This document shows, piece by piece, positions 1-64,000 of a DNA stretch of 64,000 nt; the stretch's first letter is position 1, and each line of letters begins with the position of its first letter. The stretch spans positions 3,658,001-3,722,000 of the forward strand of contig NZ_CP147913.1 of NCBI RefSeq assembly GCF_037414475.1. Direction: 5' to 3'. The translations under genes and the position numbers were made by a program. The notes below the pieces were generated by a model. It was not told where the DNA came from. It made no database searches and saw only the letters and a list, made by a program, of their open reading frames with translations. This DNA is from Myxococcus stipitatus (GTDB lineage: Bacteria > Myxococcota > Myxococcia > Myxococcales > Myxococcaceae).

Positions 1-3000
1 AAGGCCTCGAAGATGATGTGGTGCTTGTCCTTGGGGATGCCGATGCCGGTGTCGCGCACGGAGAAGGCCACCACCGAGGGCGCGGACGACAGCACTGGAT
101 GGTCCGGCGACCAGCCGCTTCGGGCCAGGCCGATGCGCAGCGACACCGAACCGGACTCCGTGAACTTGAAGGCATTGGACAGGAGGTTCTTGAGCACCTG
201 CTGGAGCCGCTTGGCGTCCGTCTCCACCTCGCCCGCCATGTCCGGCGCCACGTCGATGTCGAACTGGAGCCCCTTCGTGTCCGCCACCTGCCGGAAGGTG
301 CGGTCCACGAACTCGCTCAGGTCGATGAAGCGCAGCGGCCCCACGTCCACCGCCATGGTGCCGGACTCAATCTTCGACAGGTCCAGGATGTCGTTGATGA
401 GCTCCAGCAGGTCCGCGCCCGACGCGTGAATCGTCTTGGCGAACTCCACCTGCCGTCCGGTGAGGTTGCCGTCCATGTTCTCGCTGAGCGTCTGACTGAG
501 GATGAGCAGGCTGTTGAGCGGCGTGCGCAGCTCATGGCTCATGTTCGCCAGGAACTCCGACTTGTACTTGGACGTGAGGCTGAGCTGCTCGGCCTTCTCC
601 TCGAGCGCGAGCTTGGCCTGCTCCACCTCCCCGTTCTTCCGCTCCACCTCCGTCTTCTGCTCGGAGAGCAACTTCGCCTTCTCCTGGAGCTCTTCATTGG
701 TGCTGCGCAGCTCCTCCTGCTGGCGCTTGAGCAGCTCCTCGGACTGTTGGAGTGACGCCGCCTGCAACTCCAGGCGCTGGTTGGTCTCCGTCAGCTCCTC
801 CTGCTGCTTGCGCAGCTCATCGGTCAGCGCCTGCGACTGCTTGAGCAGCGCCTCCGTCCGCATGTTGGCGGCAATCGTGTTGAGCACGATGCCGATGGAC
901 TCCGTGAGCTGCTCCAGGAAGCCCATGTGCACGTCGCTGAAGCGGTGGAACGAGGCCAGCTCGATGACGGCCTTGATTTCCCCCTCGAAGAGCACCGGCA
1001 GCACGACGATGCTCCGAGGCACCTCCTCCCCCAACCCGGACGAGACGCGGATGTATGAGTCCGGGACGTCCGACAGGAGGATGGGCTCCTTCTCCAGCGC
1101 GCACTGTCCCACCAACCCCTCGCCCAGCTTGAAGGTGTTGGAGAGCCCCTTGCGCTCCCGGTAGGCGTAGGACGCGAGCAGTTTGAGCATCTGCTCTCCG
1201 GTCTCCGCTCGGTCGGAGATGAAGAACACGCCGTGCTGCGCATCCACCAGCGGTGCCAGCTCCGAGAGGATGACCTTGGACACCGTGAGCAAGTCGCGCT
1301 GTCCCTGGAGGACGCGGGTGAACTTGGCCAGGTTCGTCTTGAGCCAGTCCTGCTCCGTGTTCTTGCGCGTGGTGTCCTTCAGGTTGCGAATCATCTCGTT
1401 GATGTTGTCCTTGAGGGCGGCCACCTCGCCCTGCGCGGACACGGTGATGAAGCGCGTGAGGTCTCCCTTCGTCACCGCCGTGGCCACCTCGGCGATGGCG
1501 CGCACCTGCGTCGTCAGGTTCGCGGCCAGCTGATTCACGTTGTCGGTGAGGTCGCGCCAGATGCCCGCCGTTCCCGGCACTCGCGCCTGTCCGCCCAGCT
1601 TCCCCTCGATGCCCACCTCGCGGGCCACCGTCGTCACCTGGTCGGCGAACACCGCCAGGGTGTCAATCATCCCGTTGATGGTGTCCGCCAGCTCGGCGAT
1701 CTCTCCCTTCGCGTCCACCACCAGCTTGCGCTTCAGGTCTCCATTCGCGACGGACGTCACCACCTTGGCGATGCCTCGCACCTGCGTGGTGAGGTTGGAC
1801 GCCATGGAGTTCACGTTGTCCGTGAGGTCCTTCCATGTACCGCCCACCCCCTTCACCTCGGCCTGGCCGCCCAGCTTTCCTTCCGTGCCCACTTCGCGCG
1901 CCACACGTGTCACCTCGGAGGCGAACGAGTTGAGCTGGTCCACCATCGTGTTGATGGTGTTCTTCAGCTCCAGAATCTCGCCCTGCACGTCCACGGTGAT
2001 TTTCTTCGACAGGTCCCCACGCGCCACCGCCGTGGTGACTTCAGCGATGTTGCGCACCTGCGCCGTGAGGTTGGACGCCATGGAGTTCACGTTGTCCGTG
2101 AGGTCCTTCCATGTGCCGCCCACGCCGCGCACCATGGCCTGGCCGCCCAGCTTGCCCTCCGTACCCACTTCGCGCGCCACACGCGTCACCTCGGAGGCGA
2201 ACGAGTTGAGCTGGTCCACCATCGTGTTGATGGTGCTCTTCAGCTCCAGAATCTCGCCGCGCACGTCCACGGTGATTTTCTTCGACAGGTCTCCGTTCGC
2301 GACCGCCGTGGTGACCTCCGCGATGTTTCGCATCTGCGCCGTGAGGTTGGACGCCATGGAGTTCACGTTGTCCGTGAGGTCCTTCCACGTGCCGCCCACG
2401 CCGCGCACCACGGCCTGACCGCCCAGCTTGCCCTCCGTGCCGACCTCGCGCGCCACGCGCGTCACCTCGGAGGCGAACGAGTTGAGCTGGTCCACCATCG
2501 TGTTGATGGTGTTCTTCAGCTCCAGAATCTCGCCGCGCACGTCCACGGTGATTTTCTTCGACAAATCTCCGTTCGCGACCGCCGTGGTGACTTCGGCGAT
2601 GTTGCGCACCTGCGACGTGAGGTTGGACGCCATGGAGTTCACGTTGTCCGTGAGGTCCTTCCACGTGCCGCCCACGCCCTTCACCACGGCCTGCCCGCCC
2701 AGCTTTCCTTCCGTGCCGACCTCGCGCGCCACACGCGTCACCTCCGACGCGAAGGACGAGAGCTGATCCACCATCGTGTTGATGGTGTTCTTCAGTTCCA
2801 GAATCTCGCCGCGCACGTCCACGGTGATTTTCTTCGACAGGTCCCCCTTCGCGACGGCCGTGGTGACTTCCGCGATGTTGCGCACCTGCGACGTGAGGTT
2901 GGACGCCATGGAGTTCACGTTGTCCGTGAGGTCCTTCCACGTGCCGGCCACGCCCTTCACCTTGGCCTGGCCGCCCAGCTTTCCCTCGGTGCCGACCTCG

Positions 3001-3536
3001 CGCGCCACACGCGTCACCTCCGAGGCGAAGGCGCCGAGTTGCTCCACCATCCCGTTCACCAGCCGGGCGGTGCGCAGGAACTCGCCCTTGAGGGGACGGC
3101 TGTCCACCTCCAGCGCCATCGTCTGGGACAGGTCTCCCTTCGCCACCGCGCCGATGACGCGGCCCATCTCCGTGGTGGGCTGCACCAGGTCTCCCACCAA
3201 CGTGTTCACGGACTCCACGCAGTGCGCCCAGGAGCCCAGCGCGCTCACCAGATGCGCGCGTTGGGTGATGCGGCCCTCCTTGCCCACCACGGTGCCGATG
3301 CGCTCGAACTCGTGCGCCATCCGCTCGTTGAGCTCGATGATTTCATTGAGCGAGTCCGCCACCTTGCCGGCGTTGCCCACCTTGTCCACGGGCATGCGCA
3401 CGGAGAAGTCGCCCTTGCGCACGGCGGTGAGCACCCGCAGGAGCTGCCGCGAATCCAGCGTGTCGGAGTCGTCCTCCACGGGCCTGCGCGGCGGACGGGC
3501 CACGGCGCGACGGGATACATGCTTCTTCTCGGCCAT
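1..3536 (-). CDS. Multi-HAMP hybrid-type sensor histidine kinase (C-terminus beyond window)
   Basis: Cytoplasmic-looking sensor kinase with no evident membrane segment. From the ATG at 3536 ([10 protein letters not shown]) the order is: short basic N-terminus, a tandem HAMP array of about 92 residues per unit (roughly residues 30-700), a GAF-like domain (about 710-880), a long coiled coil, HisKA with the H-box [12 protein letters not shown] (phospho-acceptor His1001), then HATPase_c with N-box [10 protein letters not shown] and G1 box DTGIGIP. The reading frame is still open at base 1, inside the F-box (KHHIIFEAF), so the gene continues to the left, probably into receiver domains. Long HAMP arrays of this period are known from fungal group III kinases (Nik1/Os-1) and from myxobacteria. 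The signal is unknown; a CheY-like regulator lies nearby on the same strand. The family call is firm; the hybrid state is inferred. Confidence 0.93.
1515..3170 (-). repeat. Tandem 276-bp repeat array encoding HAMP units
   Basis: A landmark sequence (gaggttggacgccatggag on the plus strand) recurs at 1791, 2067, 2343, 2619 and 2895, exactly 276 bp apart each time. Divergent in-phase copies sit at 1515 and 3171. Each unit encodes 92 residues containing the phrases [19 protein letters not shown], [18 protein letters not shown] and [10 protein letters not shown]. The five central units are nearly identical at both protein and DNA level, which implies recent duplication or gene conversion; the outer units have drifted. 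Confidence 0.95.
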
Positions 3537-3727
3537 GACGAGCCTCTGGAGTGCGCGGAGTTTTTCAGCTCGGAACAACTCCGTTCTCCCGCGACTCTTG
3601 GGAGCGAGCAGCCCCCTCGGGCGGTGCCGATGGTGAACATCGAACACCTCCACCCCCTCTCGTCGGACGGCCAACACTTGCGCGCCCGCTCCACCGCGTC
3701 GGGTGAAACCCGCGGCGGCGCGAAGGC

Positions 3728-4549
3728 TCAGTGGCGCAGGCGCGGCGTGGGGGCTCGAACCAGGACCTCCATGCGCGCATCCCCCGCCACCACGCTGCTG
3801 AGGACCTCCGGCTGCTCGGGCGTCAGCCGGGCCACGGCACGCAGCGCGGCCACCAGCACCAACGACTCCACCGAGGACGGCATGCCCACGCCCTCCTTCC
3901 CCGTCTTCAACGGCATGGGCAGCCGAGGCACCCGCTTCGCCGCGGCCAGCGCCTCCACCGCGTAGCCAGGTGACGTGTCCAACGTGACGGCGATGGCGGG
4001 CAGCTCCTGCGCGGCCTCTGGTTGTCCTCGCGCCTGCATCTCCATCAACCGCTGGAGCGCGCCCGACTGGAAGTACAGCGCCAGCCCCGCGCGGCCATCA
4101 TCCGCGTGGAAGACACACCCCTCGAAGGTATGCACCAGGGGGCCGGAGACCGTCACCTCGAAGGGCTGACTGTCATCCCACCGCGCCCAGGGCCGCGCCT
4201 CCCAGTACTCCGTGGCCGCCTGGACGAACAACAAGGCCTTGTCCGAGCCCAGTCCGGACAGCCCGCGCTGTCCCCAGGCCAGGAAGGTCGCGATGGCCGC
4301 GCGCGACGAGAGCGCCGCCGAGGGAGGCTCCTCCGCCGCGAGTCCCAACACCGCGCCCGCCTCCGCGAGCTGAGGCTCACACCGCACCGCGCTCATGTCC
4401 TCCAGTCCTCGCACCAGCACGCGCAGGCCCGAGACGTCGTCCGGCTCGAAGACGGGCTGGGAGGGTTCACCCAGGTCGGAGATGCGCAGGTACACCTGCG
4501 TGCTTCCCTGGGAGAGCGGCACGGGGCCGAGCTTGAGCAGATAGAGCAT
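3728..4549 (-). CDS. Uncharacterised 273-residue protein
   Basis: I do not recognise a family. The product starts [16 protein letters not shown], has no signal peptide and no membrane segment, and is a mixed alpha/beta, Ala/Leu-rich soluble protein. A central stretch ([26 protein letters not shown]) looks like a beta-sandwich or sensory fold, but that is a guess. The gene lies 30 bp downstream of the CheY-like regulator on the same strand and 191 bp upstream of the kinase start, so it could be co-transcribed with the regulator. Codon use matches the neighbours, with strong third-position GC, which supports a real gene. Confidence 0.7.
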
Positions 4550-4579
4550 GGAGCCATCCAGGGGCGGGAGTACCGAGGT

Positions 4580-4954
4580 TCAACCCGAGAGCGCGCGCTG
4601 GCTGTCCAGGGTCTTGCGTATCTGCCTCATCAACGACGGGATATCGAAGGGCTTCTGGAGGAAGGGGATGCCCGGATACTGAGCCCGCAGGGCCCCCACG
4701 TCCACCGCGCTCATCCCCAGCAGCGGCACACCACTCCAGCCCGGCTCGGCGCGGATGCACTCCACCAGGGCGGGGCCATCCAACACCGGCATCATCCAAT
4801 CCGTGAGGACCAGGTCCGGACGCCGCTCTCCCATCCGCGCCAGGGCCTCCGCGCCATGCGTGGCCGTCAGCACCTGGTAACCCTCCTCCCGCAGGAGGTC
4901 CGCGAGGGCTTCCAGGATGCCCAGCTCGTCATCCACCACCAGGAGCGTCTCCAT
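4580..4954 (-). CDS. Single-domain response regulator (CheY-like receiver)
   Basis: A 124-residue stand-alone receiver domain. METLLVVDDE carries the acidic pair, VLTDWMMPVLDGP carries the phospho-acceptor Asp (about residue 53), and the conserved lysine is in FLQKPFDIPSL near the C-terminus. The usual Thr/Ser switch region reads LLGMSAVD. There is no output domain, so it probably acts by protein contact or as a phosphorelay intermediate. The ATG at 4954 is chosen because the receiver fold begins immediately there; the open frame runs upstream but with low-complexity Arg-rich sequence. The neighbouring hybrid kinase is a plausible partner, an inference from position only. Confidence 0.92.
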   Translation of the reverse strand: METLLVVDDELGILEALADLLREEGYQVLTATHGAEALARMGERRPDLVLTDWMMPVLDGPALVECIRAEPGWSGVPLLGMSAVDVGALRAQYPGIPFLQKPFDIPSLMRQIRKTLDSQRALSG

Positions 4955-5189
4955 GCGAGCAGGCCTTGCTTCTCGAGAGTCAGGGATGGCCACCCTCCCC
5001 ACTTCCCCCATCCTCGTGGAAACCCCTGAGACCCTGAGCCGCCCCGCGGCATGGCGCGAGCTTCCCTCTCGAAACGGCCTCGCGGTCCGGCCCACCCGTC
5101 AATGCGTGGGCATCCCGCCATGGCATGGGCCTGGTTGGAGACATGAGGCGCTCATACCGCAAAACAAAGCGGGCGCGCCCCTGGAGAGG
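4955..5189. other. Gene-free spacer between response regulator and anti-sigma gene
   Basis: 235 bp with no convincing coding potential on either strand. It should contain the promoter for the response-regulator gene (minus strand) and the 3' end of the sigma/anti-sigma transcript. I see no clear hairpin terminator. Confidence 0.5.
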
Positions 5190-5810
5190 TTACAGGGCCA
5201 GCACCACGAAGTGCTCCTGGACGTGCCGGTTGTCTGAAGCATGTGACACCCGGAACTCGTAACGTCCTGGTTTGTCGATGAGCACTCGCAACGGAGTGGC
5301 GGAATCCCCCGTGCGTGCGGTGAACTCATGAACACAACGCGCTTCGTCACAGCCCACCAGCTCCAGAGAGGGCAGGTCCTTCAGGTGGGGATGGGAGTCC
5401 AGGGGAGGTGACGTCTCGAGCCAGACGGTGGCGGGTTCCCCTGAGTGGACGCCGTGGGTCCAGGGCAGCTCCAACCAGCCTGCGCCTTCGCCTGGGAGCT
5501 GGAAGGTGACCTCGCGGGCCGGGAACAGCTCCGGTCCCGAGCCCACGTGGCCGCGAGGAAGCACGAGCAGCACCAGCGCGCCCGCGAGCAGCGCGCCCGC
5601 CAGCACCCGCGCTCCAGGATGGTTCACCCACGCGGCCACATCCCTCCGGCGCGGTGGCGAGGAAGGCGCGGCGCGCAGTTGCTCCGCCTGCGCGAGCGAG
5701 GCCTTGAGCCGAGCCCGCAGGTGAGGCGAGGGTTTCTCGCCCCGCAGCGCCATCATCGCGGCCTGGAGCTCCTCCGGGAGCGGTGGTGGCTTCTCATCTC
5801 CCATGCTCAT
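5190..5810 (-). CDS. Probable anti-sigma factor, single-pass membrane protein
   Basis: A 206-residue protein with a charged cytoplasmic N-terminus (about residues 1-65, predicted helical), one membrane segment (about 68-87, ARVLAGALLAGALVLLVLP) and a periplasmic beta-rich C-terminal domain. Its start overlaps the stop of the upstream ECF sigma gene (5807-5810), the usual layout for a sigma/anti-sigma pair. There is no HxxxCxxC zinc motif, so it is not a classical ZAS protein. The periplasmic part has two Cys (CDEARC) that could form a disulfide. The anti-sigma role is inferred from topology and gene order, not from a recognisable domain. Confidence 0.72.
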   Translation of the reverse strand: MSMGDEKPPPLPEELQAAMMALRGEKPSPHLRARLKASLAQAEQLRAAPSSPPRRRDVAAWVNHPGARVLAGALLAGALVLLVLPRGHVGSGPELFPAREVTFQLPGEGAGWLELPWTHGVHSGEPATVWLETSPPLDSHPHLKDLPSLELVGCDEARCVHEFTARTGDSATPLRVLIDKPGRYEFRVSHASDNRHVQEHFVVLAL

Positions 5811-6433
5811 GGGCGGCCTCCCTCACCAAGAGCATGAGCCTGCCGGTCCATGGCCGACAGGAACAACTCCCCCAGCCTCGCGCGGCCCCGGGAGTGTCGA
5901 CTCTTCACCGTGCCGACGGGCAGCGACAGCACCCGGGACACCTCCTCATAGGGCAGGTCCTCCACATCGCACAGCAGCACCACCAGTCGGAACTTCTCCG
6001 GCAGCGCATGCAGGCACCCGAGCAACAACTCCGCTTCCTCGGAGCGGCACAACCGGGCCTCCGGGTCCGGCTGCTCCACGCCTCCCGCGAAGAGCGAACC
6101 CATCACCGCCGACGCGCCCTCCATCACCGACTCCAGCAGCGAGCGGCGCCGCGCCAGCGACCGGCGGTTCTCCAGGAACTGGTTGCGCGCGATGCGGCAC
6201 AACCAGCCCAGCCGGGAGCCGGGCTCGCGTGCGTCTCCGCTCAGATAGGCCCGCACCAGCGTGTCCTGGAGCAGGTCCTCCGCCTCCTGCCGGCTTCGGC
6301 ACAAGGCGAGACAGAAGCGATGGAGCCTGGGCAACAACGGCTCCATCGCGGCCTCGAACCGCTCCTGCCCGCTTTGTTCCAGATTCGTTTCAGACACGGC
6401 GGCTCCCCCACGGCCCATCCCCTGAGAAACCAA
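5807..6433 (-). CDS. ECF-type RNA polymerase sigma factor (sigma-70 family)
   Basis: A 208-residue alternative sigma factor. Region 2 is visible as HRFCLALCRSRQEAEDLLQD followed by RLGWLCRIARNQFLENRR. Region 4 is visible as ALPEKFRLVVLLCDVEDLPYEEVS with the helix-turn-helix LSLPVGTVKSRHSRGRARL. An insert of about 25 residues separates the two regions, as is common in ECF factors. The downstream gene overlaps by 4 bp and encodes a membrane protein suited to be its anti-sigma factor. The regulon is unknown; the divergent carbon-transport cluster at 6609 is one candidate target, though nothing beyond proximity supports that. Confidence 0.93.
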   Translation of the reverse strand: MVSQGMGRGGAAVSETNLEQSGQERFEAAMEPLLPRLHRFCLALCRSRQEAEDLLQDTLVRAYLSGDAREPGSRLGWLCRIARNQFLENRRSLARRRSLLESVMEGASAVMGSLFAGGVEQPDPEARLCRSEEAELLLGCLHALPEKFRLVVLLCDVEDLPYEEVSRVLSLPVGTVKSRHSRGRARLGELFLSAMDRQAHALGEGGRP

Positions 6434-6608
6434 GACATCTCAGCGAGAAATGGTCAGCTCAACCGAGACAGGTCCCGCATCAGCGCAAAAATCACAGACA
6501 AATCAAGCACGGGAACCCGCACGCGTCTCGTTCCATCCCTGGCCGTCGACGGGTGCGATTCGTTCCTGAATGCGATGTCCACCCGTGCACACGGGAGGAC
6601 GCGGCGCC
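6434..6608. promoter_or_regulatory. Divergent promoter region, ECF sigma / SulP cluster
   Basis: 175 bp between divergently transcribed genes, somewhat more AT-rich than its surroundings around 6430-6520 (aaaaatcacagacaaatcaagc). It must hold start signals for both the sigma operon and the carbon-uptake cluster. A strong ribosome binding site, gggagga at 6593-6599, precedes the ATG at 6609 and decides that start over an earlier in-frame ATG at 6570. No clear -35/-10 pair could be assigned. Confidence 0.55.
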
Positions 6609-8255
6609 ATGCAAGGCATTCAGTCCAATGTCAGTCATTCCCCTGAGTCCCTGGGGCAAACATCCTGGAGACAGGACCTGGTCTCGGGTTTTCTCGTCTT
6701 CCTGCTGGCGTTGCCGTTGTGTCTGGGTATCGCGATGGCCAGCGGCTTTCCGCCGGTGGCGGGCATCATCACGGCGGTGGTGGGAGGGCTGCTCTCGTCC
6801 TGGGTGGGGAGCGCCGGGCTGACCATCAAGGGGCCCGCGGCGGGGCTCATCGTCATCGCGCTGGGAGCGGTGACAGAGCTGGGGGGTGGAGACGGCGTGC
6901 TCGGCTACCGGAGGGCGCTGGCGGCCATCGTGGTGGCCGCGTGCTTCCAGGTGCTCTTCGCGCTCTTGCGCGCGGGGAGGCTGGGGGACCTGTTCCCCTC
7001 GGCGGTGGTCCACGGGATGCTGGCGGCCATCGGCGTCACCATCTGCGCCAAGCAGGCGCATGTGCTGCTCGGGGTGTCACCCGTGGCGAAAGAGCCGCTG
7101 GGGCTCCTGGCGGAGATTCCCGCCAGCGCGGCGCGGCTCAATCCGGAGATTGCCTTCATTGGAGCGCTGGGCCTCGTGTTGTTGTTCGGACACGCGGCCC
7201 TCGTAAAGCGCGTGGCATGGCTGAAGCGTGTGCCGGCGCCGCTGCTGGTGCTGGCGGTCGCGGTGCCCCTGGGGCTGATGTTCGACCTGGAGCACGCGCA
7301 CACCTTCACGTTCTCTCACACGCTCTTCACGGTGGGGCCCAACCACCTGGTGAACCTGCCGGACAACCTGCTCACCGCCGTCACGTTCCCGGACTTCTCC
7401 GCGGTGCTGACGCCCAAGGGACTCAAGTACGTCGCCATGTTCGCGCTGGTGGGCAGCGTGGAGTCGCTGCTCACCGTCAAGGCGGTGGACCTGATGGACC
7501 CGCTGAAGCGGCGCTCGGACCTGGACCGGGACTTGTTCGCCACGGGCCTGGGCAACCTCGCCGCGGGCCTGCTGGGTGGGCTGCCGATGATTTCGGAGGT
7601 GGTCCGCAGCACCGCGAACCTGGGCTATGGCGCCAGGAGCCGGTGGTCCAACTTCTTCCACGGCCTGTTCCTGCTGCTGTTCGTGGCCTTCGTGCCGGGA
7701 CTCATCCACCGGATTCCGCTGGCCGCGCTCGCGGGCATGCTCATCTTCACGGGCGTCCGGCTGGCGTCGCCCGGGGAGCTGGTGAAGGCGTACCGCGTGG
7801 GCTCGGAGCAGGTGCTCATCTTCTGCGTCACGATGGTCGTCACGCTGGCCTCGGACCTGTTGGTGGGCGTGGCCTCGGGCATCGTCCTGAAGACGGGCAT
7901 CCACCTGCTCAACGGAGCCTCGCCCCGGGAGCTGTTCCGGCCCGACATCCAGGAGCAGGTGCGAGCGGACGCGGTGGTGCTGCACGTGCGCGGCGCGGCG
8001 GTGTTCACCAACTTCCTGACGCTCAAGAAGCAGCTGGCCCTTCACGCGGAGGCGCCCTGCATCGAGGTCGACCTGACGGAAGCCCGGCTGGTGGACCACA
8101 CGGTGATGCAGCGGCTGCATGAAATGGCGGAGGAGCACTCGCGACAGGGACGGCGGCTCCAGGTGCTGGGATTGGAGCGGCACCGGGGGCTGTCCACGCA
8201 TCCGCTCTCCGCGCGCAAGAAGGTGCCGGGCGGAGACCTGGAGCTCACGCCATGA
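6609..8255 (+). CDS. SulP-family anion transporter with STAS domain, probable bicarbonate transporter
   Basis: A 548-residue inner-membrane transporter. The N-terminal part (WRQDLVSGFLVFLLALPLCLGIA, then GLTIKGPAAGLIVIALGA) is the SulP/BicA transport core with about 10-14 membrane helices up to residue 425. A short C-terminal STAS domain follows (about 430-530; VVLHVRGAAVFTNFLTLK, EVDLTEARLVDHTV). SulP proteins carry sulfate, bicarbonate or dicarboxylates. Here the gene overlaps dabA by 4 bp, so bicarbonate (BicA-like, usually sodium-coupled) is the likely substrate. The start at 6609 has a gggagga site 9 nt upstream. Substrate is inferred from context; the family call is firm. Confidence 0.9.
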   Translation: MQGIQSNVSHSPESLGQTSWRQDLVSGFLVFLLALPLCLGIAMASGFPPVAGIITAVVGGLLSSWVGSAGLTIKGPAAGLIVIALGAVTELGGGDGVLGYRRALAAIVVAACFQVLFALLRAGRLGDLFPSAVVHGMLAAIGVTICAKQAHVLLGVSPVAKEPLGLLAEIPASAARLNPEIAFIGALGLVLLFGHAALVKRVAWLKRVPAPLLVLAVAVPLGLMFDLEHAHTFTFSHTLFTVGPNHLVNLPDNLLTAVTFPDFSAVLTPKGLKYVAMFALVGSVESLLTVKAVDLMDPLKRRSDLDRDLFATGLGNLAAGLLGGLPMISEVVRSTANLGYGARSRWSNFFHGLFLLLFVAFVPGLIHRIPLAALAGMLIFTGVRLASPGELVKAYRVGSEQVLIFCVTMVVTLASDLLVGVASGIVLKTGIHLLNGASPRELFRPDIQEQVRADAVVLHVRGAAVFTNFLTLKKQLALHAEAPCIEVDLTEARLVDHTVMQRLHEMAEEHSRQGRRLQVLGLERHRGLSTHPLSARKKVPGGDLELTP

Positions 8256-11200
8256 GCCAGGCACCGTGTCTTGCTCCGGCGCCCGAGGACCGGCGCTCAC
8301 GGCTTCGTGCCGCGTTGGCGCGCGCCAGCCACGTGCTGCCAGCGCAGGGCCCCATCGGCGTGTTCGTCCATCACAACACGCTGCACGCCTTCGAACACCT
8401 CCCCTTCCACGAGGCGGTGGCCACCGCGAGCGACACGCTCGGCGCGGAGGGCTACCTCTCCGAAGCGCGCTTCCTGGAGCTGTACCGCCAGGGCCGCATC
8501 ACCGATGAAGACCTGCACGCGGTGCTCGCGCAACCGGGCACCTGGACACCTCCTCCGCCTCCGCGGCTCCGGTTCGAGGGCCCCACCGGCATCGACCCGG
8601 CATCCTTGGACCCGGAGGCGTTGACCCTCCTCGCGTTGCTTCACCCCATCGAAGAGGAGACCGAGGCGTCCTTGCGCTGGAAGCTGGAGGAGCAGTCCGC
8701 GGCCCGGCGGCTTCGCGCGGACCTGGCGCCAGCGTTGCATTGGAGCCTCGTCGAGCGCTCGTCACATGGGCTGCATCTCTGGCTGGACCGCGTCGGCCGG
8801 GACTGGACGATGACGGAGCTCGCGTGTGCGCTGCTCACGTCCGACCTGGAGTCCACCGTCCGCGAGGTCGCGGCGCACATCTCCAGGCCACCGCCGCGAG
8901 ACATCTCCCTCCGACTGCTGGGCATCCCGGCCACTCGCGGGATGGCCTACATCTCCCGGGTCGCCGCGCGGCTCGAGGGGCTGGAGGGGCTCACGGTCGA
9001 TGGCTGGTTGAACGCGGAGGTGGCGTGTGTGTGCGCCGCGCTCGCCACGGCGTTTGGAGGGAACGGGAGCCTGGACTCCCTGCGCAAGCGGCTGGAGAAG
9101 ACCCCCGAGCCCTTCGCGGTGAGCGCGCTCTGGTCCGCGTGCCGCACACCTCCACCGCCCCTGGAGCAGCGCCCGAGCGCAACCCCACCTCCCGTGCTCA
9201 GTCACCGTGAGCTCGTGTGCCAGGCCACGGGCGAGGACGTGAACGACCTGCTCCACCCTCACCTCATCCGCGCGTGTGCGGCCTTCCTGGATGAGGGGCA
9301 CTCCACGTGGCCCATGCCGAAACGGGAGCGAGGCTTCCACGCGGCCTGGGTCTCCCTGATGCGCGACGGGCTCGGCGCCACGCCGGACTGGCTGGAGGGC
9401 TTGGACGCGGAGCTGGAGCATCCACGCTCAGCGGACGACACCGTGCTGGATGCGCTCGACGCGCTGGGCGTCCCCGAAGCCGACTGGGAGCCATATCTCT
9501 CGCGGGTGCTGCTCGCGCTCCGGGGCTGGGCGGGGATGATGCACCGGCTGGAGCAACACCCATCGGACCGCGCCGCCCACGCGCCCCCCGCGCGGTTGAT
9601 GGACTTCGTCGCCGTGCGGCTCACGCTGGAGCGATTCGCGCTGCGCGCCGTGGCGAGGCGGTCGCTCGGCCATTCGGGCCCGCTGTCCAGTCTGTCCGAA
9701 GCGGCGAGGCGGGCCATGGCCGCCGCGCCGCGCCCCGAACGCCCGCGCGTCTGGGAGAGCTGGCGCTTCTTCCAATGGGCCCAGCTCCTGGGGCTCTCCG
9801 CGATGGAGGCGAGGACCCTTCCTCCGGGAGAGCGCCGCGCGCTGCTCTCCTGGCTGGAGGACTTCGGCCCGCGTGCGCGACAGCGCGTGTGGCAGGAAGC
9901 CTACGAGCACCACTACCGGATGGAGCTCGCACGTGGGCTCGCGCGCAACCGGCTCCGCCCGACCCATGAGCGCACGGTGACGCAGCCGCGCTTCCAGTTG
10001 CTGTTCTGCATGGATGACCGCGAGGAGTCCTTTCGCCGCCACTTCGAGGAGCTGGACGCGAGATACGAGACCCTGGGTATCGCGGGCTTCTTTGGCGTGG
10101 CCATCGACTATCAGGGCATCGACGACGCGGGCTCCGTCGCGCTGTGCCCCGTGGCAGTCACCCCGGCGCACGCGGTCGAGGAGCAGGCGCATCCGGAGCA
10201 TGCGCCGCTCGCGAGGACACGGGCCCGGCGTCGGAGCCTGTGGGCACGACTCGAGCACGTGCTGCATCAAGGGACGCTGGCGCTGGAGACCTCATGGCTG
10301 CTCGCGCCGCTGCTCGGGCTCGTGTCCATTCCCTGGCTGCTCCCAAGGCTCCTCTTCCCGCGTGCCATGAGTCAGTTCCGGCGGAGCATCAGCACGAAGC
10401 TCCTGCCTCGTCCGCGCACCCGGCTCACCAGCCTGCGAGACACCGCCACCTCCCAGCTCCCCCGCATAGGAAAGCCGCGAGGCTTCACGTTCGACGAGCA
10501 GGCGGCGCGTGTCGCCGCGTCGCTGGAGAGCATGGGGTTGACGAAGACCTTCGCGCCGCTGGTGGTGGTGCTCGGCCACGGGGCGGCGAGCGTCAACAAC
10601 CCCCACCAGGCCGCCTATGACTGCGGCGCGTGTGGCGGGCGGCACGGCGGACCGAACGCGCGGCTCTTCGCGGAGATGGCGAACCGCCCCGAGGTCCGCG
10701 CGAAGCTGCGGGAGCGGGGCCTCCAGATTCCCTCGTCGACGTGGTTCATCGGAGGACTGCACAACACCACCACGGACGAGGTGCTCCTCCACGACACCGA
10801 CTCACTCCCACCACCGCTGCGAGATGAGTTGGAGATACTCCGCGATGCCCTGGACCGCGCACGGGCCCTGTCCGCGCAGGAGCGCTGCCGCCGCTTCGAG
10901 TCCGCTCCACCCGGACTGTCTCCAACAATGGCGCTCCGCCATGTCGAGGCGCGCGCGGAGGACCTGGGCCAGCCGCGTCCCGAATTGGGCCACGTCACCA
11001 ACGCGGCCTGCATCGTGGGCCGCCGCGCGCTGACACGCGGGCTGTTCATGGACCGCAGGGTGTTCCTCATCTCCTACGACCCGTCCCAGGATGCACATGG
11101 CGCGCTCGTCGAACGCATCCTCCTGGCGGCCGGTCCCGTCGGCGCCGGCATCAGCCTGGAGTACTACTTCTCCTGCGTGGACAACCCGCTCCACGGCTGC

Positions 11201-11617
11201 GGCTCGAAGCTGCCCCACAACGTGACGGGGCTGCTCGGAGTGATGGACGGCGCCTCGAGCGACCTGCGCACGGGGCTGCCCCGGCAGATGATTGAAATCC
11301 ATGAGCCCATGCGGCTGCTCCTGTACGTGGAGGCCAGCACCCAGGTGCTCTCGGCCATCCTCGAGCGGCAGCCCCCGCTGCGTGAGCTTGTCGGAAACGA
11401 GTGGGTGCGGCTCGCCAGCATCGACCCGCTGACGGGCGCGCAGCACCTCTTCACCTCTCGGGGATTCGAACCCCTCGCCCCTCCCGACGACTCGTTGCCC
11501 CAGGTGGCGTCCTCGCCGGACTGGTACCGAGGCCACCACGACTTCCTCCCACCCGCCCTCATCCGAGCCCATTCCAGCGCGCCACGGCCCCACGAGAGGA
11601 GCGCGTCATGGCGCTGA
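8252..11617 (+). CDS. dabA: DabA, inorganic-carbon uptake subunit (DUF2309/UPF0753)
   Basis: A 1121-residue cytoplasmic protein of the DUF2309 family, the carbonic-anhydrase-like half of the DAB (MpsAB) CO2/bicarbonate accumulation complex. The predicted zinc ligands are all present: Cys586 and Asp588 in LLFCMDDREES, His776 in VLGHGAASVNNP, and Cys791 in YDCGACGG. Their spacing (2 and 15 residues between pair members) equals that described for Halothiobacillus DabA. The early VHHNTLHAFEHLPF motif is also typical. The gene overlaps both neighbours (4 bp with sulP, 10 bp with dabB), so translation is probably coupled. It is somewhat longer than typical homologues (about 800-1050 residues), with the extra length mostly in the middle. 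Confidence 0.94.
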   Translation: MSQAPCLAPAPEDRRSRLRAALARASHVLPAQGPIGVFVHHNTLHAFEHLPFHEAVATASDTLGAEGYLSEARFLELYRQGRITDEDLHAVLAQPGTWTPPPPPRLRFEGPTGIDPASLDPEALTLLALLHPIEEETEASLRWKLEEQSAARRLRADLAPALHWSLVERSSHGLHLWLDRVGRDWTMTELACALLTSDLESTVREVAAHISRPPPRDISLRLLGIPATRGMAYISRVAARLEGLEGLTVDGWLNAEVACVCAALATAFGGNGSLDSLRKRLEKTPEPFAVSALWSACRTPPPPLEQRPSATPPPVLSHRELVCQATGEDVNDLLHPHLIRACAAFLDEGHSTWPMPKRERGFHAAWVSLMRDGLGATPDWLEGLDAELEHPRSADDTVLDALDALGVPEADWEPYLSRVLLALRGWAGMMHRLEQHPSDRAAHAPPARLMDFVAVRLTLERFALRAVARRSLGHSGPLSSLSEAARRAMAAAPRPERPRVWESWRFFQWAQLLGLSAMEARTLPPGERRALLSWLEDFGPRARQRVWQEAYEHHYRMELARGLARNRLRPTHERTVTQPRFQLLFCMDDREESFRRHFEELDARYETLGIAGFFGVAIDYQGIDDAGSVALCPVAVTPAHAVEEQAHPEHAPLARTRARRRSLWARLEHVLHQGTLALETSWLLAPLLGLVSIPWLLPRLLFPRAMSQFRRSISTKLLPRPRTRLTSLRDTATSQLPRIGKPRGFTFDEQAARVAASLESMGLTKTFAPLVVVLGHGAASVNNPHQAAYDCGACGGRHGGPNARLFAEMANRPEVRAKLRERGLQIPSSTWFIGGLHNTTTDEVLLHDTDSLPPPLRDELEILRDALDRARALSAQERCRRFESAPPGLSPTMALRHVEARAEDLGQPRPELGHVTNAACIVGRRALTRGLFMDRRVFLISYDPSQDAHGALVERILLAAGPVGAGISLEYYFSCVDNPLHGCGSKLPHNVTGLLGVMDGASSDLRTGLPRQMIEIHEPMRLLLYVEASTQVLSAILERQPPLRELVGNEWVRLASIDPLTGAQHLFTSRGFEPLAPPDDSLPQVASSPDWYRGHHDFLPPALIRAHSSAPRPHERSASWR

Positions 11618-12981
11618 CCGATTTACCCGAGGGATGGCTCGCGGCGGCTGTCCCCTTGAGTCCCCTGGTGGCGCTCGTCGTCCTGGGGAGTGTGATGCTC
11701 CTGCACCGGGCGCCCGGTGAGCGCTGGGTGGCGCGATGGGTCCTCGGCTCCCTGTGGCTCTCCTTGGGCTGCGCGGTGATGACCGCGGCGCGCTACCTGT
11801 CGCGCTCCTGGAGCGTGCTGGAGGTCAACCCGGGTCCCCTGCTCACCCGGGGCCTCGCGAGCCTGGAGCCCTCGCTCCACATCGACGGCCTGACGGTGAC
11901 GATGATGCTCCTGACGAGCACCCTCACCCTGCTCCTGGGGCGGTTCTCGGTCACCTATCTGCATCGCGAGCCGGGCTTCGCGCGGTTCTTCCTGCTGCTC
12001 GCCTTGTTCGCGTCGGGGATGTCATGGGTGGTGGAGGCGGGAAGCCTGACCCTGCTCTTCGTGGGCTGGGAATGGGTGGGCCTCGCCTCGGTGCTGCTCA
12101 TCGGATTCTTCCAGGAGCGAGCGTCACCCGTCGACGCGGGGCTCGTGGCCCTGGGCACCTATCGCTTCTGTGACCTGGGACTCGTGGTGGCGCTGGTCCT
12201 GCTGCATCACCTGATGGGCACGACGCAGTGGGACACCCTCTTCGGCCCCCGCGCCGCGATGTCCCTGGGCATGGCCCCCGCCACGGTGCTGGGCTTGTGT
12301 CTATTGCTCGCGGCCATGGGCAAGTCCGCGCAGCTCCCGTTCAGCGCCTGGCTTCCGCGTGCGATGGAAGGCCCCACGCCCTCCAGCGCGCTGTTCTACG
12401 GAGCGCTCTCCGTGCACGCGGGCCCCTATCTCCTGCTGCGCGCCGCGCCCCTCCTGGTCCACGCCCCGCTCGTGCGAGGCGCCCTGGTCCTGGTGGGCCT
12501 GCTCACCGCCCTGCACGCAACGTTGGTGTGGCGCGTCCAGACCGACGTGAAAGGCGCCCTCGCCCAGGGCGTGCTCACCCACTTGGGCTTGATGTTCGCG
12601 GAGGTGGGGCTCGGGCTCTACACGCTGGCGCTCGTCCACCTCGTGGCCCATGCGTTCCTGCGGTGCCTCCAGCTCCTGCGTGCCCCCTCCGCGCTGCGCG
12701 ATGCCCAGGCCCGCCGCGCGGCATTGCGCGACACACCCGCGCCCTCCATCGCCCGAGCCCACCGACTCATACCGCCCCGGCTCTATCGCCTCGCGATGGA
12801 GCGCTTCGCGCTGGACGTGTTGTTCGAGCGCGGAGGCCTCCATCCCATCACACGCCTGGTTCACTGGTTCGACGAACGGGAGCGGCGCTGGGCTGGCACG
12901 CTGGAAGGCACCGCTCCAGCGCCCGAGCTCCCACGCCCCGCCGAGCCCGCCTCCAGCAATCCCTCCACGGGTGCCGCATGA
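11608..12981 (+). CDS. dabB: DabB, NuoL-like proton-conducting membrane subunit
   Basis: A 457-residue polytopic membrane protein of the NADH-ubiquinone oxidoreductase chain 5 (proton_antipo_M) family. Family landmarks: FVGWEWVGLASVLLIGFF, with the TM5 glutamate; GKSAQLPFSAWLPRAMEGPTPSSALFYG, with the TM7 lysine Lys239; and the DabB-type ending ALSVHAGPYLLLR in place of the NuoL sequence. In DAB systems this subunit couples ion movement to DabA-driven hydration of CO2. The ATG at 11608 (gagaggagcgcgtcATG) overlaps the dabA stop; the open frame extends upstream inside dabA but without membrane character. The C-terminal 60 residues are hydrophilic and shorter than in NuoL (no lateral helix). 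Confidence 0.9.
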   Translation: MALTDLPEGWLAAAVPLSPLVALVVLGSVMLLHRAPGERWVARWVLGSLWLSLGCAVMTAARYLSRSWSVLEVNPGPLLTRGLASLEPSLHIDGLTVTMMLLTSTLTLLLGRFSVTYLHREPGFARFFLLLALFASGMSWVVEAGSLTLLFVGWEWVGLASVLLIGFFQERASPVDAGLVALGTYRFCDLGLVVALVLLHHLMGTTQWDTLFGPRAAMSLGMAPATVLGLCLLLAAMGKSAQLPFSAWLPRAMEGPTPSSALFYGALSVHAGPYLLLRAAPLLVHAPLVRGALVLVGLLTALHATLVWRVQTDVKGALAQGVLTHLGLMFAEVGLGLYTLALVHLVAHAFLRCLQLLRAPSALRDAQARRAALRDTPAPSIARAHRLIPPRLYRLAMERFALDVLFERGGLHPITRLVHWFDERERRWAGTLEGTAPAPELPRPAEPASSNPSTGAA

Positions 12982-14486
12982 GTCCCCTCTTCCTGCTGCC
13001 CCTGCTCCCGGCGTTGGGCGCCTTGCTGCTCATCGCACCACGTCACGCGCCTCCCGCCCGGTCGCGGAACATCGCCAGCGTCACCGCGGTGCTCACGCTC
13101 TGCCTCTCGCTCGGGATGCCGCATCACCTGGCGCTGGACGGCGCGAGCACGTTGGCGCTGCCCTTCCTCTGTCTGCTCACGCTCGCGACGATGCTGGCCG
13201 CGCCTCGCCAGGCGCTGGGCCGCGGTGCGCTCGTCACGCTCCTGCTCACGCAGAGCGCGGCGCTGGGCTTCTTCTGCGCGAGCACCCTCTTCACGGCGCT
13301 CCTCCTCTTCATCGCCATGACGACGCTCCCCGACCTCCACCTCTCACGTGAGGAGCCGAGCACGGGAGGCCCACGTCCTCGCAGCGTGGTGCGCATGTAC
13401 CTGCTCATCGGCGGCGTGCCCCTGGGAGCAGCCACGCTCCTCGTCGGGCTGCTCGGATGGCACCCCACGCTGTGCGCCTTGTTGCTCCTGGGCACGTGCA
13501 CACGGCTGGCGATGTTGCCTCTCCACACGTGGCTCCCCGTGTGGATGACCCGAAGCCCCTCGGGCTCGAGCACCCTCTGGATGAGCCTCATCGCGAGCCT
13601 CCACCTCCTGAACCGCTGGCTCCTTCCGCTCCTGCCCCCGGAGTGGGCCACGACCACCGCGCTCCCGGTGCTGGCATCCCTGGGCGCGGGCACCGCGCTG
13701 TACGGCGCGCTGCTCGCGTTCATCCAGAAGGACCTGCGGCGCATGCTGGCCTTCGCCGTGATGAGCCAATCCGGATTGATGCTCGCGGGAGTGGCCTCGG
13801 CGGACCCCGACGGCATCCACGGCGCCTGGCTTCATTGCCTCGCCGCGGGCATCACCTTCACGGGCCTGGACCTGTTGGTGCGCGCCCTCGAGGCACGCAC
13901 CGGCACGACGGACCTGGGACACCTCGGTGGACTCTCCGCGCGTATGCCCCGGATGGCCACGCTCTTCCTCCTGCTCTGCCTCGCGGCGATGGGACTGCCC
14001 GGCACGCTGGCCTTCGTGAGCGAGGACTTCCTGCTCCGCGGCACGCTGGGTGCGCATCCCTGGCACACCCTGCTGCTCCCACCCGCGCTCGCGCTCAATG
14101 CCTTCACCTTGCTGCGAGCCTGTCACCGCGCCTTCCTCGGCCCCGCTCGCGCGAGCCCCATGCCCCTGCAAGACGTATTGCCTCGCGAGCGATGGATGGC
14201 GACGGTGCTGGTCCTGGCCGTCATTGCGGGCGGACTGGCACCTCCAGCGCTCCAACGCTCCCTCGCGTCTTCCGAGGCCAGGCTGGCGAGCGTGCTCCTC
14301 CCAGAAGCCCTCGCCTCCACGCCAGGGGCAGGTGCGAGGGGGCTGTCTGGCATTGCTCCCAAGCGTGCGTACCCTGAACGCGAGTCCTCACGACATTGGA
14401 GGGAGCCACATGTTCCAGACGAGCGGACGAAGTGTCTTGAGCGGAGTTCTCGCGGCGACCCTGCTGCTGGGCTTGAGCGGCTGTAG
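12978..14486 (+). CDS. NuoM/MrpD-like second antiporter subunit of the Dab cluster
   Basis: A 502-residue polytopic membrane protein. Start ATG 12978 overlaps the dabB stop (ATGA). The complex I/Mrp antiporter fold shows in RLAMLPLHTWLPVWM, ALLAFIQKDLRRMLAFAVMSQSGLML and LGGLSARMPRMATLFLLLCLAAMGLPGTLAFVSEDFLL (each a separate helix region). At the two places where NuoM has essential lysines (TM7 and TM8) there are arginines here: Arg176 in the TRLAMLP segment and Arg254 in DLRRML. The last 25 codons overlap the next gene by 77 bp in another frame, so the true C-terminus may be short of family length or extended by drift. A second antiporter subunit is not part of the minimal two-gene DAB system. 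Confidence 0.85.
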   Translation: MSPLFLLPLLPALGALLLIAPRHAPPARSRNIASVTAVLTLCLSLGMPHHLALDGASTLALPFLCLLTLATMLAAPRQALGRGALVTLLLTQSAALGFFCASTLFTALLLFIAMTTLPDLHLSREEPSTGGPRPRSVVRMYLLIGGVPLGAATLLVGLLGWHPTLCALLLLGTCTRLAMLPLHTWLPVWMTRSPSGSSTLWMSLIASLHLLNRWLLPLLPPEWATTTALPVLASLGAGTALYGALLAFIQKDLRRMLAFAVMSQSGLMLAGVASADPDGIHGAWLHCLAAGITFTGLDLLVRALEARTGTTDLGHLGGLSARMPRMATLFLLLCLAAMGLPGTLAFVSEDFLLRGTLGAHPWHTLLLPPALALNAFTLLRACHRAFLGPARASPMPLQDVLPRERWMATVLVLAVIAGGLAPPALQRSLASSEARLASVLLPEALASTPGAGARGLSGIAPKRAYPERESSRHWREPHVPDERTKCLERSSRGDPAAGLERL

Positions 14487-15105
14487 CTCGAGCCGCTCCA
14501 GCGCAAAGGTGGATGAATCCTGGATGGCTCGCGTCCCCACCGATGACATGGAGGACGTGCGCCAGGCGCAACTCGTCGTGAACACCGCGGAGGAGAACCT
14601 CACCCGCTCGAAGGTCGCGCTCAAGGATGGCAAGGACGAGCTCAAGGTCGCCAAGGAGCGCGAGAAGGTCGTCCAGTCGCAGCAGAAGGTCGCGAAGAAG
14701 GCGATGGAGATTGGCAAAACGACCGACCAGAGCCAGGACGTCACCCGGGCGCAGAACGACCTCCAGCAGGCCGAGGAGAACATGGCCGCCGCCAAGGCGG
14801 AGACGGCGTGGAAGGAGAAGGCCGTCACCACGCGTGAGTCCATGGTGAAGATGCGCGAGCGCGAGCTGGACGTCGCCAAGGCGCAGCTCAACCAGGCCCG
14901 CTACCGCACTCTCGCGCGCAACGACGACCCGCGCGCCAAGGAGCTCGACCGCGACAAGGTCAACGAGCAGGTGGCGAAGGCGCGCGGCGAGGCGACGAAG
15001 GAGCAGGAGCGGGTGAACGCGAACCTCAAGCAGGAGCGTCAGGCCGAGGCCCGCTGGAAGGAGGCCGACACCAAGGCCAAGGCCTACGGCGGCAGCGGCC
15101 GGTAG
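14410..15105 (+). CDS. Coiled-coil lipoprotein
   Basis: A 231-residue lipoprotein. The signal peptide ends in the lipobox LSGC (Cys25), followed by Ser-rich residues. The mature part is almost entirely charged alpha-helix (Lys/Glu/Ala/Gln heptads from about residue 50 to 225), so an elongated coiled coil in the periplasm or at the outer membrane is expected. The ATG at 14410 has a strong ttggaggg site just upstream, although it lies within the end of the previous frame. The function is not recognisable. The overlap links it physically to the Dab cluster, but it may simply be an independent envelope protein. Confidence 0.85.
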   Translation: MFQTSGRSVLSGVLAATLLLGLSGCSSSRSSAKVDESWMARVPTDDMEDVRQAQLVVNTAEENLTRSKVALKDGKDELKVAKEREKVVQSQQKVAKKAMEIGKTTDQSQDVTRAQNDLQQAEENMAAAKAETAWKEKAVTTRESMVKMRERELDVAKAQLNQARYRTLARNDDPRAKELDRDKVNEQVAKARGEATKEQERVNANLKQERQAEARWKEADTKAKAYGGSGR

Positions 15106-15136
15106 CACCGCGAACGGACAGGAGTGGTCGCCACGC

Positions 15137-15167
15137 GCGGGGATGCCGTAGAACGCGGCAGCCCCGC
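15137..15167 (+). terminator. Hairpin, possible terminator after the lipoprotein gene
   Basis: The sequence gcgggg-a-tgccg / cggca-g-ccccgc forms an 11-bp stem with one A/G mismatch around a 7-nt loop (15149-15155), followed by tcccttcc. It lies 31 bp past the lipoprotein stop and 41 bp before the next start, so it may separate the carbon cluster from the fatty-acid transporter gene. Confidence 0.55.
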
Positions 15168-15208
15168 TCCCTTCCGGATGCGGGAGCACCTCCGGGAGCA
15201 GCCGCCGC

Positions 15209-16552
15209 GTGGAGACCCTCGTCCGCATCGCCGAAGCCCTAGGCCGCTTCTCCGCGCGCTTCGTCCCCAGCGCGTTCTCCATCGCCGTCTTGCTGAGCCT
15301 GCTCACCATGGGGCTCGCGATGGGCTGGGCGGGAGCTCCAGCCACGAAGGTGCTGGACTCCTGGGGCGGCGGCTTCTGGGAGCTGCTCACCTTCTCCATG
15401 CAGATGGCGCTGGTGATGTTCACCGGCTACCTGCTGGCGCTCACCGCGCCCATGCGCGCGCTCCTGGAGAAGGCCGCCGGGCTGGCGCGCACGCCTCGAG
15501 GCGCCGTCGCGCTGATGGCCTTCGTGTCCATGGCCCTGGCGTACGTCAACTGGGGCCTGTCCCTGGTCGCCAGCGCCATGCTGGTGCGCTTCGTCGCGCG
15601 GCGCCGGCCCGACGTGGACTACCGCCTGCTGGTCGCCTGCGCGTACTTCGGCCTGGGCGCCACGTGGCACGCGGGGCTGTCCGCGTCCGCGCCGCTGCTC
15701 GTCGCCACGCCGGGCCACTTCCTCGAGAAGAGCATGGGCCTCATCCCCATCGACCGGACGCTCTTCTCCGCCTTCAACGTGCTGCTCACCGTGTCCGTCG
15801 TCGCGGGCCTCACGTTGCTTGCGTGGGCGCTGCATCCCAAGCCGGAGAACGTGGTGCGCGTGGACCCGGCGGTGCTGGAGAAGCTGGGCGACTTCGTCCC
15901 GCCGGAGCGTCCCGCGGAGAAGAGCCCCGCGGTGTGGCTGGACCACGCGCGGCTGCTCAACGTCATCTTCGGGGTGCTGGGCCTCTTGTGGCTGGGCCGC
16001 TACCTCTGGCTGAACGGAGGCTGGCGCGCGCTCAACCTCAACGTGGTGAACTTCACCTTCCTGGTGCTCGCGGTGCTCCTGCACGGCACACCCGCGCGGC
16101 TCATCAAGGCGGCGGAGGAGGCCGGGAGCGTGCTGCACGGCATCGTCCTCCAGTTCCCGCTCTATGCGGGCATCTACGGCATCTTCAAGGCCACGGGCCT
16201 GACGGACCGCATCGGCCACCTCTTCGTGTCGCTGTCCACCACGAGCACGTTCCCCGCCATCGTCTATCTCTACAGCGGCGTGGTGAACTACTTCGTCCCC
16301 TCCGGAGGCTCCAAGTGGGCCATCGAGGCGCCCTACCTCCTCGACGCGGCCAGCCGTCTGGGCGTGGCGCCCGAGAAGGTGGTGCTCGCGTATGCGTGGG
16401 GCGACATGGCCACCGACCTCATCCAACCCTTCTGGGCGCTGCCGCTCCTGGCCGTGGCCCGGCTCGAGTTCAAGGACATCCTCGGCTTCCTCCTGGTGGC
16501 CTTCCTCGTGTACCTGCCGCTGGTGACGCTCGCGTTCTTCCTGCTGGGCTGA
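15209..16552 (+). CDS. Short-chain fatty acid transporter (AtoE family)
   Basis: A 447-residue membrane protein with about 11-12 hydrophobic segments. Diagnostic stretches of the AtoE/TIGR00366 family: FSMQMALVMFTGYLLALT, ALAYVNWGLSLVASAMLVR, CAYFGLGATWHAGLSASAPLL, FPLYAGIYGIF and FVPSGGSKWAIEAPYL. The family imports short-chain fatty acids such as acetoacetate or butyrate. The start is a GTG at 15209 (METLVRIAEAL), the only start that keeps the amphipathic N-terminus, with gggag a short distance upstream. It stands alone; no acetoacetate metabolism genes are adjacent. Confidence 0.9.
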   Translation: METLVRIAEALGRFSARFVPSAFSIAVLLSLLTMGLAMGWAGAPATKVLDSWGGGFWELLTFSMQMALVMFTGYLLALTAPMRALLEKAAGLARTPRGAVALMAFVSMALAYVNWGLSLVASAMLVRFVARRRPDVDYRLLVACAYFGLGATWHAGLSASAPLLVATPGHFLEKSMGLIPIDRTLFSAFNVLLTVSVVAGLTLLAWALHPKPENVVRVDPAVLEKLGDFVPPERPAEKSPAVWLDHARLLNVIFGVLGLLWLGRYLWLNGGWRALNLNVVNFTFLVLAVLLHGTPARLIKAAEEAGSVLHGIVLQFPLYAGIYGIFKATGLTDRIGHLFVSLSTTSTFPAIVYLYSGVVNYFVPSGGSKWAIEAPYLLDAASRLGVAPEKVVLAYAWGDMATDLIQPFWALPLLAVARLEFKDILGFLLVAFLVYLPLVTLAFFLLG

Positions 16553-16625
16553 GCGTGGGCGGGCCTGAAGGGTTTCGTGCTACACAAGCACCCGCTGTAC
16601 TCACCAAACGAGGGGACCCCGAAAC

Positions 16626-17132
16626 ATGAAGAAGCTTCTGACGCGGAGCATGGTGTGCGCGGTGTTGGGGATGTCGTCGCTGGCCTTGGCGCAGGACGCG
16701 GCCGAGGCTCCGGCCAAGGAGCCCGTGAAGGCGCCCAGCGCGGACGCCGTGCGCGACACCTGGAACTACTTCTACAAGGGTCAGTCCCAGGGTCCCGTGA
16801 TGGTGGAAGCCAAGCTCTGTACTGAAGTCGCCAAGGAGGGTCCCAACAAGTACGAGTGCACCGCCGAGGTGGGCCCCGAGGGCGTGAAGGCCAACACCTC
16901 CGTGATGCTGTGGCAGGCGTACCTGGTGCCCCAGGGTGACTCCTACGAGGACATCATGGTGCAGACCAAGCAGGGCAACGTGGTGCGCGAGACGAAGGAC
17001 GTGAAGCTCAAGGGCGACGGCTGGCGCGCGCGTCAGTGGACGGGCGTGCGGCTGAACAAGCCGGGCAACTGGACCGTCACGGTGATGCGCGGCGACCAGG
17101 TCCTCAAGGAGCTCCAGGTCAAGGTGAACTGA
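16626..17132 (+). CDS. Secreted protein of unknown function
   Basis: A 168-residue protein with a classical signal peptide (MKKLLTRSMVCAVLGMSSLALAQ, cleavage after ALA). The mature part is a small soluble domain with a beta-sandwich-like pattern (PVMVEAKLCTEV, YECTAEV, WTVTVMRGDQVLKELQVKV). The two cysteines (CTEV and YECTAEV) are probably disulfide-bonded in the periplasm. It starts 73 bp after the fatty-acid transporter, with cgaggggacc upstream of the ATG. I do not recognise a named family. The C-terminal strands resemble ligand or chaperone-type Ig folds, which is only a guess. Confidence 0.82.
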   Translation: MKKLLTRSMVCAVLGMSSLALAQDAAEAPAKEPVKAPSADAVRDTWNYFYKGQSQGPVMVEAKLCTEVAKEGPNKYECTAEVGPEGVKANTSVMLWQAYLVPQGDSYEDIMVQTKQGNVVRETKDVKLKGDGWRARQWTGVRLNKPGNWTVTVMRGDQVLKELQVKVN

Positions 17133-17211
17133 AGCCTCGAGCTTCACGCGGCACACGACGCCCGCCGGAGGCCGGACATGGCCCCGAGCGGGTGTTGGTG
17201 TCTTCAGCGTC

Positions 17212-19050
17212 TCATTGCGGCGGGGTCAGCGGGCTGAACGTGGCGTCATTGGGCCCGGAGGACCCCCAGGTGTTCAGCCGCGTGTTGAGCGTCCGGTAGG
17301 TGAGCGTGCTGTCCCATTCCCCCATGAGGATGAGGAAGGAAGGTGTGCCGAGCACGCGGCCCCGGATGGTCCTCTCCACGGGCGCATCTCCCGCCGTCTT
17401 CACGCCCAGCCACGTGTACGCGGGCGTGGAGGCGGAGGCTGGCGGAGCGAAGGCCACACCCGTGACGGGCTGCGTGGGGAGCGGATACGAGAGCCCGGTG
17501 AGCAGCGGCGTGAAGGTGTCGCGGCTTGCGCCATCCGCCTGGAACGAATACGCGCCGAAGTCGAGCGGCGTCGGAGCGCTGGCCGAACAGTGGACGATGC
17601 GAAGGAAGGGAGACTGCGGCGCGTCTTCCGCGAACTCGTCCTTCACCACCGTGAGCATCGGCGACGCACCCTGTCGTCCACACAGCACGCCGAGGTAGCG
17701 GCGGCCTGCCTCGAGGGGCCCCACCTCCGCCGACTCGATGACGCCTTGCGCGGGCTGGCCACTCACGGTGACTCGCACGGAGAGCCCCGAGGCCGTCACG
17801 GGCAGGTCCGCGACCTTGGGCGCCGCGCCGTGGGTGATGGCGGTGGCGACGTTGAAGGAGCCCTGGATGACCTGGAGAGAAGGCGGCGTTCCGCCAGGCG
17901 TCGCGGGCAACACCCCGTTGAAGAAGTAGACGAGCGGCCCGCGCTTCAAGCGAACAGCGACATCCTGCTTCGCGCTGATGAGGAGCAGCGCGGAGGCGCC
18001 TTCATCGGCGAGGGTGCGCCGGTCCTCTCCGGTGTTGATGGCGTAGTACGCCTGTCCCGCGCGCAGCGTCCCTTCCGGCAGGGAGTAATACAGCCAGCCG
18101 CTCTGCGCGGGCGTGAAGGCGGGCGTCGTGCCGACGATGGCCACTCGTGACGTGTCGGAGGCAATGGCGACGCCGTTCTCCACCGTGTCCGCCGAGTAGG
18201 CCTCCACGGTGTTGTTCTCGAAGGGCACACCCGCCTCGTTCGCGAAGCGCCGCCGCGCCGTCGCGGAGATGACGCGGTCAGCGGACATGAAGCGCACGCG
18301 CACGGTGTCCGGCTCCGTCACGGCGGTGAAGGCATGGTCCTTCAGCACCACGAGGCGAGGCGTGTCCGGGCGCTCCTGCCCCACCTGGAGCAGCGAGCCC
18401 GAGCCCACCACCGTCACCCAGTCCCCCTCCGCCAGCGTGAAGGTATGCGAGGCCAGCTCCGGCGAAGACGCATCCCCCTCCGCGTTCCGAGCGGCCAGCC
18501 GCACCTCCTGCGTGGTCCCCGTCAGTTCCACTTCCTGGAACGCCGTCACCGCCGCGTTGCCCGCCGACACCGCGGCGAAGGGCTTCGTGTCGCCCACGTA
18601 CAGGTCCACCTTGAACGGATCCCACGGACGGTCCACCTGGTCCGAGGGGTTGCTCTTGGAACCGAGGAACGCGTTGACGAAGCGCACGTGTGCCCGGTGA
18701 CGCACACCCGTCCCGGCGTCCTTCCCCGCGTCGGGCTCGCCAGAACCACCGTCCGTACCGCCATCATCGCCTCCATCCATCGCCGGGGGGCCACCATCCC
18801 TTCCCGCATCCGGGCCCCCGTCACGTCCGGCGTCCCCGCCCCCATTCCAGCCTCCATCGGTGCTCCCATCCGGAGCCCCATCACCGTCGCGTCCTCCATC
18901 GTCAGGCCTGGCCCCACCATCACGACCCGCGTCGACGACGCCCGAGTCACGTGGCGAGTCCTCTCCTTCATCATCGCCACACCCCACGGAGCCCAGCGCC
19001 AGCAGGACTCCCAACATCAACAGCCACACCCCCTGGACGTTGCTCTTCAT
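17212..19050 (-). CDS. DUF4397-type lipoprotein with Asp/Gly-rich linker
   Basis: A 612-residue lipoprotein. The signal peptide (MKSNVQGVWLLMLGVLLALGSVGC) ends in a lipobox. It is followed by about 100 residues of low-complexity Asp/Gly repeats (DAGRDGGP-like), a flexible linker common on myxobacterial surface lipoproteins. The rest contains at least two DUF4397-like beta domains (VRFVNAF...DLYVG; VRIVHCSASAPTPLDFGAYS). Start 19050 is taken because the signal peptide begins there. It lies 41 bp downstream of the tetra-CxxCH lipoprotein gene, so the two are probably one operon. Function unknown; surface exposure is inferred. Confidence 0.85.
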   Translation of the reverse strand: MKSNVQGVWLLMLGVLLALGSVGCGDDEGEDSPRDSGVVDAGRDGGARPDDGGRDGDGAPDGSTDGGWNGGGDAGRDGGPDAGRDGGPPAMDGGDDGGTDGGSGEPDAGKDAGTGVRHRAHVRFVNAFLGSKSNPSDQVDRPWDPFKVDLYVGDTKPFAAVSAGNAAVTAFQEVELTGTTQEVRLAARNAEGDASSPELASHTFTLAEGDWVTVVGSGSLLQVGQERPDTPRLVVLKDHAFTAVTEPDTVRVRFMSADRVISATARRRFANEAGVPFENNTVEAYSADTVENGVAIASDTSRVAIVGTTPAFTPAQSGWLYYSLPEGTLRAGQAYYAINTGEDRRTLADEGASALLLISAKQDVAVRLKRGPLVYFFNGVLPATPGGTPPSLQVIQGSFNVATAITHGAAPKVADLPVTASGLSVRVTVSGQPAQGVIESAEVGPLEAGRRYLGVLCGRQGASPMLTVVKDEFAEDAPQSPFLRIVHCSASAPTPLDFGAYSFQADGASRDTFTPLLTGLSYPLPTQPVTGVAFAPPASASTPAYTWLGVKTAGDAPVERTIRGRVLGTPSFLILMGEWDSTLTYRTLNTRLNTWGSSGPNDATFSPLTPPQ

Positions 19051-19091
19051 GTCGGCTCCCCCGATGGAAGGACTCGCACCCACGCGGCGGC

Positions 19092-21860
19092 TCATGGAGC
19101 CCCCCGTCGCTCACACTCGGTCCGCAGGGGGTAGATGCCCTCGGCCCCCCGGGACAGCTCATCGCGCAGGTAGAAGTAGGCCATCGCGCCCACGTTGAAC
19201 TGCGCGCGCTGGAGCCACTCCGACAGCATGGGCTCGTGACCGGCGCGGATGGCATCCGTCAGCGGATTGTCGAGCGTGCAGACCTCTTCCCACATGCGCA
19301 CGGCGCCCACCGCGTTGCGGTTGCCGCTGGGGGGCTCGGCGGACGCGGTGCCGAAGTTGCCGGTGCGGATGAGGTCACACGCGCCACGGCCAGCGCCCAG
19401 CATGTTCGCGCCCCACCGCGTCCAGTCCGAGGCGCGCGGAGAGAAGTCGATGTCCACCTCGCCGTATTTGATCCACGCGCTCATGAACTCCGGGGTGAAC
19501 TGGAGGGTGGTTCCCCCCGACGCCATGTACGCGAGGTAGCGCGCGGCGCCGTGGGGATTGAGGCTGTCGAACAGCGAGAGGTGTGACGTGCCATTCGTGG
19601 TGCCGAACATGCCGCTGACGAGGTTGGCCACCCGGCCGCCGTTGAGCGCCACCAGCACCTTGGCCGCGCCCGTCTGTCCATCCCCCGAGCGCCCATGGCA
19701 GTTCGCGCAGATGCCCTGGAAGGCGGCGGAGCCAGGGGTGGAGTAGTAGAGCTCACCCCAGGGCGCGCGCGGGTTGCCCAGCGCGTTCACCATCCACGTG
19801 TCGCGCGAATCGTTCCAGGGGTCATGCCCCGAGGGCGGGCTGTTCTGGGTGGGGAAGCGGCAGGCGCGCTTGGGCAGCCACCAGTTGGTGGGGAAGCGCT
19901 TGTGCGCGAGCTGCTCATGCTGGTCGGTGATGGCGTAGCGGGTGAGGAACTCGAAGGGGCCGTGTCCGATGGTCTCTCGCCACGCGGGATTGCGCGGGGT
20001 GTAAGGCACCTTGTCGGTGAAGTCCTCGGTCACCCACTGCACGTCCGCCGGGTCCGAGCACGAGCCCGCCACGACGGTGTCCGCCTGACGCAGCCGCTCC
20101 TGAACGGCCGCGCGCTTCTGCTCGGCGTTCAGGGCCTTGTCTGCGGGCCACTCCAACGTGGCCAGGTAGCGCGCCACCAGCAGCGACGCGCGGCAGTCCT
20201 TGCCCGGCACGTTGGTGGGCATGTGGATGACGCGGGCATCGGTGTCGCGCGCCACGCGCTGATACAGCGTGCTGGAGGGGCTGCGCAGCAGCAGGTCCTG
20301 CTGGAAGTCCGGCACCGAGCAGTCCGCGTACACGCGTTGCCCGTTGCTCTCCTTGACGCCGCACGGGTTCCAGCCGAACAACGTGCCGCCCGCGGAGAAG
20401 TCCAGCGAGGCGATGGCGGGGTTGCTCACCACCGCGAACCCTTGTGGGTTGTGGCACTGGGCGCAGTTGCCCACGAGGTACCCCTGGAGCTCCAGCACCG
20501 CGTTTCGCGCCTCCTCGGACGAGGGCAAGGCCTGGGCCGGGTGCTCCAGCCGAGGCAGCGATGATTCCAGCGCCTCCCGTGTCTTGGAGGCGGGCACACC
20601 GGTGATGACGCCGTAGTGCACCAGCCGCTCCATCTGGTTCAGCTCGTCCTCGCCAATGACAGTCTTCGCATCGACGCCCGCCTGGCCCGGAGCGCGGCGG
20701 TTGAGCTGCAAGGGGGTGAAGCCCAGGATGAAGTTCTGGGCCTCGGAGCCGGTGTGACATTGGATGCACCGGTGCGCGCCTGGGACAGCGTAGTTGCGTG
20801 TGGCGCCGTTCAGCTCATAGGCCGTGTAGACGAGCACCCGGTCGGAGAAGGGCTCATCGTTCCGGTAGCGCAGGTCATGCAGCTCCGCGACCGTCTCGTC
20901 GTCGTTCCACAGATAGGTGCCGAAGAGAGACTGGTTCCACGGCTCGCGCACGACGATGAGGCGCGTCTCCACCTTCCGATAGCGCCGCTGGCCATTCCTG
21001 TCCGCGACCGCCTTGAAGAAGGTCTTGTAGAAGCGTGTGTTGGGCGGGATGTGGAACCTCCCCGTCGCGGCGTCGTACCGGATGGACTGCCCCGCCGGCA
21101 CGTGGACCAGGCGCAGCTTCTTCGCGTTGTCGGAGAAGAGTGGATAGGTGGGCGCGAAGGCGACGGTGCCGTGCTCCACCAGCTTCAACGTGTCGAACGT
21201 CAGGATGTCCGTGTCCGTCTCTGACAACAGACGCGGCAGCTTCGCGAGCCCGGAGAAGAAGGCGTCCTTGGGAGCATCCGTGCCCAGCGGAGCCTCCGCC
21301 GGGTAGACCTCCGGGACACAGTGCCCCAGGTCGGTCATCCCCTCGCCCACGTCGCGCGCCACCGTTACGCCCCCTTCCGAGGACGCATCACAGGTGACGG
21401 GAAACGCCCCTTCTGGAGTTCCGCGCGCGAGCCAGGCCCTCAGCGCGCAGGACAGCTCCACCGCCTCCTTGAGCTGCTGGGGTGAGGCCCGAGGCGGCAT
21501 CTCTCCTTGCGCCGCCTTCAACGCCATCCGGGCGCCCTCCCGCTTCAGTCCCTCCAGGTCCGCGGTGAACTGGAAGCCACCTTGTGCGTTGGGCGCGAGG
21601 TGACAGGTGCCACACTGCGCCTCCGCCTTCGCGCGCAGGCCGTCGAAGCGCTCCGTCACGGCGGGACGCGCGGCGGCCTGGCGCAGCGGAATCCGCTCAC
21701 CGGAGCGGGTGGGCCGGCATAGGCGCGAATGCCGAGGCGCTTCGACCGGGATGCCCGTCGTGTCGGGGGGCTCGGAGGAACAAGCAAAGAGGACTGATGT
21801 GAATGCCAGACACAACACCCGCGCGCGGGTTGGGCCGGGCCCAATCCGTGTCATCCCCAT
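19092..21860 (-). CDS. Lipoprotein with four CxxCH haem-binding motifs
   Basis: A 922-residue exported protein. The signal peptide ends in the lipobox VLFAC (Cys27). Four c-type haem motifs are present: CGTCH (Cys83), CIQCH (Cys365), CAQCH (Cys466) and CANCH (Cys718). The last is followed by GRSGDGQTG, typical of class I cytochromes. The regions between them are long and have no clear enzyme signature, although FSDNAKKLRLVHVPAG and FPTNTRFYKTF-like stretches resemble the haem-containing large exported proteins of myxobacteria. Start ATG 21860 is preferred because ggaggg lies 8 nt upstream. It probably takes part in envelope electron transfer or haem-dependent oxidation. Confidence 0.85.
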   Translation of the reverse strand: MGMTRIGPGPTRARVLCLAFTSVLFACSSEPPDTTGIPVEAPRHSRLCRPTRSGERIPLRQAAARPAVTERFDGLRAKAEAQCGTCHLAPNAQGGFQFTADLEGLKREGARMALKAAQGEMPPRASPQQLKEAVELSCALRAWLARGTPEGAFPVTCDASSEGGVTVARDVGEGMTDLGHCVPEVYPAEAPLGTDAPKDAFFSGLAKLPRLLSETDTDILTFDTLKLVEHGTVAFAPTYPLFSDNAKKLRLVHVPAGQSIRYDAATGRFHIPPNTRFYKTFFKAVADRNGQRRYRKVETRLIVVREPWNQSLFGTYLWNDDETVAELHDLRYRNDEPFSDRVLVYTAYELNGATRNYAVPGAHRCIQCHTGSEAQNFILGFTPLQLNRRAPGQAGVDAKTVIGEDELNQMERLVHYGVITGVPASKTREALESSLPRLEHPAQALPSSEEARNAVLELQGYLVGNCAQCHNPQGFAVVSNPAIASLDFSAGGTLFGWNPCGVKESNGQRVYADCSVPDFQQDLLLRSPSSTLYQRVARDTDARVIHMPTNVPGKDCRASLLVARYLATLEWPADKALNAEQKRAAVQERLRQADTVVAGSCSDPADVQWVTEDFTDKVPYTPRNPAWRETIGHGPFEFLTRYAITDQHEQLAHKRFPTNWWLPKRACRFPTQNSPPSGHDPWNDSRDTWMVNALGNPRAPWGELYYSTPGSAAFQGICANCHGRSGDGQTGAAKVLVALNGGRVANLVSGMFGTTNGTSHLSLFDSLNPHGAARYLAYMASGGTTLQFTPEFMSAWIKYGEVDIDFSPRASDWTRWGANMLGAGRGACDLIRTGNFGTASAEPPSGNRNAVGAVRMWEEVCTLDNPLTDAIRAGHEPMLSEWLQRAQFNVGAMAYFYLRDELSRGAEGIYPLRTECERRGAP

Positions 21861-22104
21861 GTGCATGTCCCTCCGCATCCATCGGATGCGCCGTGGTCAC
21901 CCCCGGACCCCTCCCGTCAGGTACAGCCGGACGGAGGGAACCCTCCAGGATGGGCGCACCCTAGCCGCACGCACCGCCCGTCAATGACAAGTCCTTGCAA
22001 CAAAACCAGACACACCCCGCACCCACCATGACGCGTCACGACTGTCTTTTGCGCTTCACGAATGCGTCACAGCGGGCGGTGCGCGCGGGTGCTGAAAGGA
22101 AGCG
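21861..22104. other. Gene-free spacer upstream of the tetra-CxxCH gene
   Basis: 244 bp without coding potential. It contains the perfect 10-bp palindrome tgacgcgtca at 22029-22038 and a related half-site (gcgtca) about 30 bp further on, which could be a regulator site for the haem-protein operon. No promoter could be assigned with confidence. Confidence 0.45.
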
Positions 22105-22623
22105 TCAGGGGACGGAGAGCGCGCGAATCTTCCCGAGCTTGTGGGTTCCCCGCGCGGTGAACCACAGCTGACCATCCGGTCCCACCGCGATGGCATTCGG
22201 CTGACTGCCTTCCGTGGGAACGGCGAACTGCGTCACCACGCCCTCCGGCGTGATGCGGCTGATGCGGTTTCCCGTCTGCTCGGTGAACCAGACATTGCCA
22301 TCCAGGCCCGCGACGATGGCGGAAGGACCGCCCCTGTCCACGGGCAGGTCGAACTCGCGGATGACTCCTTCAGTGGAGATGGAGCCCACCTCGTTGGCGG
22401 CCTGCTCGGTGAACCAGAGCGCCAGGTCCGGCCCCAGGGTGATGCTCACCGGTCCAGCGCCCGTGGGCAGGGCGAGTTCGTCGATGGAGCCCAGCGTGCC
22501 TCGGGAATCACGACACACCCACGGTAGGGCTTGAGTGTCAGCGGCCAGGGCAGGCGCGCCCAGGAGCGAAACGCAGACGGCGAACAGCGTCGAGCGAGGC
22601 ACGAAGCGTTTCTTCAGGTGCAT
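22105..22623 (-). CDS. Short secreted Vgb/NHL-like beta-propeller fragment
   Basis: A 172-residue exported protein. The signal peptide is MHLKKRFVPRSTLFAVCVSLLGAPALA. The mature part has three repeats of about 40 residues with the streptogramin-lyase pattern (LGPDLALWFTEQAANEVGSIS; GLDGNVWFTEQTGNRISRI; GPDGQLWFTARGTHKLGKI). Complete virginiamycin B lyases have seven blades and about 300 residues, so this is less than half a propeller. It may be a truncated gene, an oligomerising mini-propeller or a degenerate copy. The start at 22623 is preferred over 22641 because gaaagg lies just upstream. No lyase activity should be assumed. Confidence 0.78.
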   Translation of the reverse strand: MHLKKRFVPRSTLFAVCVSLLGAPALAADTQALPWVCRDSRGTLGSIDELALPTGAGPVSITLGPDLALWFTEQAANEVGSISTEGVIREFDLPVDRGGPSAIVAGLDGNVWFTEQTGNRISRITPEGVVTQFAVPTEGSQPNAIAVGPDGQLWFTARGTHKLGKIRALSVP

Positions 22624-22664
22624 GGCGAAGATGCCTTTCATGAGGTGGAGAGGAAAAAGACGTG

Positions 22665-22694
22665 GGGCCGGAGGAGCCCCCACTCCTCCGGCCC
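22665..22694 (-). terminator. Intrinsic terminator of the PstS-like gene
   Basis: The perfect 12-bp inverted repeat gggccggaggag / ctcctccggccc has a 6-nt loop. On the minus strand it is followed by cacgtctttttcc, giving a U-rich tail. It lies 40 bp past the stop of the PstS-like gene and just upstream of the Vgb-like gene. Confidence 0.85.
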
Positions 22695-22733
22695 GGCACT
22701 GAGCCCCGCGAGGTCGCTGGGGCGGATGTCAGG

Positions 22734-23843
22734 TCACTGCGCGGTGCAGAGGCCCGGGCCGCAGTCCAGCGGGGCAAACGGGCTGCACGCGATGAAGCCC
22801 TGCTCCACGAGGATGGCCTCGAACTCCGCCGGGTTGGTGTAGAAGGCCCAGGTGTACAGCGCTTCCTCGTCGAAGGAACGCGTGGCGAGGATGTTCTCGT
22901 TCAGGAAGAGGCGGCGGGCCAGCGGATAGACATCCGTGGCACCAGCCTGGAGCAACTTGCGGATGTTGACGACGTTGGACGCAACGTAGGTGCTGGTCGT
23001 CGGGGAGACGGGGGCCACGGCCTTCAGCGCCAGCTTGGCATTGCCGGGACGGGAGGCCGAGTCGCCGGCATAGCCGATGGCGTTATCGTTGGACGCCGTC
23101 AGCCGGCCAATGCACGTGGTCGCATTGTCCGTCACGAGGCAGGGGCTGGGATTGGAGGCGGACTCATCGACGATGACCGTCACGCCAGGGCAGAAGGCAC
23201 CACCCTTGAGCAGCGACTTGAAAGTGTCCGTGGTGCCAGACAGGTCATCGCGTCGGTACTTGATGATGGGCGCGGAGGGCTGGCCCAGTGCACTCCAGTC
23301 CGTGGGACAGGCACCGGGAATGGCGGCGCCGGAGCTGTCCGTGGCAAAGAAGATGCGGCGCAATTCCTGCGTGGTGAGGCCATTGCTCGGCAGTGCCGCG
23401 TACCGGGTGGCGCTCACGTACGCGTTCACCGCATCCAGGGCGATGACATTGCTCCGCTCACCCGCGCAGCAGCCCTTGGCGTCCGCGGCGGCACCATTCC
23501 GACAGGCCGCGCCCGACGCGGTCTTCGGCGCGGTGAAGTCGCGCGACATGGGGGCCAGCGTCTGCGCTCCCGCGGCGCAAAAACCGCTGGAGCCCACGCC
23601 GTTGCGCAGGCAGGCCTCGCCCACACCAGAGCCCTTTCCCTCGACGACCAGTCCGGAGCCCGCCTGAAGGCCCGCCGCGATGAACACTTCCTTCAACGTG
23701 TCCGAGCCATAGAAGGACGGCAGCGCGAGGCCCTGCCGGGACGCCTCCGTGTCATTCGACGCCTCCACCGCGGACGTACGACCACAGCCGACGACCGTCA
23801 TCGCCACCACGGTGGCGGACATCACCCACTTCATGCTGTTCAT
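22734..23843 (-). CDS. PstS-like substrate-binding lipoprotein
   Basis: A 369-residue lipoprotein: the signal peptide with lipobox VVGC (Cys20) is followed by a periplasmic binding fold of the phosphate-binding (PBP_like, PstS) type, starting LPSFYGSDTLKEVF and containing SNVIALDAVNAYVS, TTQELRRIFF, YRRDDLSGTTDTFKSLL and NDNAIGYAG. The RRDDLSGT segment matches the phosphate-binding loop of PstS proteins, which usually read RxxGSGT. Cys-rich inserts (CRNGAAADAKGCC) are unusual for PstS and suggest disulfides or a different ligand. No ABC transporter genes are adjacent, so it may act as a sensor or scavenger rather than as part of a Pst system. Confidence 0.82.
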   Translation of the reverse strand: MNSMKWVMSATVVAMTVVGCGRTSAVEASNDTEASRQGLALPSFYGSDTLKEVFIAAGLQAGSGLVVEGKGSGVGEACLRNGVGSSGFCAAGAQTLAPMSRDFTAPKTASGAACRNGAAADAKGCCAGERSNVIALDAVNAYVSATRYAALPSNGLTTQELRRIFFATDSSGAAIPGACPTDWSALGQPSAPIIKYRRDDLSGTTDTFKSLLKGGAFCPGVTVIVDESASNPSPCLVTDNATTCIGRLTASNDNAIGYAGDSASRPGNAKLALKAVAPVSPTTSTYVASNVVNIRKLLQAGATDVYPLARRLFLNENILATRSFDEEALYTWAFYTNPAEFEAILVEQGFIACSPFAPLDCGPGLCTAQ

Positions 23844-24261
23844 GGACGACTCCTCGGATGTTGCTGGGTTTCAAGGCAAGACGCCGCCCTCTTCCGCGAC
23901 GCGGACGCATCACCCTGCTCGCTGGAGAGGACTGTCGAACCAGACGGCGCCGGATTCGACGGCAGCCAAGGTGCCCGAATGGACAGACACGCGCTGACTC
24001 AACTCTGTCAAATCTTCGCCAGCACCAGGTCACACCCGTTGTCGTGACAGGACATCCACTCGCACCACAGTGGCGCCTGCCCTACGGGGCTGTCTGTCAT
24101 CCACTCAGGTGTGTCGTTTTTCCCGCCGCGTTGACGGCTGGACAGTGATTTTTTCAGAGAACCCAACACGTGAATCGCCCCCTGGGCCCATCTCCCCCGT
24201 GCGCTCCGAGGGAAGACCTCCGAAACAGCCTCCCTGGCAATCACCTTGCAATGACGTCCTC

Positions 24262-24375
24262 CCGGTTGAAAGGCAGGGCGTGGCCGGAGGCCGGGGGCTT
24301 GAGGCGGCGAGGAACGGGGCAGGCATGGCGAGGAGGCGCGTGGGGGGCGAGTGCGGCCCCCTGCCTTTCAACCGG
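24262..24375. repeat. 17-bp perfect inverted repeat with 80-nt interior
   Basis: The arms are ccggttgaaaggcaggg (24262-24278) and ccctgcctttcaaccgg (24359-24375). The enclosed 80 nt are G-rich and not obviously structured. The arms could come from a small decayed mobile element (MITE-like) or form the base of a structured RNA. No target-site duplication is evident next to the arms. Confidence 0.8.
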
Positions 24376-24528
24376 AGGGTCCAGGCCATCTCGGCCACGA
24401 ACCCTCTATTCACCAGCCAACACTCAGAGCGAAACACACCCAATCAGGCTTGCATGACACAAACACCCCTGTAACCGCACTGAATGTGGGAGAGCGCCCT
24501 CCGCCACCACGTCATCACTGGCGCATCG

Positions 24529-24656
24529 CGGCGAATCTCCGAGGGGATGCCACCCCGGGAGTCACCTCCGGCGAGAACCCCCAGCCAAGTTGGAATTTAC
24601 CGACAGGTAGGCCATCTCGGAATTCGACTTCCCAGTCAGACCCATGCTATTCGCCG
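24529..24656 (+). promoter_or_regulatory. Possible structured 5' leader of hppA
   Basis: An 8-bp perfect closing stem, cggcgaat (24529-24536) with attcgccg (24649-24656), encloses about 110 nt. Inside are small hairpins: gggg/cccc at about 24542-24556, ccaa/ttgg, and tacc-gaca-ggta at 24597-24608. The order gaatc near the 5' side and ccgacagg near the 3' side loosely resembles the ydaO/c-di-AMP riboswitch core, but the remaining conserved positions do not match well. It is therefore reported only as an unassigned leader. It ends about 175 nt before the hppA ATG. Confidence 0.35.
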
Positions 24657-24830
24657 TCTTGCCTTCACGGTGCGTGCAAGCGCACCAGGAAGGGCGAGGC
24701 TGTGCTGAAGCGTCGGCGCGCGGCAACTTCGCTCGCAGGCGGCCAACCCCTCGACACCACTCCCTGTCATCCCGGGGCGCGGCGTTGTGGGTCGCGCTTC
24801 CGGCCGAGTTTCGTGAGGAGTTGCACCCCT

Positions 24831-27353
24831 ATGACACGCACTGTTTCACGCAAGGATGCTCTATCCCGGAGCATCACCGGCGTGGCCGTCAGGGCCTTGG
24901 GGCTCTTGATGGTCCTCGCCTCCGGCGCCGCTCACGCGAGTGAAGCGGACCTGGTCCTCCCCGACTTCGCGTCCAAGACGTTCTTGGACAGCGGAATCAA
25001 TGGTCATCAACTCCTGCTGTCCGGCATCGCCGTCTGCGTGCTGGGCCTCGTCTTCGGCTTCATCCAATACTCCAGCCTCCAGAAGATGCCCGTGCACCGG
25101 GCGATGCTGGAGATTTCCGAGCTCATCTACGAGACGTGCAAGACCTACCTCGCGACGCAGATGAAGTTCATCGGCGTGCTGTGGCTGCTCATCGCGGTGG
25201 TGATGGTGGGCTACTTCGGCTTCCTGCGTCACATGGACGCGGGCCGGGTGGCCATCATCCTGGTGGCAAGCCTGGTCGGCATCGCCGGTTCGTGCGGCGT
25301 GGCGTGGTTCGGCATCCGCGTCAACACGTTCGCCAACAGCCGCACCGCCTTCGCCAGCTTGCGCGGCAAGCCCTACCCCACGTACGCGATTCCCCTCCAG
25401 GCGGGCATGTCCATCGGCATGGTGCTCATCAGCACGGAGCTGCTGCTGATGCTGGCCATCCTGCTGTTCATCCCCGCGGACTTCGCGGGCCCCTGCTTCA
25501 TCGGCTTCGCCATTGGTGAGTCGCTGGGCGCCTCCGCGCTGCGCATCGCGGGCGGCATCTTCACCAAGATTGCCGACATCGGGTCGGACCTGATGAAGAT
25601 TGTCTTCCGCATCAAGGAGGACGACGCGCGCAACCCGGGCGTCATCGCCGACTGCACGGGCGACAACGCGGGCGACAGCGTGGGCCCCTCCGCGGACGGC
25701 TTCGAGACCTACGGCGTGACGGGCGTGGCGCTCATCACCTTCATCCTCCTGGCGGTGGGTGAGGGCTTCCGCGTGGATCTGCTCGTCTGGATTTTCATGA
25801 TGCGCATCGTGATGGTGCTCGCGTCGCTGGCCGCCTACGCGCTCAACAACGTGTATCAGTCCGCCAAGTACAAGAACGCGGACCACATGAACTTCGAGCA
25901 CCCGCTCACCGCGCTGGTGTGGCTGACGTCGCTCATCTCCGTGGCGCTGACGTTCCTGGTCAGCTACCTGCTCATCCCCAACCTGAACGGCGACCCCTCG
26001 CTGTGGTGGAAGCTGTCCGCCATCATCACCTGCGGCACGCTGGCGGGCGCCATCATCCCGGAGGCCATCAAGGTCTTCACCTCCACGGAGAGCCGGCACG
26101 TGCGCGAGGTGGTGACGGCCAGCCGCGAGGGCGGCGCGTCGCTCAACGTCATCTCCGGTCTGGTCGCGGGCAACTTCTCCGCGTACTGGATGGGGCTCAT
26201 CATCGCGGGGCTGATGGGCCTGGCGTTCTGGTTCAGCGGCGCCGGGGTCCCCGGCGAGAGCGTGGGCCAGCTGATGATTGCCGCGCCGGTGTTCGCCTTC
26301 GGCCTGGTCGCGTTCGGCTTTCTGGGCATGGGCCCCGTCACCATCGCCGTGGACTCCTACGGCCCGGTGACGGACAACGCGCAGAGCGTCTATGAGCTGT
26401 CGCTCATCGAGAACGTCCCCAACGTGAAGGAGGAGGTGAAGCGCGACTTCGGCTTCACGCCCGACTTCGAGAAGGGCAAGGAGTACCTGGAGGAGAACGA
26501 CGGCGCGGGCAACACGTTCAAGGCCACCGCCAAGCCGGTGCTCATCGGCACCGCCGTGGTGGGCGCCACGACGATGATTTTCTCCATCATCGTGGTGCTG
26601 GTGGGCATCAACGGCAACTCGCTCAACGCGGAGAAGGCCCAGTTCCTCTCCCTCCTGCACGCGCCCTTCCTCCTGGGCCTCATCACCGGCGGCGCCGTCA
26701 TCTATTGGTTCTCCGGCGCCTCCATGCAGGCGGTGTCCACGGGCGCCTACCGCGCGGTGGAGTTCATCAAGGCCAACATCAAGCTGGAGGGTGTGGAGAA
26801 GGCCAGCGTGTCGGACTCGAAGAAGGTCGTCGAAATCTGCACCCAGTACGCGCAGAAGGGGATGATCAACATCTTCCTCGCCGTCTTCTTCAGCACCCTG
26901 GCCTTCGCGTGTCTGGAGCCCTACTTCTTCGTGGGCTACCTCATCTCCATCGCCGTGTTCGGCCTCTATCAAGCCGTGTTCATGGCCAACGCGGGCGGCG
27001 CTTGGGACAACGCGAAGAAGCTGGTGGAGGTGGAGCTGAAGGCCAAGGGCACGGACCTGCACGCGGCCACCGTCGTGGGCGACACCGTGGGCGACCCGTT
27101 CAAGGACACGTCCTCCGTCGCGCTCAACCCGGTCATCAAGTTCACCACGCTCTTCGGCCTGCTCGCCGTGGAGCTGGCGGTGGAGTTGGAGGCGTCCGGC
27201 CAGGGCCAGCTCACCCGCATCTTCTCCGTGGTGTTCTTCGTCCTGTCGACGGTGTTCGTCTACCGCAGCTTCTACGGCATGCGCATCCAGAGCCTGGCGG
27301 GCGCCACCCCGGCCGCCGCCTCCAAGCCCGAGGCCGCGGTGAAGACCGCCTGA
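24831..27353 (+). CDS. hppA: Membrane-bound proton-pumping pyrophosphatase
   Basis: An 840-residue integral membrane PPase that couples pyrophosphate hydrolysis to ion pumping. Substrate-site motifs: DIGSDLMKIVFRI with EDDARNPGVIADCTGDNAGD, DSYGPVTDNAQSV, and GGAWDNAKK with GDTVGDPFKDTSS. The potassium-switch position reads GNTFKA with Lys564, where potassium-dependent enzymes have Ala, so this one is predicted to be potassium-independent and proton-pumping. The N-terminus begins with a signal-peptide-like segment ending AHA, and the protein is longer than most family members (660-770), chiefly because of extra helices near the N-terminus. The ATG at 24831 has aggag 10 nt upstream. It probably recycles biosynthetic PPi into proton-motive force. 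Confidence 0.94.
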   Translation: MTRTVSRKDALSRSITGVAVRALGLLMVLASGAAHASEADLVLPDFASKTFLDSGINGHQLLLSGIAVCVLGLVFGFIQYSSLQKMPVHRAMLEISELIYETCKTYLATQMKFIGVLWLLIAVVMVGYFGFLRHMDAGRVAIILVASLVGIAGSCGVAWFGIRVNTFANSRTAFASLRGKPYPTYAIPLQAGMSIGMVLISTELLLMLAILLFIPADFAGPCFIGFAIGESLGASALRIAGGIFTKIADIGSDLMKIVFRIKEDDARNPGVIADCTGDNAGDSVGPSADGFETYGVTGVALITFILLAVGEGFRVDLLVWIFMMRIVMVLASLAAYALNNVYQSAKYKNADHMNFEHPLTALVWLTSLISVALTFLVSYLLIPNLNGDPSLWWKLSAIITCGTLAGAIIPEAIKVFTSTESRHVREVVTASREGGASLNVISGLVAGNFSAYWMGLIIAGLMGLAFWFSGAGVPGESVGQLMIAAPVFAFGLVAFGFLGMGPVTIAVDSYGPVTDNAQSVYELSLIENVPNVKEEVKRDFGFTPDFEKGKEYLEENDGAGNTFKATAKPVLIGTAVVGATTMIFSIIVVLVGINGNSLNAEKAQFLSLLHAPFLLGLITGGAVIYWFSGASMQAVSTGAYRAVEFIKANIKLEGVEKASVSDSKKVVEICTQYAQKGMINIFLAVFFSTLAFACLEPYFFVGYLISIAVFGLYQAVFMANAGGAWDNAKKLVEVELKAKGTDLHAATVVGDTVGDPFKDTSSVALNPVIKFTTLFGLLAVELAVELEASGQGQLTRIFSVVFFVLSTVFVYRSFYGMRIQSLAGATPAAASKPEAAVKTA

Positions 27354-27377
27354 AGCCTTTCGTGAAATGACACACAC

Positions 27378-27410
27378 AAGCGGCGGGCGCTCTCACGGGG
27401 CCCGCCGCTT
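27378..27410. terminator. Hairpin terminator between hppA and the downstream convergent gene
   Basis: An 11-bp perfect stem, aagcggcgggc (27378-27388) with gcccgccgctt (27400-27410), with an 11-nt loop. It lies 25 bp after hppA and 7 bp from the stop of the opposing gene, so it can serve both transcripts. There is only a weak U-run on either side. Confidence 0.8.
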
Positions 27411-27416
27411 CGCGTT

Positions 27417-27971
27417 TCACGCGCCAATGCCCTCCGGGTCCGTCCGCAGCACCCCGCCCAGGTGCAGGCCGCGCTGGCTGCGGTAGTCCGTCACCAGCGC
27501 CATCACCAGCGTGCCGAACCCCAGCACCGAGTGCGCCGCCGCCACCCAGGGCGTGCGCCGCGCGTACCCCAGGGCGAAGGGCGCGAACATCAACGCCGTG
27601 CCTTGCGCGTAGTCGAAGATTTCGTGCGCCTCGATGGGGATGCGCCGCGACAGGCTCAGGCGCGTGTCGGTGAAGAGCGCCACGGCGATGGCGGACAGGC
27701 CCAGCACCCGCCCCACCCGGCGCGCCGCCTTGTCCCCGGACAGTTGCCCGGACACCAGCGCCGCCACCCCACCCCGGTAGTCCAGCACCGAGTGCACCGC
27801 CGAGGGCACCCACCGGCGCAGGGGGAGCCGCTCGAGCAACGGCCGGGACAGGATGCCCGCCCGGGCGCTCTTGTCGAACAGGTGTCTCACCAGCCGGCGG
27901 GGCGCGCTCTCCGCATGAGGCGGGACGGACACCAGCGAGGGGGAGGGATTCAACGGGGTCAATCCAGCCAT
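27417..27971 (-). CDS. Membrane protein with three internal repeats, unknown function
   Basis: A 184-residue protein with a hydrophilic N-terminus of about 70 residues and three or four hydrophobic segments. Three repeated signatures (AVHSVLDYRGGVAALVSG, AHEIFDYAQGTALMFAPFAL, AHSVLGFGTLVMALVTDYR) suggest an SPW-repeat-like membrane bundle, in which His and Asp/Gly recur at the start of each helix. Start ATG 27971 is supported by ggaaggag 6 nt upstream. The first 70 residues include a basic stretch (RRLVRHLF). The function is not known. Confidence 0.75.
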   Translation of the reverse strand: MAGLTPLNPSPSLVSVPPHAESAPRRLVRHLFDKSARAGILSRPLLERLPLRRWVPSAVHSVLDYRGGVAALVSGQLSGDKAARRVGRVLGLSAIAVALFTDTRLSLSRRIPIEAHEIFDYAQGTALMFAPFALGYARRTPWVAAAHSVLGFGTLVMALVTDYRSQRGLHLGGVLRTDPEGIGA

Positions 27972-28223
27972 GGGGTGCTCCTTCCGGGTGAAGCGAGGGG
28001 CTCTCCCTGAGGGTAGGTACGCGCCCCCGACACCCGCCCCGCGTGCCTCCGCTCCAGAAGTAGGGAGTCCAGCCACCACTCCTCACCTCGTCCAGGGGAG
28101 CAGGCAGCCAAGGGGGCTTCCACTCAACCGGCCGCTCCGGGCAGACTACGCACGAATTACGGCCCCTGGTTTCTTACAGGCCAATAACCGCGGCGAGCCG
28201 CACCACCCGAGAGATAGCGATAC

Positions 28224-28427
28224 ATGGCGACTGGTACCGTCAAGTGGTTCAACGATGCAAAGGGCTTTGGCTTCATCGTGCAGGATGGTGGCGGTGAGGA
28301 CGTGTTCGTCCACCACACGGCCATCAACATGGATGGGTTCCGCACGCTGCAGGAAGGCCAGAAGGTGGAGTTCGAAGTCGGCCGTGGCCCCAAGGGCCTC
28401 CAGGCGCAGAACGTGCGCGCGGCCTGA
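28224..28427 (+). CDS. Cold-shock-domain protein
   Basis: A 67-residue CspA-family RNA/DNA-binding protein. It has the start GTVKWFN, RNP1 as KGFGFIV and RNP2 as DVFVHH, and ends in [10 protein letters not shown]. Csp proteins bind single-stranded nucleic acid and act as RNA chaperones; some are constitutive, so cold induction is not implied. The leader before the ATG is short of obvious structure, with a possible cctggttt...acagg hairpin at about 28165-28180. It is followed closely by a strong terminator, so it is monocistronic. Confidence 0.96.
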
Positions 28428-28450
28428 AGTCATCCTGCCTCGGCAGCCCT

Positions 28451-28492
28451 GAAGCCCGACTCCGCGCATGCGGGGCCGGGCTTCTTCCTTTT
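28451..28492 (+). terminator. Intrinsic terminator of the cold-shock gene
   Basis: An 8-bp stem, gaagcccg (28451-28458) with cgggcttc (28477-28484), with an 18-nt interior, followed by ttccttttc. It starts 23 bp after the csp stop. Confidence 0.85.
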
Positions 28493-28523
28493 CAGACTTC
28501 GTGTGATTTCAGACTTCGTGTGA
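28490..28523. repeat. Perfect 17-bp tandem repeat
   Basis: The unit tttcagacttcgtgtga occurs at 28490-28506 and again immediately at 28507-28523. It starts in the U-tract of the csp terminator and ends near the start of the DUF99 gene. The second copy supplies a GTG that could be used as an alternative start. Confidence 0.95.
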
Positions 28524-28543
28524 TTCATGAGTCCCGGCCCGCC

Positions 28544-29113
28544 ATGCGACGACTGCCCCGCTTCCCCCGAGTGATTGGTTTCGATGATGGCCCCTTCGCG
28601 CGCCGCCCGGGCGCGGCGGTTCCGCTGGCGGGGGTGGTCTGCGGAGGCACGCGGTTCGAGGGCCTGGTCTGGGGGCGCGTGCGCCGGGATGGTTGGAATG
28701 CGACAGAGCAGGTCTGCCGGCTGCTGGAGGGAGGGAAGTTTCTGCCGCAGGTGCATCTGGTGTTGCTGGATGGCATCGCGTTTGGAGGTTTCAACGTCGT
28801 GGACCTGCCGGGGCTGGCGACGCGGCTGCGCAAGCCGTGTGTGGCGGTGATGCGGCGGCATCCGGACCTGGCCGCGGTGGAGCAAGCGCTGCGGCGGTTG
28901 CCTCGCGCGGACGAGCGCTGGGCGCGGCTTCAGAGTGCGGGGCCCATCCACCAGTTGGGCGGGTTCACCTTCCAGGTCCAGGGCGCGGAGCCCTCGCTCA
29001 TCGCGGACGCCCTGGCGAGGGTGACGGACCGGGGCCACGTCCCCGAGGCGCTGCGGCTGGCGCACCTGATTGGCTCCGCCGTCGTCACCGGCGAGAGCAG
29101 CCAGCGCGCCTGA
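28544..29113 (+). CDS. DUF99 family protein (endonuclease-dU type)
   Basis: A 189-residue protein of the DUF99 family, related to endonuclease V and including archaeal deoxyuridine-specific endonucleases. Family marks: RVIGFDDGPFAR near the N-terminus, LDGIAFGGFNVVDL (the DGIxxGGFN signature) and RKPCVAVMRRHPD. The family carries Asp residues in the RNase H-like active site; both DDG and DGI are present. An upstream GTG at 28520 would add eight residues and overlap the tandem repeat; the ATG at 28544 fits the family start better. The family is best known in archaea; nuclease activity in bacterial homologues is inferred. Confidence 0.85.
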   Translation: MRRLPRFPRVIGFDDGPFARRPGAAVPLAGVVCGGTRFEGLVWGRVRRDGWNATEQVCRLLEGGKFLPQVHLVLLDGIAFGGFNVVDLPGLATRLRKPCVAVMRRHPDLAAVEQALRRLPRADERWARLQSAGPIHQLGGFTFQVQGAEPSLIADALARVTDRGHVPEALRLAHLIGSAVVTGESSQRA

Positions 29114-29300
29114 GTCCACCTCGACTCGAGTTCTCACGGCGGATGAAGGTTTGCGCTGGCACGAGACACAACCCTGTAGGGCGGGGTCTGCCTCGACACA
29201 ATGTCTTTCCATTATTTCGGGGATGACAGAGTGTTTGAGGGGTGGTTTCGAGTCAGCGGGGTTGTTTGTTATTATTTGGTCTCCCTTGGAAGGGGGGGCC

Positions 29301-29720
29301 ATGTTCGAAGTCACCAACGATACGAACCGCCGTACGGTTACCGTTCGATTGAAGGGCTTTGTCCGTCCCAATGAGATGAAGGATTTCGCCTCGGCCTATC
29401 GGGCCGCGACGGATACGTATGCAGGAGGCCGGCACCTGGTGCTGGCGGACATGAGGGGGTTGAAGGCGCTGGAGCCCGAGTCGGCCGCCATCTTCGGCGA
29501 GGTGGTGCTCTATGGGCGGCAGCGCGGTTGTCTGATGTGCGCGCACGTGTCGGATTCCACCATCGCCCGGCTGCAGACGGCGCGGGTGGCGTCGGAGGCG
29601 GCGCCCAATGACGACATCACGGTGGATTGTGTGTCATTGGAGGAGGCGGAGCGGCAGCTGACGAAGGCCCGCACGCGCCACTTCCTGATGAACGAGCCGG
29701 GCCTCGCCCACGCCCGCTGA
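29301..29720 (+). CDS. Small STAS-like protein
   Basis: A 139-residue protein with alternating strands and helices typical of STAS or anti-sigma-antagonist-like folds: RRTVTVRLKGFVRPNEMKDF, RHLVLADMRGLKALEPESAAIFGEVVLYGR, CLMCAHVSDSTIARLQ. The phosphorylatable Ser of SpoIIAA-type antagonists is not obvious (the DMRGL region has no Ser next to it), so partner-switching regulation is uncertain. The start at 29301 has ggaagggggg immediately upstream. It lies in an AT-richer stretch with its own probable promoter (29200-29290). Confidence 0.78.
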   Translation: MFEVTNDTNRRTVTVRLKGFVRPNEMKDFASAYRAATDTYAGGRHLVLADMRGLKALEPESAAIFGEVVLYGRQRGCLMCAHVSDSTIARLQTARVASEAAPNDDITVDCVSLEEAERQLTKARTRHFLMNEPGLAHAR

Positions 29721-29762
29721 AGCCGGGGCGTCCGCGCGCTGAAGTCCGCCCGGAAAAACAAA

Positions 29763-29791
29763 CCGGGCCCGAGGAGAACACTCGGGCCCGG
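29763..29791. terminator. Bidirectional intrinsic terminator
   Basis: An 11-bp perfect stem, ccgggcccgag (29763-29773) with ctcgggcccgg (29781-29791), with a 7-nt loop. On the minus strand it is followed by ggtttgttttt, ending the efflux operon. On the plus strand it follows the STAS-like gene. Confidence 0.92.
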
Positions 29792-29812
29792 CGTGTCACA
29801 TCCGTGGCTGCG

Positions 29813-32800
29813 TCACGCGGCCTGGCTGGGCCCGGGCTGAGCGGGCGGCTCCACATGGGCCGGCGCCTGGGACTTGGCCCGGCGCTTGAAGCCCACCCGC
29901 TCCATCGCCGCGAAGACCACGGGCACCACCAGCAGCGTGAGGAACGTGGAGGTGATGACCCCTCCAATCACCGAGATGGCCATGGGCGCCCGGAACTCCG
30001 AGCCCGTCCCCGTGCCCACCGCCGTCGGCACCATGCCGATGGCCATCGCCGCGCTCGTCATCAGAATCGGGCGCAAGCGCCGAGGCCCCGCCTTCATCAT
30101 GGCCTCGTCCACCGAGTCCCCCTCACGCAGGTGCTGCAACGCACCGTCGATGAGCAGAATCGCGTTCTTCGTCACCAGCCCCATCAACAGGATGACGCCA
30201 ATCATCGCCCCCATCGACAGGTGATACCCCGTCACCACCAGCGACAACAGCGCGCCCACCAGCGCCAACGGCAGCGACGCCATGATGGTGAACGGGTGCT
30301 TGAACGACTCGAACTGGCTCGCCAACACCATGTAGATGAAGACGAACGCCAACAAGAACGCCATGCCGAACGCGCTGTTCTGCGACTCCATCTCCTTCAT
30401 CTGCCCGTCGTAGATGATGGAGTACCCCGGCGGCAGCGACTGCGAGGCCACCTGCTTCTTGAGGTCCACCACCACGTCGCCCAGCGCCGCCCCCTTCGCC
30501 AGCTGTGAGAAGACCACGAGCTGCCGCTCCCGGTTCTCGTGCTCGATGACGCTCGGCCCGTCCTTCAGCTCCAGGTGCGCCAGGTCCGACACCGGAATCA
30601 GCCCGCGCGCCGTGTACACCTCCAGCTGACTCACCCGCTCCGGCGTGCTCCGGTCCTTCTCCGCCAGCCGCACCCGGATGTCCGTCTCCGTCGTCCCCTC
30701 GCGCAGCTTCGCCACCACGTCACCGTCGATGGCCAGGCGCAGCTGCGTCGCGAGGACCTGCGCATTCACGTCCGCGTCGCTCGCCCGCTCCCGGTCGATG
30801 CGCACCTGGAGCTCCGGCTTGGGCGGATTCGCCTCCACGCGCACATCCTCCGTCCCCTTCAGCCCCCGCAGGATGCCCGCGATGCGCTCCGCCTCCTGGT
30901 TCACCCGCACCAGGTCCGGGCCGGTGACACGCACCATGATGGGGTAGTAGTCGCCCAGGCCCTCGATGGTCGGCGGGTCGCTCAGGTTCACCTGCGTCGC
31001 CACCAGCGAGGACAACAGCGCGCGCGCCTCGTCCTTCATCTCCGGGACGCCCTTCGCGCGCTCGTTCTTGCCCAGCGTCAACACCCGCATGCGCGCCTTG
31101 TTCACGTCTCCGTTGGTGCCGACGATGGAATAGACATCCGTCACCTCCGGAATCTTGCGCACCAGCGCCTCCGCCTCGGCCGTGCGGGACACCGTCTCCG
31201 CCAGGCTCGCCGAGTCCGGCAGCTTCAGGTCCACCAGGAACTGCGAGCGGTCCTCCGGTGAGATGAACTCCGCGCCCAGCCGGCTCGCCGCCCCGAAGGA
31301 CATCACCAACAGCAGCAGCGTGATTCCCGCCGTCGTCCACTTGTGCGACAGCACCCAGCGCAGCACCGACGCGTAGAAGCGCTCCGTCCCATCCAGCATG
31401 CGCCGCAGCGCCGCCGCCACCGCGTTCTCCTTGTGCACCTCCCCTGGCACCCGCCGCTTCGCCAGCCGCGCCGAGAGCATGGGGTCCAACGTGAAGGAGA
31501 TGAACAGCGACACCAGCACCGCCATGGAGATGGTGATGCCGAACTGCTTGAAGAACTGCCCGACGATGCCGGGCATGAAGGCCACGGGCACGAACACGGC
31601 CACCAGCGACAGCGTCGTCGCGAGCACCGCGAGCCCCACGTCCCGCGTGCCGTTGGCCGCCGCGCTCATCGGGTCCTCGCCCTTCTCCAGCCGGTGCGTA
31701 ATCGCCTCGCGCACCACCACCGCGTCGTCGATGAGCAGACCGATGGCCAGCGACAACCCCAGCAGCGTCATCTGGTTCAGCGTGTAATCCAGCACGTACA
31801 TCACGAAGAACGTGCCGATGACGGACGTGGGCAAGGCCAGCGAGGAGATGAACGTGCCGCGCCCATCCAAGAGGAACATCAGGATGATGAGCACCGCCAT
31901 CGCGCCACCGAAGATGAGCGCGACCCACACCTCGTGGGCGTTCTCCCGGATGAGGTCCGACTGGTCGATGAGCAGCCGCGCCGTGAAGCCGTGCCCCACC
32001 TCCGGCCCCATCTCCTTCAACACCCGCTTCACCGCGTCGCTCACCGCCACCGTGTTCGAGCCCGGCTGCTTCACCACCTCCAGGATGACGGCGTCCTTGC
32101 TGTTGAGCCGCGCCACCGTGCGCCGCTCCGCCACGCCGTCCGTCACCGTGGCGATTTCATCCAGCCGCACCTGCGCGCCCGTCCGGCTGCGCGCCACCGG
32201 CAACGCGCGAATCTCGTCCACGTCCCGGAACTGCCCCAGCGAGCGCACGGTCAACTCACTGGCGCCCAGCTTGAGCCGGCCCGCCGGCAGGTCCAGGTTC
32301 TCCGCCCCCACCCGCCGCGCGATGTCGAACGGGGACACCCCCGCCGCCCGCGTCTTGTCCAGGTCCAGGTCGATTTGAATCTCACGCGTGTCGCCACCCG
32401 TGATGCGCACCTCCGCGGCGCCCTCCAGCTGCGCGAGCGCGGGCTTGATGCGGTCGTCGATGAGCCGGCGCAGCGCCTGCGACGGCAGGTCCGCCGACAC
32501 CGCGTAGGTGAGGATGGGCGTGGCGGACAGGTCCACCCGGCCCACCACCGGCGCGTCCGCCGTCTGCGGCAGCCGGTTGGCAATCCCCGCCACCTTGTCG
32601 CGCACCTCCTGCACCGCCCGGTCCAGGTTGGTGGACAGGGTGAACTGCACCACCACCGTGGCCAGGTTCTCTCGGCTCCAGGAGTGGATCTTGTCCACGC
32701 CGCTGATGCCCGCGACGGCGTCCTCCACGGGCTTGACGACCTGGGTCTCGATTTCGCCCGGGCCCGCGCCCTTGTAGACGGTGGTGACGACGACGACGGG

Positions 32801-32926
32801 GAACGACACGTCCGGATAGAGGTCCGTGCCCAGGCGCCCCAACCCCATCAGTCCCAGGACGATGAGCCCCAGCGACATCATGGTGGTGAAGACCGGCCTG
32901 CGAATGGAAACGTCGCTGAGCAACAT
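29813..32926 (-). CDS. RND-family inner-membrane efflux pump (HAE1/AcrB type)
   Basis: A 1037-residue proton-driven exporter, full length for the family. It begins [20 protein letters not shown], as AcrB/MdtB proteins do, and has the paired proton-relay aspartates in TM4 ([12 protein letters not shown], Asp400/Asp401). Two large periplasmic loops follow TM1 and TM7, and the final helices resemble the usual [14 protein letters not shown] and GVIT stretches. It forms a trimer with the adjacent MFP lipoprotein; an outer-membrane channel must come from elsewhere. The substrate cannot be read from sequence; hydrophobic compounds or drugs are typical. It is the third gene in a tetR-MFP-RND operon, 12 bp from the MFP stop. 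Confidence 0.95.
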
Positions 32927-32938
32927 GGCGGCGTCCCC

Positions 32939-34060
32939 TTACTTCACCGTGACGCGTGAGCCCTGCGCCAGGCTCGGCGTGGGGTAGTCGATGACGGACT
33001 CGAGCGCGGGGCTCGCCAGCACCACCACCTCCCGCTCCCGCCGCTCCAACACCCGCACGTCCACGCGGCTCACCTCACCCGCGGTGCTCACCACCCAGAC
33101 GTGGTCCCCGTTCGACGACGACAGCGCCGTGCCCGGCACCACCTGTGCGTCCTGGTCCTCGCCCAGCGGCAGCACCGCGCGCGCCAGCGTGTGCGCCACG
33201 AAGCGGCCATCCGCGTTGGGCACCGCCAGCTCCACCGGCACCCGCCGCGTCGCCGGGTCCGCCGAGGGCAGCACCGTGCGCACCACCGCGTCCTGCGTGA
33301 ACACCCCCGCGCTCCCGATGGCCTCCACCCGCACCTTCGTGCCGGGCTTGAGCCGGCCGCGCAGCGACTCCGCCACCGTCGTCTTCAGCAGCAGCGTGTC
33401 CAGGTGCTCCAACGTGAACAGCGGCGTGCCCGGCCCCACCGTGGCCCCCGTCTGCTCCGGCGCGTCGATGAGCGTGCCCGCGAAGGGCGCCTTCAAGTCA
33501 TGCCGCCGCCGGGCCGCCCGCGCCTGCGCGAGCTGCGCCTTCGCGGCCAACAGCTGCGCCTGCGCCTGCGCCGCCGTCGCGGACGAGGAGCGGTTCTGCA
33601 GGTCGCTCACCCCGCCCTCCTTCTGGAGCGTCGCGTTCCGCGCGGCCACGTCGGCGGCCATCGTCGCGCCGGCCTCCGCGGCGGCCACGGCGGCCTCCGC
33701 CTGCGCCACCTGCGCGTCGGAAATCTCCACGTCGAGCTGCCCCAGCACGTCCCCCTTCTTGACCGCCGCCCCCTTGCCCACCTTCACCACCGCCAGCCGG
33801 CCTCCCACCTCGAAGCCCACCTGCAACGCCTGCGCGGGGAACAGCGTGCCCGTCACCTCCTCGCGGGGAGCCGCTCGCACCGCGCGCGCCGGGACCAGCT
33901 TCACGGAAGGCAGCGCGGCGGCCGTCTTCGACTCCGCGGGAGAGGCGCTCTTCGACGAAGCATCCGCCTTGCCACAGGCCGACAATGACAACACAGCCGT
34001 GGCGACGACACCCGCCACGGCCAGCAAGCGCGGGGCGGAGGGTTTCCGGTAGGGGTTCAC
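32939..34060 (-). CDS. RND periplasmic adaptor (membrane fusion protein), lipoprotein
   Basis: A 373-residue adaptor of the HlyD/AcrA class. The GTG at 34060 gives the lipobox LSLSAC; the longer open frame upstream lies inside tetR. Domains: lipoyl half-motif (GGRLAVVKVGKGAAVKKGDVLGQLD), helical hairpin (about 110-190, Ala/Gln-rich), second lipoyl half (LKAPFAGTLIDAPEQTGATVGPGTPLFTL), beta-barrel and membrane-proximal domain. It bridges the pump to an outer-membrane channel. The start overlaps the tetR stop by 4 bp (GTGA), so expression is coupled to the repressor. Confidence 0.93.
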   Translation of the reverse strand: MNPYRKPSAPRLLAVAGVVATAVLSLSACGKADASSKSASPAESKTAAALPSVKLVPARAVRAAPREEVTGTLFPAQALQVGFEVGGRLAVVKVGKGAAVKKGDVLGQLDVEISDAQVAQAEAAVAAAEAGATMAADVAARNATLQKEGGVSDLQNRSSSATAAQAQAQLLAAKAQLAQARAARRRHDLKAPFAGTLIDAPEQTGATVGPGTPLFTLEHLDTLLLKTTVAESLRGRLKPGTKVRVEAIGSAGVFTQDAVVRTVLPSADPATRRVPVELAVPNADGRFVAHTLARAVLPLGEDQDAQVVPGTALSSSNGDHVWVVSTAGEVSRVDVRVLERREREVVVLASPALESVIDYPTPSLAQGSRVTVK

Positions 34061-34842
34061 TGGCGTTTCCTCGGGGTGTGGTGAGTCTTCGCGCGGGCCC
34101 GCTGCTGCCCACGACGGGAGGTCTTGGATGGAGACGTCTTGGGTTGCGAAGTCTTGGCGGGTTCCGCGGCGACACACGTGGCCAGCGAATCCAGGCGGGG
34201 CATGGTGCCGCCCTCGAACACGCGGTGCAGCGTGAGCGCCCACGCCGACAGGTCCGGCTTCTCGGTGTGAGAAATCATGCGCTGCGACAGCAGCAGATAG
34301 GCCCCCACGATGACGGAGGCGAGCAGCCGCGGGTCCATCTTCGGGTCCACCGCGCCCGTCGCCTGCAAGCGCTGGAAGTCGCCGGCCAGCCGCTCCACCT
34401 GCGCGTCCGTCATCTGCCACAACAGCGATTCGTAGGCCGTGCCCTGGCTGCCGCTGACCAACACCGAGACCACGTCCCGGTAGGACCACATCAACTCCAG
34501 CGCCTCCACGTCGAACGTCCGCTCCAGCTCACAGAACCGCTGGTAGCGCTCGCTGCGTTGCAGCCGCTCTCCGGGCTCGACGTTGCCCTGCTCCCGGAAG
34601 AACGCCTCCGTGGACCGCATGCGCCGCGTGTTCACCTCGCCCAGCCGCGCCTCGAACGCGGTCAGCACCTCGCCGAACAGCGCCTCCTTCGAATCGAAGT
34701 GCAGATAGAAGGCGCCCTTGGACAGCCCACAGGCGGCGGTGATGTCCTCGATGCGCGCACCGCGCAGGCCCTTGCGGGCGAATTCCGCCCGGGCCGCGGT
34801 CAGCAGCGCTTCCCTGGCATGGGGGTCCGCGGGTCTCGGCAT
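34057..34842 (-). CDS. TetR/AcrR-family transcriptional repressor
   Basis: A 261-residue repressor. The N-terminal helix-turn-helix is clear: REALLTAARAEFARKGLRGARIEDITAACGLSKGAFYLHFDSKEALF. Residues 60-200 form the ligand-binding helical domain. The C-terminus adds about 35 basic residues (KTSRRGQQRARAKTHH), which is not typical and may strengthen non-specific DNA binding. It is the first gene of the efflux operon, and two dyad sites lie in its promoter, so autorepression relieved by a pump substrate is expected. Confidence 0.93.
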   Translation of the reverse strand: MPRPADPHAREALLTAARAEFARKGLRGARIEDITAACGLSKGAFYLHFDSKEALFGEVLTAFEARLGEVNTRRMRSTEAFFREQGNVEPGERLQRSERYQRFCELERTFDVEALELMWSYRDVVSVLVSGSQGTAYESLLWQMTDAQVERLAGDFQRLQATGAVDPKMDPRLLASVIVGAYLLLSQRMISHTEKPDLSAWALTLHRVFEGGTMPRLDSLATCVAAEPAKTSQPKTSPSKTSRRGQQRARAKTHHTPRKRQ

Positions 34843-34851
34843 GGAAGCCGG

Positions 34852-34900
34852 TTACTAACCCACGGGTCATTAACTGGCAATATGACTGACCGGTGGGTCA
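34852..34900 (-). promoter_or_regulatory. tetR promoter with two operator-like dyads
   Basis: Read on the minus strand, TTGCCA (34880-34875) and TAGTAA (34857-34852) form a -35/-10 pair with a 17-bp spacer. Two related 14-bp near-palindromes of the form TGACC(C/G)GTGGGT(T/C)A lie at 34856-34869 and 34887-34900, with 31 bp between centres, about three helical turns. One fills the promoter spacer; the other lies just upstream of -35. They match at 12 of 14 positions. The arms flanking the second copy extend to ctgacc/ggtcag. This is a textbook arrangement for cooperative repressor binding. Confidence 0.75.
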
Positions 34901-34934
34901 GGAATCCGGGCCACCCGTGCGTTCAACGGTGGAA

Positions 34935-35633
34935 TCAGGCCTCGCGCGCACCGGCGCCCACACGCGCCAGGGCGCCACACAGCGGGCACGCGGAGGGCCC
35001 ATGCGGGACATCGCGGCGATGCAGGTCCAGCACGGCGCGGGAGATTTCCGCCAGCTCGCGGCGCACCTCGCGGCGGGCGCCCTTCACGCGGGCAATCTTC
35101 AAGTCGTCGTAGCCCGTGGTCTGGTGGCGCATCCAGGCGATGACGGCGGCTTCGGCGCGGCGCTCCACGGGGATGCGTTCGGTGCGCGCCACGGTGCCGC
35201 TGCCCACCGGGGTGGCGTGGGCGGAGACCAGCACGGCCAGCCTCTTCGCGTGAGGCAACCACGCGGGTGAGAACGCCAGGAAGCGCAGCACCGCGTTGGC
35301 GAAGTCGACCTCGTACTCCTCCTGCTCACGGGCGCGGCGCTCGCGGCCCGCGGCCAGCTTCTTCGCGTACGCGGGCGTGGCGCGCTCGGCCTCCAGCGCG
35401 GCGCGGGCCTGGAGGATGTGCGGCTCCGGAGCCCAGACACCCCGGGAGAACAGCTTGCGCCCCACCTTCTCCACCACCGTCCAGGTGGGGCCCGCGGCCT
35501 TCACCCTGCGGGTGAGCCCCGCGTCACCGGGAGGCAGCAGGGCCCAGCCCTCCGGCACGCTGAGCACGCGGCCATCCGGGGCACGCACACGCTTGGGGTC
35601 CGAGGTGGGGGCGAACGTCAGGGATTCAGGCAT
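34935..35633 (-). CDS. DUF2293-domain protein
   Basis: A 232-residue protein of unknown function. The C-terminal half has the DUF2293 pattern: VLRFLAFSPAWLPHAKRLAVLVSAHATPVGSGTVARTERIPVERRAEAAVIAWMRHQTTGYDDL. It ends with a possible zinc knuckle, ACPLCGAL, with only one Cys pair. The N-terminal part is basic and without a recognised domain. The ATG at 35633 is chosen as the first start after which the sequence is well conserved in style; an upstream start at 35678 would add 15 residues. Nucleic-acid binding is a guess from the basic character. Confidence 0.8.
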   Translation of the reverse strand: MPESLTFAPTSDPKRVRAPDGRVLSVPEGWALLPPGDAGLTRRVKAAGPTWTVVEKVGRKLFSRGVWAPEPHILQARAALEAERATPAYAKKLAAGRERRAREQEEYEVDFANAVLRFLAFSPAWLPHAKRLAVLVSAHATPVGSGTVARTERIPVERRAEAAVIAWMRHQTTGYDDLKIARVKGARREVRRELAEISRAVLDLHRRDVPHGPSACPLCGALARVGAGAREA

Positions 35634-35745
35634 GGCGGTATCCGGGAGGGCGGCCTCACATAGCACGGGCGCGTCCAAACCCTGCTAAATGGCGCATCGC
35701 GCCGCGCCCCGCGCGGCCGCCCCTCTTCGCGTGGGAAGTGCCGGC

Positions 35746-36669
35746 ATGTCCCTCCTCAGGCTCACCTTCCTCGGCACCTCCGCCGCCCAGCCCACCCTGC
35801 ACCGCAACCTGTCCGGACTGGCGGTCAAGGTGGACACGGACCTGCTTCTCTTCGACTGCGGCGAGGGCAGCCAGCGGCAGATGGTGCGCTTCGGCACCGG
35901 CTTCACCGTGGACGCCGTCTTCTTCACCCACTTCCACGCCGACCACTACCTGGGAATCATCGGCTTCCTGCGCACGCTGGGAATGATGGGGCGCGAGCAC
36001 GCCATCCACCTGTATGGCCCGCCCCCCGCGCGGCGGCTGCTCCACCAGGCGGTGCACCTGGGCCTGGAGTCCATGTCCTTCCCCATCGAAATCCACGAGG
36101 TGAAGGACGGGGACGTCATCCCGCGCAACGGCTACTCGCTGCACGTGGTGGGCGTGGACCACCGCATCAACGCCCTGGCCTACGCGCTGGTGGAGGACGG
36201 GCGGCCGGGGCGCTTCCACCTGGAGAAGGCGAAGGAGCTGGGTGTGCCCCCGGGCCCCAGCTTCGGCAAGCTCCAGAAGGGCGAGGCCGTGACGCTCGAG
36301 GATGGGCGGACGGTGAAGCCCGAGGACGTGCTGGGCCCGGCGCGCTCCGGCCGCAAGGTGGTCATCTCCGGAGACACGCGGCCGTGCGCGGCCATGGTGC
36401 GAGCGGCGAAGGACGCGGACCTGTTGATCCACGAGTCCACCTTCTCCGATGACGAGCAGGCGCGAGCGCTGGAGACCCATCACTCCACGGCGCGCGAGGC
36501 GGGGCGGGTGGCACGCGAGGCGGGCGTGCGCAGGCTGGTGCTCACCCACCTGTCCAGCCGCCACGACACGGACCCCGGGAAGCTGCTCACGCAAGCGCGC
36601 GAGGAGTACAAGGGGCCCCTGGAAGTGGCCTACGACGGCCTCACCCTGGAGCTGCCGCTGCGCGACTGA
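35746..36669 (+). CDS. rnz: Ribonuclease Z (tRNA 3' endonuclease)
   Basis: A 307-residue metallo-beta-lactamase enzyme that cuts the 3' trailer from tRNA precursors. The zinc motif HFHADH has His62, His64, Asp66 and His67. It begins MSLLRLTFLGTSAAQPT with the GTSxxxPT start typical of RNase Z. The flexible-arm region is RFHLEKAKELGVPPGPSFGKLQKGE (about 170-195), and later ligands lie in VISGDTRPC and LTHLSSRH. The length is normal for the short form (RNase ZS). The ATG at 35746 is chosen over 35689 because the family starts there. Confidence 0.95.
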   Translation: MSLLRLTFLGTSAAQPTLHRNLSGLAVKVDTDLLLFDCGEGSQRQMVRFGTGFTVDAVFFTHFHADHYLGIIGFLRTLGMMGREHAIHLYGPPPARRLLHQAVHLGLESMSFPIEIHEVKDGDVIPRNGYSLHVVGVDHRINALAYALVEDGRPGRFHLEKAKELGVPPGPSFGKLQKGEAVTLEDGRTVKPEDVLGPARSGRKVVISGDTRPCAAMVRAAKDADLLIHESTFSDDEQARALETHHSTAREAGRVAREAGVRRLVLTHLSSRHDTDPGKLLTQAREEYKGPLEVAYDGLTLELPLRD

Positions 36670-36702
36670 AGCCTCGCGGCGGCGGCCCCGAGGAAGCAGG
36701 TG

Positions 36703-37212
36703 CTACTGAATCTTGTCGGCCTCGGCGCGCAGCGACGTGGCGGACTCGGCGTCCACGCGCTGGAGCAGCTCCCACTCCAGCTCCGGGTCGCGGCTGAAGT
36801 TCGCGGAGTCGGGACGGCCCGACGCTTCAACCTGCGCCTGGCCACGGCCGCGGGTCTCCGTGGTGACGTGCTTGTGGTACTCGATGGAGCACTGGCCCGG
36901 GCCGCGCGCGATGCCGCGGATGATGTAGCGGACCTGGGTGGTGCCCAGCGACGAGGGGGCGCCCTGCATCAACCACTCGGTGGCGGCCTCGAAGCCGTCC
37001 TTGGTCTGCCGCAGGGAGTAACCCTTCTCCGTGATGAGGGCCAGCGCCTGCGGCCACACCTCGGCGACGGGCTTGCGGTAGACGTGCTCGCGCGTCTTGT
37101 CGAAGAGGAAGGCCTCCTTGCGGCTGGCGGCACAACCAGCGACGGAGACCGCACAGGCGGCGGCGACCACCAACATCGACAGAGCCCCAAGCCGGGACTG
37201 GGACGGGTTCAT
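36703..37212 (-). CDS. Lipoprotein, unknown function
   Basis: A 169-residue lipoprotein. The signal peptide ends in the lipobox VAGC, and the mature part is a small alpha/beta domain with SRKEAFLFDKTREHVYRKPVAEVWPQALALITEKGYSLRQTKDGFEAATEW. That pattern (VAEVWxxALxxLxxxGYxxxxxD) is common in small bacterial lipoproteins with a DUF3576- or NlpC-like fold, but no firm family can be given. The ATG at 37212 has ggag 8 nt upstream; another ATG lies 6 bp earlier. It is convergent with rnz, with 33 bp between stops. Confidence 0.82.
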   Translation of the reverse strand: MNPSQSRLGALSMLVVAAACAVSVAGCAASRKEAFLFDKTREHVYRKPVAEVWPQALALITEKGYSLRQTKDGFEAATEWLMQGAPSSLGTTQVRYIIRGIARGPGQCSIEYHKHVTTETRGRGQAQVEASGRPDSANFSRDPELEWELLQRVDAESATSLRAEADKIQ

Positions 37213-37330
37213 GCTCATGACTCCATGGGGGAATGAGAGACACCGGACCATCCCTCACCCCCAGCCCGACGCCAAGCCCCCGCCCGGAAAGCTTGCCACA
37301 CGCAAACATCCGTTCCGCGCCGACCCACGC

Positions 37331-38239
37331 TCAGTGTACGGACCGCGGCGGATGGGCCTCCAAGTGCTCCAGGATGCGCGCCGCCACCTGCTCGGGCGCC
37401 TCCAGCGGGGCGAAGTGGCCCACGCCGGGGAGGTATGAGACCTGGGGCGGCTGCTCGAAGTACGGCTCCAGGTCCACCGTGAGCTCCCGGCCCAGCGCGG
37501 GGTCCTCCTCCGCCCACACCAGCCGGAAGGGCGCGCGGATGCGCGGGTAGTCCCGCAGCATCCTCCGCGCCTGGGCCGGGTTGAGCAGGCCGCGCATCGA
37601 CTGGCGGTAGTACTCCACCGCGGCCCGCGCGGCGTCCGGGTGCGACAGGTTCGCGGCATAGGGAGACAGGCGCTCGTCGCTCATCCGCGTGCCCGGCGCC
37701 ATCCCCCGCCGGATGAGCCACGGCACCCGCTGACCGCCGTGCGCGGACAGCAGCCGCTCGGGCAGCCAGGGGAGCTGGAAGAAGAACATGTACCAGGAGC
37801 GCCGCAGCTGGGCGGGCTTCCAGATGCGCCGGACCAGGACCGACGGATGCGGGCAGTTCACCACCGTCAGCGTGGCCACCACCTCCGGCCGCGTGGCCGC
37901 CAGGTGATAGGCGATGGCGCCTCCCCAGTCGTGTCCCACCACGTGCACCGGACGTCCCGGCTGGAGGTGATGGGCCAGCTGCTCGACGTCCTGCGCCAGC
38001 GTGTCCAGGTCGTAGCCCCACCGGGGCCGGTCCGTGCCGCCATAGCCGCGCAGGTCCGGGGCCACCGCGTGATATCCCTCCGCGGCCAGCCTGGGCAGCA
38101 CGTCCCGCCAGCTCTCCGACAGCTCCGGGAAGCCGTGCAGCAGCAGCACCAGCGGACCGTCGGGGGGCCCTGCCTCCAGCGCCTGCACGCGCAGCGAGTC
38201 CAGCGGAATGGACAGACGGGCCAGAGGCATGGAGTCCAT
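37331..38239 (-). CDS. Alpha/beta hydrolase, epoxide-hydrolase type
   Basis: A 302-residue hydrolase. The oxyanion motif HGFPE (about residues 35-39) and nucleophile elbow GHDWGG (Asp104) mark the epoxide hydrolase/haloalkane dehalogenase branch. The cap domain includes RRSWYMFFFQLPWLPE, whose Tyr resembles the epoxide-activating tyrosine. The late acid and His are probably in EEDPALGREL and PGVGHFAPLEAPE. It starts MDSMPLARLSIP; an alternative in-frame ATG three codons later is possible. It is cytoplasmic, divergent from the amidohydrolase gene, and likely a xenobiotic or lipid epoxide hydrolase. The substrate is unknown. Confidence 0.88.
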   Translation of the reverse strand: MDSMPLARLSIPLDSLRVQALEAGPPDGPLVLLLHGFPELSESWRDVLPRLAAEGYHAVAPDLRGYGGTDRPRWGYDLDTLAQDVEQLAHHLQPGRPVHVVGHDWGGAIAYHLAATRPEVVATLTVVNCPHPSVLVRRIWKPAQLRRSWYMFFFQLPWLPERLLSAHGGQRVPWLIRRGMAPGTRMSDERLSPYAANLSHPDAARAAVEYYRQSMRGLLNPAQARRMLRDYPRIRAPFRLVWAEEDPALGRELTVDLEPYFEQPPQVSYLPGVGHFAPLEAPEQVAARILEHLEAHPPRSVH

Positions 38240-38390
38240 GCCGGCAGGTTACGCGCCTGCCCGGCGCATGTGAGGCTTTCACGGCCCGGCGCGTTGGACG
38301 CCCGACGCTGGCCCGCGGGGGCCGGGTGCGCCAGAGTGTCGCGCGCGCGTCCCAGCCTTGGGACGGCCAACCAGGCAGGTGCGCGAAACC

Positions 38391-40076
38391 ATGCTGCGAC
38401 GACTCTGCGGGCTCGTGGGTGCGGTGATTGTCTTTTCGGGACTCGGCGGCTGTACCCGGAACACCCCGGGCGCGGTGACCCCGGGGACCTCTGTCTACGT
38501 GGCGCGGCGCATCCGCACGCAGGACCCGGCGCGGCCGGTGGTGGAGGCCCTGGCGGTGCGCGACGGCAAGGTGCTGGCCACCGGCACCCGCGAAGAGGTG
38601 CTCCAGTCGGCGGGCCCGGGCGCGCGCGTGGTGGACCTGGGCGAGGCCACGGTGGTGCCGGGCCTGACGGACGCGCATGGCCACCTGTCCGGGCTGGGCC
38701 AGTGGGAGGCGCAGGTGAGCCTGGTGGGCGCGGCCAGCAAAGAGGAGGCTCTCTCGCGAATCGCCTCCGCGCCGTCCACGTCGTACCAGGGGGCGTGGCT
38801 CATCGGTCAGGGCTGGGACCAGAACGACTGGCCGGAGAAGAGCTTCCCCACGCGCCAGGATTTGGATGCCCTCCATCCCCAGGTGCCGGTGATGCTCACG
38901 CGCATCGACGGGCACGCGGCCTGGGTCAACAGCGAGGCGCTGCGGCGCGCGGGCATCACCCGCGACACCCAGGACCCCACCGGCGGCCGGATTCTCCGCG
39001 ACGCGAGCGGTGAGGCCACCGGCATCCTCCTCGACAACGCCATGGGCCTGACGTTCTCCGTGGTGCCTCCGCTCACGGAGGCCGAGCGCGCCACGCACCT
39101 GAGCGCGGCGCTCGCCTGGGCCGCGCGGGTGGGGCTCACCGGCGTGCACGACGCGGGCATGGACCTGCACACCTTCCGCCTCCTCCAGAAGTGGGACAAG
39201 GAGGGCAAGCTCCCCCTGCGCGTCTACGCCATGGCGGACGGGTCCAGCCCCGAGCGCGACACCTTCCTGCGCGAAGGCATCTACCAAGGCGACCGCCTCA
39301 CGCTGCGCGCGGTGAAGCTGGTCCTGGATGGCGCGCTGGGCAGCCGGGGCGCGGCGCTGCACCAGGACTACACCGACGAGCACGGCCACCGCGGCCTGCT
39401 GATGATGCCACCCGACGAGTACGAGCGGCGAGTCACGGCCTTCATGGCCGCGGGCTTCCAGGTGTGCACGCATGCGATTGGAGACCGCGCCAACACGCTG
39501 GTGCTGGACACGCTGCTGCGCGCGGCCCAGGCCACGGGCTCCAAGGACGGGCGCCACCGCGTGGAGCACGCGCAGGTGATGCGGCTGGAGGACATCGACC
39601 GGCTGGGCAAGAGCGGCTTCGTCGCCAGCGTGCAGCCCATGCACGCCACCAGCGACATGCCCTGGGCGGAGACACGCGTGGGCCCGGACCGCATCCGGGG
39701 CGCCTATGCGTGGCAGCGGCTGAAGTCCTCCGGCGCGGTGCTGGCGCTGGGCAGCGACTTCCCGGTGGAGCGTCCGGACGTGCTGGCCGGCCTCTACGCG
39801 GCGCGCACGCGGCAGGACGCACAAGGCAACCCCGCCAACGGGTGGTACGCGGACCAGCGGCTCAGCGGCGCGGAGGCGCTGGAGGGCTTCACCGTGGGCG
39901 CCGCCTACGCCTCGTTCGCGGAGGCGCGGCGCGGCCGGCTCCAGCCGGGCATGGACGCGGACTTCGTCGCGCTGTCGGTGGACCCGGTGGACGGGCCCGC
40001 CTCCGAGCTGCCAGGCGCCCAGGTGCGCCTGACGGTGGTGGGCGGCGACGAGGTCTACCGCGCCGAGGAGAAGTGA
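38391..40076 (+). CDS. Lipoprotein amidohydrolase (YtcJ/NfdA-like, amidohydrolase family 3)
   Basis: A 561-residue metal-dependent hydrolase with a lipobox LGGC (Cys22), so it is anchored in the envelope. The amidohydrolase core shows VVPGLTDAHGHLSGLG (metal HxH), LDGALGSRGAALHQDY, TFMAAGFQVCTHAIGDRA, RHRVEHAQVM, and SDFPVERPDVLAGLY near the end, all typical of the YtcJ/NfdA branch of family 3. Such enzymes act on N-substituted formamides or other amides; the actual substrate is unknown. The ATG at 38391 is preceded by a gcaggt site and gives the signal peptide directly. It ends 7 bp before the convergent DUF4139 gene. Confidence 0.9.
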   Translation: MLRRLCGLVGAVIVFSGLGGCTRNTPGAVTPGTSVYVARRIRTQDPARPVVEALAVRDGKVLATGTREEVLQSAGPGARVVDLGEATVVPGLTDAHGHLSGLGQWEAQVSLVGAASKEEALSRIASAPSTSYQGAWLIGQGWDQNDWPEKSFPTRQDLDALHPQVPVMLTRIDGHAAWVNSEALRRAGITRDTQDPTGGRILRDASGEATGILLDNAMGLTFSVVPPLTEAERATHLSAALAWAARVGLTGVHDAGMDLHTFRLLQKWDKEGKLPLRVYAMADGSSPERDTFLREGIYQGDRLTLRAVKLVLDGALGSRGAALHQDYTDEHGHRGLLMMPPDEYERRVTAFMAAGFQVCTHAIGDRANTLVLDTLLRAAQATGSKDGRHRVEHAQVMRLEDIDRLGKSGFVASVQPMHATSDMPWAETRVGPDRIRGAYAWQRLKSSGAVLALGSDFPVERPDVLAGLYAARTRQDAQGNPANGWYADQRLSGAEALEGFTVGAAYASFAEARRGRLQPGMDADFVALSVDPVDGPASELPGAQVRLTVVGGDEVYRAEEK

Positions 40077-40083
40077 GCGGCGC

Positions 40084-42084
40084 CTAGAGGTCCGTCACCG
40101 AGCTGAGCGACAGGGCGCGGCGGTTGAGCTCATCCAGGGCCACCTGCCGCTCCTTCGCCATCCGCTCCAGCTCGCGGGTGATGACCTCCAGGCGGTCCTC
40201 CTGCTCGTTGAGCTTGGTCACGAAGCGCTCGACCAGCTCGCGCTGCGAGGCGCCGCTCTTGAGCGACTCGATGTTGGAGCGGATGCGCTCCTGGTCCTTG
40301 AAGAGCTGCGCCCGCTCCTGGGTGAGCTGCTGCTCGTCGCGGTTGAGCGTGGCCACCTTCTCGCGCAGGACCATCACCTCGCGCAGCGCGTCCGCCATGG
40401 CCTTGTCCACGTAGCGCTGCGACAGGAAGAAGGCCACCTCGTCCGAGCCCAGGCTGCTGATGGCGTACTGACGCTGGCCCCGCGTGCGCTCGGCCACCAC
40501 CAGCTCGTCCTGTCCGCCCGCCGCCAGCTCGCGCTTGAAGCGCCAGAAGCCATCCGTCGTCTCGGCCGGCGCGGCCATGTCCTTGTCCAGCTCCCAGCCC
40601 GTGCGCGGATGCTCCACGTAGAGGACCTGGGGACGCTGCGCCTTGTTTCGCACCAGGTACTTCGTGCGCCGCACGTGGAAGAACTCCGTCACCAACATGC
40701 CCCGGCTCACCACCGCGCGGAACACCGGCCCGTCGTCCGTCTTGTCCTCCACCGAGACGACGCAGCCCAGCTCCACCGCGTACGGGACGAAGCGCAGGTC
40801 CTGCGGCTTCATGGTGTCGAGCATCGCCTCGCCCACGTAGCGCTCGTCCTCCGTCACCGTCACCGGCCCGCCCTCGAGCGTCAGGCCCGTGGTGTTCTTC
40901 AGCTCGATGCAGGCCATGGGGTTCTTCTCGCGCGTGGCCCGGTTGTAGAGCAGCACGCGGCGCCCCTCGAAGGGGCGGTGGAGGATGGGCACCAGCGCGC
41001 TCTGGTTGCGGTGCACCGTCACCGGGCGGTCCACGCTGTACTCGAAGAGGTCTCCCACCTCCTTCGTCAGCGTCGTCACCGCCATGCTCTGCTCCAGCAC
41101 CTCGCGCTGCCGGAGGCCGCCTCCGCCCATCGAGCTCGCCATCTCCTTGCGCATCATCCCCCGCGCCCGCATCGGCGCCGCGGCGGGCGGTGGGGCCGCG
41201 GCCATGGGCGCCTCGTCCGCCATCTCGTCGAACACCGGCTCCGGCGCGTAGCTCTCCTCGGGAATCACCGGCGCTGCGGCGGCCTCCGTGCGCACCTCCA
41301 CCACGGGCCGCTGCATGTAGCGGGGATTGTAGAGGTCGTGCACGAACGACACCGGCAGGCCCGCCACGAGCGACAGGCGCACGTCCACCCAGTCCTCGTC
41401 GCCCGTGTTGTCCACCAGCGCCCAGCCCTGCAGCAGCGGCGGCTCACCCTCATCCAGGAGGATGCGGTAGCTGGTCTTCCACACCGGCGACTCCAGGACG
41501 TAGCTGACGAAGACCTCCCGCTCGCCCTCGCCGGAGGTGAGGATGGTCATCCGCTTGCTGTCCTTCTTGTACGAGGACAACACCGTGGCCAGGTAGAACT
41601 CCAGGTCCTTGCGCACCGCCTCGTCGAGGAACTCCAGCTCGGCGATATCCAGCACGTCGAAGGTGCGCAGCGAGCCGCCCACCAGCAGCGTGAGGAACGG
41701 GCGCACCAGGCTGGTCTCTCCCGCCGCGAGCGCCAGGGACTCCAGGCCGATGATGGCGCCCTCCACCTGTCCGCCGCCCACCCGCGCCCTCACGCGCGCG
41801 CCCTTGATTTGTCCCAGCAGCGCCGTGAGGCTGCCGTCCTCCGGAATGCGGATGGTGGCCTCCGCGAGCAGCTGCTCCAGCGGCTTCGTCGAGTCGTAGC
41901 TCACCGCCGACACCGAGCCCCCCGACAAGTCCAACACGGTGAGCGACTTGAGCACGTCGTTCATGTCGCGCGCCTTGAAGTCCAGGTGCAGCGCGTTGCT
42001 GCCCACCACACCTCCCCTGCGCTCGAAGTAGCCGACGCCATGCTTGTAGAGGACGACGCGGCGGATGGACAGGGGACTGGGCAT
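40084..42084 (-). CDS. DUF4139-domain protein with coiled-coil C-terminus
   Basis: A 666-residue protein of the DUF4139 family. The N-terminus (RRVVLYKHGVGYFERRG) is the DUF4140-like start. The central part has SPVWKTSYRILLD and WALVDNTGDEDWVDVRLSLVAGLP, then a low-complexity linker (about 270-330, Pro/Ala/Met-rich), a second beta domain (SVDRPVTVHRNQSALVPIL, LKNTTGLTLEGGPVTV) and a C-terminal coiled coil (about 560-655). No signal peptide is present, unlike many DUF4139 proteins, so it is probably cytoplasmic. Function unknown. Confidence 0.85.
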   Translation of the reverse strand: MPSPLSIRRVVLYKHGVGYFERRGGVVGSNALHLDFKARDMNDVLKSLTVLDLSGGSVSAVSYDSTKPLEQLLAEATIRIPEDGSLTALLGQIKGARVRARVGGGQVEGAIIGLESLALAAGETSLVRPFLTLLVGGSLRTFDVLDIAELEFLDEAVRKDLEFYLATVLSSYKKDSKRMTILTSGEGEREVFVSYVLESPVWKTSYRILLDEGEPPLLQGWALVDNTGDEDWVDVRLSLVAGLPVSFVHDLYNPRYMQRPVVEVRTEAAAAPVIPEESYAPEPVFDEMADEAPMAAAPPPAAAPMRARGMMRKEMASSMGGGGLRQREVLEQSMAVTTLTKEVGDLFEYSVDRPVTVHRNQSALVPILHRPFEGRRVLLYNRATREKNPMACIELKNTTGLTLEGGPVTVTEDERYVGEAMLDTMKPQDLRFVPYAVELGCVVSVEDKTDDGPVFRAVVSRGMLVTEFFHVRRTKYLVRNKAQRPQVLYVEHPRTGWELDKDMAAPAETTDGFWRFKRELAAGGQDELVVAERTRGQRQYAISSLGSDEVAFFLSQRYVDKAMADALREVMVLREKVATLNRDEQQLTQERAQLFKDQERIRSNIESLKSGASQRELVERFVTKLNEQEDRLEVITRELERMAKERQVALDELNRRALSLSSVTDL

Positions 42085-42225
42085 GGGCGCTGGACCTCCG
42101 GGAAGTGGGCGCGGCGAACCCCAGGTCTATCAAGCTTCGCCCGGGGTCATGCAATGGCGTGCCCGCCCCCGTCACCCGCGGGTGCTAGATTCGGGTGCTC
42201 ACCTGGATGGAGTTCTTCTCGAGAG

Positions 42226-44439
42226 ATGATCGTCAAAGCCAACGTCGAGAGACTGATTCGGCGCGGTGTGAAGCTGGGGCTGATTCGCCTGGACACGCCC
42301 CTGCCCGATTCGAGCCAGGGCGAATACAAGACCTTGCTCGACAACATCGCGGCCCTGCTGGAGCGCCTGAGGCACGGGGCCACCATGCGGCGGATGCTGT
42401 ACGAGTACGCCGAGGTCTGCCAGGCGCCGCTCAAGGCGCAGCTCAAGGCCCACCAGAAGAGCCTCGACGAGACCACAGGCACACCCAGCCGCTTCGACGA
42501 GGACCAGCTGCGCGGGCTCAAGCGGCTCCAGTCGGCCTACCGGGCCATGAAGCAGGAGCTCAGGTCCTCCGCGCCTCCGTTGGAGGACGGCGCGTCCCCG
42601 GACACCCCGCCCGTTGACCCTGCCGCGACACTCAAGCGGCAGAAGGACGACAAGATGCACAACCCGAACGTGATGGTGAACTGCGGCTCGGGGACGGACG
42701 GGGAGCTCGGCTGTCAGCCGGGCCACGTCAAGGTGTATCAAGCCGTGTTCGGGCCGTCCTACGGTGAAAACACATACAAGGACGTCTACCTTCATCACGT
42801 GAAGGGCAAGCCCCAGCTGGTCATCCAGCCCGCGGGCGGCAAGTGCAACGTCAGCATCGGCAATCCCTACCGGAGCCTCGGCTGGTTCTTCAACTACACG
42901 TCCCAGGGCTCTCGCACCGCGCTCATCCGGATGTGGGAGATTCCCGCGAGCTACTTCGAGCGGCTCCTGGACTCCACGGGCACCGAAGCCCAAATCAAGG
43001 ACATGAAGGAGTTCTACAAGCGGGAGGGACAGAAACCGGGCGGAAAGACCAACACGCGATTCCACGTCGAGCTCTGCGACCACCGGGCGACCAATCAGTT
43101 CGGACTCTGGACCCATGACGAGGACGGGCAGCTCACGGACTTCGGCCGCGAGTTCGTGAAGATGAGCTCGCGTCTGGTGACGTACCACGACCCGAATGGC
43201 AGACATGTCCCCAGCAAGCGCGACGGCGAGTGCCGCGACATCCAGCGGCTCATCGACCACCTCGGCATCCCCACGGGCATCGAGGACCGCTTCCAGAACC
43301 TCAGCACCGCCGTGAGCGACTCGGACGGAAACCTCACGATGAACGAGGAGGCGTCCAGGCAGGACGTCCAGCTGCTGGACCTCATCAACCTGCTGAGCGA
43401 CGACTCCTCGGAAGCCTTCGCGAAGCTCAAGGACCTCACCGCGGAGGAGGTGCGGACGTTCGCCAACCTCCTGCTCTACAACGGCGTGAGCCCCCAGCGG
43501 TTCAACACCAAGGCCCGCTACACCAGCTCGGGCCTGGTGGTGGAGAACCTGGGCCGCGAGAGCCGGTTCATGGTCGCGGTCCACAAGTCGACCGCGTGGC
43601 ACGCCTCGCTGCTGACGGTGGTAGGAGAGCTGAGGGCGAACCTCAAGGCGGCAACCCACCCCATGCCCCCGGACTGCGCGGCGAACGTGAACGCGCTGTT
43701 GGGCCCCCACTCCACCGAGACCACCTACGACGGGGCGCTGAACACCGCGCTCGGCCTCATCAACAACGGCAATCACTTCCACAACGCCACGTTCATCGAG
43801 TGCTTGAACGTGATGCTGCGCTTCCTGTGCTCGGGCAGCGGCAACTTCAAGAACACCTTCAAGGCCATCAGCACCAAGGGCGAGGTCGTGAAGGGCGAGG
43901 TGAAGAGCCCCCCGGAGAAGTTCCGCTTCCCGCCGCTTCGGGACCTGAAGTTCGAGGTGGGCGTCTCCCACCGCGCGAACACCCACGGCATGGCCTACGC
44001 CGTCGACTCGCTCGATGGCCACAAGCGACCGGGCTTCACGTCCTCGTCGTGGTTCGGAAAGCAGCCGCTGAGCGGCTCCGTCCAGACGAGCAACACGCGC
44101 TTCCAGGTGTTCCAGCACGAGCCCATCATCAACAGGCTCCACGACGCGGGCCTGCCGCTCATGGGCGGCATCTCCGGAACGACGCGCGACATCTTCCGCT
44201 ACTTCGGACACCTCTCCGGAAAGACGTTCTGGCACTTCTTCGCCGTGGTCGCGGCGTTCATGGTCAAGAACCACTTCCACAGCCTGGCCGAGTGCTACAT
44301 CGCCGCGCTCCAGTTCCACGACAGGCAGGACGAGTCGGTAGACCAGTTCATGGTCCACGACACCCTCCCCACGTTGAGCGCCCTCACACCTCAAAGCCTG
44401 TATGGCCTGGTCCGCGTCCATACCGGCATCTCGTTCTGA
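42226..44439 (+). CDS. Uncharacterised 737-residue protein, no recognised domain
   Basis: I do not recognise any family. Visible parts: a helical N-terminus (about 1-115, LDNIAALLERLRHGATMRRML), an Asp/Pro-rich linker, a beta-rich segment (about 140-245; KVYQAVFGPSYGENTYKDVYLHHVKGKPQLVIQP), an acidic helical block (about 330-430), and a C-terminal 170 residues rich in His, Phe and Trp, with VSHRANTHGMAYAVD, GGISGTTRDIFRYFG and a NHFHSLAE motif. No signal peptide or membrane helix. It stands alone between a divergent DUF4139 gene and a lipoprotein gene. An enzymatic or toxin-like role for the His-rich end is conceivable but unsupported. Confidence 0.75.
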   Translation: MIVKANVERLIRRGVKLGLIRLDTPLPDSSQGEYKTLLDNIAALLERLRHGATMRRMLYEYAEVCQAPLKAQLKAHQKSLDETTGTPSRFDEDQLRGLKRLQSAYRAMKQELRSSAPPLEDGASPDTPPVDPAATLKRQKDDKMHNPNVMVNCGSGTDGELGCQPGHVKVYQAVFGPSYGENTYKDVYLHHVKGKPQLVIQPAGGKCNVSIGNPYRSLGWFFNYTSQGSRTALIRMWEIPASYFERLLDSTGTEAQIKDMKEFYKREGQKPGGKTNTRFHVELCDHRATNQFGLWTHDEDGQLTDFGREFVKMSSRLVTYHDPNGRHVPSKRDGECRDIQRLIDHLGIPTGIEDRFQNLSTAVSDSDGNLTMNEEASRQDVQLLDLINLLSDDSSEAFAKLKDLTAEEVRTFANLLLYNGVSPQRFNTKARYTSSGLVVENLGRESRFMVAVHKSTAWHASLLTVVGELRANLKAATHPMPPDCAANVNALLGPHSTETTYDGALNTALGLINNGNHFHNATFIECLNVMLRFLCSGSGNFKNTFKAISTKGEVVKGEVKSPPEKFRFPPLRDLKFEVGVSHRANTHGMAYAVDSLDGHKRPGFTSSSWFGKQPLSGSVQTSNTRFQVFQHEPIINRLHDAGLPLMGGISGTTRDIFRYFGHLSGKTFWHFFAVVAAFMVKNHFHSLAECYIAALQFHDRQDESVDQFMVHDTLPTLSALTPQSLYGLVRVHTGISF

Positions 44440-44444
44440 CGCGG

Positions 44445-44640
44445 GCCCCGCTCGCGAAAGCCCACGCCATGCATCCTGTAGCGGACGGCGCGTGGAGCCC
44501 TCTCAAATGATGGAACTCCAGGAAGTTGGGGATGGCCTCATGCCCGGTGTATCTAGCGCCGAGGGCCGCGCAATCCCGCGTCCAGGCCCCGCTCGCGAGG
44601 TGTCGCCCTGATGCTGCGAAAGCCCACCGCATCCCTCCTG
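44445..44640. repeat. Degenerate direct duplication around the start of the next gene
   Basis: ggccccgctcgcga occurs at about 44445-44458 and again at 44585-44598. After each copy comes a gcgaaagcccac...gcat(c)..tcctgt block: immediately in the first case, and across the start codon of the lipoprotein gene in the second (44618-44640). The upstream block is therefore an imperfect copy of the lipoprotein gene's 5' end, about 140 bp away. Confidence 0.6.
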
Positions 44641-45882
44641 TCGCGGTCCTCACTGGTCTGCGCGGCGCTCATGCTCGGCACGGGCTGTGAGAGCACGAAG
44701 CCGCGCGCCGTGAGCCCCTCGGATGGTGTGCCCATCTCGCAAGGCGGCGGCACGGCCGAGGAGCAGCAGCCCCAGGGCACTGCTCCCAACGCGGCGACGC
44801 CCTCCAGCCCCACCACCCCGCCCGCGCCGCAGAAGGGCCACTCCGCCTGGCAGAACGCGCGCGTGGGCGACCGCGTCGTCTACGCGTTCTCCGCGAGCCG
44901 CGGTGGCGGCCGGGGGAACGTGGACACCTCCGCGGCCGCGGGCATGTTGACGGTGGAGGTCGCCGCGGTGGAGGGCGCGTGGGTGTGGCTGACGCTCGCC
45001 TTCACCAGCGACTCGGGGCAGCCGCTGGAGCTGCCGCGCCTGGCGCGCAAGCTGACCCTGCCCGTGCTCACGGACACCACGCGCACGCTGGAGGCCTCGC
45101 GCGAAGGCACGCAGACCACCGAGCAGCCCACGGCCGCCGGACGCACCTGGGAAGCGAAGCGTTATCTGCGCGACAATCGGCCGGTGGACGGACCGCTGGA
45201 GAACCGGCTGTACGCGCTGGACGCGGGGCCGCTGTACCTGACCAACGGACTGCTCGACGCGAGCACCACGCTGTCGGGCTTCGGCGGCGCGGGCAGCTAC
45301 CAGCTCACGCTGACGGAGTTCCGCCAGGGCCCGGGGGGCCATGGGAAGGCGCCGGGCTCGGAGAGGCCCTTGGGCCCCGGGACATACTTCGACCGGGAGA
45401 TTGAGTCGGAGGGCGCGAAGTCGGTGTTGCGCACGTGCCTCGCCGCGGAGCGCGGCTTCGTGCTGCGCCAGGAAACGCAGCTCACCGCCGCGGACAAGGA
45501 CGCACCGCCGTGCCGCGACCTCGCGCAGGCCAGTGGTGTCCCCCTGGAGGAAGTACTGCTGTCCTTCATCTGGGAGGGGTTGGAGCCCAAGCAGTGGCCC
45601 CCCGCAATCCCCAACGCCGCGCCCCCCACGCGCGAGACGCTCACCGTGGGCACCAGGCCGCTGCCCGTGCTTCAGGTGGACTCGAAAGAGGGCGCGGAGG
45701 GCGTGAAGCAGGTGGGCACGCGGATGTTCCTCGTCGACCCGTGGGACAAGTCGGTGGACGGACTCAGCCAGGAGGCGCGCTTCTCCGCGCTCTCCGACTT
45801 CCTCTACCGCGTCACCTCCAAGGGCAAGCGCGAGTCCATGGGGGGCTCGAAGCTGACGGCCTGGGGCACGTGGCAGCCGTGA
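44611..45882 (+). CDS. Lipoprotein, unknown function
   Basis: A 423-residue lipoprotein. Lipobox LGTGC (Cys26), then a Gln/Pro/Thr linker (about 40-75), then a mostly beta-rich region with VGDRVVYAFSAS, GMLTVEVAAVEGAWVWLTLAF and YQLTLTEFRQGPG. Two to three cysteines in RTCLAAERGFVL and PPCRDLAQ may be disulfide-bonded. The last 200 residues show no named domain. Its stop overlaps the next gene's GTG by 3 bp, so the two are co-translated. The function is not known; a predicted outer-membrane location is only an inference. Confidence 0.82.
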   Translation: MLRKPTASLLSRSSLVCAALMLGTGCESTKPRAVSPSDGVPISQGGGTAEEQQPQGTAPNAATPSSPTTPPAPQKGHSAWQNARVGDRVVYAFSASRGGGRGNVDTSAAAGMLTVEVAAVEGAWVWLTLAFTSDSGQPLELPRLARKLTLPVLTDTTRTLEASREGTQTTEQPTAAGRTWEAKRYLRDNRPVDGPLENRLYALDAGPLYLTNGLLDASTTLSGFGGAGSYQLTLTEFRQGPGGHGKAPGSERPLGPGTYFDREIESEGAKSVLRTCLAAERGFVLRQETQLTAADKDAPPCRDLAQASGVPLEEVLLSFIWEGLEPKQWPPAIPNAAPPTRETLTVGTRPLPVLQVDSKEGAEGVKQVGTRMFLVDPWDKSVDGLSQEARFSALSDFLYRVTSKGKRESMGGSKLTAWGTWQP

Positions 45883-46196
45883 CGGCCCTCTACACGGTGG
45901 TCATCGAGGTGGAGCCCGGCGCGGAGGCCGCGTGGAACCCGTGGCACGAGGACCTCCACGTGCCCGAGGTCCTCCGCGAGCCGGGCTTCCTGGGCTGCCG
46001 CAAGTGGAAGGACACGGAGCGAGCACCAGATGGATGGGCTCGCTACGTGTGCCACTTCGAGCTGTCGAGTGAAGCGGACTTCCAGCGCTACACCACGAGC
46101 GACGCGGCGAAGCACCTGCGCGCCGAGTCGCTCTCCCGCTTCGGCACCGTGACGCGCTACACCCGTCAGGTGCTCAGCGAGGTGAAGCGGTTCTGA
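45879..46196 (+). CDS. DUF4286 family small protein
   Basis: A 105-residue ferredoxin-like-fold protein resembling DUF4286: LYTVVIEVEPGAEAAWNPWHEDLHVPEVLREPGFLGCRKWKDTE, then YVCHFELSSEADFQRYTTSDAAKHLRAE. This resembles the dimeric alpha/beta-barrel (ABM, EthD-like) families. It starts at a GTG (45879) that overlaps the lipoprotein's TGA; the longer open frame upstream lies inside that gene. Cytoplasmic. Substrate or role unknown; the WHEDLHVPE pattern is the best family mark. Confidence 0.82.
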   Translation: MTALYTVVIEVEPGAEAAWNPWHEDLHVPEVLREPGFLGCRKWKDTERAPDGWARYVCHFELSSEADFQRYTTSDAAKHLRAESLSRFGTVTRYTRQVLSEVKRF

Positions 46197-46206
46197 CCGC
46201 CTGGCT

Positions 46207-46752
46207 TCACGCGCACAACCGCCGCGACACCCCGCGAGGAAAATACCCCGGGGACGCGGCGGGCAGGTCCAACCGCAGGTAGACGTAGCTGCCGATGGGC
46301 GCGTTGTCCGTTGGAAACCCCGGGACATCCAGCGGCCGGAAACCCAGGGACTCCAGCAGCACTCGCGAGGACGTGTTGCCCGCGCGGACACAGGTCTCCA
46401 GGCGCCGTAGCGCATCCAGTCGCACACCCCGGCGGATGAGCTCCGTCATGGACCAGTGGCCTGCACCATTCTGGCGATGCTCTCCCAGAATGGCGCAGCT
46501 CACCCGGGCGTACTGCTCCTCCCTGCGGATGTTCGTCAGCGCCGCGAGGCCGATGATGCCCACCCCTCGCTCCGCCACCGCGAACAGCCGCGTCCCCTCC
46601 GCCGCGCTCCATCGCCCAGGGGGCCGGCCCCCCGACTCGGGCTTCCACCACCCGAAGACCTCTTCGATATCCGGCTCTTCGAGCAACATCCGCACGGCCC
46701 CCGAAACCTCCGCACCCGCAACATCCATTGGAATGAGCTGTCGCTCCCGCAT
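46207..46752 (-). CDS. GNAT-family N-acetyltransferase
   Basis: A 181-residue acyl-CoA-dependent acetyltransferase in the RimJ/RimL style. The core shows LFAVAERGVGIIGLAALTNIRREEQYARVSCAILGEHRQNGAGHWSMTELIR (acetyl-CoA loop near HRQNGAG) and LETCVRAGNTSSRVLLESLGF (typical NxxSxxxxxxxGF). The ATG at 46752 has aaggggggac upstream. The substrate cannot be assigned. The neighbouring DUF4286 gene is convergent, with 10 bp between stops. Confidence 0.87.
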   Translation of the reverse strand: MRERQLIPMDVAGAEVSGAVRMLLEEPDIEEVFGWWKPESGGRPPGRWSAAEGTRLFAVAERGVGIIGLAALTNIRREEQYARVSCAILGEHRQNGAGHWSMTELIRRGVRLDALRRLETCVRAGNTSSRVLLESLGFRPLDVPGFPTDNAPIGSYVYLRLDLPAASPGYFPRGVSRRLCA

Positions 46753-46975
46753 GCTGACGTCCCCCCTTCGCTGAAGAACTACTTCAAGGGGCATGCCAGC
46801 AAGCCGTCGTGGGAGAACCCCGCACCCGCCCTCCTGAGTGGGCGCGTCGAGACACAACGCACTCGCGTGCCGCGCGCACGCGCGGCGCCGCTACGAGGAA
46901 TCCCGTGAGTCACGAGGAACACATCGTGGCCTCCGCGCCGCGAAAGCCTTCACGCGGCGCGGTGCCCGCTTCGCA
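46753..46975. other. Gene-free spacer between GNAT and ohr genes
   Basis: 223 bp. Short frames here overlap only in composition and have no support. The region would include the GNAT promoter (minus strand). No terminator hairpin for ohr was clear. Confidence 0.45.
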
Positions 46976-47416
46976 CTACTCCGCGACGGAGAGCTTCACG
47001 TCGATGTTACCGCGCGTGGCGCGCGAGTAGGGGCACACTTCATGGGCCGCGTGCATCAGGCCTTGCGCCTCCTCGCGAGGGATTCCGGGGAGGATGCCCG
47101 TGAGCTCCACCGCCAACCCGAAGCCGCCATCCGGCGTCTTCCCGATGGTGACCGCCGCGGAGATGCCCGCGTCGGCGCCCAGCTTCTTGCCCAGCTTCCC
47201 CGCCACCAGCCGCAGCGCGCTCTCGAAGCAGGCGGAGTACCCGGCCGCGAAGAGCTGCTCGGGGTTGGTGGCCCCAGCCGCCGCCGCGCCCCCCAGCTCC
47301 TTGGGCATCGACAGCTTCAGGTTGATGACGCCATCGGAGGACTTCACTTCACCGTTGCGGCCTCCATGGGTGGTGGCGTGGGCGGTGTACAGGGGCGAAA
47401 TGGTGACGGGGGCCAT
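46976..47416 (-). CDS. ohr: Organic hydroperoxide resistance protein (Ohr, OsmC family)
   Basis: A 146-residue thiol peroxidase that reduces organic hydroperoxides in the cytoplasm. The two catalytic cysteines are Cys63 in AGYSACFESAL and Cys128 in HEVCPYSRATRGN, the signature of the Ohr rather than the OsmC branch. The N-terminus (APVTISPLYTAHATTHGGRNG) is normal for Ohr. Length is as expected. A MarR-type OhrR repressor is not adjacent, so its regulation cannot be read here. Confidence 0.96.
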   Translation of the reverse strand: MAPVTISPLYTAHATTHGGRNGEVKSSDGVINLKLSMPKELGGAAAAGATNPEQLFAAGYSACFESALRLVAGKLGKKLGADAGISAAVTIGKTPDGGFGLAVELTGILPGIPREEAQGLMHAAHEVCPYSRATRGNIDVKLSVAE

Positions 47417-47516
47417 GGCGTCTCTCCTTCAAGGACTTCGGGATGGGGACCAACCTGCTCTCGTCCCGATAAATGCCTGGGGCGCTATTTAGTTGCGCAC
47501 GATTTGATTCGGCCGG

Positions 47517-47576
47517 AAAAAGCCCCCTGTCCGTCCGCCCCGCTCCCACACGGGGAGCGGAGGTAGGCCAGGGGGC
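47517..47576 (-). terminator. Strong intrinsic terminator of the subtilase gene
   Basis: Outer stem gccccctg (47522-47529) with cagggggc (47569-47576), inner stem ccgctccc (47540-47547) with gggagcgg (47553-47560). On the minus strand it is followed by ttttt (47521-47517). It begins 10 bp after the protease stop codon. Confidence 0.9.
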
Positions 47577-47585
47577 GGGCGGAGG

Positions 47586-49184
47586 CTAGCGGCCAGCGAC
47601 GGAGGTGGGAGGCGTGGTGACGGTCTCCTTCGCGGCCTTCACCGCGGCGTTGATGTCCAGCTTGCCGCTGGTGCTCACCTTGCCCTTGAGGTCGGGGTCC
47701 ACCTCCACCGTCTTCACGAGCAAGTCCCTCACCTGGGCGGCCGTCAGGTCGGGGTTGGCGGCGAACATCAGGGCCGCGGCGCCCGCCACCGTCGGGGTGG
47801 CCATGGAGGTGCCGCTCATCTTCTCCCAGTCGCCGCCCGGCACGGTGGAGAGCACGTCCTCGCCCACCGCGGCCAGCTCCACCACCTTGTCGCCGTAGGA
47901 GGAGAAGCGCGCCAGCTTGTCGTTGCGCTTGTCCATGGACGCCACGGTGATGACGTTGGGCAGGTCGATGTTGGCGGGCATGTCCGCCACGTCGTTCAGG
48001 TTGCTGCCATTGCCGTTGGCCGTGGCCGCCACGAGCAGGATGTCCGCGTCCGCCAGCTTCTGCACGGCCGCCTTCCAGCGCGCCTGCGAGGCCGCGTCGC
48101 GGTACTCGTCGCCGAAGCTGGCGTTGAGGGCCCGGACGTTGACGCCGTGGTTCTGCTTCATGTTCACGATGTAGTCCACGCCACGCTCGAAGTTGGTGAG
48201 CAGGTCGGCCCCGTCGTACAGCCCGCCGATGCTCATCACCTTCGCCTTGCCTGCGGCGATGCCCGTGTTGCCCTTGCCGTTGTCGTCGGCGGCGATGATG
48301 CCGGCCACGTGGGTGCCGTGGTCCGTGCCCTCACCCTTCATCACGTCGCCGCTGTTGAAGCCCACGTTGTAGCCGTGGATGTCATCCACCACGCCGTTGC
48401 CGTCGTTGTCCTTGCCGTCGCCCGCGACTTCATTCGGGTTGGTCCACATACCCGTGGACAGGTCCGAGTGCTTGAAGTCCACGCCGCCATCGAACACCGC
48501 GACAACCGGCGGACCCGACGGACGCGGGGGCTTGGGGTCCACCGGGCCCTGCGCCTTGCCGGACGCCTCCAGGCCCCAGCTCTTCAGCGTGCCCGTGTCC
48601 GCGCGGGCCTTGTCCTCCACCGACAGCGTCCAGGTGCCCTTGGCCGACTCGCCCTTGAACGCCGTGCTCAGGTCGAAAGAGCCCTTCACGTCGTCCGCGT
48701 TCCCACCCTGGCGGTCCGTCACCGTCGCCGTCTTGCCGGACGGGCTGGTCAGCTTCACCACCAGGTCGCCCCGGTAGGTGTGCGCCAGGTCCAGGTTCAG
48801 CTTCAGCGACTCCAGCGGCACGTCCTTGTCGAAGCTCACCGTGGACGTGAGCGTCTGCAGGTCCTTCACCGCCGCGTTGGGCGTGGCGGACGCCGTCAGC
48901 GTCACGGACGTGGACGCATCCCGGGAGCCCACCGACACCTTGTTGCCGCCGCCGAACGCGAACGCCGTGGCCGGCAGCACCGGCGCGTTCGGGTCCGGCC
49001 GCTGGCCCGTGGGGCGGTCCACGAAGTTGGAGGGCCGGGCCGTCTTCCCCGAGTCGAACCCATCCGTGCCTCCCTTGCCGGGCCGGGCCACCACGCGCGA
49101 GGGCGCGGTCGACTCGGAGCGGGCGGCCTCACCAGCGCGAGGGGTGGACGTCGGGAGCGACAGCGGCTTGCGGGTGACAGTCAT
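47586..49184 (-). CDS. Subtilisin-like serine protease with N-terminal P-domain
   Basis: A 532-residue protein. Residues about 85-215 form a proprotein-convertase P-domain (NLDLAHTYRGDLVVKLTSPSGKTAT, DKARADTGTLKSWGLEASG). A Pro-rich linker leads to an S8 domain with Asp232 in VAVFDGGVD, His289 in DHGTHVAG and Ser460 in GTSMATPT. In kexins the P-domain follows the protease domain, so the order here is reversed. No clear signal peptide is present; the N-terminus (MTVTRKPLSLPTSTPR) is polar, so export would be by another route. The acidic segment DGKDNDGNG may bind calcium. The ATG at 49184 is chosen over an upstream one by style of sequence. Confidence 0.9.
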   Translation of the reverse strand: MTVTRKPLSLPTSTPRAGEAARSESTAPSRVVARPGKGGTDGFDSGKTARPSNFVDRPTGQRPDPNAPVLPATAFAFGGGNKVSVGSRDASTSVTLTASATPNAAVKDLQTLTSTVSFDKDVPLESLKLNLDLAHTYRGDLVVKLTSPSGKTATVTDRQGGNADDVKGSFDLSTAFKGESAKGTWTLSVEDKARADTGTLKSWGLEASGKAQGPVDPKPPRPSGPPVVAVFDGGVDFKHSDLSTGMWTNPNEVAGDGKDNDGNGVVDDIHGYNVGFNSGDVMKGEGTDHGTHVAGIIAADDNGKGNTGIAAGKAKVMSIGGLYDGADLLTNFERGVDYIVNMKQNHGVNVRALNASFGDEYRDAASQARWKAAVQKLADADILLVAATANGNGSNLNDVADMPANIDLPNVITVASMDKRNDKLARFSSYGDKVVELAAVGEDVLSTVPGGDWEKMSGTSMATPTVAGAAALMFAANPDLTAAQVRDLLVKTVEVDPDLKGKVSTSGKLDINAAVKAAKETVTTPPTSVAGR

Positions 49185-49331
49185 GAAGAGGCTCCGTGGG
49201 GGACGACTGCAACGGCCTGTCACCCATTGTCGCACCCCATCACGCACAGTTTCTCGCGGACTGTATTTTCTACTGCGGGTGAAACCCCAAAACTACCGGC
49301 CCATGTTAGAGCGCGGCGCGGGAGCCAACGA

Positions 49332-50117
49332 ATGCCGAGGACCATTGTCGCCACGCGTTACGTGACGCCCTTGCGCGAGGGGGGTTCACTGCCCGCCATC
49401 GTCGAGGCGGAGGACGCGGGGCTGTATGTCGTGAAGTTCCGGGGGGCGGGTCAGGGCGCCAAGGCGCTCATCGCGGAGTACATCGCGGCGGAGCTGGCGC
49501 GGGCGGCGGGCCTGCGGGTGCCGGAGATGGTGCTGGTGGAGCTGGACGCGGCGCTGGGGCGCAACGAGCCGGACAGCGAGATTCGCGGCCTCATCAAGGC
49601 GAGCGAGGGGCTCAATCTGGCCTTGGACTACCTGCCGGGCTCGGTGACGTTCGACCCCGTGGCGGGGCCCGTGCCGCCCGCGGCCGAGGCGTCCGCCATC
49701 GTGGCGTTCGACGCCTTCATCACCAACGTGGACCGCACGCCGAAGAACCCCAACCTGCTGTGCTGGCACCGGGAGCTGTGGCTCATCGACCATGGGGCCT
49801 CGCTCTACTTCCACCACGCGTGGGCGGACTGGGAGGAGCGCAGCCAGGGCCGCTTCGCGCCCATCAAGGACCACGTGCTGCTGCCGTGGGCAAGCCAGCT
49901 GCAACAGGCCGAGGCCACCCTGCGCGGCGCGCTGACGCGCGAGGTGGTGGAGGCCACGGTCGCCGGAATCCCGGAGGGCTGGCTGGCCGCGGCCGAGTCC
50001 CCCTTCCCCACCGTGGAGGCGCACCGCGCCGCCTACGTCACCTGGTTGCTCAAGCGCACCGAGGCCCTGCCGGCCTTCATCGAGGAGGCGGTCCGTGCCC
50101 GCGCACAGCTCGTTTGA
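49332..50117 (+). CDS. HipA-like protein kinase-fold protein
   Basis: A 261-residue HipA-like protein. Kinase-like marks: YVVKFRGAGQG (nucleotide lysine), NVDRTPKNPNLL (catalytic Asp with Asn) and WLIDHGASLYFHHAW (metal Asp). It is smaller than HipA toxins (about 440), lacking the N-terminal subdomain. The next gene (DUF3037) overlaps by 23 bp. No HipB-type helix-turn-helix antitoxin is present. Targets are unknown; HipA phosphorylates glutamyl-tRNA synthetase, but that should not be transferred here. Confidence 0.82.
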   Translation: MPRTIVATRYVTPLREGGSLPAIVEAEDAGLYVVKFRGAGQGAKALIAEYIAAELARAAGLRVPEMVLVELDAALGRNEPDSEIRGLIKASEGLNLALDYLPGSVTFDPVAGPVPPAAEASAIVAFDAFITNVDRTPKNPNLLCWHRELWLIDHGASLYFHHAWADWEERSQGRFAPIKDHVLLPWASQLQQAEATLRGALTREVVEATVAGIPEGWLAAAESPFPTVEAHRAAYVTWLLKRTEALPAFIEEAVRARAQLV

Positions 50118-50493
50118 TTACGCCATCATCCGCGTGGTGCCCCGCGTGGAGCGCGAGGAGTTCATCAACGTGGGGGTCGCCCTCTTCTGCACCACGCAGC
50201 GCTTCCTGGGCGTGCGCGTGGAGCTGGACGAGGCGCGCTTGAAGGCCCTGTCCCCGGACGTGGACCTGGACACGGTGCGCGGCCACCTGGAGAGCTTCCG
50301 CCGCGTCAGCGAGGGCGGCAAGAGCGCGGGCCCCATCGGCCAGCTGCCCCAGAAGGAGCGCTGGCACTGGCTGGTGGCCCCGCGCAGCACCATCCTCCAG
50401 ACGGGGCCGGTGCATTCGGGCCTGAGCCAGGAGCCCCAGAAGGCCCTGGAGCACCTGATGGACACCGTGGTGCGCGTGAAGCACGCGCGGTGA
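50095..50493 (+). CDS. DUF3037 protein, partner of the HipA-like gene
   Basis: A 132-residue protein of the DUF3037 family: SSFDYAIIRVVPRVEREEFINVGVALFCTTQRFLGVRVELDEARL at the N-terminus (IRVVPRxxRxEFxNVGV is the family mark), and PIGQLPQKERWHWLVAPRSTILQTGPVHSG in the second half. It starts at a GTG within the 3' end of the HipA-like gene, so it is translationally coupled. The function is unknown; the fixed gene order suggests a working pair. Confidence 0.86.
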   Translation: MPAHSSFDYAIIRVVPRVEREEFINVGVALFCTTQRFLGVRVELDEARLKALSPDVDLDTVRGHLESFRRVSEGGKSAGPIGQLPQKERWHWLVAPRSTILQTGPVHSGLSQEPQKALEHLMDTVVRVKHAR

Positions 50494-50503
50494 CCCGACG
50501 CGC

Positions 50504-51085
50504 CTACCTCACGCGAGTCCCGGTGAAGCGCACCGTGGAGGTGCAGACCTCCTGCTCCTCCGCGTTGGCGCCGAACCCCAGGTCCCTCGTGCCGCGCAGG
50601 GAGATGGTGCCGTGGAGGGTGTCGTCCTCCAGCGACTTGTTGTCGATGAAGACGCGCAGCACGTACGTGACGACGCCGGTGTTGTCCGCCAAGGGAATGG
50701 CGCGGATGTTGATGTACTGGAACGGCCCCTTCGAGGAGTCGGTCCCCTCGAGGATGTCCGGCCGCTTGTCCTCCTCCTTCGCCTCCTCGTCGAACCAGAT
50801 GGGCTCGCCGAGGTGGTTCTGGAAGGTGACGTCGGGCAGCTCCAGGCGGGTCGCGCCGAACTCGTCGGCGCGCACCGTCCACCGCTGCGTGGGGGCGAGC
50901 CCCGAGGGGCCTCCGGTCCCCGTCGTCGTCACGTCCTCCTTCCCCGTCTTGTCCGTGCACGAGTAGGGGACGGCCTGGGCGTCGGCCTCGTCCAGCACCA
51001 CGTCATACGACTCCTGCTCGAACCCGCCGCAGGCCACCAGGAGCAGCACCAGCGGCAATCCCCTCGTCCTCACGTCACCCGGCAT
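50504..51085 (-). CDS. Lipoprotein, unknown function
   Basis: A 193-residue lipoprotein. The signal peptide MPGDVRTRGLPLVLLLVAC ends in a lipobox. The mature part is beta-rich: TQRWTVRADEFGATRLELPDVTFQNHLGEPIWFDEEA, YVLRVFIDNKSLEDDTLHGTISLRG. Start 51085 has gaggaggaa just upstream. It is convergent with the HipA/DUF3037 pair (10 bp between stops). There is no recognised family; the two cysteines (CTDKTG and EVCTSTVRF) may form a disulfide. Confidence 0.82.
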   Translation of the reverse strand: MPGDVRTRGLPLVLLLVACGGFEQESYDVVLDEADAQAVPYSCTDKTGKEDVTTTGTGGPSGLAPTQRWTVRADEFGATRLELPDVTFQNHLGEPIWFDEEAKEEDKRPDILEGTDSSKGPFQYINIRAIPLADNTGVVTYVLRVFIDNKSLEDDTLHGTISLRGTRDLGFGANAEEQEVCTSTVRFTGTRVR

Positions 51086-51359
51086 CGCGGTTCCTCCTCT
51101 GGGACTCCCGCGCGGCTCTGACCGGCCCTCCACGCGCTGGCACGCCCGCTGGCCCTCCGCAGGGGGCGGCGGGCGCCTTCATCCCGAGGCGGGGAGCAAA
51201 GCACGGCGCGGGCAGTGGGGGAACACACCCTTCACGCGGCGCGCCGGAGGGTGGGCGGACTGTCCGGCGGAGGCTCCCTCCTCGCGGAATGAGAGGCGCG
51301 CGCGGGGAGGGGTGAGTAGCTTCCTCCTGTGCCCGCCCGCCCACGGGCACGGACCTCGT

Positions 51360-52349
51360 ATGCCCGACTCTCCGTTGCGAATCGTCACGTACAACGTCCG
51401 CTACTTCGGCCACATGCTCCGGGGCCTGGCGAGCACCATGGGCCCCAAGCGCCGCGTGGCCGCGGCCCTGGCGGCCCTGGACCCGCTGCCGGACGTGGTG
51501 TGCCTGCAGGAGGTGGAGACGACCTCGCTGCGCAGCACCATCGCCGACCGCCCCAAGCACCCCGGCCAGACGCAGCTCATGGCCTTCATGGGCCGCATGG
51601 ACGAGACGTTCTCCGCCCAGTCGCGCGACATGCCCTACGAGGCGTTCTACTTCCGCGCGCACCACTACAAGCTGGGCGAGGTGTCGCTCTACACCACGGG
51701 CCTGGCGGTGCTCGTCAACAAGCGCACGCTCCAGGTGGACAAGCACAACGTGGACGCGCCCCAGTCCATCACCCACCACCACGTCCTGAGGCTGAAGGAC
51801 CGCAAGCAGAGCCGCATCTGCGCGCACATGCGCCTGGTGCGGCGCGAGGACGGGCGCCCGTTCCACGTCTTCAACACCCACTTGAGCCTGCCCACGCCCT
51901 TCGCGCGGGAGTTCTGGTCCACCAAGGACAAGATGGGCTGCGGCGTCAATCAGTTGCACGAGGCGCGCAAGCTTGCGGACTTCGTGAGCACCCACTCGGA
52001 CAGCGAGCCCTTCGTCGTGTGCGGGGACTTCAACTCGCCGCCGTCCTCGCCCGTGTTCCGCTACCTCACCGGCGCCGCGCGGCTGACGTGCGCGCAGGCC
52101 GCCGTGGGCCAGATTGACCCGAATGTGTCGCGCGGCTTCCCCACCGCGGGCTTCATGCACATGCGCATGCACCTGGACCACGTGTTCTCCGGCGGCGGCG
52201 TGCGCTGGCTCGACACGCAGGAGACGCATCCGTTCGGGGACCTCAAGAGCCGCTTCCACGGCCTGTCGGACCACATGCCCATCGTCGGGCGCTTCGCGCT
52301 GGACGCGCCCCCCGTCATCCTGGCGCCCCCCGTGCCCACGGTGGGGTGA
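51360..52349 (+). CDS. Endonuclease/exonuclease/phosphatase-family hydrolase
   Basis: A 329-residue metal-dependent phosphodiesterase of the EEP (DNase I-like) superfamily. Motifs in order: RIVTYNVRYF (Asn), VCLQEVE (metal Glu), FNTHLSLP (His), VVCGDFNSPPSS (Asp/Asn), LDHVFSG and LSDHMPIVGRF (catalytic His pair). No signal peptide, so cytoplasmic. Substrate could be nucleic acid, phospholipid or inositol phosphate; this cannot be decided from the sequence. The ATG at 51360 is the first start of the conserved core. Confidence 0.9.
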   Translation: MPDSPLRIVTYNVRYFGHMLRGLASTMGPKRRVAAALAALDPLPDVVCLQEVETTSLRSTIADRPKHPGQTQLMAFMGRMDETFSAQSRDMPYEAFYFRAHHYKLGEVSLYTTGLAVLVNKRTLQVDKHNVDAPQSITHHHVLRLKDRKQSRICAHMRLVRREDGRPFHVFNTHLSLPTPFAREFWSTKDKMGCGVNQLHEARKLADFVSTHSDSEPFVVCGDFNSPPSSPVFRYLTGAARLTCAQAAVGQIDPNVSRGFPTAGFMHMRMHLDHVFSGGGVRWLDTQETHPFGDLKSRFHGLSDHMPIVGRFALDAPPVILAPPVPTVG

Positions 52350-52358
52350 GCCGGCGGC

Positions 52359-53141
52359 TCACGCGCGGGACTTCAGCTCGCCCTCCACCTCTTCCCACGC
52401 CTCCAGGATTTCGCGCGTGCGGCGCTCGGCCAGCTCGCGGAACTCCGGCGCCAGGTGCGCCACCTTGTCCGGGTGATAGCCCGAGATGAGCGTGCGGAAG
52501 ACCTTGCGCGCCTCATCCAGCGCCATGCCCCGCTGGAGCCCCAGCAACGTCCACGCGTCCTGACGCTCGGGCTCGAGGGGACGGCTGCCCCGGGGCGGGG
52601 TGGTGTCCGGGTCCTCGGGGGCCGCGGCGTGAGGCTCGGGCGAAGGGCGGGCGCGGCTGCTCGCGGGGCGCCGGGGGGCGCGAGGGGCGGGCTCGGGGCG
52701 CTTCTTTCCGGGCCGTCTCCCGGGGTCCGGCGCGGGCACGCGCGGCGTCCATTGACTGAGCGCGTCCTCGAGGAACCACAAGTCGTCGGCGGGCAGGCCG
52801 TGCTTGCGCACCACGGCGCGCGGGTGCCCGTCCTCCAGCAGCAGGTAGCCGTTGGTGACGGCATAGGCGTCATCCCGGCTGTCGGGGTAGAGCCGGTCGG
52901 CCAGGTCACCCAGGGGGTCCCTCCACATGCCATCCGGGGTGCCCTCGTCGGCCACGAGCACCTGCGTCAACACGCGGCCGTGGAGGAACTCCAGCGTGGC
53001 GAAGGGCTCGCGCGCCTCAGGGGAGCGCATGGCGGGTCCATGACGCACCCCGGTCACGAGCAACAAGCCTCGAGTCGCGTCCACGTGGGCGAAGAGCTGC
53101 TCACGCACCTGCCGGTCTGAAAAGTAGAGGACGAACTGCAC
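52359..53141 (-). CDS. Protein with C-terminal J-domain
   Basis: A 260-residue protein. The N-terminal half (about 1-130; FVLYFSDRQVREQLFAHVDATRGLLLVTGVRHG) is an alpha/beta domain I do not recognise. A Pro/Arg-rich disordered linker follows (about 135-195). The C-terminus is a J-domain: WTLLGLQRGMALDEARKVFRTLISGYHPDKVAHLAPEF, with the HPD motif essential for DnaK stimulation. Placing the J-domain at the C-terminus is less usual. The start is a GTG at 53141; a TTG three codons earlier is possible. It is divergent from the aminopeptidase gene. Confidence 0.83.
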   Translation of the reverse strand: MQFVLYFSDRQVREQLFAHVDATRGLLLVTGVRHGPAMRSPEAREPFATLEFLHGRVLTQVLVADEGTPDGMWRDPLGDLADRLYPDSRDDAYAVTNGYLLLEDGHPRAVVRKHGLPADDLWFLEDALSQWTPRVPAPDPGRRPGKKRPEPAPRAPRRPASSRARPSPEPHAAAPEDPDTTPPRGSRPLEPERQDAWTLLGLQRGMALDEARKVFRTLISGYHPDKVAHLAPEFRELAERRTREILEAWEEVEGELKSRA

Positions 53142-53276
53142 GGTGGACAACGTAGTCCGAAGTGCTCCGTCCAGACAGGGCCTCCTCGCGGCGCGCGACG
53201 AGGGTGCAGGGTGAGACAGTGCGACGAAACACCGTCTCGACGCTGGCTCGCGCTTGAGAAAGAGTCGTCCCTGCTT

Positions 53277-55970
53277 ATGCGCTGCTGCCACCGTCACGCC
53301 TCCGAGCCCGCCCGCCCTCAGTCCCGAGCCTTCAGCCTCCCCGGCGCCACCGAGCACTACGCCGCCGAGCGGCCCATCCGCGCCGAGCATGTCCGCATCG
53401 AGCTGGAGCTCGACTTCGACCAGGGCCGAATCACCGGCCTCTGCACCACCCGCGTCTCCGCGGTCCGGCTGGTGTCCACCCTCACCTTCGACGCGGTGGA
53501 CCTGGAGGTCTCGGGGGTCACCGTGGATGGGCGCTCCGCGCGCTTCTCCAACTCCGGCGCACACGTGCGCGTGGAGTTGCCCGCGCCGCTCACGCCGGGC
53601 AGCGCCGCGGAGGTCGCCATCCACTACGTGGCCCGGCCTCGCCGGGGCCTGTACTTCTGGGGTCCCGAGGCCGCGTATCCGGACCGGCCGCGGCAGGCCT
53701 GGACGCAGAACCAGGACACCGACGCGCGTTGCTGGTTCCCCTGCCTGGACACCCCCGCGCAGAAGGCCACGTCCGAGCTCATCGCCACCTTCCCCGAGGG
53801 GTTGATGGCGCTGTCCAACGGGGTGCTCGTGCTGGACCGCGTCCAGGACGGCCGCCGCACGCAGCACTACCGGATGGAGCAGCCGCACTCGCCCTACCTC
53901 ATCACGCTCGCGGTGGGAGACTTCGAGGAGGTCACCGACACGGTGGGCACCGTCCCGCTGCGCTACCTGTTTGCCCGGGGCCGGCGCGAGGACGCGCTGC
54001 GCTGCGTGCGCCGCACGCCGGAGATGGTGCGGGTGTTCCAGGAGGCCACCGGGGAGCCCTTCCCGTGGAGTGGTTACGCGCAGGTGTTCCTCACCGAGTT
54101 CATCTTCGGTGGGATGGAGAACACCACCGCGACGAGCCTCACGGACTCCGTCCTCCACGACGCGCGCGCGCACGCCGACTACAACGCGGAGCCGCTCATC
54201 TCGCATGAACTGGCGCACCAGTGGTTCGGGGATCTGCTCACCTGCCGCGACTGGCCACACGGCTGGCTCAACGAGGGCTTCGCCACGTGGTTCGAGGTGC
54301 TGTGGAAGGAGCGCGCCGACGGGCTGGACGAGGCGGACCAGCATCGCCTCACCGACCTGGAGGCGTACCTGTCGGAGGTGAAGGAGCGCTATGCGCGCGC
54401 CATCGTCTCGCGGCGGTTCCACGCGCCGCTGGATGTCTTCGACCGGCACCTCTACGAAAAGGGCGGCCTGGTCCTCCACGAGCTGCGCCGCCGGCTGGGT
54501 GATGACCTGTTCTTCCGGGGCCTGCGTCACTACGTGTCGCGCCACCGCCACGGTTCGGTGGAGACGGTGGACCTGGCGCGCGCGTTCGAGCAGGCCACGG
54601 GCCACAACCTGGATGCCTTCTTCGACCAGTACGTCTTCGCGCCTGGGCATCCCGAGCTCAAGGTGGAGGTGCGCTACGAGCCCGAGGAGGCGAGGCTGCG
54701 CCTCAAGGTGAAGCAGACGCAGCGCACGGACGCGGGGACGCCGGTGTTCCGGCTGCCGCTGGATGTCATCGTCCAGACGGATGGGCGCGACGTGTTCCAC
54801 AGGTTGGAGGTGACGGACGCGGAGCACTTCTTCCACCTGCCCTGTCCGTCCGCGCCCACGCAGGTTCGCGTGGACCCGCGGCGCGACGTGCTGGGGACGC
54901 TGGAGGTGGACAAGTCGGTGGGGCTCTGGATGGAGGAGTTGAGGTCCGCCCCGGAGTCGCGCGCACGGACCGAGGCGGCGAACGCGCTGGGCCGCGATGG
55001 CGGTTTCCGCGCGGTGGAGGCCCTGGGGACGGCACTGGGAGACTCGAGTTTGTTCTGGGGTACGCGCGCCGCGAGCGCCAAGGCCCTGGGTCGCATCCGA
55101 ACGCCGGAGGCCCGCGCGAGGCTGCTTGCGTCCCTGCGCGCCGAGCACCCTCGTGTCCGCCGCGCGGTGGTGGCCGCGTTGGGGGAGTTCCGCCGCGACG
55201 CGGAGGTCATCGCGCTCCTGCGGGCGTTGTTGCAGTCGGGAGACACCAGTTACTTCGTTGAGGCGGAGGCCGCGCGCAGCTACGGCAAGTTGAGGGCGTC
55301 GGATGCGCTGACGGTGCTGGAGACCACGGCGACGCGTTCGTCGTTCCAGGATGTCATCGCGGTAGGGGCGATGGACGGGCTCGCGGAGTCGCAGGACCCC
55401 GCGGCCTTCGCGTTGGTGGAGGCGCGCACGGCGTATGGCCAGCCGCCGTTCCTGCGCCGGGCGGCGACGCAAGCGGTGGCGAAGCTGGCGGAGGTGGCGG
55501 GGAGGCAACGCGAGGCGGTGGACCTGCTTTCGGAGCTGCTCCGGGACCCGATGTTCCGGGTGCAGATGGGCGTGTTCGAGGCGGCGCGGACGCTCGGGGA
55601 CCGGCGCATCATCGGCGCGCTGGAGTCCACGCCGCTGAGCGACGTGCGAGCCCGGCGTGCCGCGCGGGAGACGGTGCGCGCACTGCGCGAGGGCGAGCCG
55701 CAGGCGCGTGAACTGGCCGCGCTGCGTGAGGAAGTGGATGCGTTGAAGGAGGTGACGCGCGCGATGCGCGAGCGGCTGGAGGTGCTCACGCCGTCGCGCG
55801 TCGCCGAGAAGTCCACGGCCCGGCGCGCGAAGACCTCTGGCAAGAAGGCCTCCACGGCTCGCGAGAAGCCCACCAGCGGCGGGGCCCGTGTCGCGAAGGC
55901 CCCCAGCCGGCAAGCGCCCACGGCTCGCAAGAAGGCGGGCAAGCCCGGCAACGGGGGACGTCGTCGGTAG
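53277..55970 (+). CDS. M1-family aminopeptidase with HEAT-like repeats and basic tail
   Basis: An 897-residue zinc aminopeptidase. The substrate-site motif is GGMEN, and the zinc motif HELAH (His310, Glu311, His314) with Glu333 in WLNEGFATW matches gluzincins. A Tyr of the LYEKGGLVLHEL region probably serves catalysis. After the catalytic part (about residues 1-540) come alpha-solenoid repeats (about 570-800; AVVAALGEFRRDAEVIALLRALL, ATQAVAKLAEVAGRQREAVDLLSELL). The last 90 residues form a coiled coil followed by a Lys/Arg/Ala tail resembling DNA-binding tails. Start 53277 is preferred; a GTG at 53211 would add 22 residues. Confidence 0.9.
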   Translation: MRCCHRHASEPARPQSRAFSLPGATEHYAAERPIRAEHVRIELELDFDQGRITGLCTTRVSAVRLVSTLTFDAVDLEVSGVTVDGRSARFSNSGAHVRVELPAPLTPGSAAEVAIHYVARPRRGLYFWGPEAAYPDRPRQAWTQNQDTDARCWFPCLDTPAQKATSELIATFPEGLMALSNGVLVLDRVQDGRRTQHYRMEQPHSPYLITLAVGDFEEVTDTVGTVPLRYLFARGRREDALRCVRRTPEMVRVFQEATGEPFPWSGYAQVFLTEFIFGGMENTTATSLTDSVLHDARAHADYNAEPLISHELAHQWFGDLLTCRDWPHGWLNEGFATWFEVLWKERADGLDEADQHRLTDLEAYLSEVKERYARAIVSRRFHAPLDVFDRHLYEKGGLVLHELRRRLGDDLFFRGLRHYVSRHRHGSVETVDLARAFEQATGHNLDAFFDQYVFAPGHPELKVEVRYEPEEARLRLKVKQTQRTDAGTPVFRLPLDVIVQTDGRDVFHRLEVTDAEHFFHLPCPSAPTQVRVDPRRDVLGTLEVDKSVGLWMEELRSAPESRARTEAANALGRDGGFRAVEALGTALGDSSLFWGTRAASAKALGRIRTPEARARLLASLRAEHPRVRRAVVAALGEFRRDAEVIALLRALLQSGDTSYFVEAEAARSYGKLRASDALTVLETTATRSSFQDVIAVGAMDGLAESQDPAAFALVEARTAYGQPPFLRRAATQAVAKLAEVAGRQREAVDLLSELLRDPMFRVQMGVFEAARTLGDRRIIGALESTPLSDVRARRAARETVRALREGEPQARELAALREEVDALKEVTRAMRERLEVLTPSRVAEKSTARRAKTSGKKASTAREKPTSGGARVAKAPSRQAPTARKKAGKPGNGGRRR

Positions 55971-56123
55971 GTCCGGTTCACCCGGACGCTCCGGCGCGCG
56001 GGATTCCACGCGCGCTGGGGTGTTCGCGGACGACGGACCGAACGCGCATCATGCGCTCGTGAGCGAGCATCGCTCTCGGGAGCTTGAGCTCGCCTCGCTT
56101 GCCCCGATAGCGGCCTCGGCCGC

Positions 56124-56411
56124 GTGACAAGAGAGACACACGGAGAGATGGCGCTGTTGTCCGTGATGGCCCCGGGCATCGGCATTCCCCAGGACGAACA
56201 GGCGCTGTTGTTCGAGCGATACTTCCGAGCCCGCAGAGTCTCCGCGCGCTCGCAGGGTGGCCTGTGTATCAGCCGAGACACCCCCGCCGACGCCCCGTCC
56301 ACTGAAGCTCCGCCACCCCTCGTTTCGAAAGAACTACAGCCACGGCTGTCCACCACTCGGCATCCCGTGGGCTTTTCCGCCTGGATTCACACGCTGCGGG
56401 CGCTGGCATGA
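56124..56411 (+). pseudogene. Relic of a histidine kinase ATPase domain
   Basis: An open frame of 95 codons whose middle reads MALLSVMAPGIGIPQDEQALLFERYFRARRVSARS and QGGLCIS, the G1-to-G2 section of a HATPase_c domain (typically SDTGPGIPPEDQxxLFERFYRAR...GGLGLGLYI). There is no H-box, no N-box and no proper C-terminus, and the sequence after about codon 60 does not resemble a kinase. The Asp of DxGxG is also lost (MAPGIG). It is best read as a decayed remnant of a kinase gene. Confidence 0.72.
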
Positions 56412-56459
56412 CGGCTGCTTTTCAAGAAGCCCGAGGCCGAAACCAAGAGGAGCAGACAC

Positions 56460-56627
56460 ATGACCCCGGAGACTCCAGCCTGGACGCGCGACAACGACGG
56501 TTGGCTCGTCCGCGTAAAAGTGGGCGGACGCATTCAAGAGGTCCGCTGCAGCACCGAGAGTCAGGCGCGCTACATCGCGGGCGTGCTGGCCCTGAACCCA
56601 CCGCAGCCCTCGAAGCTGCGCAACTGA
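56460..56627 (+). CDS. Small 55-residue protein
   Basis: A short frame with a strong site (agaggagcagacac before ATG at 56460) and codon use like that of real genes. The product, MTPETPAWTRDNDGWLVRV then VRCSTESQARYIAGVLALN, looks like a compact beta-beta-alpha domain. It is too short for a family call. It follows the kinase relic and precedes a convergent tspO gene. Confidence 0.7.
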   Translation: MTPETPAWTRDNDGWLVRVKVGGRIQEVRCSTESQARYIAGVLALNPPQPSKLRN

Positions 56628-56649
56628 GGCAGCCCCCGTGCTCCGCGGC

Positions 56650-57207
56650 TCAGCGCTCCGCCCGAGGATTGCGCCGGACGACTTCGCCGTTCAGGACGTT
56701 GGCGAAGCCCACCCAGGCCAGGTAGGGCGCCACCAGCCACGCCGCGGGCCGGTCCACCTCGCGCGTCGCCGCGACGTACGCGCCGATGCTGCCCAGCAAG
56801 GCCACGTTGTCCACCAGCGCCCGGCGCGGCTGGTGGCGCCCGAAGAAGAGCCAGGACCAGGCGGCGTTCAACCCCAGTTGCACGCCCCACCACCCCAGGG
56901 CTCGCGAGCGCGCGGCCCCCGAGGGCGCGGTCCACACGCGCCAGCCCGAGAGGGCGATGAGCCCATACAGCACCGTCCACACGGGAGCGAAGAGCCGGGG
57001 CGGAGGTTGGAAGGGCGGCTTGCGCAGCCGCCGGTACCACCAGGTGTTGGCGGTGCTGTGCCGGGCGCCCAACCACGCCGTGCCCGCGGTGAGCGCGCTG
57101 AAGGCACCCAGCGCCACCACGGCCTCGGTGCGCAGCGTGGGATTGAGTGCGATGCGCTTCACGGGCCCCAGCCCTCTTCGAGTCGACGGTTCCCACGAGG
57201 TGTGCAT
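56650..57207 (-). CDS. tspO: TspO/MBR family membrane protein
   Basis: A 185-residue protein with five membrane helices. Family marks: WYRRLRKPPFQPPPRLFAPVWTVLYGLI, VQLGLNAAWSWLFFGRH and APYLAWVGFANVLNGEVV. TspO proteins bind porphyrins and cholesterol-like ligands and act in oxidative or tetrapyrrole stress. ATG 57207 (ggag 7 nt upstream) gives a slightly longer N-terminus than usual (160 residues is typical); a GTG at 57162 would match the family length better. Confidence 0.92.
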   Translation of the reverse strand: MHTSWEPSTRRGLGPVKRIALNPTLRTEAVVALGAFSALTAGTAWLGARHSTANTWWYRRLRKPPFQPPPRLFAPVWTVLYGLIALSGWRVWTAPSGAARSRALGWWGVQLGLNAAWSWLFFGRHQPRRALVDNVALLGSIGAYVAATREVDRPAAWLVAPYLAWVGFANVLNGEVVRRNPRAER

Positions 57208-57329
57208 GCGAAGCTCCGGGTCGCGCGGTGCGCCAATGTTCGCTGCAAGGTGGTGACGGCGCGCATCGCTGGCCACCCCGTTGACTGTTGACGGTTGCTC
57301 GCTCTATCGAGACCCTGGGGAGGAACGAC

Positions 57330-57920
57330 ATGGAGAGTGCGGAGGGAGTCCTCGACTTCTGGTTTGGTCAACCTGCGGACCCGGTCCGCAACCCCGCCTG
57401 TATCCGGCCTCGCGCGGTGTGGTTCGAGCGAGACCCGGCATTCGACGCGGAGTGCCGGGAGCGCTTCATGGAGCTTCATGAGCGCGCGGCGGCCGGAGAG
57501 CTGTGCCACTGGCGCGACGAGCCGCGAAGCTGCCTGGCGCTGCTCCTGCTGCTGGACCAGGTGCCTCGCAACCTCTTCCGAGGGACACCTCGCGCCTTCG
57601 CCACGGATGCACGTGCGCGCGCGGTGGCGCGTCACGCGCTGGCGCGGGGCCTGGACCTGACGCTGCCCTCCGTGTGGCGCTGGTTCATGTACCTCCCCTT
57701 CGAGCACAGCGAGGAGCTCCACGACCAGCGGCTGTCCGTCTCCCTCTTCCAACTGCTGACGATGCACCACTCCGGCAGCGATGAGTCGCTGGGCTGGGCA
57801 CGCCGGCACCTGGTCGTCATCGAGCGCTTCGGACGCTTCCCGCACCGCAACATCGCGCTGGGACGCACCTCGACGCCCGAGGAGGCGCGCTTCCTCCAGG
57901 AGCCCGGCTCGTCCTTCTAG
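57330..57920 (+). CDS. DUF924 family protein
   Basis: A 196-residue soluble protein of the DUF924 family: VLDFWFGQ at the start, RAVWFERDPAFDAECRERF, LLLLLDQVPRNLFRGTPRAFATDARA and WRWFMYLPFEHSEELHDQ. The fold is all-alpha, TPR-like. No activity is established for the family. The ATG at 57330 has ggggagga 5 nt upstream, which decides against the in-frame start at 57288. Confidence 0.9.
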   Translation: MESAEGVLDFWFGQPADPVRNPACIRPRAVWFERDPAFDAECRERFMELHERAAAGELCHWRDEPRSCLALLLLLDQVPRNLFRGTPRAFATDARARAVARHALARGLDLTLPSVWRWFMYLPFEHSEELHDQRLSVSLFQLLTMHHSGSDESLGWARRHLVVIERFGRFPHRNIALGRTSTPEEARFLQEPGSSF

Positions 57921-58143
57921 CCTGCCCGCCCTTTTCGCGGACGGGCCGCTCGTCCCAACACTGGAACAGTCCCCCTTCCGCGTCCATGGGCAGGCGAGCG
58001 TCCCGGCGCTCGACTCCGGACGTGACACCGGAGCGTCACTTCAGTGTAGTCAGGGCCGCGAGGGCATCCATCCGGCCGGGGAGATGCCTCGCGCGGCGGC
58101 GGCTGGGCTAGTGTGGCAGCCCACGCATTCCTCGTGAGGGGCC
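57921..58143. other. Spacer upstream of the CHASE2 cyclase operon
   Basis: 223 bp with no coding potential. A weak hairpin (gcccg...cgggc at about 57925-57947) could terminate the DUF924 transcript. The rest should carry the promoter of the cyclase operon. Confidence 0.45.
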
Positions 58144-60585
58144 GTGGCAGGGGACACCTGGAAAATCATCCGGCTGCGCTGGCGTGAACACGGGCTGCTG
58201 ATGCTGGGCGTGGCCGTGTTGTCCACCGCGCTGGCGACGCTGGCCTGGTGGGGCGGGTGGCTCCATGACCTGGAGCGCGGCGCCTATGACCAGGCGCTCA
58301 CGCGCTTCACCGGCGGACGCGGGGTGTCGCCGAACGTGTCCGTGGTGGTCATCGACCAGTCGAGCCTGGACGGCATCCGCGCCAACGAGCGCTACACGCT
58401 CAACTTCGGAAGCTGGCCCTACAGCCGCAACCTGTGGGCCCGCGTGGTGGAGCAGTTGGAAGCGGAGGGAGCTCGCGCCGTCGTCTTCGACGCGGTGATG
58501 GACGAGCGCTCCTCCGACGAGTCCACGGACCTGGCCCTCGCCGAGGTGCTGCGCGACACACGCGTCCCGTTCTTCCTGGGCGTCTCCACCAACGCCAACG
58601 CCCAGTCCCTGCCGCGCGTGGACTTCACCGCCACGCCCGCCTCCGCGCTCGCGCCGCCGCCCTCGCGCACCGCCGCGCCCGTGGCCTCCGCGCAGGACGA
58701 CTCCCTGCCCCAGGAGGCGCTGCCCTCCAGCGCCACCTCGGAGAGCTTTCCCTCCGACACGGGCGGCGAGTTCGGCGGCACGCACGACGACAAGGCGCTC
58801 GCGTCCGTCACGCCCGAGCAGTTCGCCCATGCGCTCGCCTATCCCATCCACATGCGCGGCGTGGAGCCCCCCGTGTTGGAGGGCCCGGACTTCGAGGGAG
58901 AGCCGTCCGCGCCCGCCTCCGAGAAGCATGACCACGTGAGGCGCCGTCCTGTCCCGCCCATCCCCGTGCTGGTGGGCGCGGTGGATGGCTTCGGACTGGT
59001 AGACACGGAGACGGACCCCGACGGCTTCATGCGGCGCACGCGCTTCGCCTACACGGACGGCGTCAACACCTACCCGACGCTCCCGCTGCGTGTCGTCGCG
59101 GGCCTGTATGACGCGAACGAGGTGACGCTCGCGCGAGGGAAGTTGCGGGTGGGAACCCGGACCTACGCGGTGGACTCGGACGGTGGCGCGGCCATCGACT
59201 ACGGCGGCGGTGAGCTGCACGAGCGCTTCCACACGGTGCCGCTCTTGGAGGTGCTCGACGGGTGGGTGCGGCGGGAGAACGGGCAGCCGTCGGGACTTCC
59301 CTCCGAGGCCATCCGCGGCAAGGTGGTGGTCATCGGTGGAACCGCGTTGGGACTGGGCGACATCAAGGCCACGTCCTTCCGCGCGGAGGTCCCCGGAGTC
59401 ATGAAGCAGGCGGCGGTGTTGGACACGCTGCTGGGCTCGGGCCGCTTCATCACCCGGACGCCGCTGGCGGTGGACGTGTCGCTCACGCTGGTGGTGGCGC
59501 TGCTCTCGGTGGTGCTGTTGATGACGACGCGCTGGCTACCGCTGGAGATCTTCTGGCCCGTGGCGCTGCTGCTGGGCATGCACCTGGTGACGGGGCGCTT
59601 TCTCTCCTCGGGGACCCACGTGTTGACGGCGCTGCCCTCCATGGCGGGCCTCCTGGCCAGCGTCGCGGCGGTGGCATTCAACCACCTGGTGGCCAACCGC
59701 GAGACGGAGTTCGTGCGCGCCGCGTTCAGCCGCTTCATGGAGCCCAAGCTCGTGGAGCAGATGATTTCCGAGCGCAAGCTGCCCCGGCTCGACGGGGAGA
59801 ACGTCGAAATCAGCGCCTTCTTCAGCGACATCCGCGGCTTCTCCACCTTCAGCGAGCGCTTCAAGGAGGACCCGCGCAGCCTGGTGCGCATCCTCAATAC
59901 GTATCTGACGCGGGTGAGCGGCGCGCTGCTGAAGGAAGGGGGATGCCTGGACAAGTACATCGGCGATGCCGTGGTGTGCTTGTTCGGCGCGCCCATGCGC
60001 CAGGACGACCACGCGGTGCGCGCGTGCCGGGGAGCGCTGGCGGCCAAGGCGGAGGTGGACAAGATGCGCGAGGAGTTCCGCGCCAAGGGACTGCCGGATG
60101 TCTACACGCGCATCGGCGTCAACTCCGCGGTGAACTTCGTGGGCAACTTCGGCAGCGAGCAGCTCTTCAGCTACACGGCCATCGGCGATGGGATGAACCT
60201 GGCCGCGCGGCTGGAAGGCGCGAACAAGGCGTATGGCTCCGTCATCATGATTGGCCCACGCACATACGAGCTGGCGCGCGAGCACATCGAGGTGCGGGAG
60301 CTGGACCGCGTGCGGGTGGCCGGGAAGACGGAGGCCGTCACCGTGTACGAGCTGCTCGCGCTCAAGGGCGGCCTGGATGCGCACAAGCGGGCCACGGTGG
60401 AGCGCTACCAGGAGGCGCTGGCGCTCTACCGTGAGGCCCGGTTCGACGAGGCCGCGTCGAGATTGGAAGCACTCAAGGCGGACGCTCCGGACGATGGGCC
60501 CACGCGGGCCTTGCTGGAGCGTTGCCACAAGTACGCCAAGGCGCCGCCGCCGGACTTCGACGGCGTGGCGAGCCTGGACAAGTGA
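58144..60585 (+). CDS. CHASE2-domain class III nucleotide cyclase
   Basis: An 813-residue membrane-bound cyclase. A first membrane helix (about 18-37) is followed by a large periplasmic CHASE2 sensor (about 45-430; VVVIDQSSLDGI, WPYSRNLWARVVEQLEAEGARAVVFDAVM, with an Ala/Ser/Pro-rich insert at about 160-220). Two or three more helices follow (about 440-515), then the cyclase domain: metal Asp562 in FSDIRGFSTFSE and Asp608 in DKYIGDAVV, substrate Lys604, and the transition-state Asn/Arg in GMNLAARLEG. The second base-specifying position, before YTAIGD, is Ser676 rather than Asp or Thr, so ATP specificity is likely but not certain. A TPR-like C-terminal segment follows. Confidence 0.93.
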   Translation: MAGDTWKIIRLRWREHGLLMLGVAVLSTALATLAWWGGWLHDLERGAYDQALTRFTGGRGVSPNVSVVVIDQSSLDGIRANERYTLNFGSWPYSRNLWARVVEQLEAEGARAVVFDAVMDERSSDESTDLALAEVLRDTRVPFFLGVSTNANAQSLPRVDFTATPASALAPPPSRTAAPVASAQDDSLPQEALPSSATSESFPSDTGGEFGGTHDDKALASVTPEQFAHALAYPIHMRGVEPPVLEGPDFEGEPSAPASEKHDHVRRRPVPPIPVLVGAVDGFGLVDTETDPDGFMRRTRFAYTDGVNTYPTLPLRVVAGLYDANEVTLARGKLRVGTRTYAVDSDGGAAIDYGGGELHERFHTVPLLEVLDGWVRRENGQPSGLPSEAIRGKVVVIGGTALGLGDIKATSFRAEVPGVMKQAAVLDTLLGSGRFITRTPLAVDVSLTLVVALLSVVLLMTTRWLPLEIFWPVALLLGMHLVTGRFLSSGTHVLTALPSMAGLLASVAAVAFNHLVANRETEFVRAAFSRFMEPKLVEQMISERKLPRLDGENVEISAFFSDIRGFSTFSERFKEDPRSLVRILNTYLTRVSGALLKEGGCLDKYIGDAVVCLFGAPMRQDDHAVRACRGALAAKAEVDKMREEFRAKGLPDVYTRIGVNSAVNFVGNFGSEQLFSYTAIGDGMNLAARLEGANKAYGSVIMIGPRTYELAREHIEVRELDRVRVAGKTEAVTVYELLALKGGLDAHKRATVERYQEALALYREARFDEAASRLEALKADAPDDGPTRALLERCHKYAKAPPPDFDGVASLDK

Positions 60586-60607
60586 GCGGGAAAGGAGTCG
60601 AAGCGCG

Positions 60608-61189
60608 ATGAGGACGAGAACGAGAGCGGCCTGGGCCGCGGTGATGCTGGCGCTGGGGGTGCCCGGCGTGGCCTCGGCCGTGGCGGTGGGGGGCTCGCTG
60701 TATGTGAAGGCCAAGAACACACGGGTGATGGAGAGCCCGTCGCCCACGGCCAACGCGGTGGTCATCCTCCAGCCGGGTGAGCAGGTGAAGTGGGAGGGCG
60801 CGGACACCAAGAACAAGCAGTGGCACAAGGTGAAGACCTCCGCGGGGAAGCGGGGCTTCGTGTTCCAGTCGAACCTGTCCACCACGGCGCCCAACATGGA
60901 GCTCGTCGTCGAGGACAAGGACAAGCGCAAGGTGAACCCCGCGGGCTTCGTCGCCAGCGGCGCCGCGGTGAAGGCGCTCAGCCCTGGCGCCATCGAGTAC
61001 GGCAACAAGAAGGGCGGCAGCCACAAGCAGGCCGTGGCGCAGCTTCAGCAGCTCGAGAAGACGGCCAAGGAGGTCTCGACGGCGGACATCGCGCGCCACG
61101 CGGCGGAGGCCGGGCTGTTCCCGGTGGTGGGTGAGTCCGCCACGGCGAAGACGGGTGGGGCCAAGGGCAAGTCGAAGGGAGGCTCGTGA
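60608..61189 (+). CDS. Secreted SH3-domain protein
   Basis: A 193-residue protein. The signal peptide ends at about residue 25 (LGVPGVASA). A bacterial SH3 domain follows: LYVKAKNTRVMESPSPTANAVVILQPGEQVKWEGADTKNKQWHKVKTSAGKRGFVFQSNL. The C-terminus is basic and Gly/Lys-rich. SH3b domains often bind peptidoglycan. It lies between the cyclase (22 bp) and the M48 protease (overlap of one base), so it belongs to the same operon. Confidence 0.88.
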   Translation: MRTRTRAAWAAVMLALGVPGVASAVAVGGSLYVKAKNTRVMESPSPTANAVVILQPGEQVKWEGADTKNKQWHKVKTSAGKRGFVFQSNLSTTAPNMELVVEDKDKRKVNPAGFVASGAAVKALSPGAIEYGNKKGGSHKQAVAQLQQLEKTAKEVSTADIARHAAEAGLFPVVGESATAKTGGAKGKSKGGS

Positions 61190-62181
61190 TGAAGACGCGC
61201 TGGAAGGCGTGGGCCTTCGCGGGCCTGGGCATGATGACGGTGTCATGCAAGGGCATGACGTTGGACCAGGTGGCCCAAGGTGTCGGGCAGGTGGTCGACA
61301 ACTCCGTGGCGTCGCAGAAGCAGCGCGACGAGTGCAAGAAGCTCGACGTGGAGCCCACGGTGAAGGAGGAGTACGCCATCGGCAGCGCCATGGCGGTTCA
61401 CTGGGTGCAGAGCGGTGGCGGCCTGATGGCCGAGGGCACCAAGGGTACCGGGGTCCACTCCGTCCACGAGTATCTCAACACCGTGGGGAAGAACCTGGGC
61501 GCGCAGTCCGCGAGGCCCACGCTGGAGTGGACCTTCGGCGTGCTCAACGACGACAAGAACTTCAACGCGGTGTCGACGCCCGGCGCCTACGTCTTCGTCA
61601 CGCGCAAGCTGCTCTCGGAGCTGGACAACGAGAGTCAGCTCGCGGGCGTGCTGGCGCACGAGATTGCTCACATCGTGCTCAAGCACTCCATCAAGCAATA
61701 CAACTCCGCCAAGGTGAGCCTGTGCCAGGTGGCCGTCACGTTGGAGAAGAACGTGCCCGGCTCGGGGCAGCTCATCGCCGCGGGGGGAAGTGGTGGCAAC
61801 CTGGACCTGGACAGCGACTCAGCGCTGCTCGGCAACTTGACGGAGAAGGTCATCGGGCTCGCCGAGAGCGGCAATGACCGCGAGCAGGAGTACGCCGCGG
61901 ACAAGATGGCGGTCCGGATGATGATCTCCGCGGGCTATGACCCGAACGAGTACCGCGCGCTCCTGCGCAAGACGGAGGACGCGTCCGGCATCGGCTCACG
62001 CCACCCGAAGAAGGAGGACCGCGAGAAGCGCATCGTCGCGTTCCTCGATGGGATGAAGGCGCGGGATGGGGAGTTCACCGAGCTGTCGCTGGAGGGACTG
62101 AGCAGCCCGCCCCTCAAGCCGGAGCTCGTCTCCGCCGTGCAGGGCGCGAAGCGAAGCGGCGTGGCGAAGGACTCGAAGTAG
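61189..62181 (+). CDS. M48-family metalloprotease, lipoprotein
   Basis: A 330-residue zinc protease. The signal peptide ends in MMTVSC, a lipobox. The catalytic HEIAH has His157, Glu158 and His161, and the third ligand is Glu234 in REQEYAADKMAVR. This is the BepA/LoiP-like M48 arrangement; such enzymes act in envelope quality control. The ATG at 61189 has gggagg 6 nt upstream; a GTG directly before it is also possible. It is the last gene of the cyclase operon and ends just before a strong terminator. Confidence 0.93.
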   Translation: MKTRWKAWAFAGLGMMTVSCKGMTLDQVAQGVGQVVDNSVASQKQRDECKKLDVEPTVKEEYAIGSAMAVHWVQSGGGLMAEGTKGTGVHSVHEYLNTVGKNLGAQSARPTLEWTFGVLNDDKNFNAVSTPGAYVFVTRKLLSELDNESQLAGVLAHEIAHIVLKHSIKQYNSAKVSLCQVAVTLEKNVPGSGQLIAAGGSGGNLDLDSDSALLGNLTEKVIGLAESGNDREQEYAADKMAVRMMISAGYDPNEYRALLRKTEDASGIGSRHPKKEDREKRIVAFLDGMKARDGEFTELSLEGLSSPPLKPELVSAVQGAKRSGVAKDSK

Positions 62182-62187
62182 CGATAC

Positions 62188-62213
62188 CGGGGCGCCCTTT
62201 CGCGGGCGCCCCG
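62188..62213. terminator. Bidirectional hairpin terminator
   Basis: A 10-bp perfect stem, cggggcgccc (62188-62197) with gggcgccccg (62204-62213), with a 6-nt loop. It serves the M48 protease gene (plus) and pomX (minus, stop at 62226). Confidence 0.88.
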
Positions 62214-62225
62214 TTCAAGGCCAGC

Positions 62226-63437
62226 TCAGCGCGCGGCGGCCTGGCTCAGCGCGCGGTGCACGGCCTCGAGGGCCTTGCGCGCCTCGAGCAACTCGGCGCG
62301 CTCGGCGGTGAGCGAGGCCACCTGCTGGGCCAGCACATCCCGCTCGCCCTGGAGCGCTTCCACCGCGCGGCGCAGCGAAGTGGACTCGTCCTTGGCGGAC
62401 TCGAGCTCACCCGCGAGACGCTCCTCCTCGGCGAGGCTGTCCACGAGGGCCTGCTTGCCCCGCGACACCTCCTCCTCGAGCGCCTCGTGCTCCTTCGCGG
62501 ACGCCTGGAGCGCCTGCCGGTTCTCCTGGAGGGACAGGAGCGCCTCGTCACGCTCACCCTCGAGCGCGGCCAGCTCCCGCTCCAGGTCCGCCAGCAACTT
62601 CACGCGGCCTTCCATCTCCGACGACAGCCGGCGCGCCTCATCCATGCGCAACCGCGCTTCCTCGGTGGCCTTCTCCGCCTGACGGCGCGCCACTTCCAGC
62701 TCCTGCGTGAGCGCGAGGTTGGCGGCCTTCACCTTCACCAGCTCCGCCTGGAGGTGGGTGATGCGCTCCACCGCGCGCTGACCCGCCTCGGCCACGGTGG
62801 CCGGCAACGGCTCTGGACGCGGATTCTCACGCACCGCCTTGAGCCGGGCCTTGAGCCGCTCACGGCGAGCCTCGGAGTCATCCACGGCCTCTTCTCGCGG
62901 CGGCATGGGCGTCTGCACTTCCACCTCCTGGGGCGGAGCCTCGACGCGAGCCACCGGCTCGGCGACCATCGCGGTGACCTGCGGAATCGAAGCGTGCGTC
63001 ATGGGGTGGGCCTCCATCGAGTGCCCGGCCACGAGACCGTCCAGGTGGAACGCCGCCGCGGGCGGCGCCGCGAAGGTGACAGGTGCCTCGTCCACGCCTT
63101 CATCGAACCGCGCGGCCTCCGGCTCCGGCGACGCATACGTGAGGGGCTCGGCGACCTGCGCGGTGAACACCGGCTCGCGCACGGCCTGCGCACGCGGGGG
63201 CTCGGCGGCCAGGGCGGCCTCCATCGCCTCGGCGGCGGAGGGGCGCGGGGCGCGGGCGCGCTCGACGCGGTTGCGGACCTCCGCGGACAGGTCTGCGGCG
63301 GGGGGCTCGGCCGGGGCCTGCGGCTCCGGGGACTCGGCGGGGGCCGAGGATTCGGCCGATTCGGCGACGCCCGTGAACGCCCCCAACCGGAGGCGCGGCT
63401 TGGCGCGAGACACGTTTTGTTCGAAGGCTTTCTTCAT
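62226..63437 (-). CDS. pomX: PomX, cell-division-site positioning scaffold
   Basis: A 403-residue protein. It begins MKKAFEQNVSRAKPRLRLG; in M. xanthus PomX this N-terminal peptide, with Lys13 and Arg15, activates the PomZ ATPase, and both residues are in register here when the second ATG (63437) is used. The middle (about 25-210) is a disordered Pro/Glu/Ala-rich region, and the C-terminal half (about 215-400) is a long coiled coil that in M. xanthus drives filament formation. Length equals that of the M. xanthus protein. The pomZ gene ends 11 bp upstream. Confidence 0.94.
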   Translation of the reverse strand: MKKAFEQNVSRAKPRLRLGAFTGVAESAESSAPAESPEPQAPAEPPAADLSAEVRNRVERARAPRPSAAEAMEAALAAEPPRAQAVREPVFTAQVAEPLTYASPEPEAARFDEGVDEAPVTFAAPPAAAFHLDGLVAGHSMEAHPMTHASIPQVTAMVAEPVARVEAPPQEVEVQTPMPPREEAVDDSEARRERLKARLKAVRENPRPEPLPATVAEAGQRAVERITHLQAELVKVKAANLALTQELEVARRQAEKATEEARLRMDEARRLSSEMEGRVKLLADLERELAALEGERDEALLSLQENRQALQASAKEHEALEEEVSRGKQALVDSLAEEERLAGELESAKDESTSLRRAVEALQGERDVLAQQVASLTAERAELLEARKALEAVHRALSQAAAR

Positions 63438-63448
63438 CATGTCGAATC

Positions 63449-64000
63449 TCAGCCGGCCTGCTGGGAGCCCTTCTTCGCGGTGGCGGCCGCCGCGGCGACG
63501 AGACGGGGCAGGACGTTGTCAATCATGGCCTGGATATCCGCCGCGCCCTTCGACGTGGGGTCCGCGACGAAGACGGGACGGCCCTCGCTCGAGGCCTGGG
63601 CGAACTTGGTGCACTGCCGGATGATGGTCGGCAGCAGGAACTCCGGGTAGTGCGTCTGGAGCGCCTCCAGCGCCTCCTTGGCCAGCTTGAAGGTGGCGTT
63701 GAAGGAGTTGACCACGATGTAGACGTGGTCGAGCACGTGGTTCAAATCCTCCTCCAGGCTCTGCACCGTCTCGAAGAGGAGCTTGAGGCCGTGGAAGGAG
63801 AGGAAGTCCGCGAGCACGGGGACGAACAAGTCGTTGGCCGCCATGAGCGCGTTGAGGTTGAGCAGGCCGAAGGACGGCGGGGCGTCGAAGACGATGACGT
63901 CGTACTGCGCTTCCACTTCCTTGAGGGCGTTGCGCAGCTTGAACTCGCGGCCGGCCATGGGCATCAGCGAGAGGTCCATGGTGGACATGCTGAGGTTGGA
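63449..64000 (-). CDS. pomZ: PomZ, ParA/MinD-type ATPase (N-terminus beyond window)
   Basis: The C-terminal 183 residues of a ParA-like ATPase. Walker B-type sequence YDVIVFDAPPSFG (the switch region of ParA proteins) and DFLSFHGLKLLFETVQSL, VVNSFNATFKLAKEALEAL follow. The Walker A loop lies outside the window to the right. PomZ binds the nucleoid, and PomX and PomY stimulate it to move the complex to midcell, where FtsZ assembles. The neighbour pomX 11 bp downstream supports the identity. The pomY gene is not in the window. Confidence 0.92.
   Translation of the reverse strand, partial: SNLSMSTMDLSLMPMAGREFKLRNALKEVEAQYDVIVFDAPPSFGLLNLNALMAANDLFVPVLADFLSFHGLKLLFETVQSLEEDLNHVLDHVYIVVNSFNATFKLAKEALEALQTHYPEFLLPTIIRQCTKFAQASSEGRPVFVADPTSKGAADIQAMIDNVLPRLVAAAAATAKKGSQQAG

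Follow-up and report, generated by a model that had tools for sequence, protein, structure and literature searches.

A DabA–DabB locus of Myxococcus stipitatus with a NuoM-like third subunit and a possibly split proton channel

The window, a stretch of 64,000 nucleotides from Myxococcus stipitatus, contains four genes on the forward strand that encode a SulP-family transporter, the DabA and DabB subunits of a DAB-type system and a NuoM-like third protein. The features considered here are the following.

5807–6433, reverse strand: ECF-type sigma factor gene (Pfam Sigma70_r2/r4), divergent from sulP
6512–6534, forward strand: ECF-type promoter-like motif GGAACC-N10-TCGTTCC, facing sulP
6609–8255, forward strand: sulP, SulP-family anion transporter, 548 residues (PF00916, 1e-55)
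8252–11617, forward strand: dabA, zinc (carbonic-anhydrase-like) subunit, 1121 residues (PF10070, 2.4e-253; DabA2 structure 9rd0_A, 3.2e-77)
10007–10624, forward strand: dabA active-site stretch with Cys586, Asp588, Arg590, His776 and Cys791
10265–10351, forward strand: dabA membrane finger, lacking a Glu where DabA2 has Glu444 and with Glu679 earlier in the stretch
11608–12981, forward strand: dabB, NuoL-like subunit, 457 residues (PF00361/PF00662)
12070–12072, forward strand: dabB Glu155 (TM5)
12322–12324, forward strand: dabB Lys239 (TM7)
12978–14486, forward strand: nuoM-like, third subunit, 502 residues, 14 TM (PF00361)
14025–14027, forward strand: nuoM-like Asp350 (TM12b)
14410–15105, forward strand: lipoprotein gene, outside the system

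Start and stop codons overlap by 4, 10 and 4 nucleotides in the order sulP/dabA/dabB/nuoM-like, as the initial annotation had described. That annotation counted five genes; the four from sulP to nuoM-like (6609–14486) stand, but the lipoprotein gene, which overlaps nuoM-like by 77 nucleotides in a different frame, is a same-genus neighbour only, being present in seven of nine same-genus loci and in none of 13 other loci with the same DabA type (fetched stretches). A profile search with its product gave no family match. The order sulP–dabA–dabB–nuoM-like is kept in 21 of 22 relatives with the window's DabA type. Of 96 family genomes, 23 have the full-length NuoM-like gene (matches above 330 bits), each copy adjoining a long dabA, so that the gene is not scattered among relatives, and a tree built from 62 rows places the 29 of the window type on one side of a single branch (SH-aLRT 99). 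The suggestion that this second antiporter-like gene belongs to the system agrees with these results and also with gene fusions that tie it to DabB. The gene set is already in print: in extracts of Klimchuk 2017 (PMC5700660), clade C of COG3002/YbcC has ybcC upstream of a nuoL homologue, frequently with a COG0659 sulfate permease and a COG1008 NuoM, and the window likewise has dabA upstream of a nuoL homologue together with SulP and NuoM genes.

The SulP assignment holds at the family level, but the BicA type proposed with it was dropped as unproven, since the protein reaches 126 bits with the NCBIfam BicA equivalog model against a cut-off of 880; a role as bicarbonate carrier is only a guess. 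Among 80 single-NuoM loci, sulP lies on the same strand in 53, before or after the dab genes, with contig ends uncontrolled. One set of loci behind the comparisons consists of the best 80 of 585, picked by likeness to the window class, so that class frequencies are no estimates. The ECF sigma factor gene and the promoter-like motif had gone unmentioned in the initial annotation. The sigma factor gene adjoins the cluster in 20 of the 22 relatives with the window's DabA type, and a relaxed motif, GGAACC-N10-TC(G/A)T, is present in 20 of 22 loci, the window counted in; the 10.3-Mb genome contains a single copy of the exact motif. The divergent sigma factor is thus a likely regulator of the cluster. 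A wide regulon was rejected, as 13 one-mismatch sites compared with 8 for the backwards pattern is near chance.

The PF10070 domain of DabA has the Cys2His zinc site and the Asp–Arg dyad expected of a DAB/MpsAB protein. Cys586, Asp588, His776 and Cys791 align with Cys351, Asp353, His524 and Cys539 of DabA2 (PDB alignment). All four are where they had been placed as zinc ligands, but the aspartate is not one: zinc is bound by two cysteines and a histidine only, and the aspartate is part of the dyad (PMC13144422), whose partner, Arg590, is likewise present. Counterparts of Cys351, Asp353, Arg355, His524 and Cys539 are kept in 169/169 aligned DabA sequences (rows of 640 residues or fewer dropped); the protein looks catalytically intact, in line with the earlier view that it is probably active.

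The membrane finger departs from DAB2, in which E444A or E444Q abolishes activity (PMC13144422). Glutamate occupies the Glu444 position in 25/25 class A, 11/11 class B and 5/21 unassigned sequences; the alignment, which is gappy in this region, has none there or within three columns in the 80 window-type sequences, and none at the position in 29 'multi-NuoM' sequences, a set that took in L242 (same region as L263) and L229 (single NuoM seen). As this glutamate is a feature of the DAB2 mechanism, the window system was filed as a variant. Glu679, upstream of the Glu444 position in the finger, is present in 22/22 rows of the window's family, where it could replace Glu444; among the remaining 58 window-type rows, an acid stands at its position in three only.

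The AlphaFold2 model of DabB (pLDDT 90.8), for which NuoL is the best fold match, comprises TM1–11 and an amphipathic C-terminal helix, as befits the NuoL-like partner encoded next to DabA in DAB/MpsAB systems, but with 11 membrane helices rather than the 15 of DAB2, TM12–15 being missing from the tail. The tail after TM11 measures 83–125 residues in 79/79 single-NuoM loci, with no hydrophobic segment in 70 and one in nine, against 179–200 residues and four segments in 6/6 two-subunit loci. Class A (22) and class B (11) tails have three or more segments, measured from a loose anchor that sometimes included TM11 or earlier helices. Glu155, which is Ile151 in DabB2, is found in 80/80 window-type and 0/6 class A sequences; Lys239 and Arg352 (the latter at the DabB2 Lys347 position, a further difference on the proton path) are each invariant (80/80). 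In the DabB alignment, which used 57 of 109 downstream DabB, 28 residues are ionizable in 88% or more of the rows.

The NuoM-like model (14 TM; pLDDT 88.1) is ordered to about residue 446, with pLDDT below 50 for most of 464–502, and matches Nqo13/NuoM (Foldseek TM-score 0.77/0.83 to Nqo13). The N-terminal half is degenerate. The residues of a pumping antiporter are missing from the window-type proteins, with the TM5 Glu, TM7 Lys and TM8 Lys each at 0/49 (the TM7 position is Arg in 46 and Ala in three); the genome's own NuoM (L261) has Glu, Lys, Lys and Glu at the TM5, TM7, TM8 and TM12 positions. Seven residues are ionizable in 88% or more of the rows, and Asp350 on TM12b is the sole acid in all rows (D in 24 and E in 25 of the 49 window-type rows). 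The alignment comprised 55 of 100 proteins taken after DabB (49 from single-NuoM and six from multi-NuoM loci) and excluded near-identical and truncated sequences.

Several loci join or trim the two antiporter-like subunits. DabB and the whole NuoM-like protein are in a single frame at L250 and L254; these two fusions are near copies and probably reflect one event. A shortened DabB followed by the NuoM C-terminal end (TM12–13) was found by a profile search of tails at L075 (3.9e-17), L074 (3.2e-13) and L232 (1.1e-5), which were accordingly rejected as NuoM-less counter-examples; L074 and L075 have the DabB Glu155 though no separate NuoM gene. In other relatives (L053–L057, L059, L060) NuoM is cut down to its C-half. 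L069 has a DabB with TM12–15 plus three NuoM-like genes, and the DabB-like protein of L263 belongs to an Mrp-like set. L233 combines the finger glutamate with a long tail on DabB and a NuoM C-half in fused form; therefore, finger glutamate and NuoM do not strictly exclude each other. In the carboxysome-type class B loci, the small membrane protein, here protein X, corresponds to the C-half of NuoM (11/11 HMM matches; hhalign 96.9%), and its identification as a DabB fragment was discarded (hhalign 0.6%). Class B loci have the finger glutamate in 11/11, and protein X lacks an acid in the Asp350 column, with an Asp about one residue past it in 6/11. NuoM-related extra subunits occur in many other bacteria as well, probably with carbon-fixing ones among them.

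The initial annotation had suggested two ion channels. Given the residue loss of the NuoM-like protein and the loss of TM12–15 from DabB, the two subunits look instead like halves of one path. This complementarity was measured on sequences; the flow of protons and the hydration of CO2 are inferences. We lean, if only slightly, towards a three-subunit, membrane-bound vectorial carbonic anhydrase (DabA–DabB–NuoM-like) driven by the proton-motive force (PMF), with a single proton path split over DabB and the NuoM-like protein. In a stable complex of this kind, these two subunits would be neighbours, like NuoL and NuoM of complex I. CO2 would be hydrated at the DabA zinc, and protons would travel down the PMF by way of two halves, one on the periplasmic side in the NuoM-like protein (Asp350, the acid of TM12b) and one on the cytoplasmic side in DabB (Glu155, Lys239, Lys315 and His344/His348). 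Their passage, either directly or via electrostatic gating of the DabB ion pair, would shift the DabA finger, upon which bicarbonate would form and leave; SulP may be an optional anion carrier. In DAB2 the periplasm-side role would fall to Glu444 of the DabA finger and TM12–13 of DabB, all absent here. Extracts of PMC11496545 propose the position matching Asp350 in complex I (Asp386 of Nqo12, Phe378 of Nqo13) as a gate on the P side and describe proton release by Nqo13 at the Nqo12–13 interface; an extract of PMC13220270 describes more hydration with F378D in simulations. Protons passing directly from one complex I antiporter to another may meet a high barrier (PMC11496545, same extracts) and, therefore, gating may be closer to the truth than a relay.

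The NuoM subunits of Proteobacterial relatives have all four key residues, TM5 Glu, TM7 Lys, TM8 Lys and TM12 Glu (22–23/23 in U, 6/6 in N3); one path is therefore not valid for every relative. These relatives, together with the retained 14-TM fold, are what speaks for two or more complete channels, in which each antiporter-like subunit would move its own ion and more subunits would mean more ions per CO2, a scheme put forward with outward pumping assumed in extracts of Klimchuk 2017 (PMC5700660). We consider this improbable for the window type, where the NuoM-like protein has none of the three cytoplasm-side residues, DabB is without TM12–15 in all 79 single-NuoM loci and some relatives have no more of NuoM than its C-half or a C-terminal end joined to DabB. 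It is also possible, though doubtful, that the NuoM-like protein is structural or a gate, holding DabB or tuning the Glu155–Lys239 pair, while protons pass only via DabB and the DabA finger with Glu679 acting for Glu444. The constancy of Glu679 in the window's family, the many ionizable path residues retained by DabB and the control of complex I antiporters by interface ion pairs (extracts of PMC11496545) would fit such a role, but an acid at that position is rare in other window-type fingers, DabB has no TM12–13 for a periplasmic half of its own and a TM12b acid in every row is unexpected for a purely structural part.

A different purpose altogether seems very improbable, for instance pH or osmotic homeostasis linked to Na+ or bicarbonate, in which hydration would be secondary. 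The CO2-site residues are invariant, and DAB2 is fully active without sodium and does not rescue a sodium-transporter mutant (PMC13144422), although a Na+-linked MpsAB has been argued (cited in an extract of the same paper), L263 joins DabA to an Mrp-like set, and the host genome gave two beta-carbonic anhydrase matches and no RuBisCO match. As RuBisCO is unmatched, it is plausible that the cluster supplies other carboxylases. In extracts on MpsAB of Staphylococcus aureus, DabA/DabB homologues give bicarbonate in a heterotroph.

Among the known systems nearest to the cluster is DAB2 of Halothiobacillus neapolitanus (DabA2–DabB2, PDB code 9rd0), which shares the DabA zinc site, the Asp–Arg dyad, the hydrophobic finger stretch and a NuoL-like DabB with TM1–11 and ion pairs. 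DAB2 has two subunits, a 15-TM DabB, Ile151 and a required finger Glu444, whereas the window has a third subunit, an 11-TM DabB, Glu155 and no Glu444. NuoL and NuoM of complex I share the folds, the TM12 acid and, in the NuoL-like part, the TM5 Glu, but the cluster has no visible quinone or redox arm and its two subunits are degenerate in complementary halves. Class B loci (DAB1 of H. neapolitanus according to PMC4633670) share a long DabA and a third membrane protein; they differ in an upstream dabB, a full-length DabB, the kept finger glutamate and a downstream P-II gene. The extracts of the clade C paper (PMC5700660) contain no residue analysis, shortening or fusion for the clade and propose energy-yielding reactions that export ions. 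Set against the open-licence literature, the gene set is known and what appears to be new is the fit of the parts, namely finger glutamate loss, DabB shortening and NuoM-like residue loss.

We regard as evenly balanced the wider proposal that one antiporter-type proton channel is split over two proteins. On this view, the periplasmic-side acid shifted from the finger of DabA to TM12b of a third subunit derived from NuoM, and DabB lost TM12–15; such subunits, sometimes only a C-half or TM12–13 end, would belong to DAB systems in general, the 'hypothetical' membrane protein of carboxysome-type DAB1 loci among them. There is debate both on how DAB uses protons to drive CO2 hydration in one direction and on how protons pass the half-channels of complex I antiporters. 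The window type would offer an antiporter pair taken apart, with the cytoplasm-side half on one subunit and the periplasm-side acid on the other, and in some lineages only a short end of the second subunit is left, joined to the first. The half-channel idea would thereby become testable via a few point mutations in CO2-dependent growth. The identity proposed for the carboxysome-locus protein, which is drawn from class B loci other than the H. neapolitanus gene, may bear on moving CO2-concentrating machinery into other hosts.

Four of the five genes that the initial annotation grouped as a carbon-uptake cluster form a real and widespread cluster that has been noted before in print. Pfam and NCBIfam agree on their families, and the start/stop overlaps noticed previously are confirmed at 4, 10 and 4 nt; the host genome containing the window is a single contig of 10.3 Mb.

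6512-6534 of the window: promoter-like motif before sulP; the genome has a single copy of its exact longer form
6609-8255, + strand: sulP, SulP family
8252-11617, + strand: dabA, DabA family
11608-12981, + strand: dabB, NuoL-like family
12978-14486, + strand: nuoM-like gene, NuoM-like family

The fifth gene, the lipoprotein, was dropped because it is present in 7/9 same-genus stretches and in 0/13 others. The gene set itself is not new: clade C of COG3002, in the available text of Klimchuk et al. (2017; PMC5700660), has ybcC upstream of a nuoL homologue, often together with sulfate permease and NuoM genes. The four residues proposed as zinc ligands of the window DabA all exist and match Cys351, Asp353, His524 and Cys539 of DabA2, but the aspartate belongs to the catalytic dyad rather than to the zinc site. 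The available text on DAB2, the solved two-subunit CO2-hydrating complex, has two cysteines and a histidine holding the zinc and the aspartate paired with an arginine (PMC13144422), equivalent to Arg590 in the window. These five catalytic residues are invariant among 169 aligned DabA sequences.

Among 96 genomes from the window's family, 37 have a PF10070 match. Comparison of 36 stretches from family genomes gave 22 (L031-L052) with a DabA scoring >700 bits against that of the window; the order sulP-dabA-dabB-nuoM is conserved in 21 of them, the exception (L052) being without a SulP match, and a divergent sigma gene is present in 20. The NuoM-like gene is not scattered among relatives: its profile exceeds 330 bits in 23/96 family genomes, in each case adjoining a long dabA as judged from coordinates, and the remaining hits score at most 282 bits among the matches listed. 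In some relatives, versions comprising only the C-terminal half of NuoM adjoin a shorter DabA. A wider genome scan (the best 80 of 585) detected members of this class among Planctomycetota, Verrucomicrobiota, Myxococcota, Acidobacteria, nitrosomonads, methanotrophs and Magnetococcales. Of 129 loci, the window counted, 80 have just one NuoM-like gene after DabB; most proteobacterial loci of this set carry a NuoM ahead of DabA and two more behind DabB. DabB without a NuoM downstream was seen in six loci with dabB upstream of dabA and in L074 and L075; in seven further loci the available sequence stops within or soon after DabB. Among individual loci, L135 (one of these 80; a MAG titled Candidatus Kuenenia) has its NuoM-like gene split over two frames, through either gene decay or faulty assembly; two Schlesneria loci (L112, L119) have a long DabA with no DabB or NuoM match within 8 kb on each side; and L124 (Verrucomicrobiaceae) has two DAB clusters in facing orientation, both with DabA, DabB and NuoM matches.

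The DabB tail after the TM11 motif measures 83-125 residues in all 79 single-NuoM loci, with no hydrophobic segment in 70 and one in 9. Two-subunit loci have tails of 179-200 residues with four hydrophobic segments (6/6), and, with a loose anchor, 22 class A (dabB-dabA) and 11 class B (carboxysome-type) tails contain at least three. In an AlphaFold2 model (pLDDT 90.8), the window DabB has 11 helices in the membrane and ends in a long amphipathic one; its fold is best matched by NuoL, with a TM-score of about 0.7 by query. Glu155, Arg186, Asp189, Lys239, Lys315 and His344 are each present in 80/80 window-type rows and His348 in 77/80; at the Glu155 position class A has Thr or Phe (6/6) and DabB2 has Ile, while Lys347 of DabB2 is Arg in 80/80 window-type rows. 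Altogether, 28 DabB positions, loops included, carry an ionizable residue in 88% or more of the rows.

The NuoM-like subunit has a full NuoM fold (14 helices, pLDDT 88.1; best match Nqo13) and has lost key residues. Among 49 window-type rows, none has an acid in the TM5 Glu column (three have one two columns off), the TM7 Lys is replaced by Arg (46 rows) or Ala (three), and the TM8 Lys is never kept; the position after the TM12 Glu is acidic throughout (25 Glu, 24 Asp). At the TM5, TM7, TM8 and TM12 places the host NuoM at L261 carries Glu, Lys, Lys and Glu; it is assigned to complex I on the strength of the gene order NuoL-NuoM-NuoN. Seven positions of the NuoM-like subunit reach the 88% threshold for ionizable residues used for DabB; Asp350 is the only acid in every row, and Glu404, at the start of TM14, is found in 45/49. 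The Asp350 position corresponds to Asp386 of Nqo12 and Phe378 of Nqo13 in complex I, a proposed periplasm-side gate, and proton release from Nqo13 is placed at the Nqo12-13 interface in the text available (PMC11496545); an Asp put at Phe378 is described as increasing hydration in simulations (PMC13220270, available text). In a 62-row NuoM tree, the check proposed at the outset, a branch with SH-aLRT 99 separates the 29 window-type rows from all others; the host's own NuoM falls outside them, with the upstream NuoM of Proteobacteria.

In DabA the difference lies in the finger. Replacement of Glu444 of DabA2 by Ala or Gln is described as abolishing DAB2 activity (PMC13144422, available text). 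Glu occupies this position in class A (25/25), class B (11/11) and 5/21 DabA without assignable neighbours, and in none of the window-type (0/80), multi-NuoM (0/29) or fused-type (0/3; L074, L075, L250) sequences, none of which has a Glu within three columns of it; 16 of the 29 multi-NuoM sequences have Asp there.

Class B loci have the order dabB, a membrane protein X (about 250-275 residues) and a long dabA; downstream lies a P-II gene (3/3 tested) and upstream a LysR gene (2/2 tested). The same order has been described for H. neapolitanus, where X is called 'a putative transmembrane hypothetical protein' (PMC4633670, available text). X had no Pfam match (3/3 tested), and the NuoM-like profile matched it in 11/11 cases (1.4e-10 to 2.3e-5; L214, L216, L217, L220, L221, L240, L244, L245, L247, L251, L252), with 41 controls (reversed X and SulP) at 28 or worse. 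Conversely, an X profile matched NuoM-like proteins down to 1.2e-9, with the same controls at 0.16 or worse and the host's own NuoM at 0.67, and hhalign scored X at 96.9% (1.7e-10) against the NuoM-like alignment and at 0.6% against DabB. By these profile comparisons, X is the C-terminal half of NuoM. It was found in 28/258 genomes of the class searched, always directly beside a PF10070 match.

Fusions involve the same region. In L250 and L254, near copies that probably stem from one event, a single frame of ~1050 residues downstream of dabA encodes a truncated DabB joined at its end to a NuoM-like protein. In the 62-row tree this NuoM portion clusters with the proteobacterial NuoM that comes first after DabB. 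The seemingly NuoM-less L074, L075 and L232 have DabB tails matching the NuoM-like profile (3.2e-13 over about TM9-14, 3.9e-17 over TM12-13 and 1.1e-5, respectively), as does L233, of dabB-dabA order (6.6e-10); the other 44 of 49 DabB tails gave whole-sequence E-values of at least 0.028. The Glu-Asp motif on TM12 is kept in L074 and L075 and not shown by L232. The part common to every version of the NuoM-like subunit is thus the TM12-13 end. DabB of L233 and L260 has ~750 residues and ~20 hydrophobic segments and is encoded upstream of a short DabA.

We propose that the complex would act as a vectorial carbonic anhydrase driven by the PMF, in which protons take a single path, running from the periplasm through Asp350 of the NuoM-like subunit and the interface to DabB (Glu155/Lys239, Lys315, His344/348) and on to the cytoplasm and DabA. 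The proton may cross between subunits, or Asp350 may only gate the DabB ion pair; complex I calculations suggest, in the text available, that direct transfer between subunits is hard (PMC11496545). Against such a split path, L069 combines a DabB containing TM12-15 with three NuoM genes, and DabB Glu155 is also present in L074 and L075. Class B keeps the finger Glu and lacks an acid at the Asp350 column of X (6/11 have an Asp about one residue further), which fits a need for one or the other of the two. However, L233 has both the finger Glu and a fused NuoM C-terminal half, which speaks against the finger Glu and NuoM as strict alternatives. A further counterpoint is Glu679, which lies earlier in the finger stretch and is present in the window and 21 near relatives; an acid occurs there in three of the other 58 window-type rows.

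The proteobacterial loci also count against one split path. In L107, L122, L142 and others the order NuoM-DabA-DabB-NuoM-NuoM gives three extra antiporter-like subunits. The first NuoM after DabB has Arg at TM7, the TM8 Lys and a His instead of an acid after the TM12 position (20/20 each). Because the upstream and the further NuoM keep all key residues, these complexes may have more than one path or channel.

The motif GGAACC-N10-TC(G/A)T lies ahead of sulP in 20 of the 22 loci (not L032 or L034), with a copy facing the sigma gene in seven, and has 33 sites in 704,040 strand-bases of these stretches. We take it to be an ECF promoter by its likeness to the ECF consensus, and infer control of the cluster by the divergent sigma factor. 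Elsewhere, L263 (G227 contig 1, 75000-91000) has SulP and DabA followed by MrpF-, MrpG-, MbhD/E-, MnhB- and NuoK-like genes and by NuoM, NuoL and NuoM, which links DabA to an Mrp-like set of antiporter genes.

The host genome has no RuBisCO large-subunit match, two β-carbonic anhydrase matches and, besides, two more antiporter-like gene sets, taken as putative complex I and Mrp; for these reasons, the suggestion that a heterotroph might feed carboxylases through the cluster is plausible. The available parts of the 2026 DAB2 structure paper (PMC13144422) describe a two-subunit complex, contain neither 'third subunit' nor 'operon' and mention NuoM only in a helix comparison. In the open-licence literature searched we found no description of the fusions, of the identity of X or of the way in which truncation and residue loss complement each other. 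Together, these turn an odd extra gene into a testable model.
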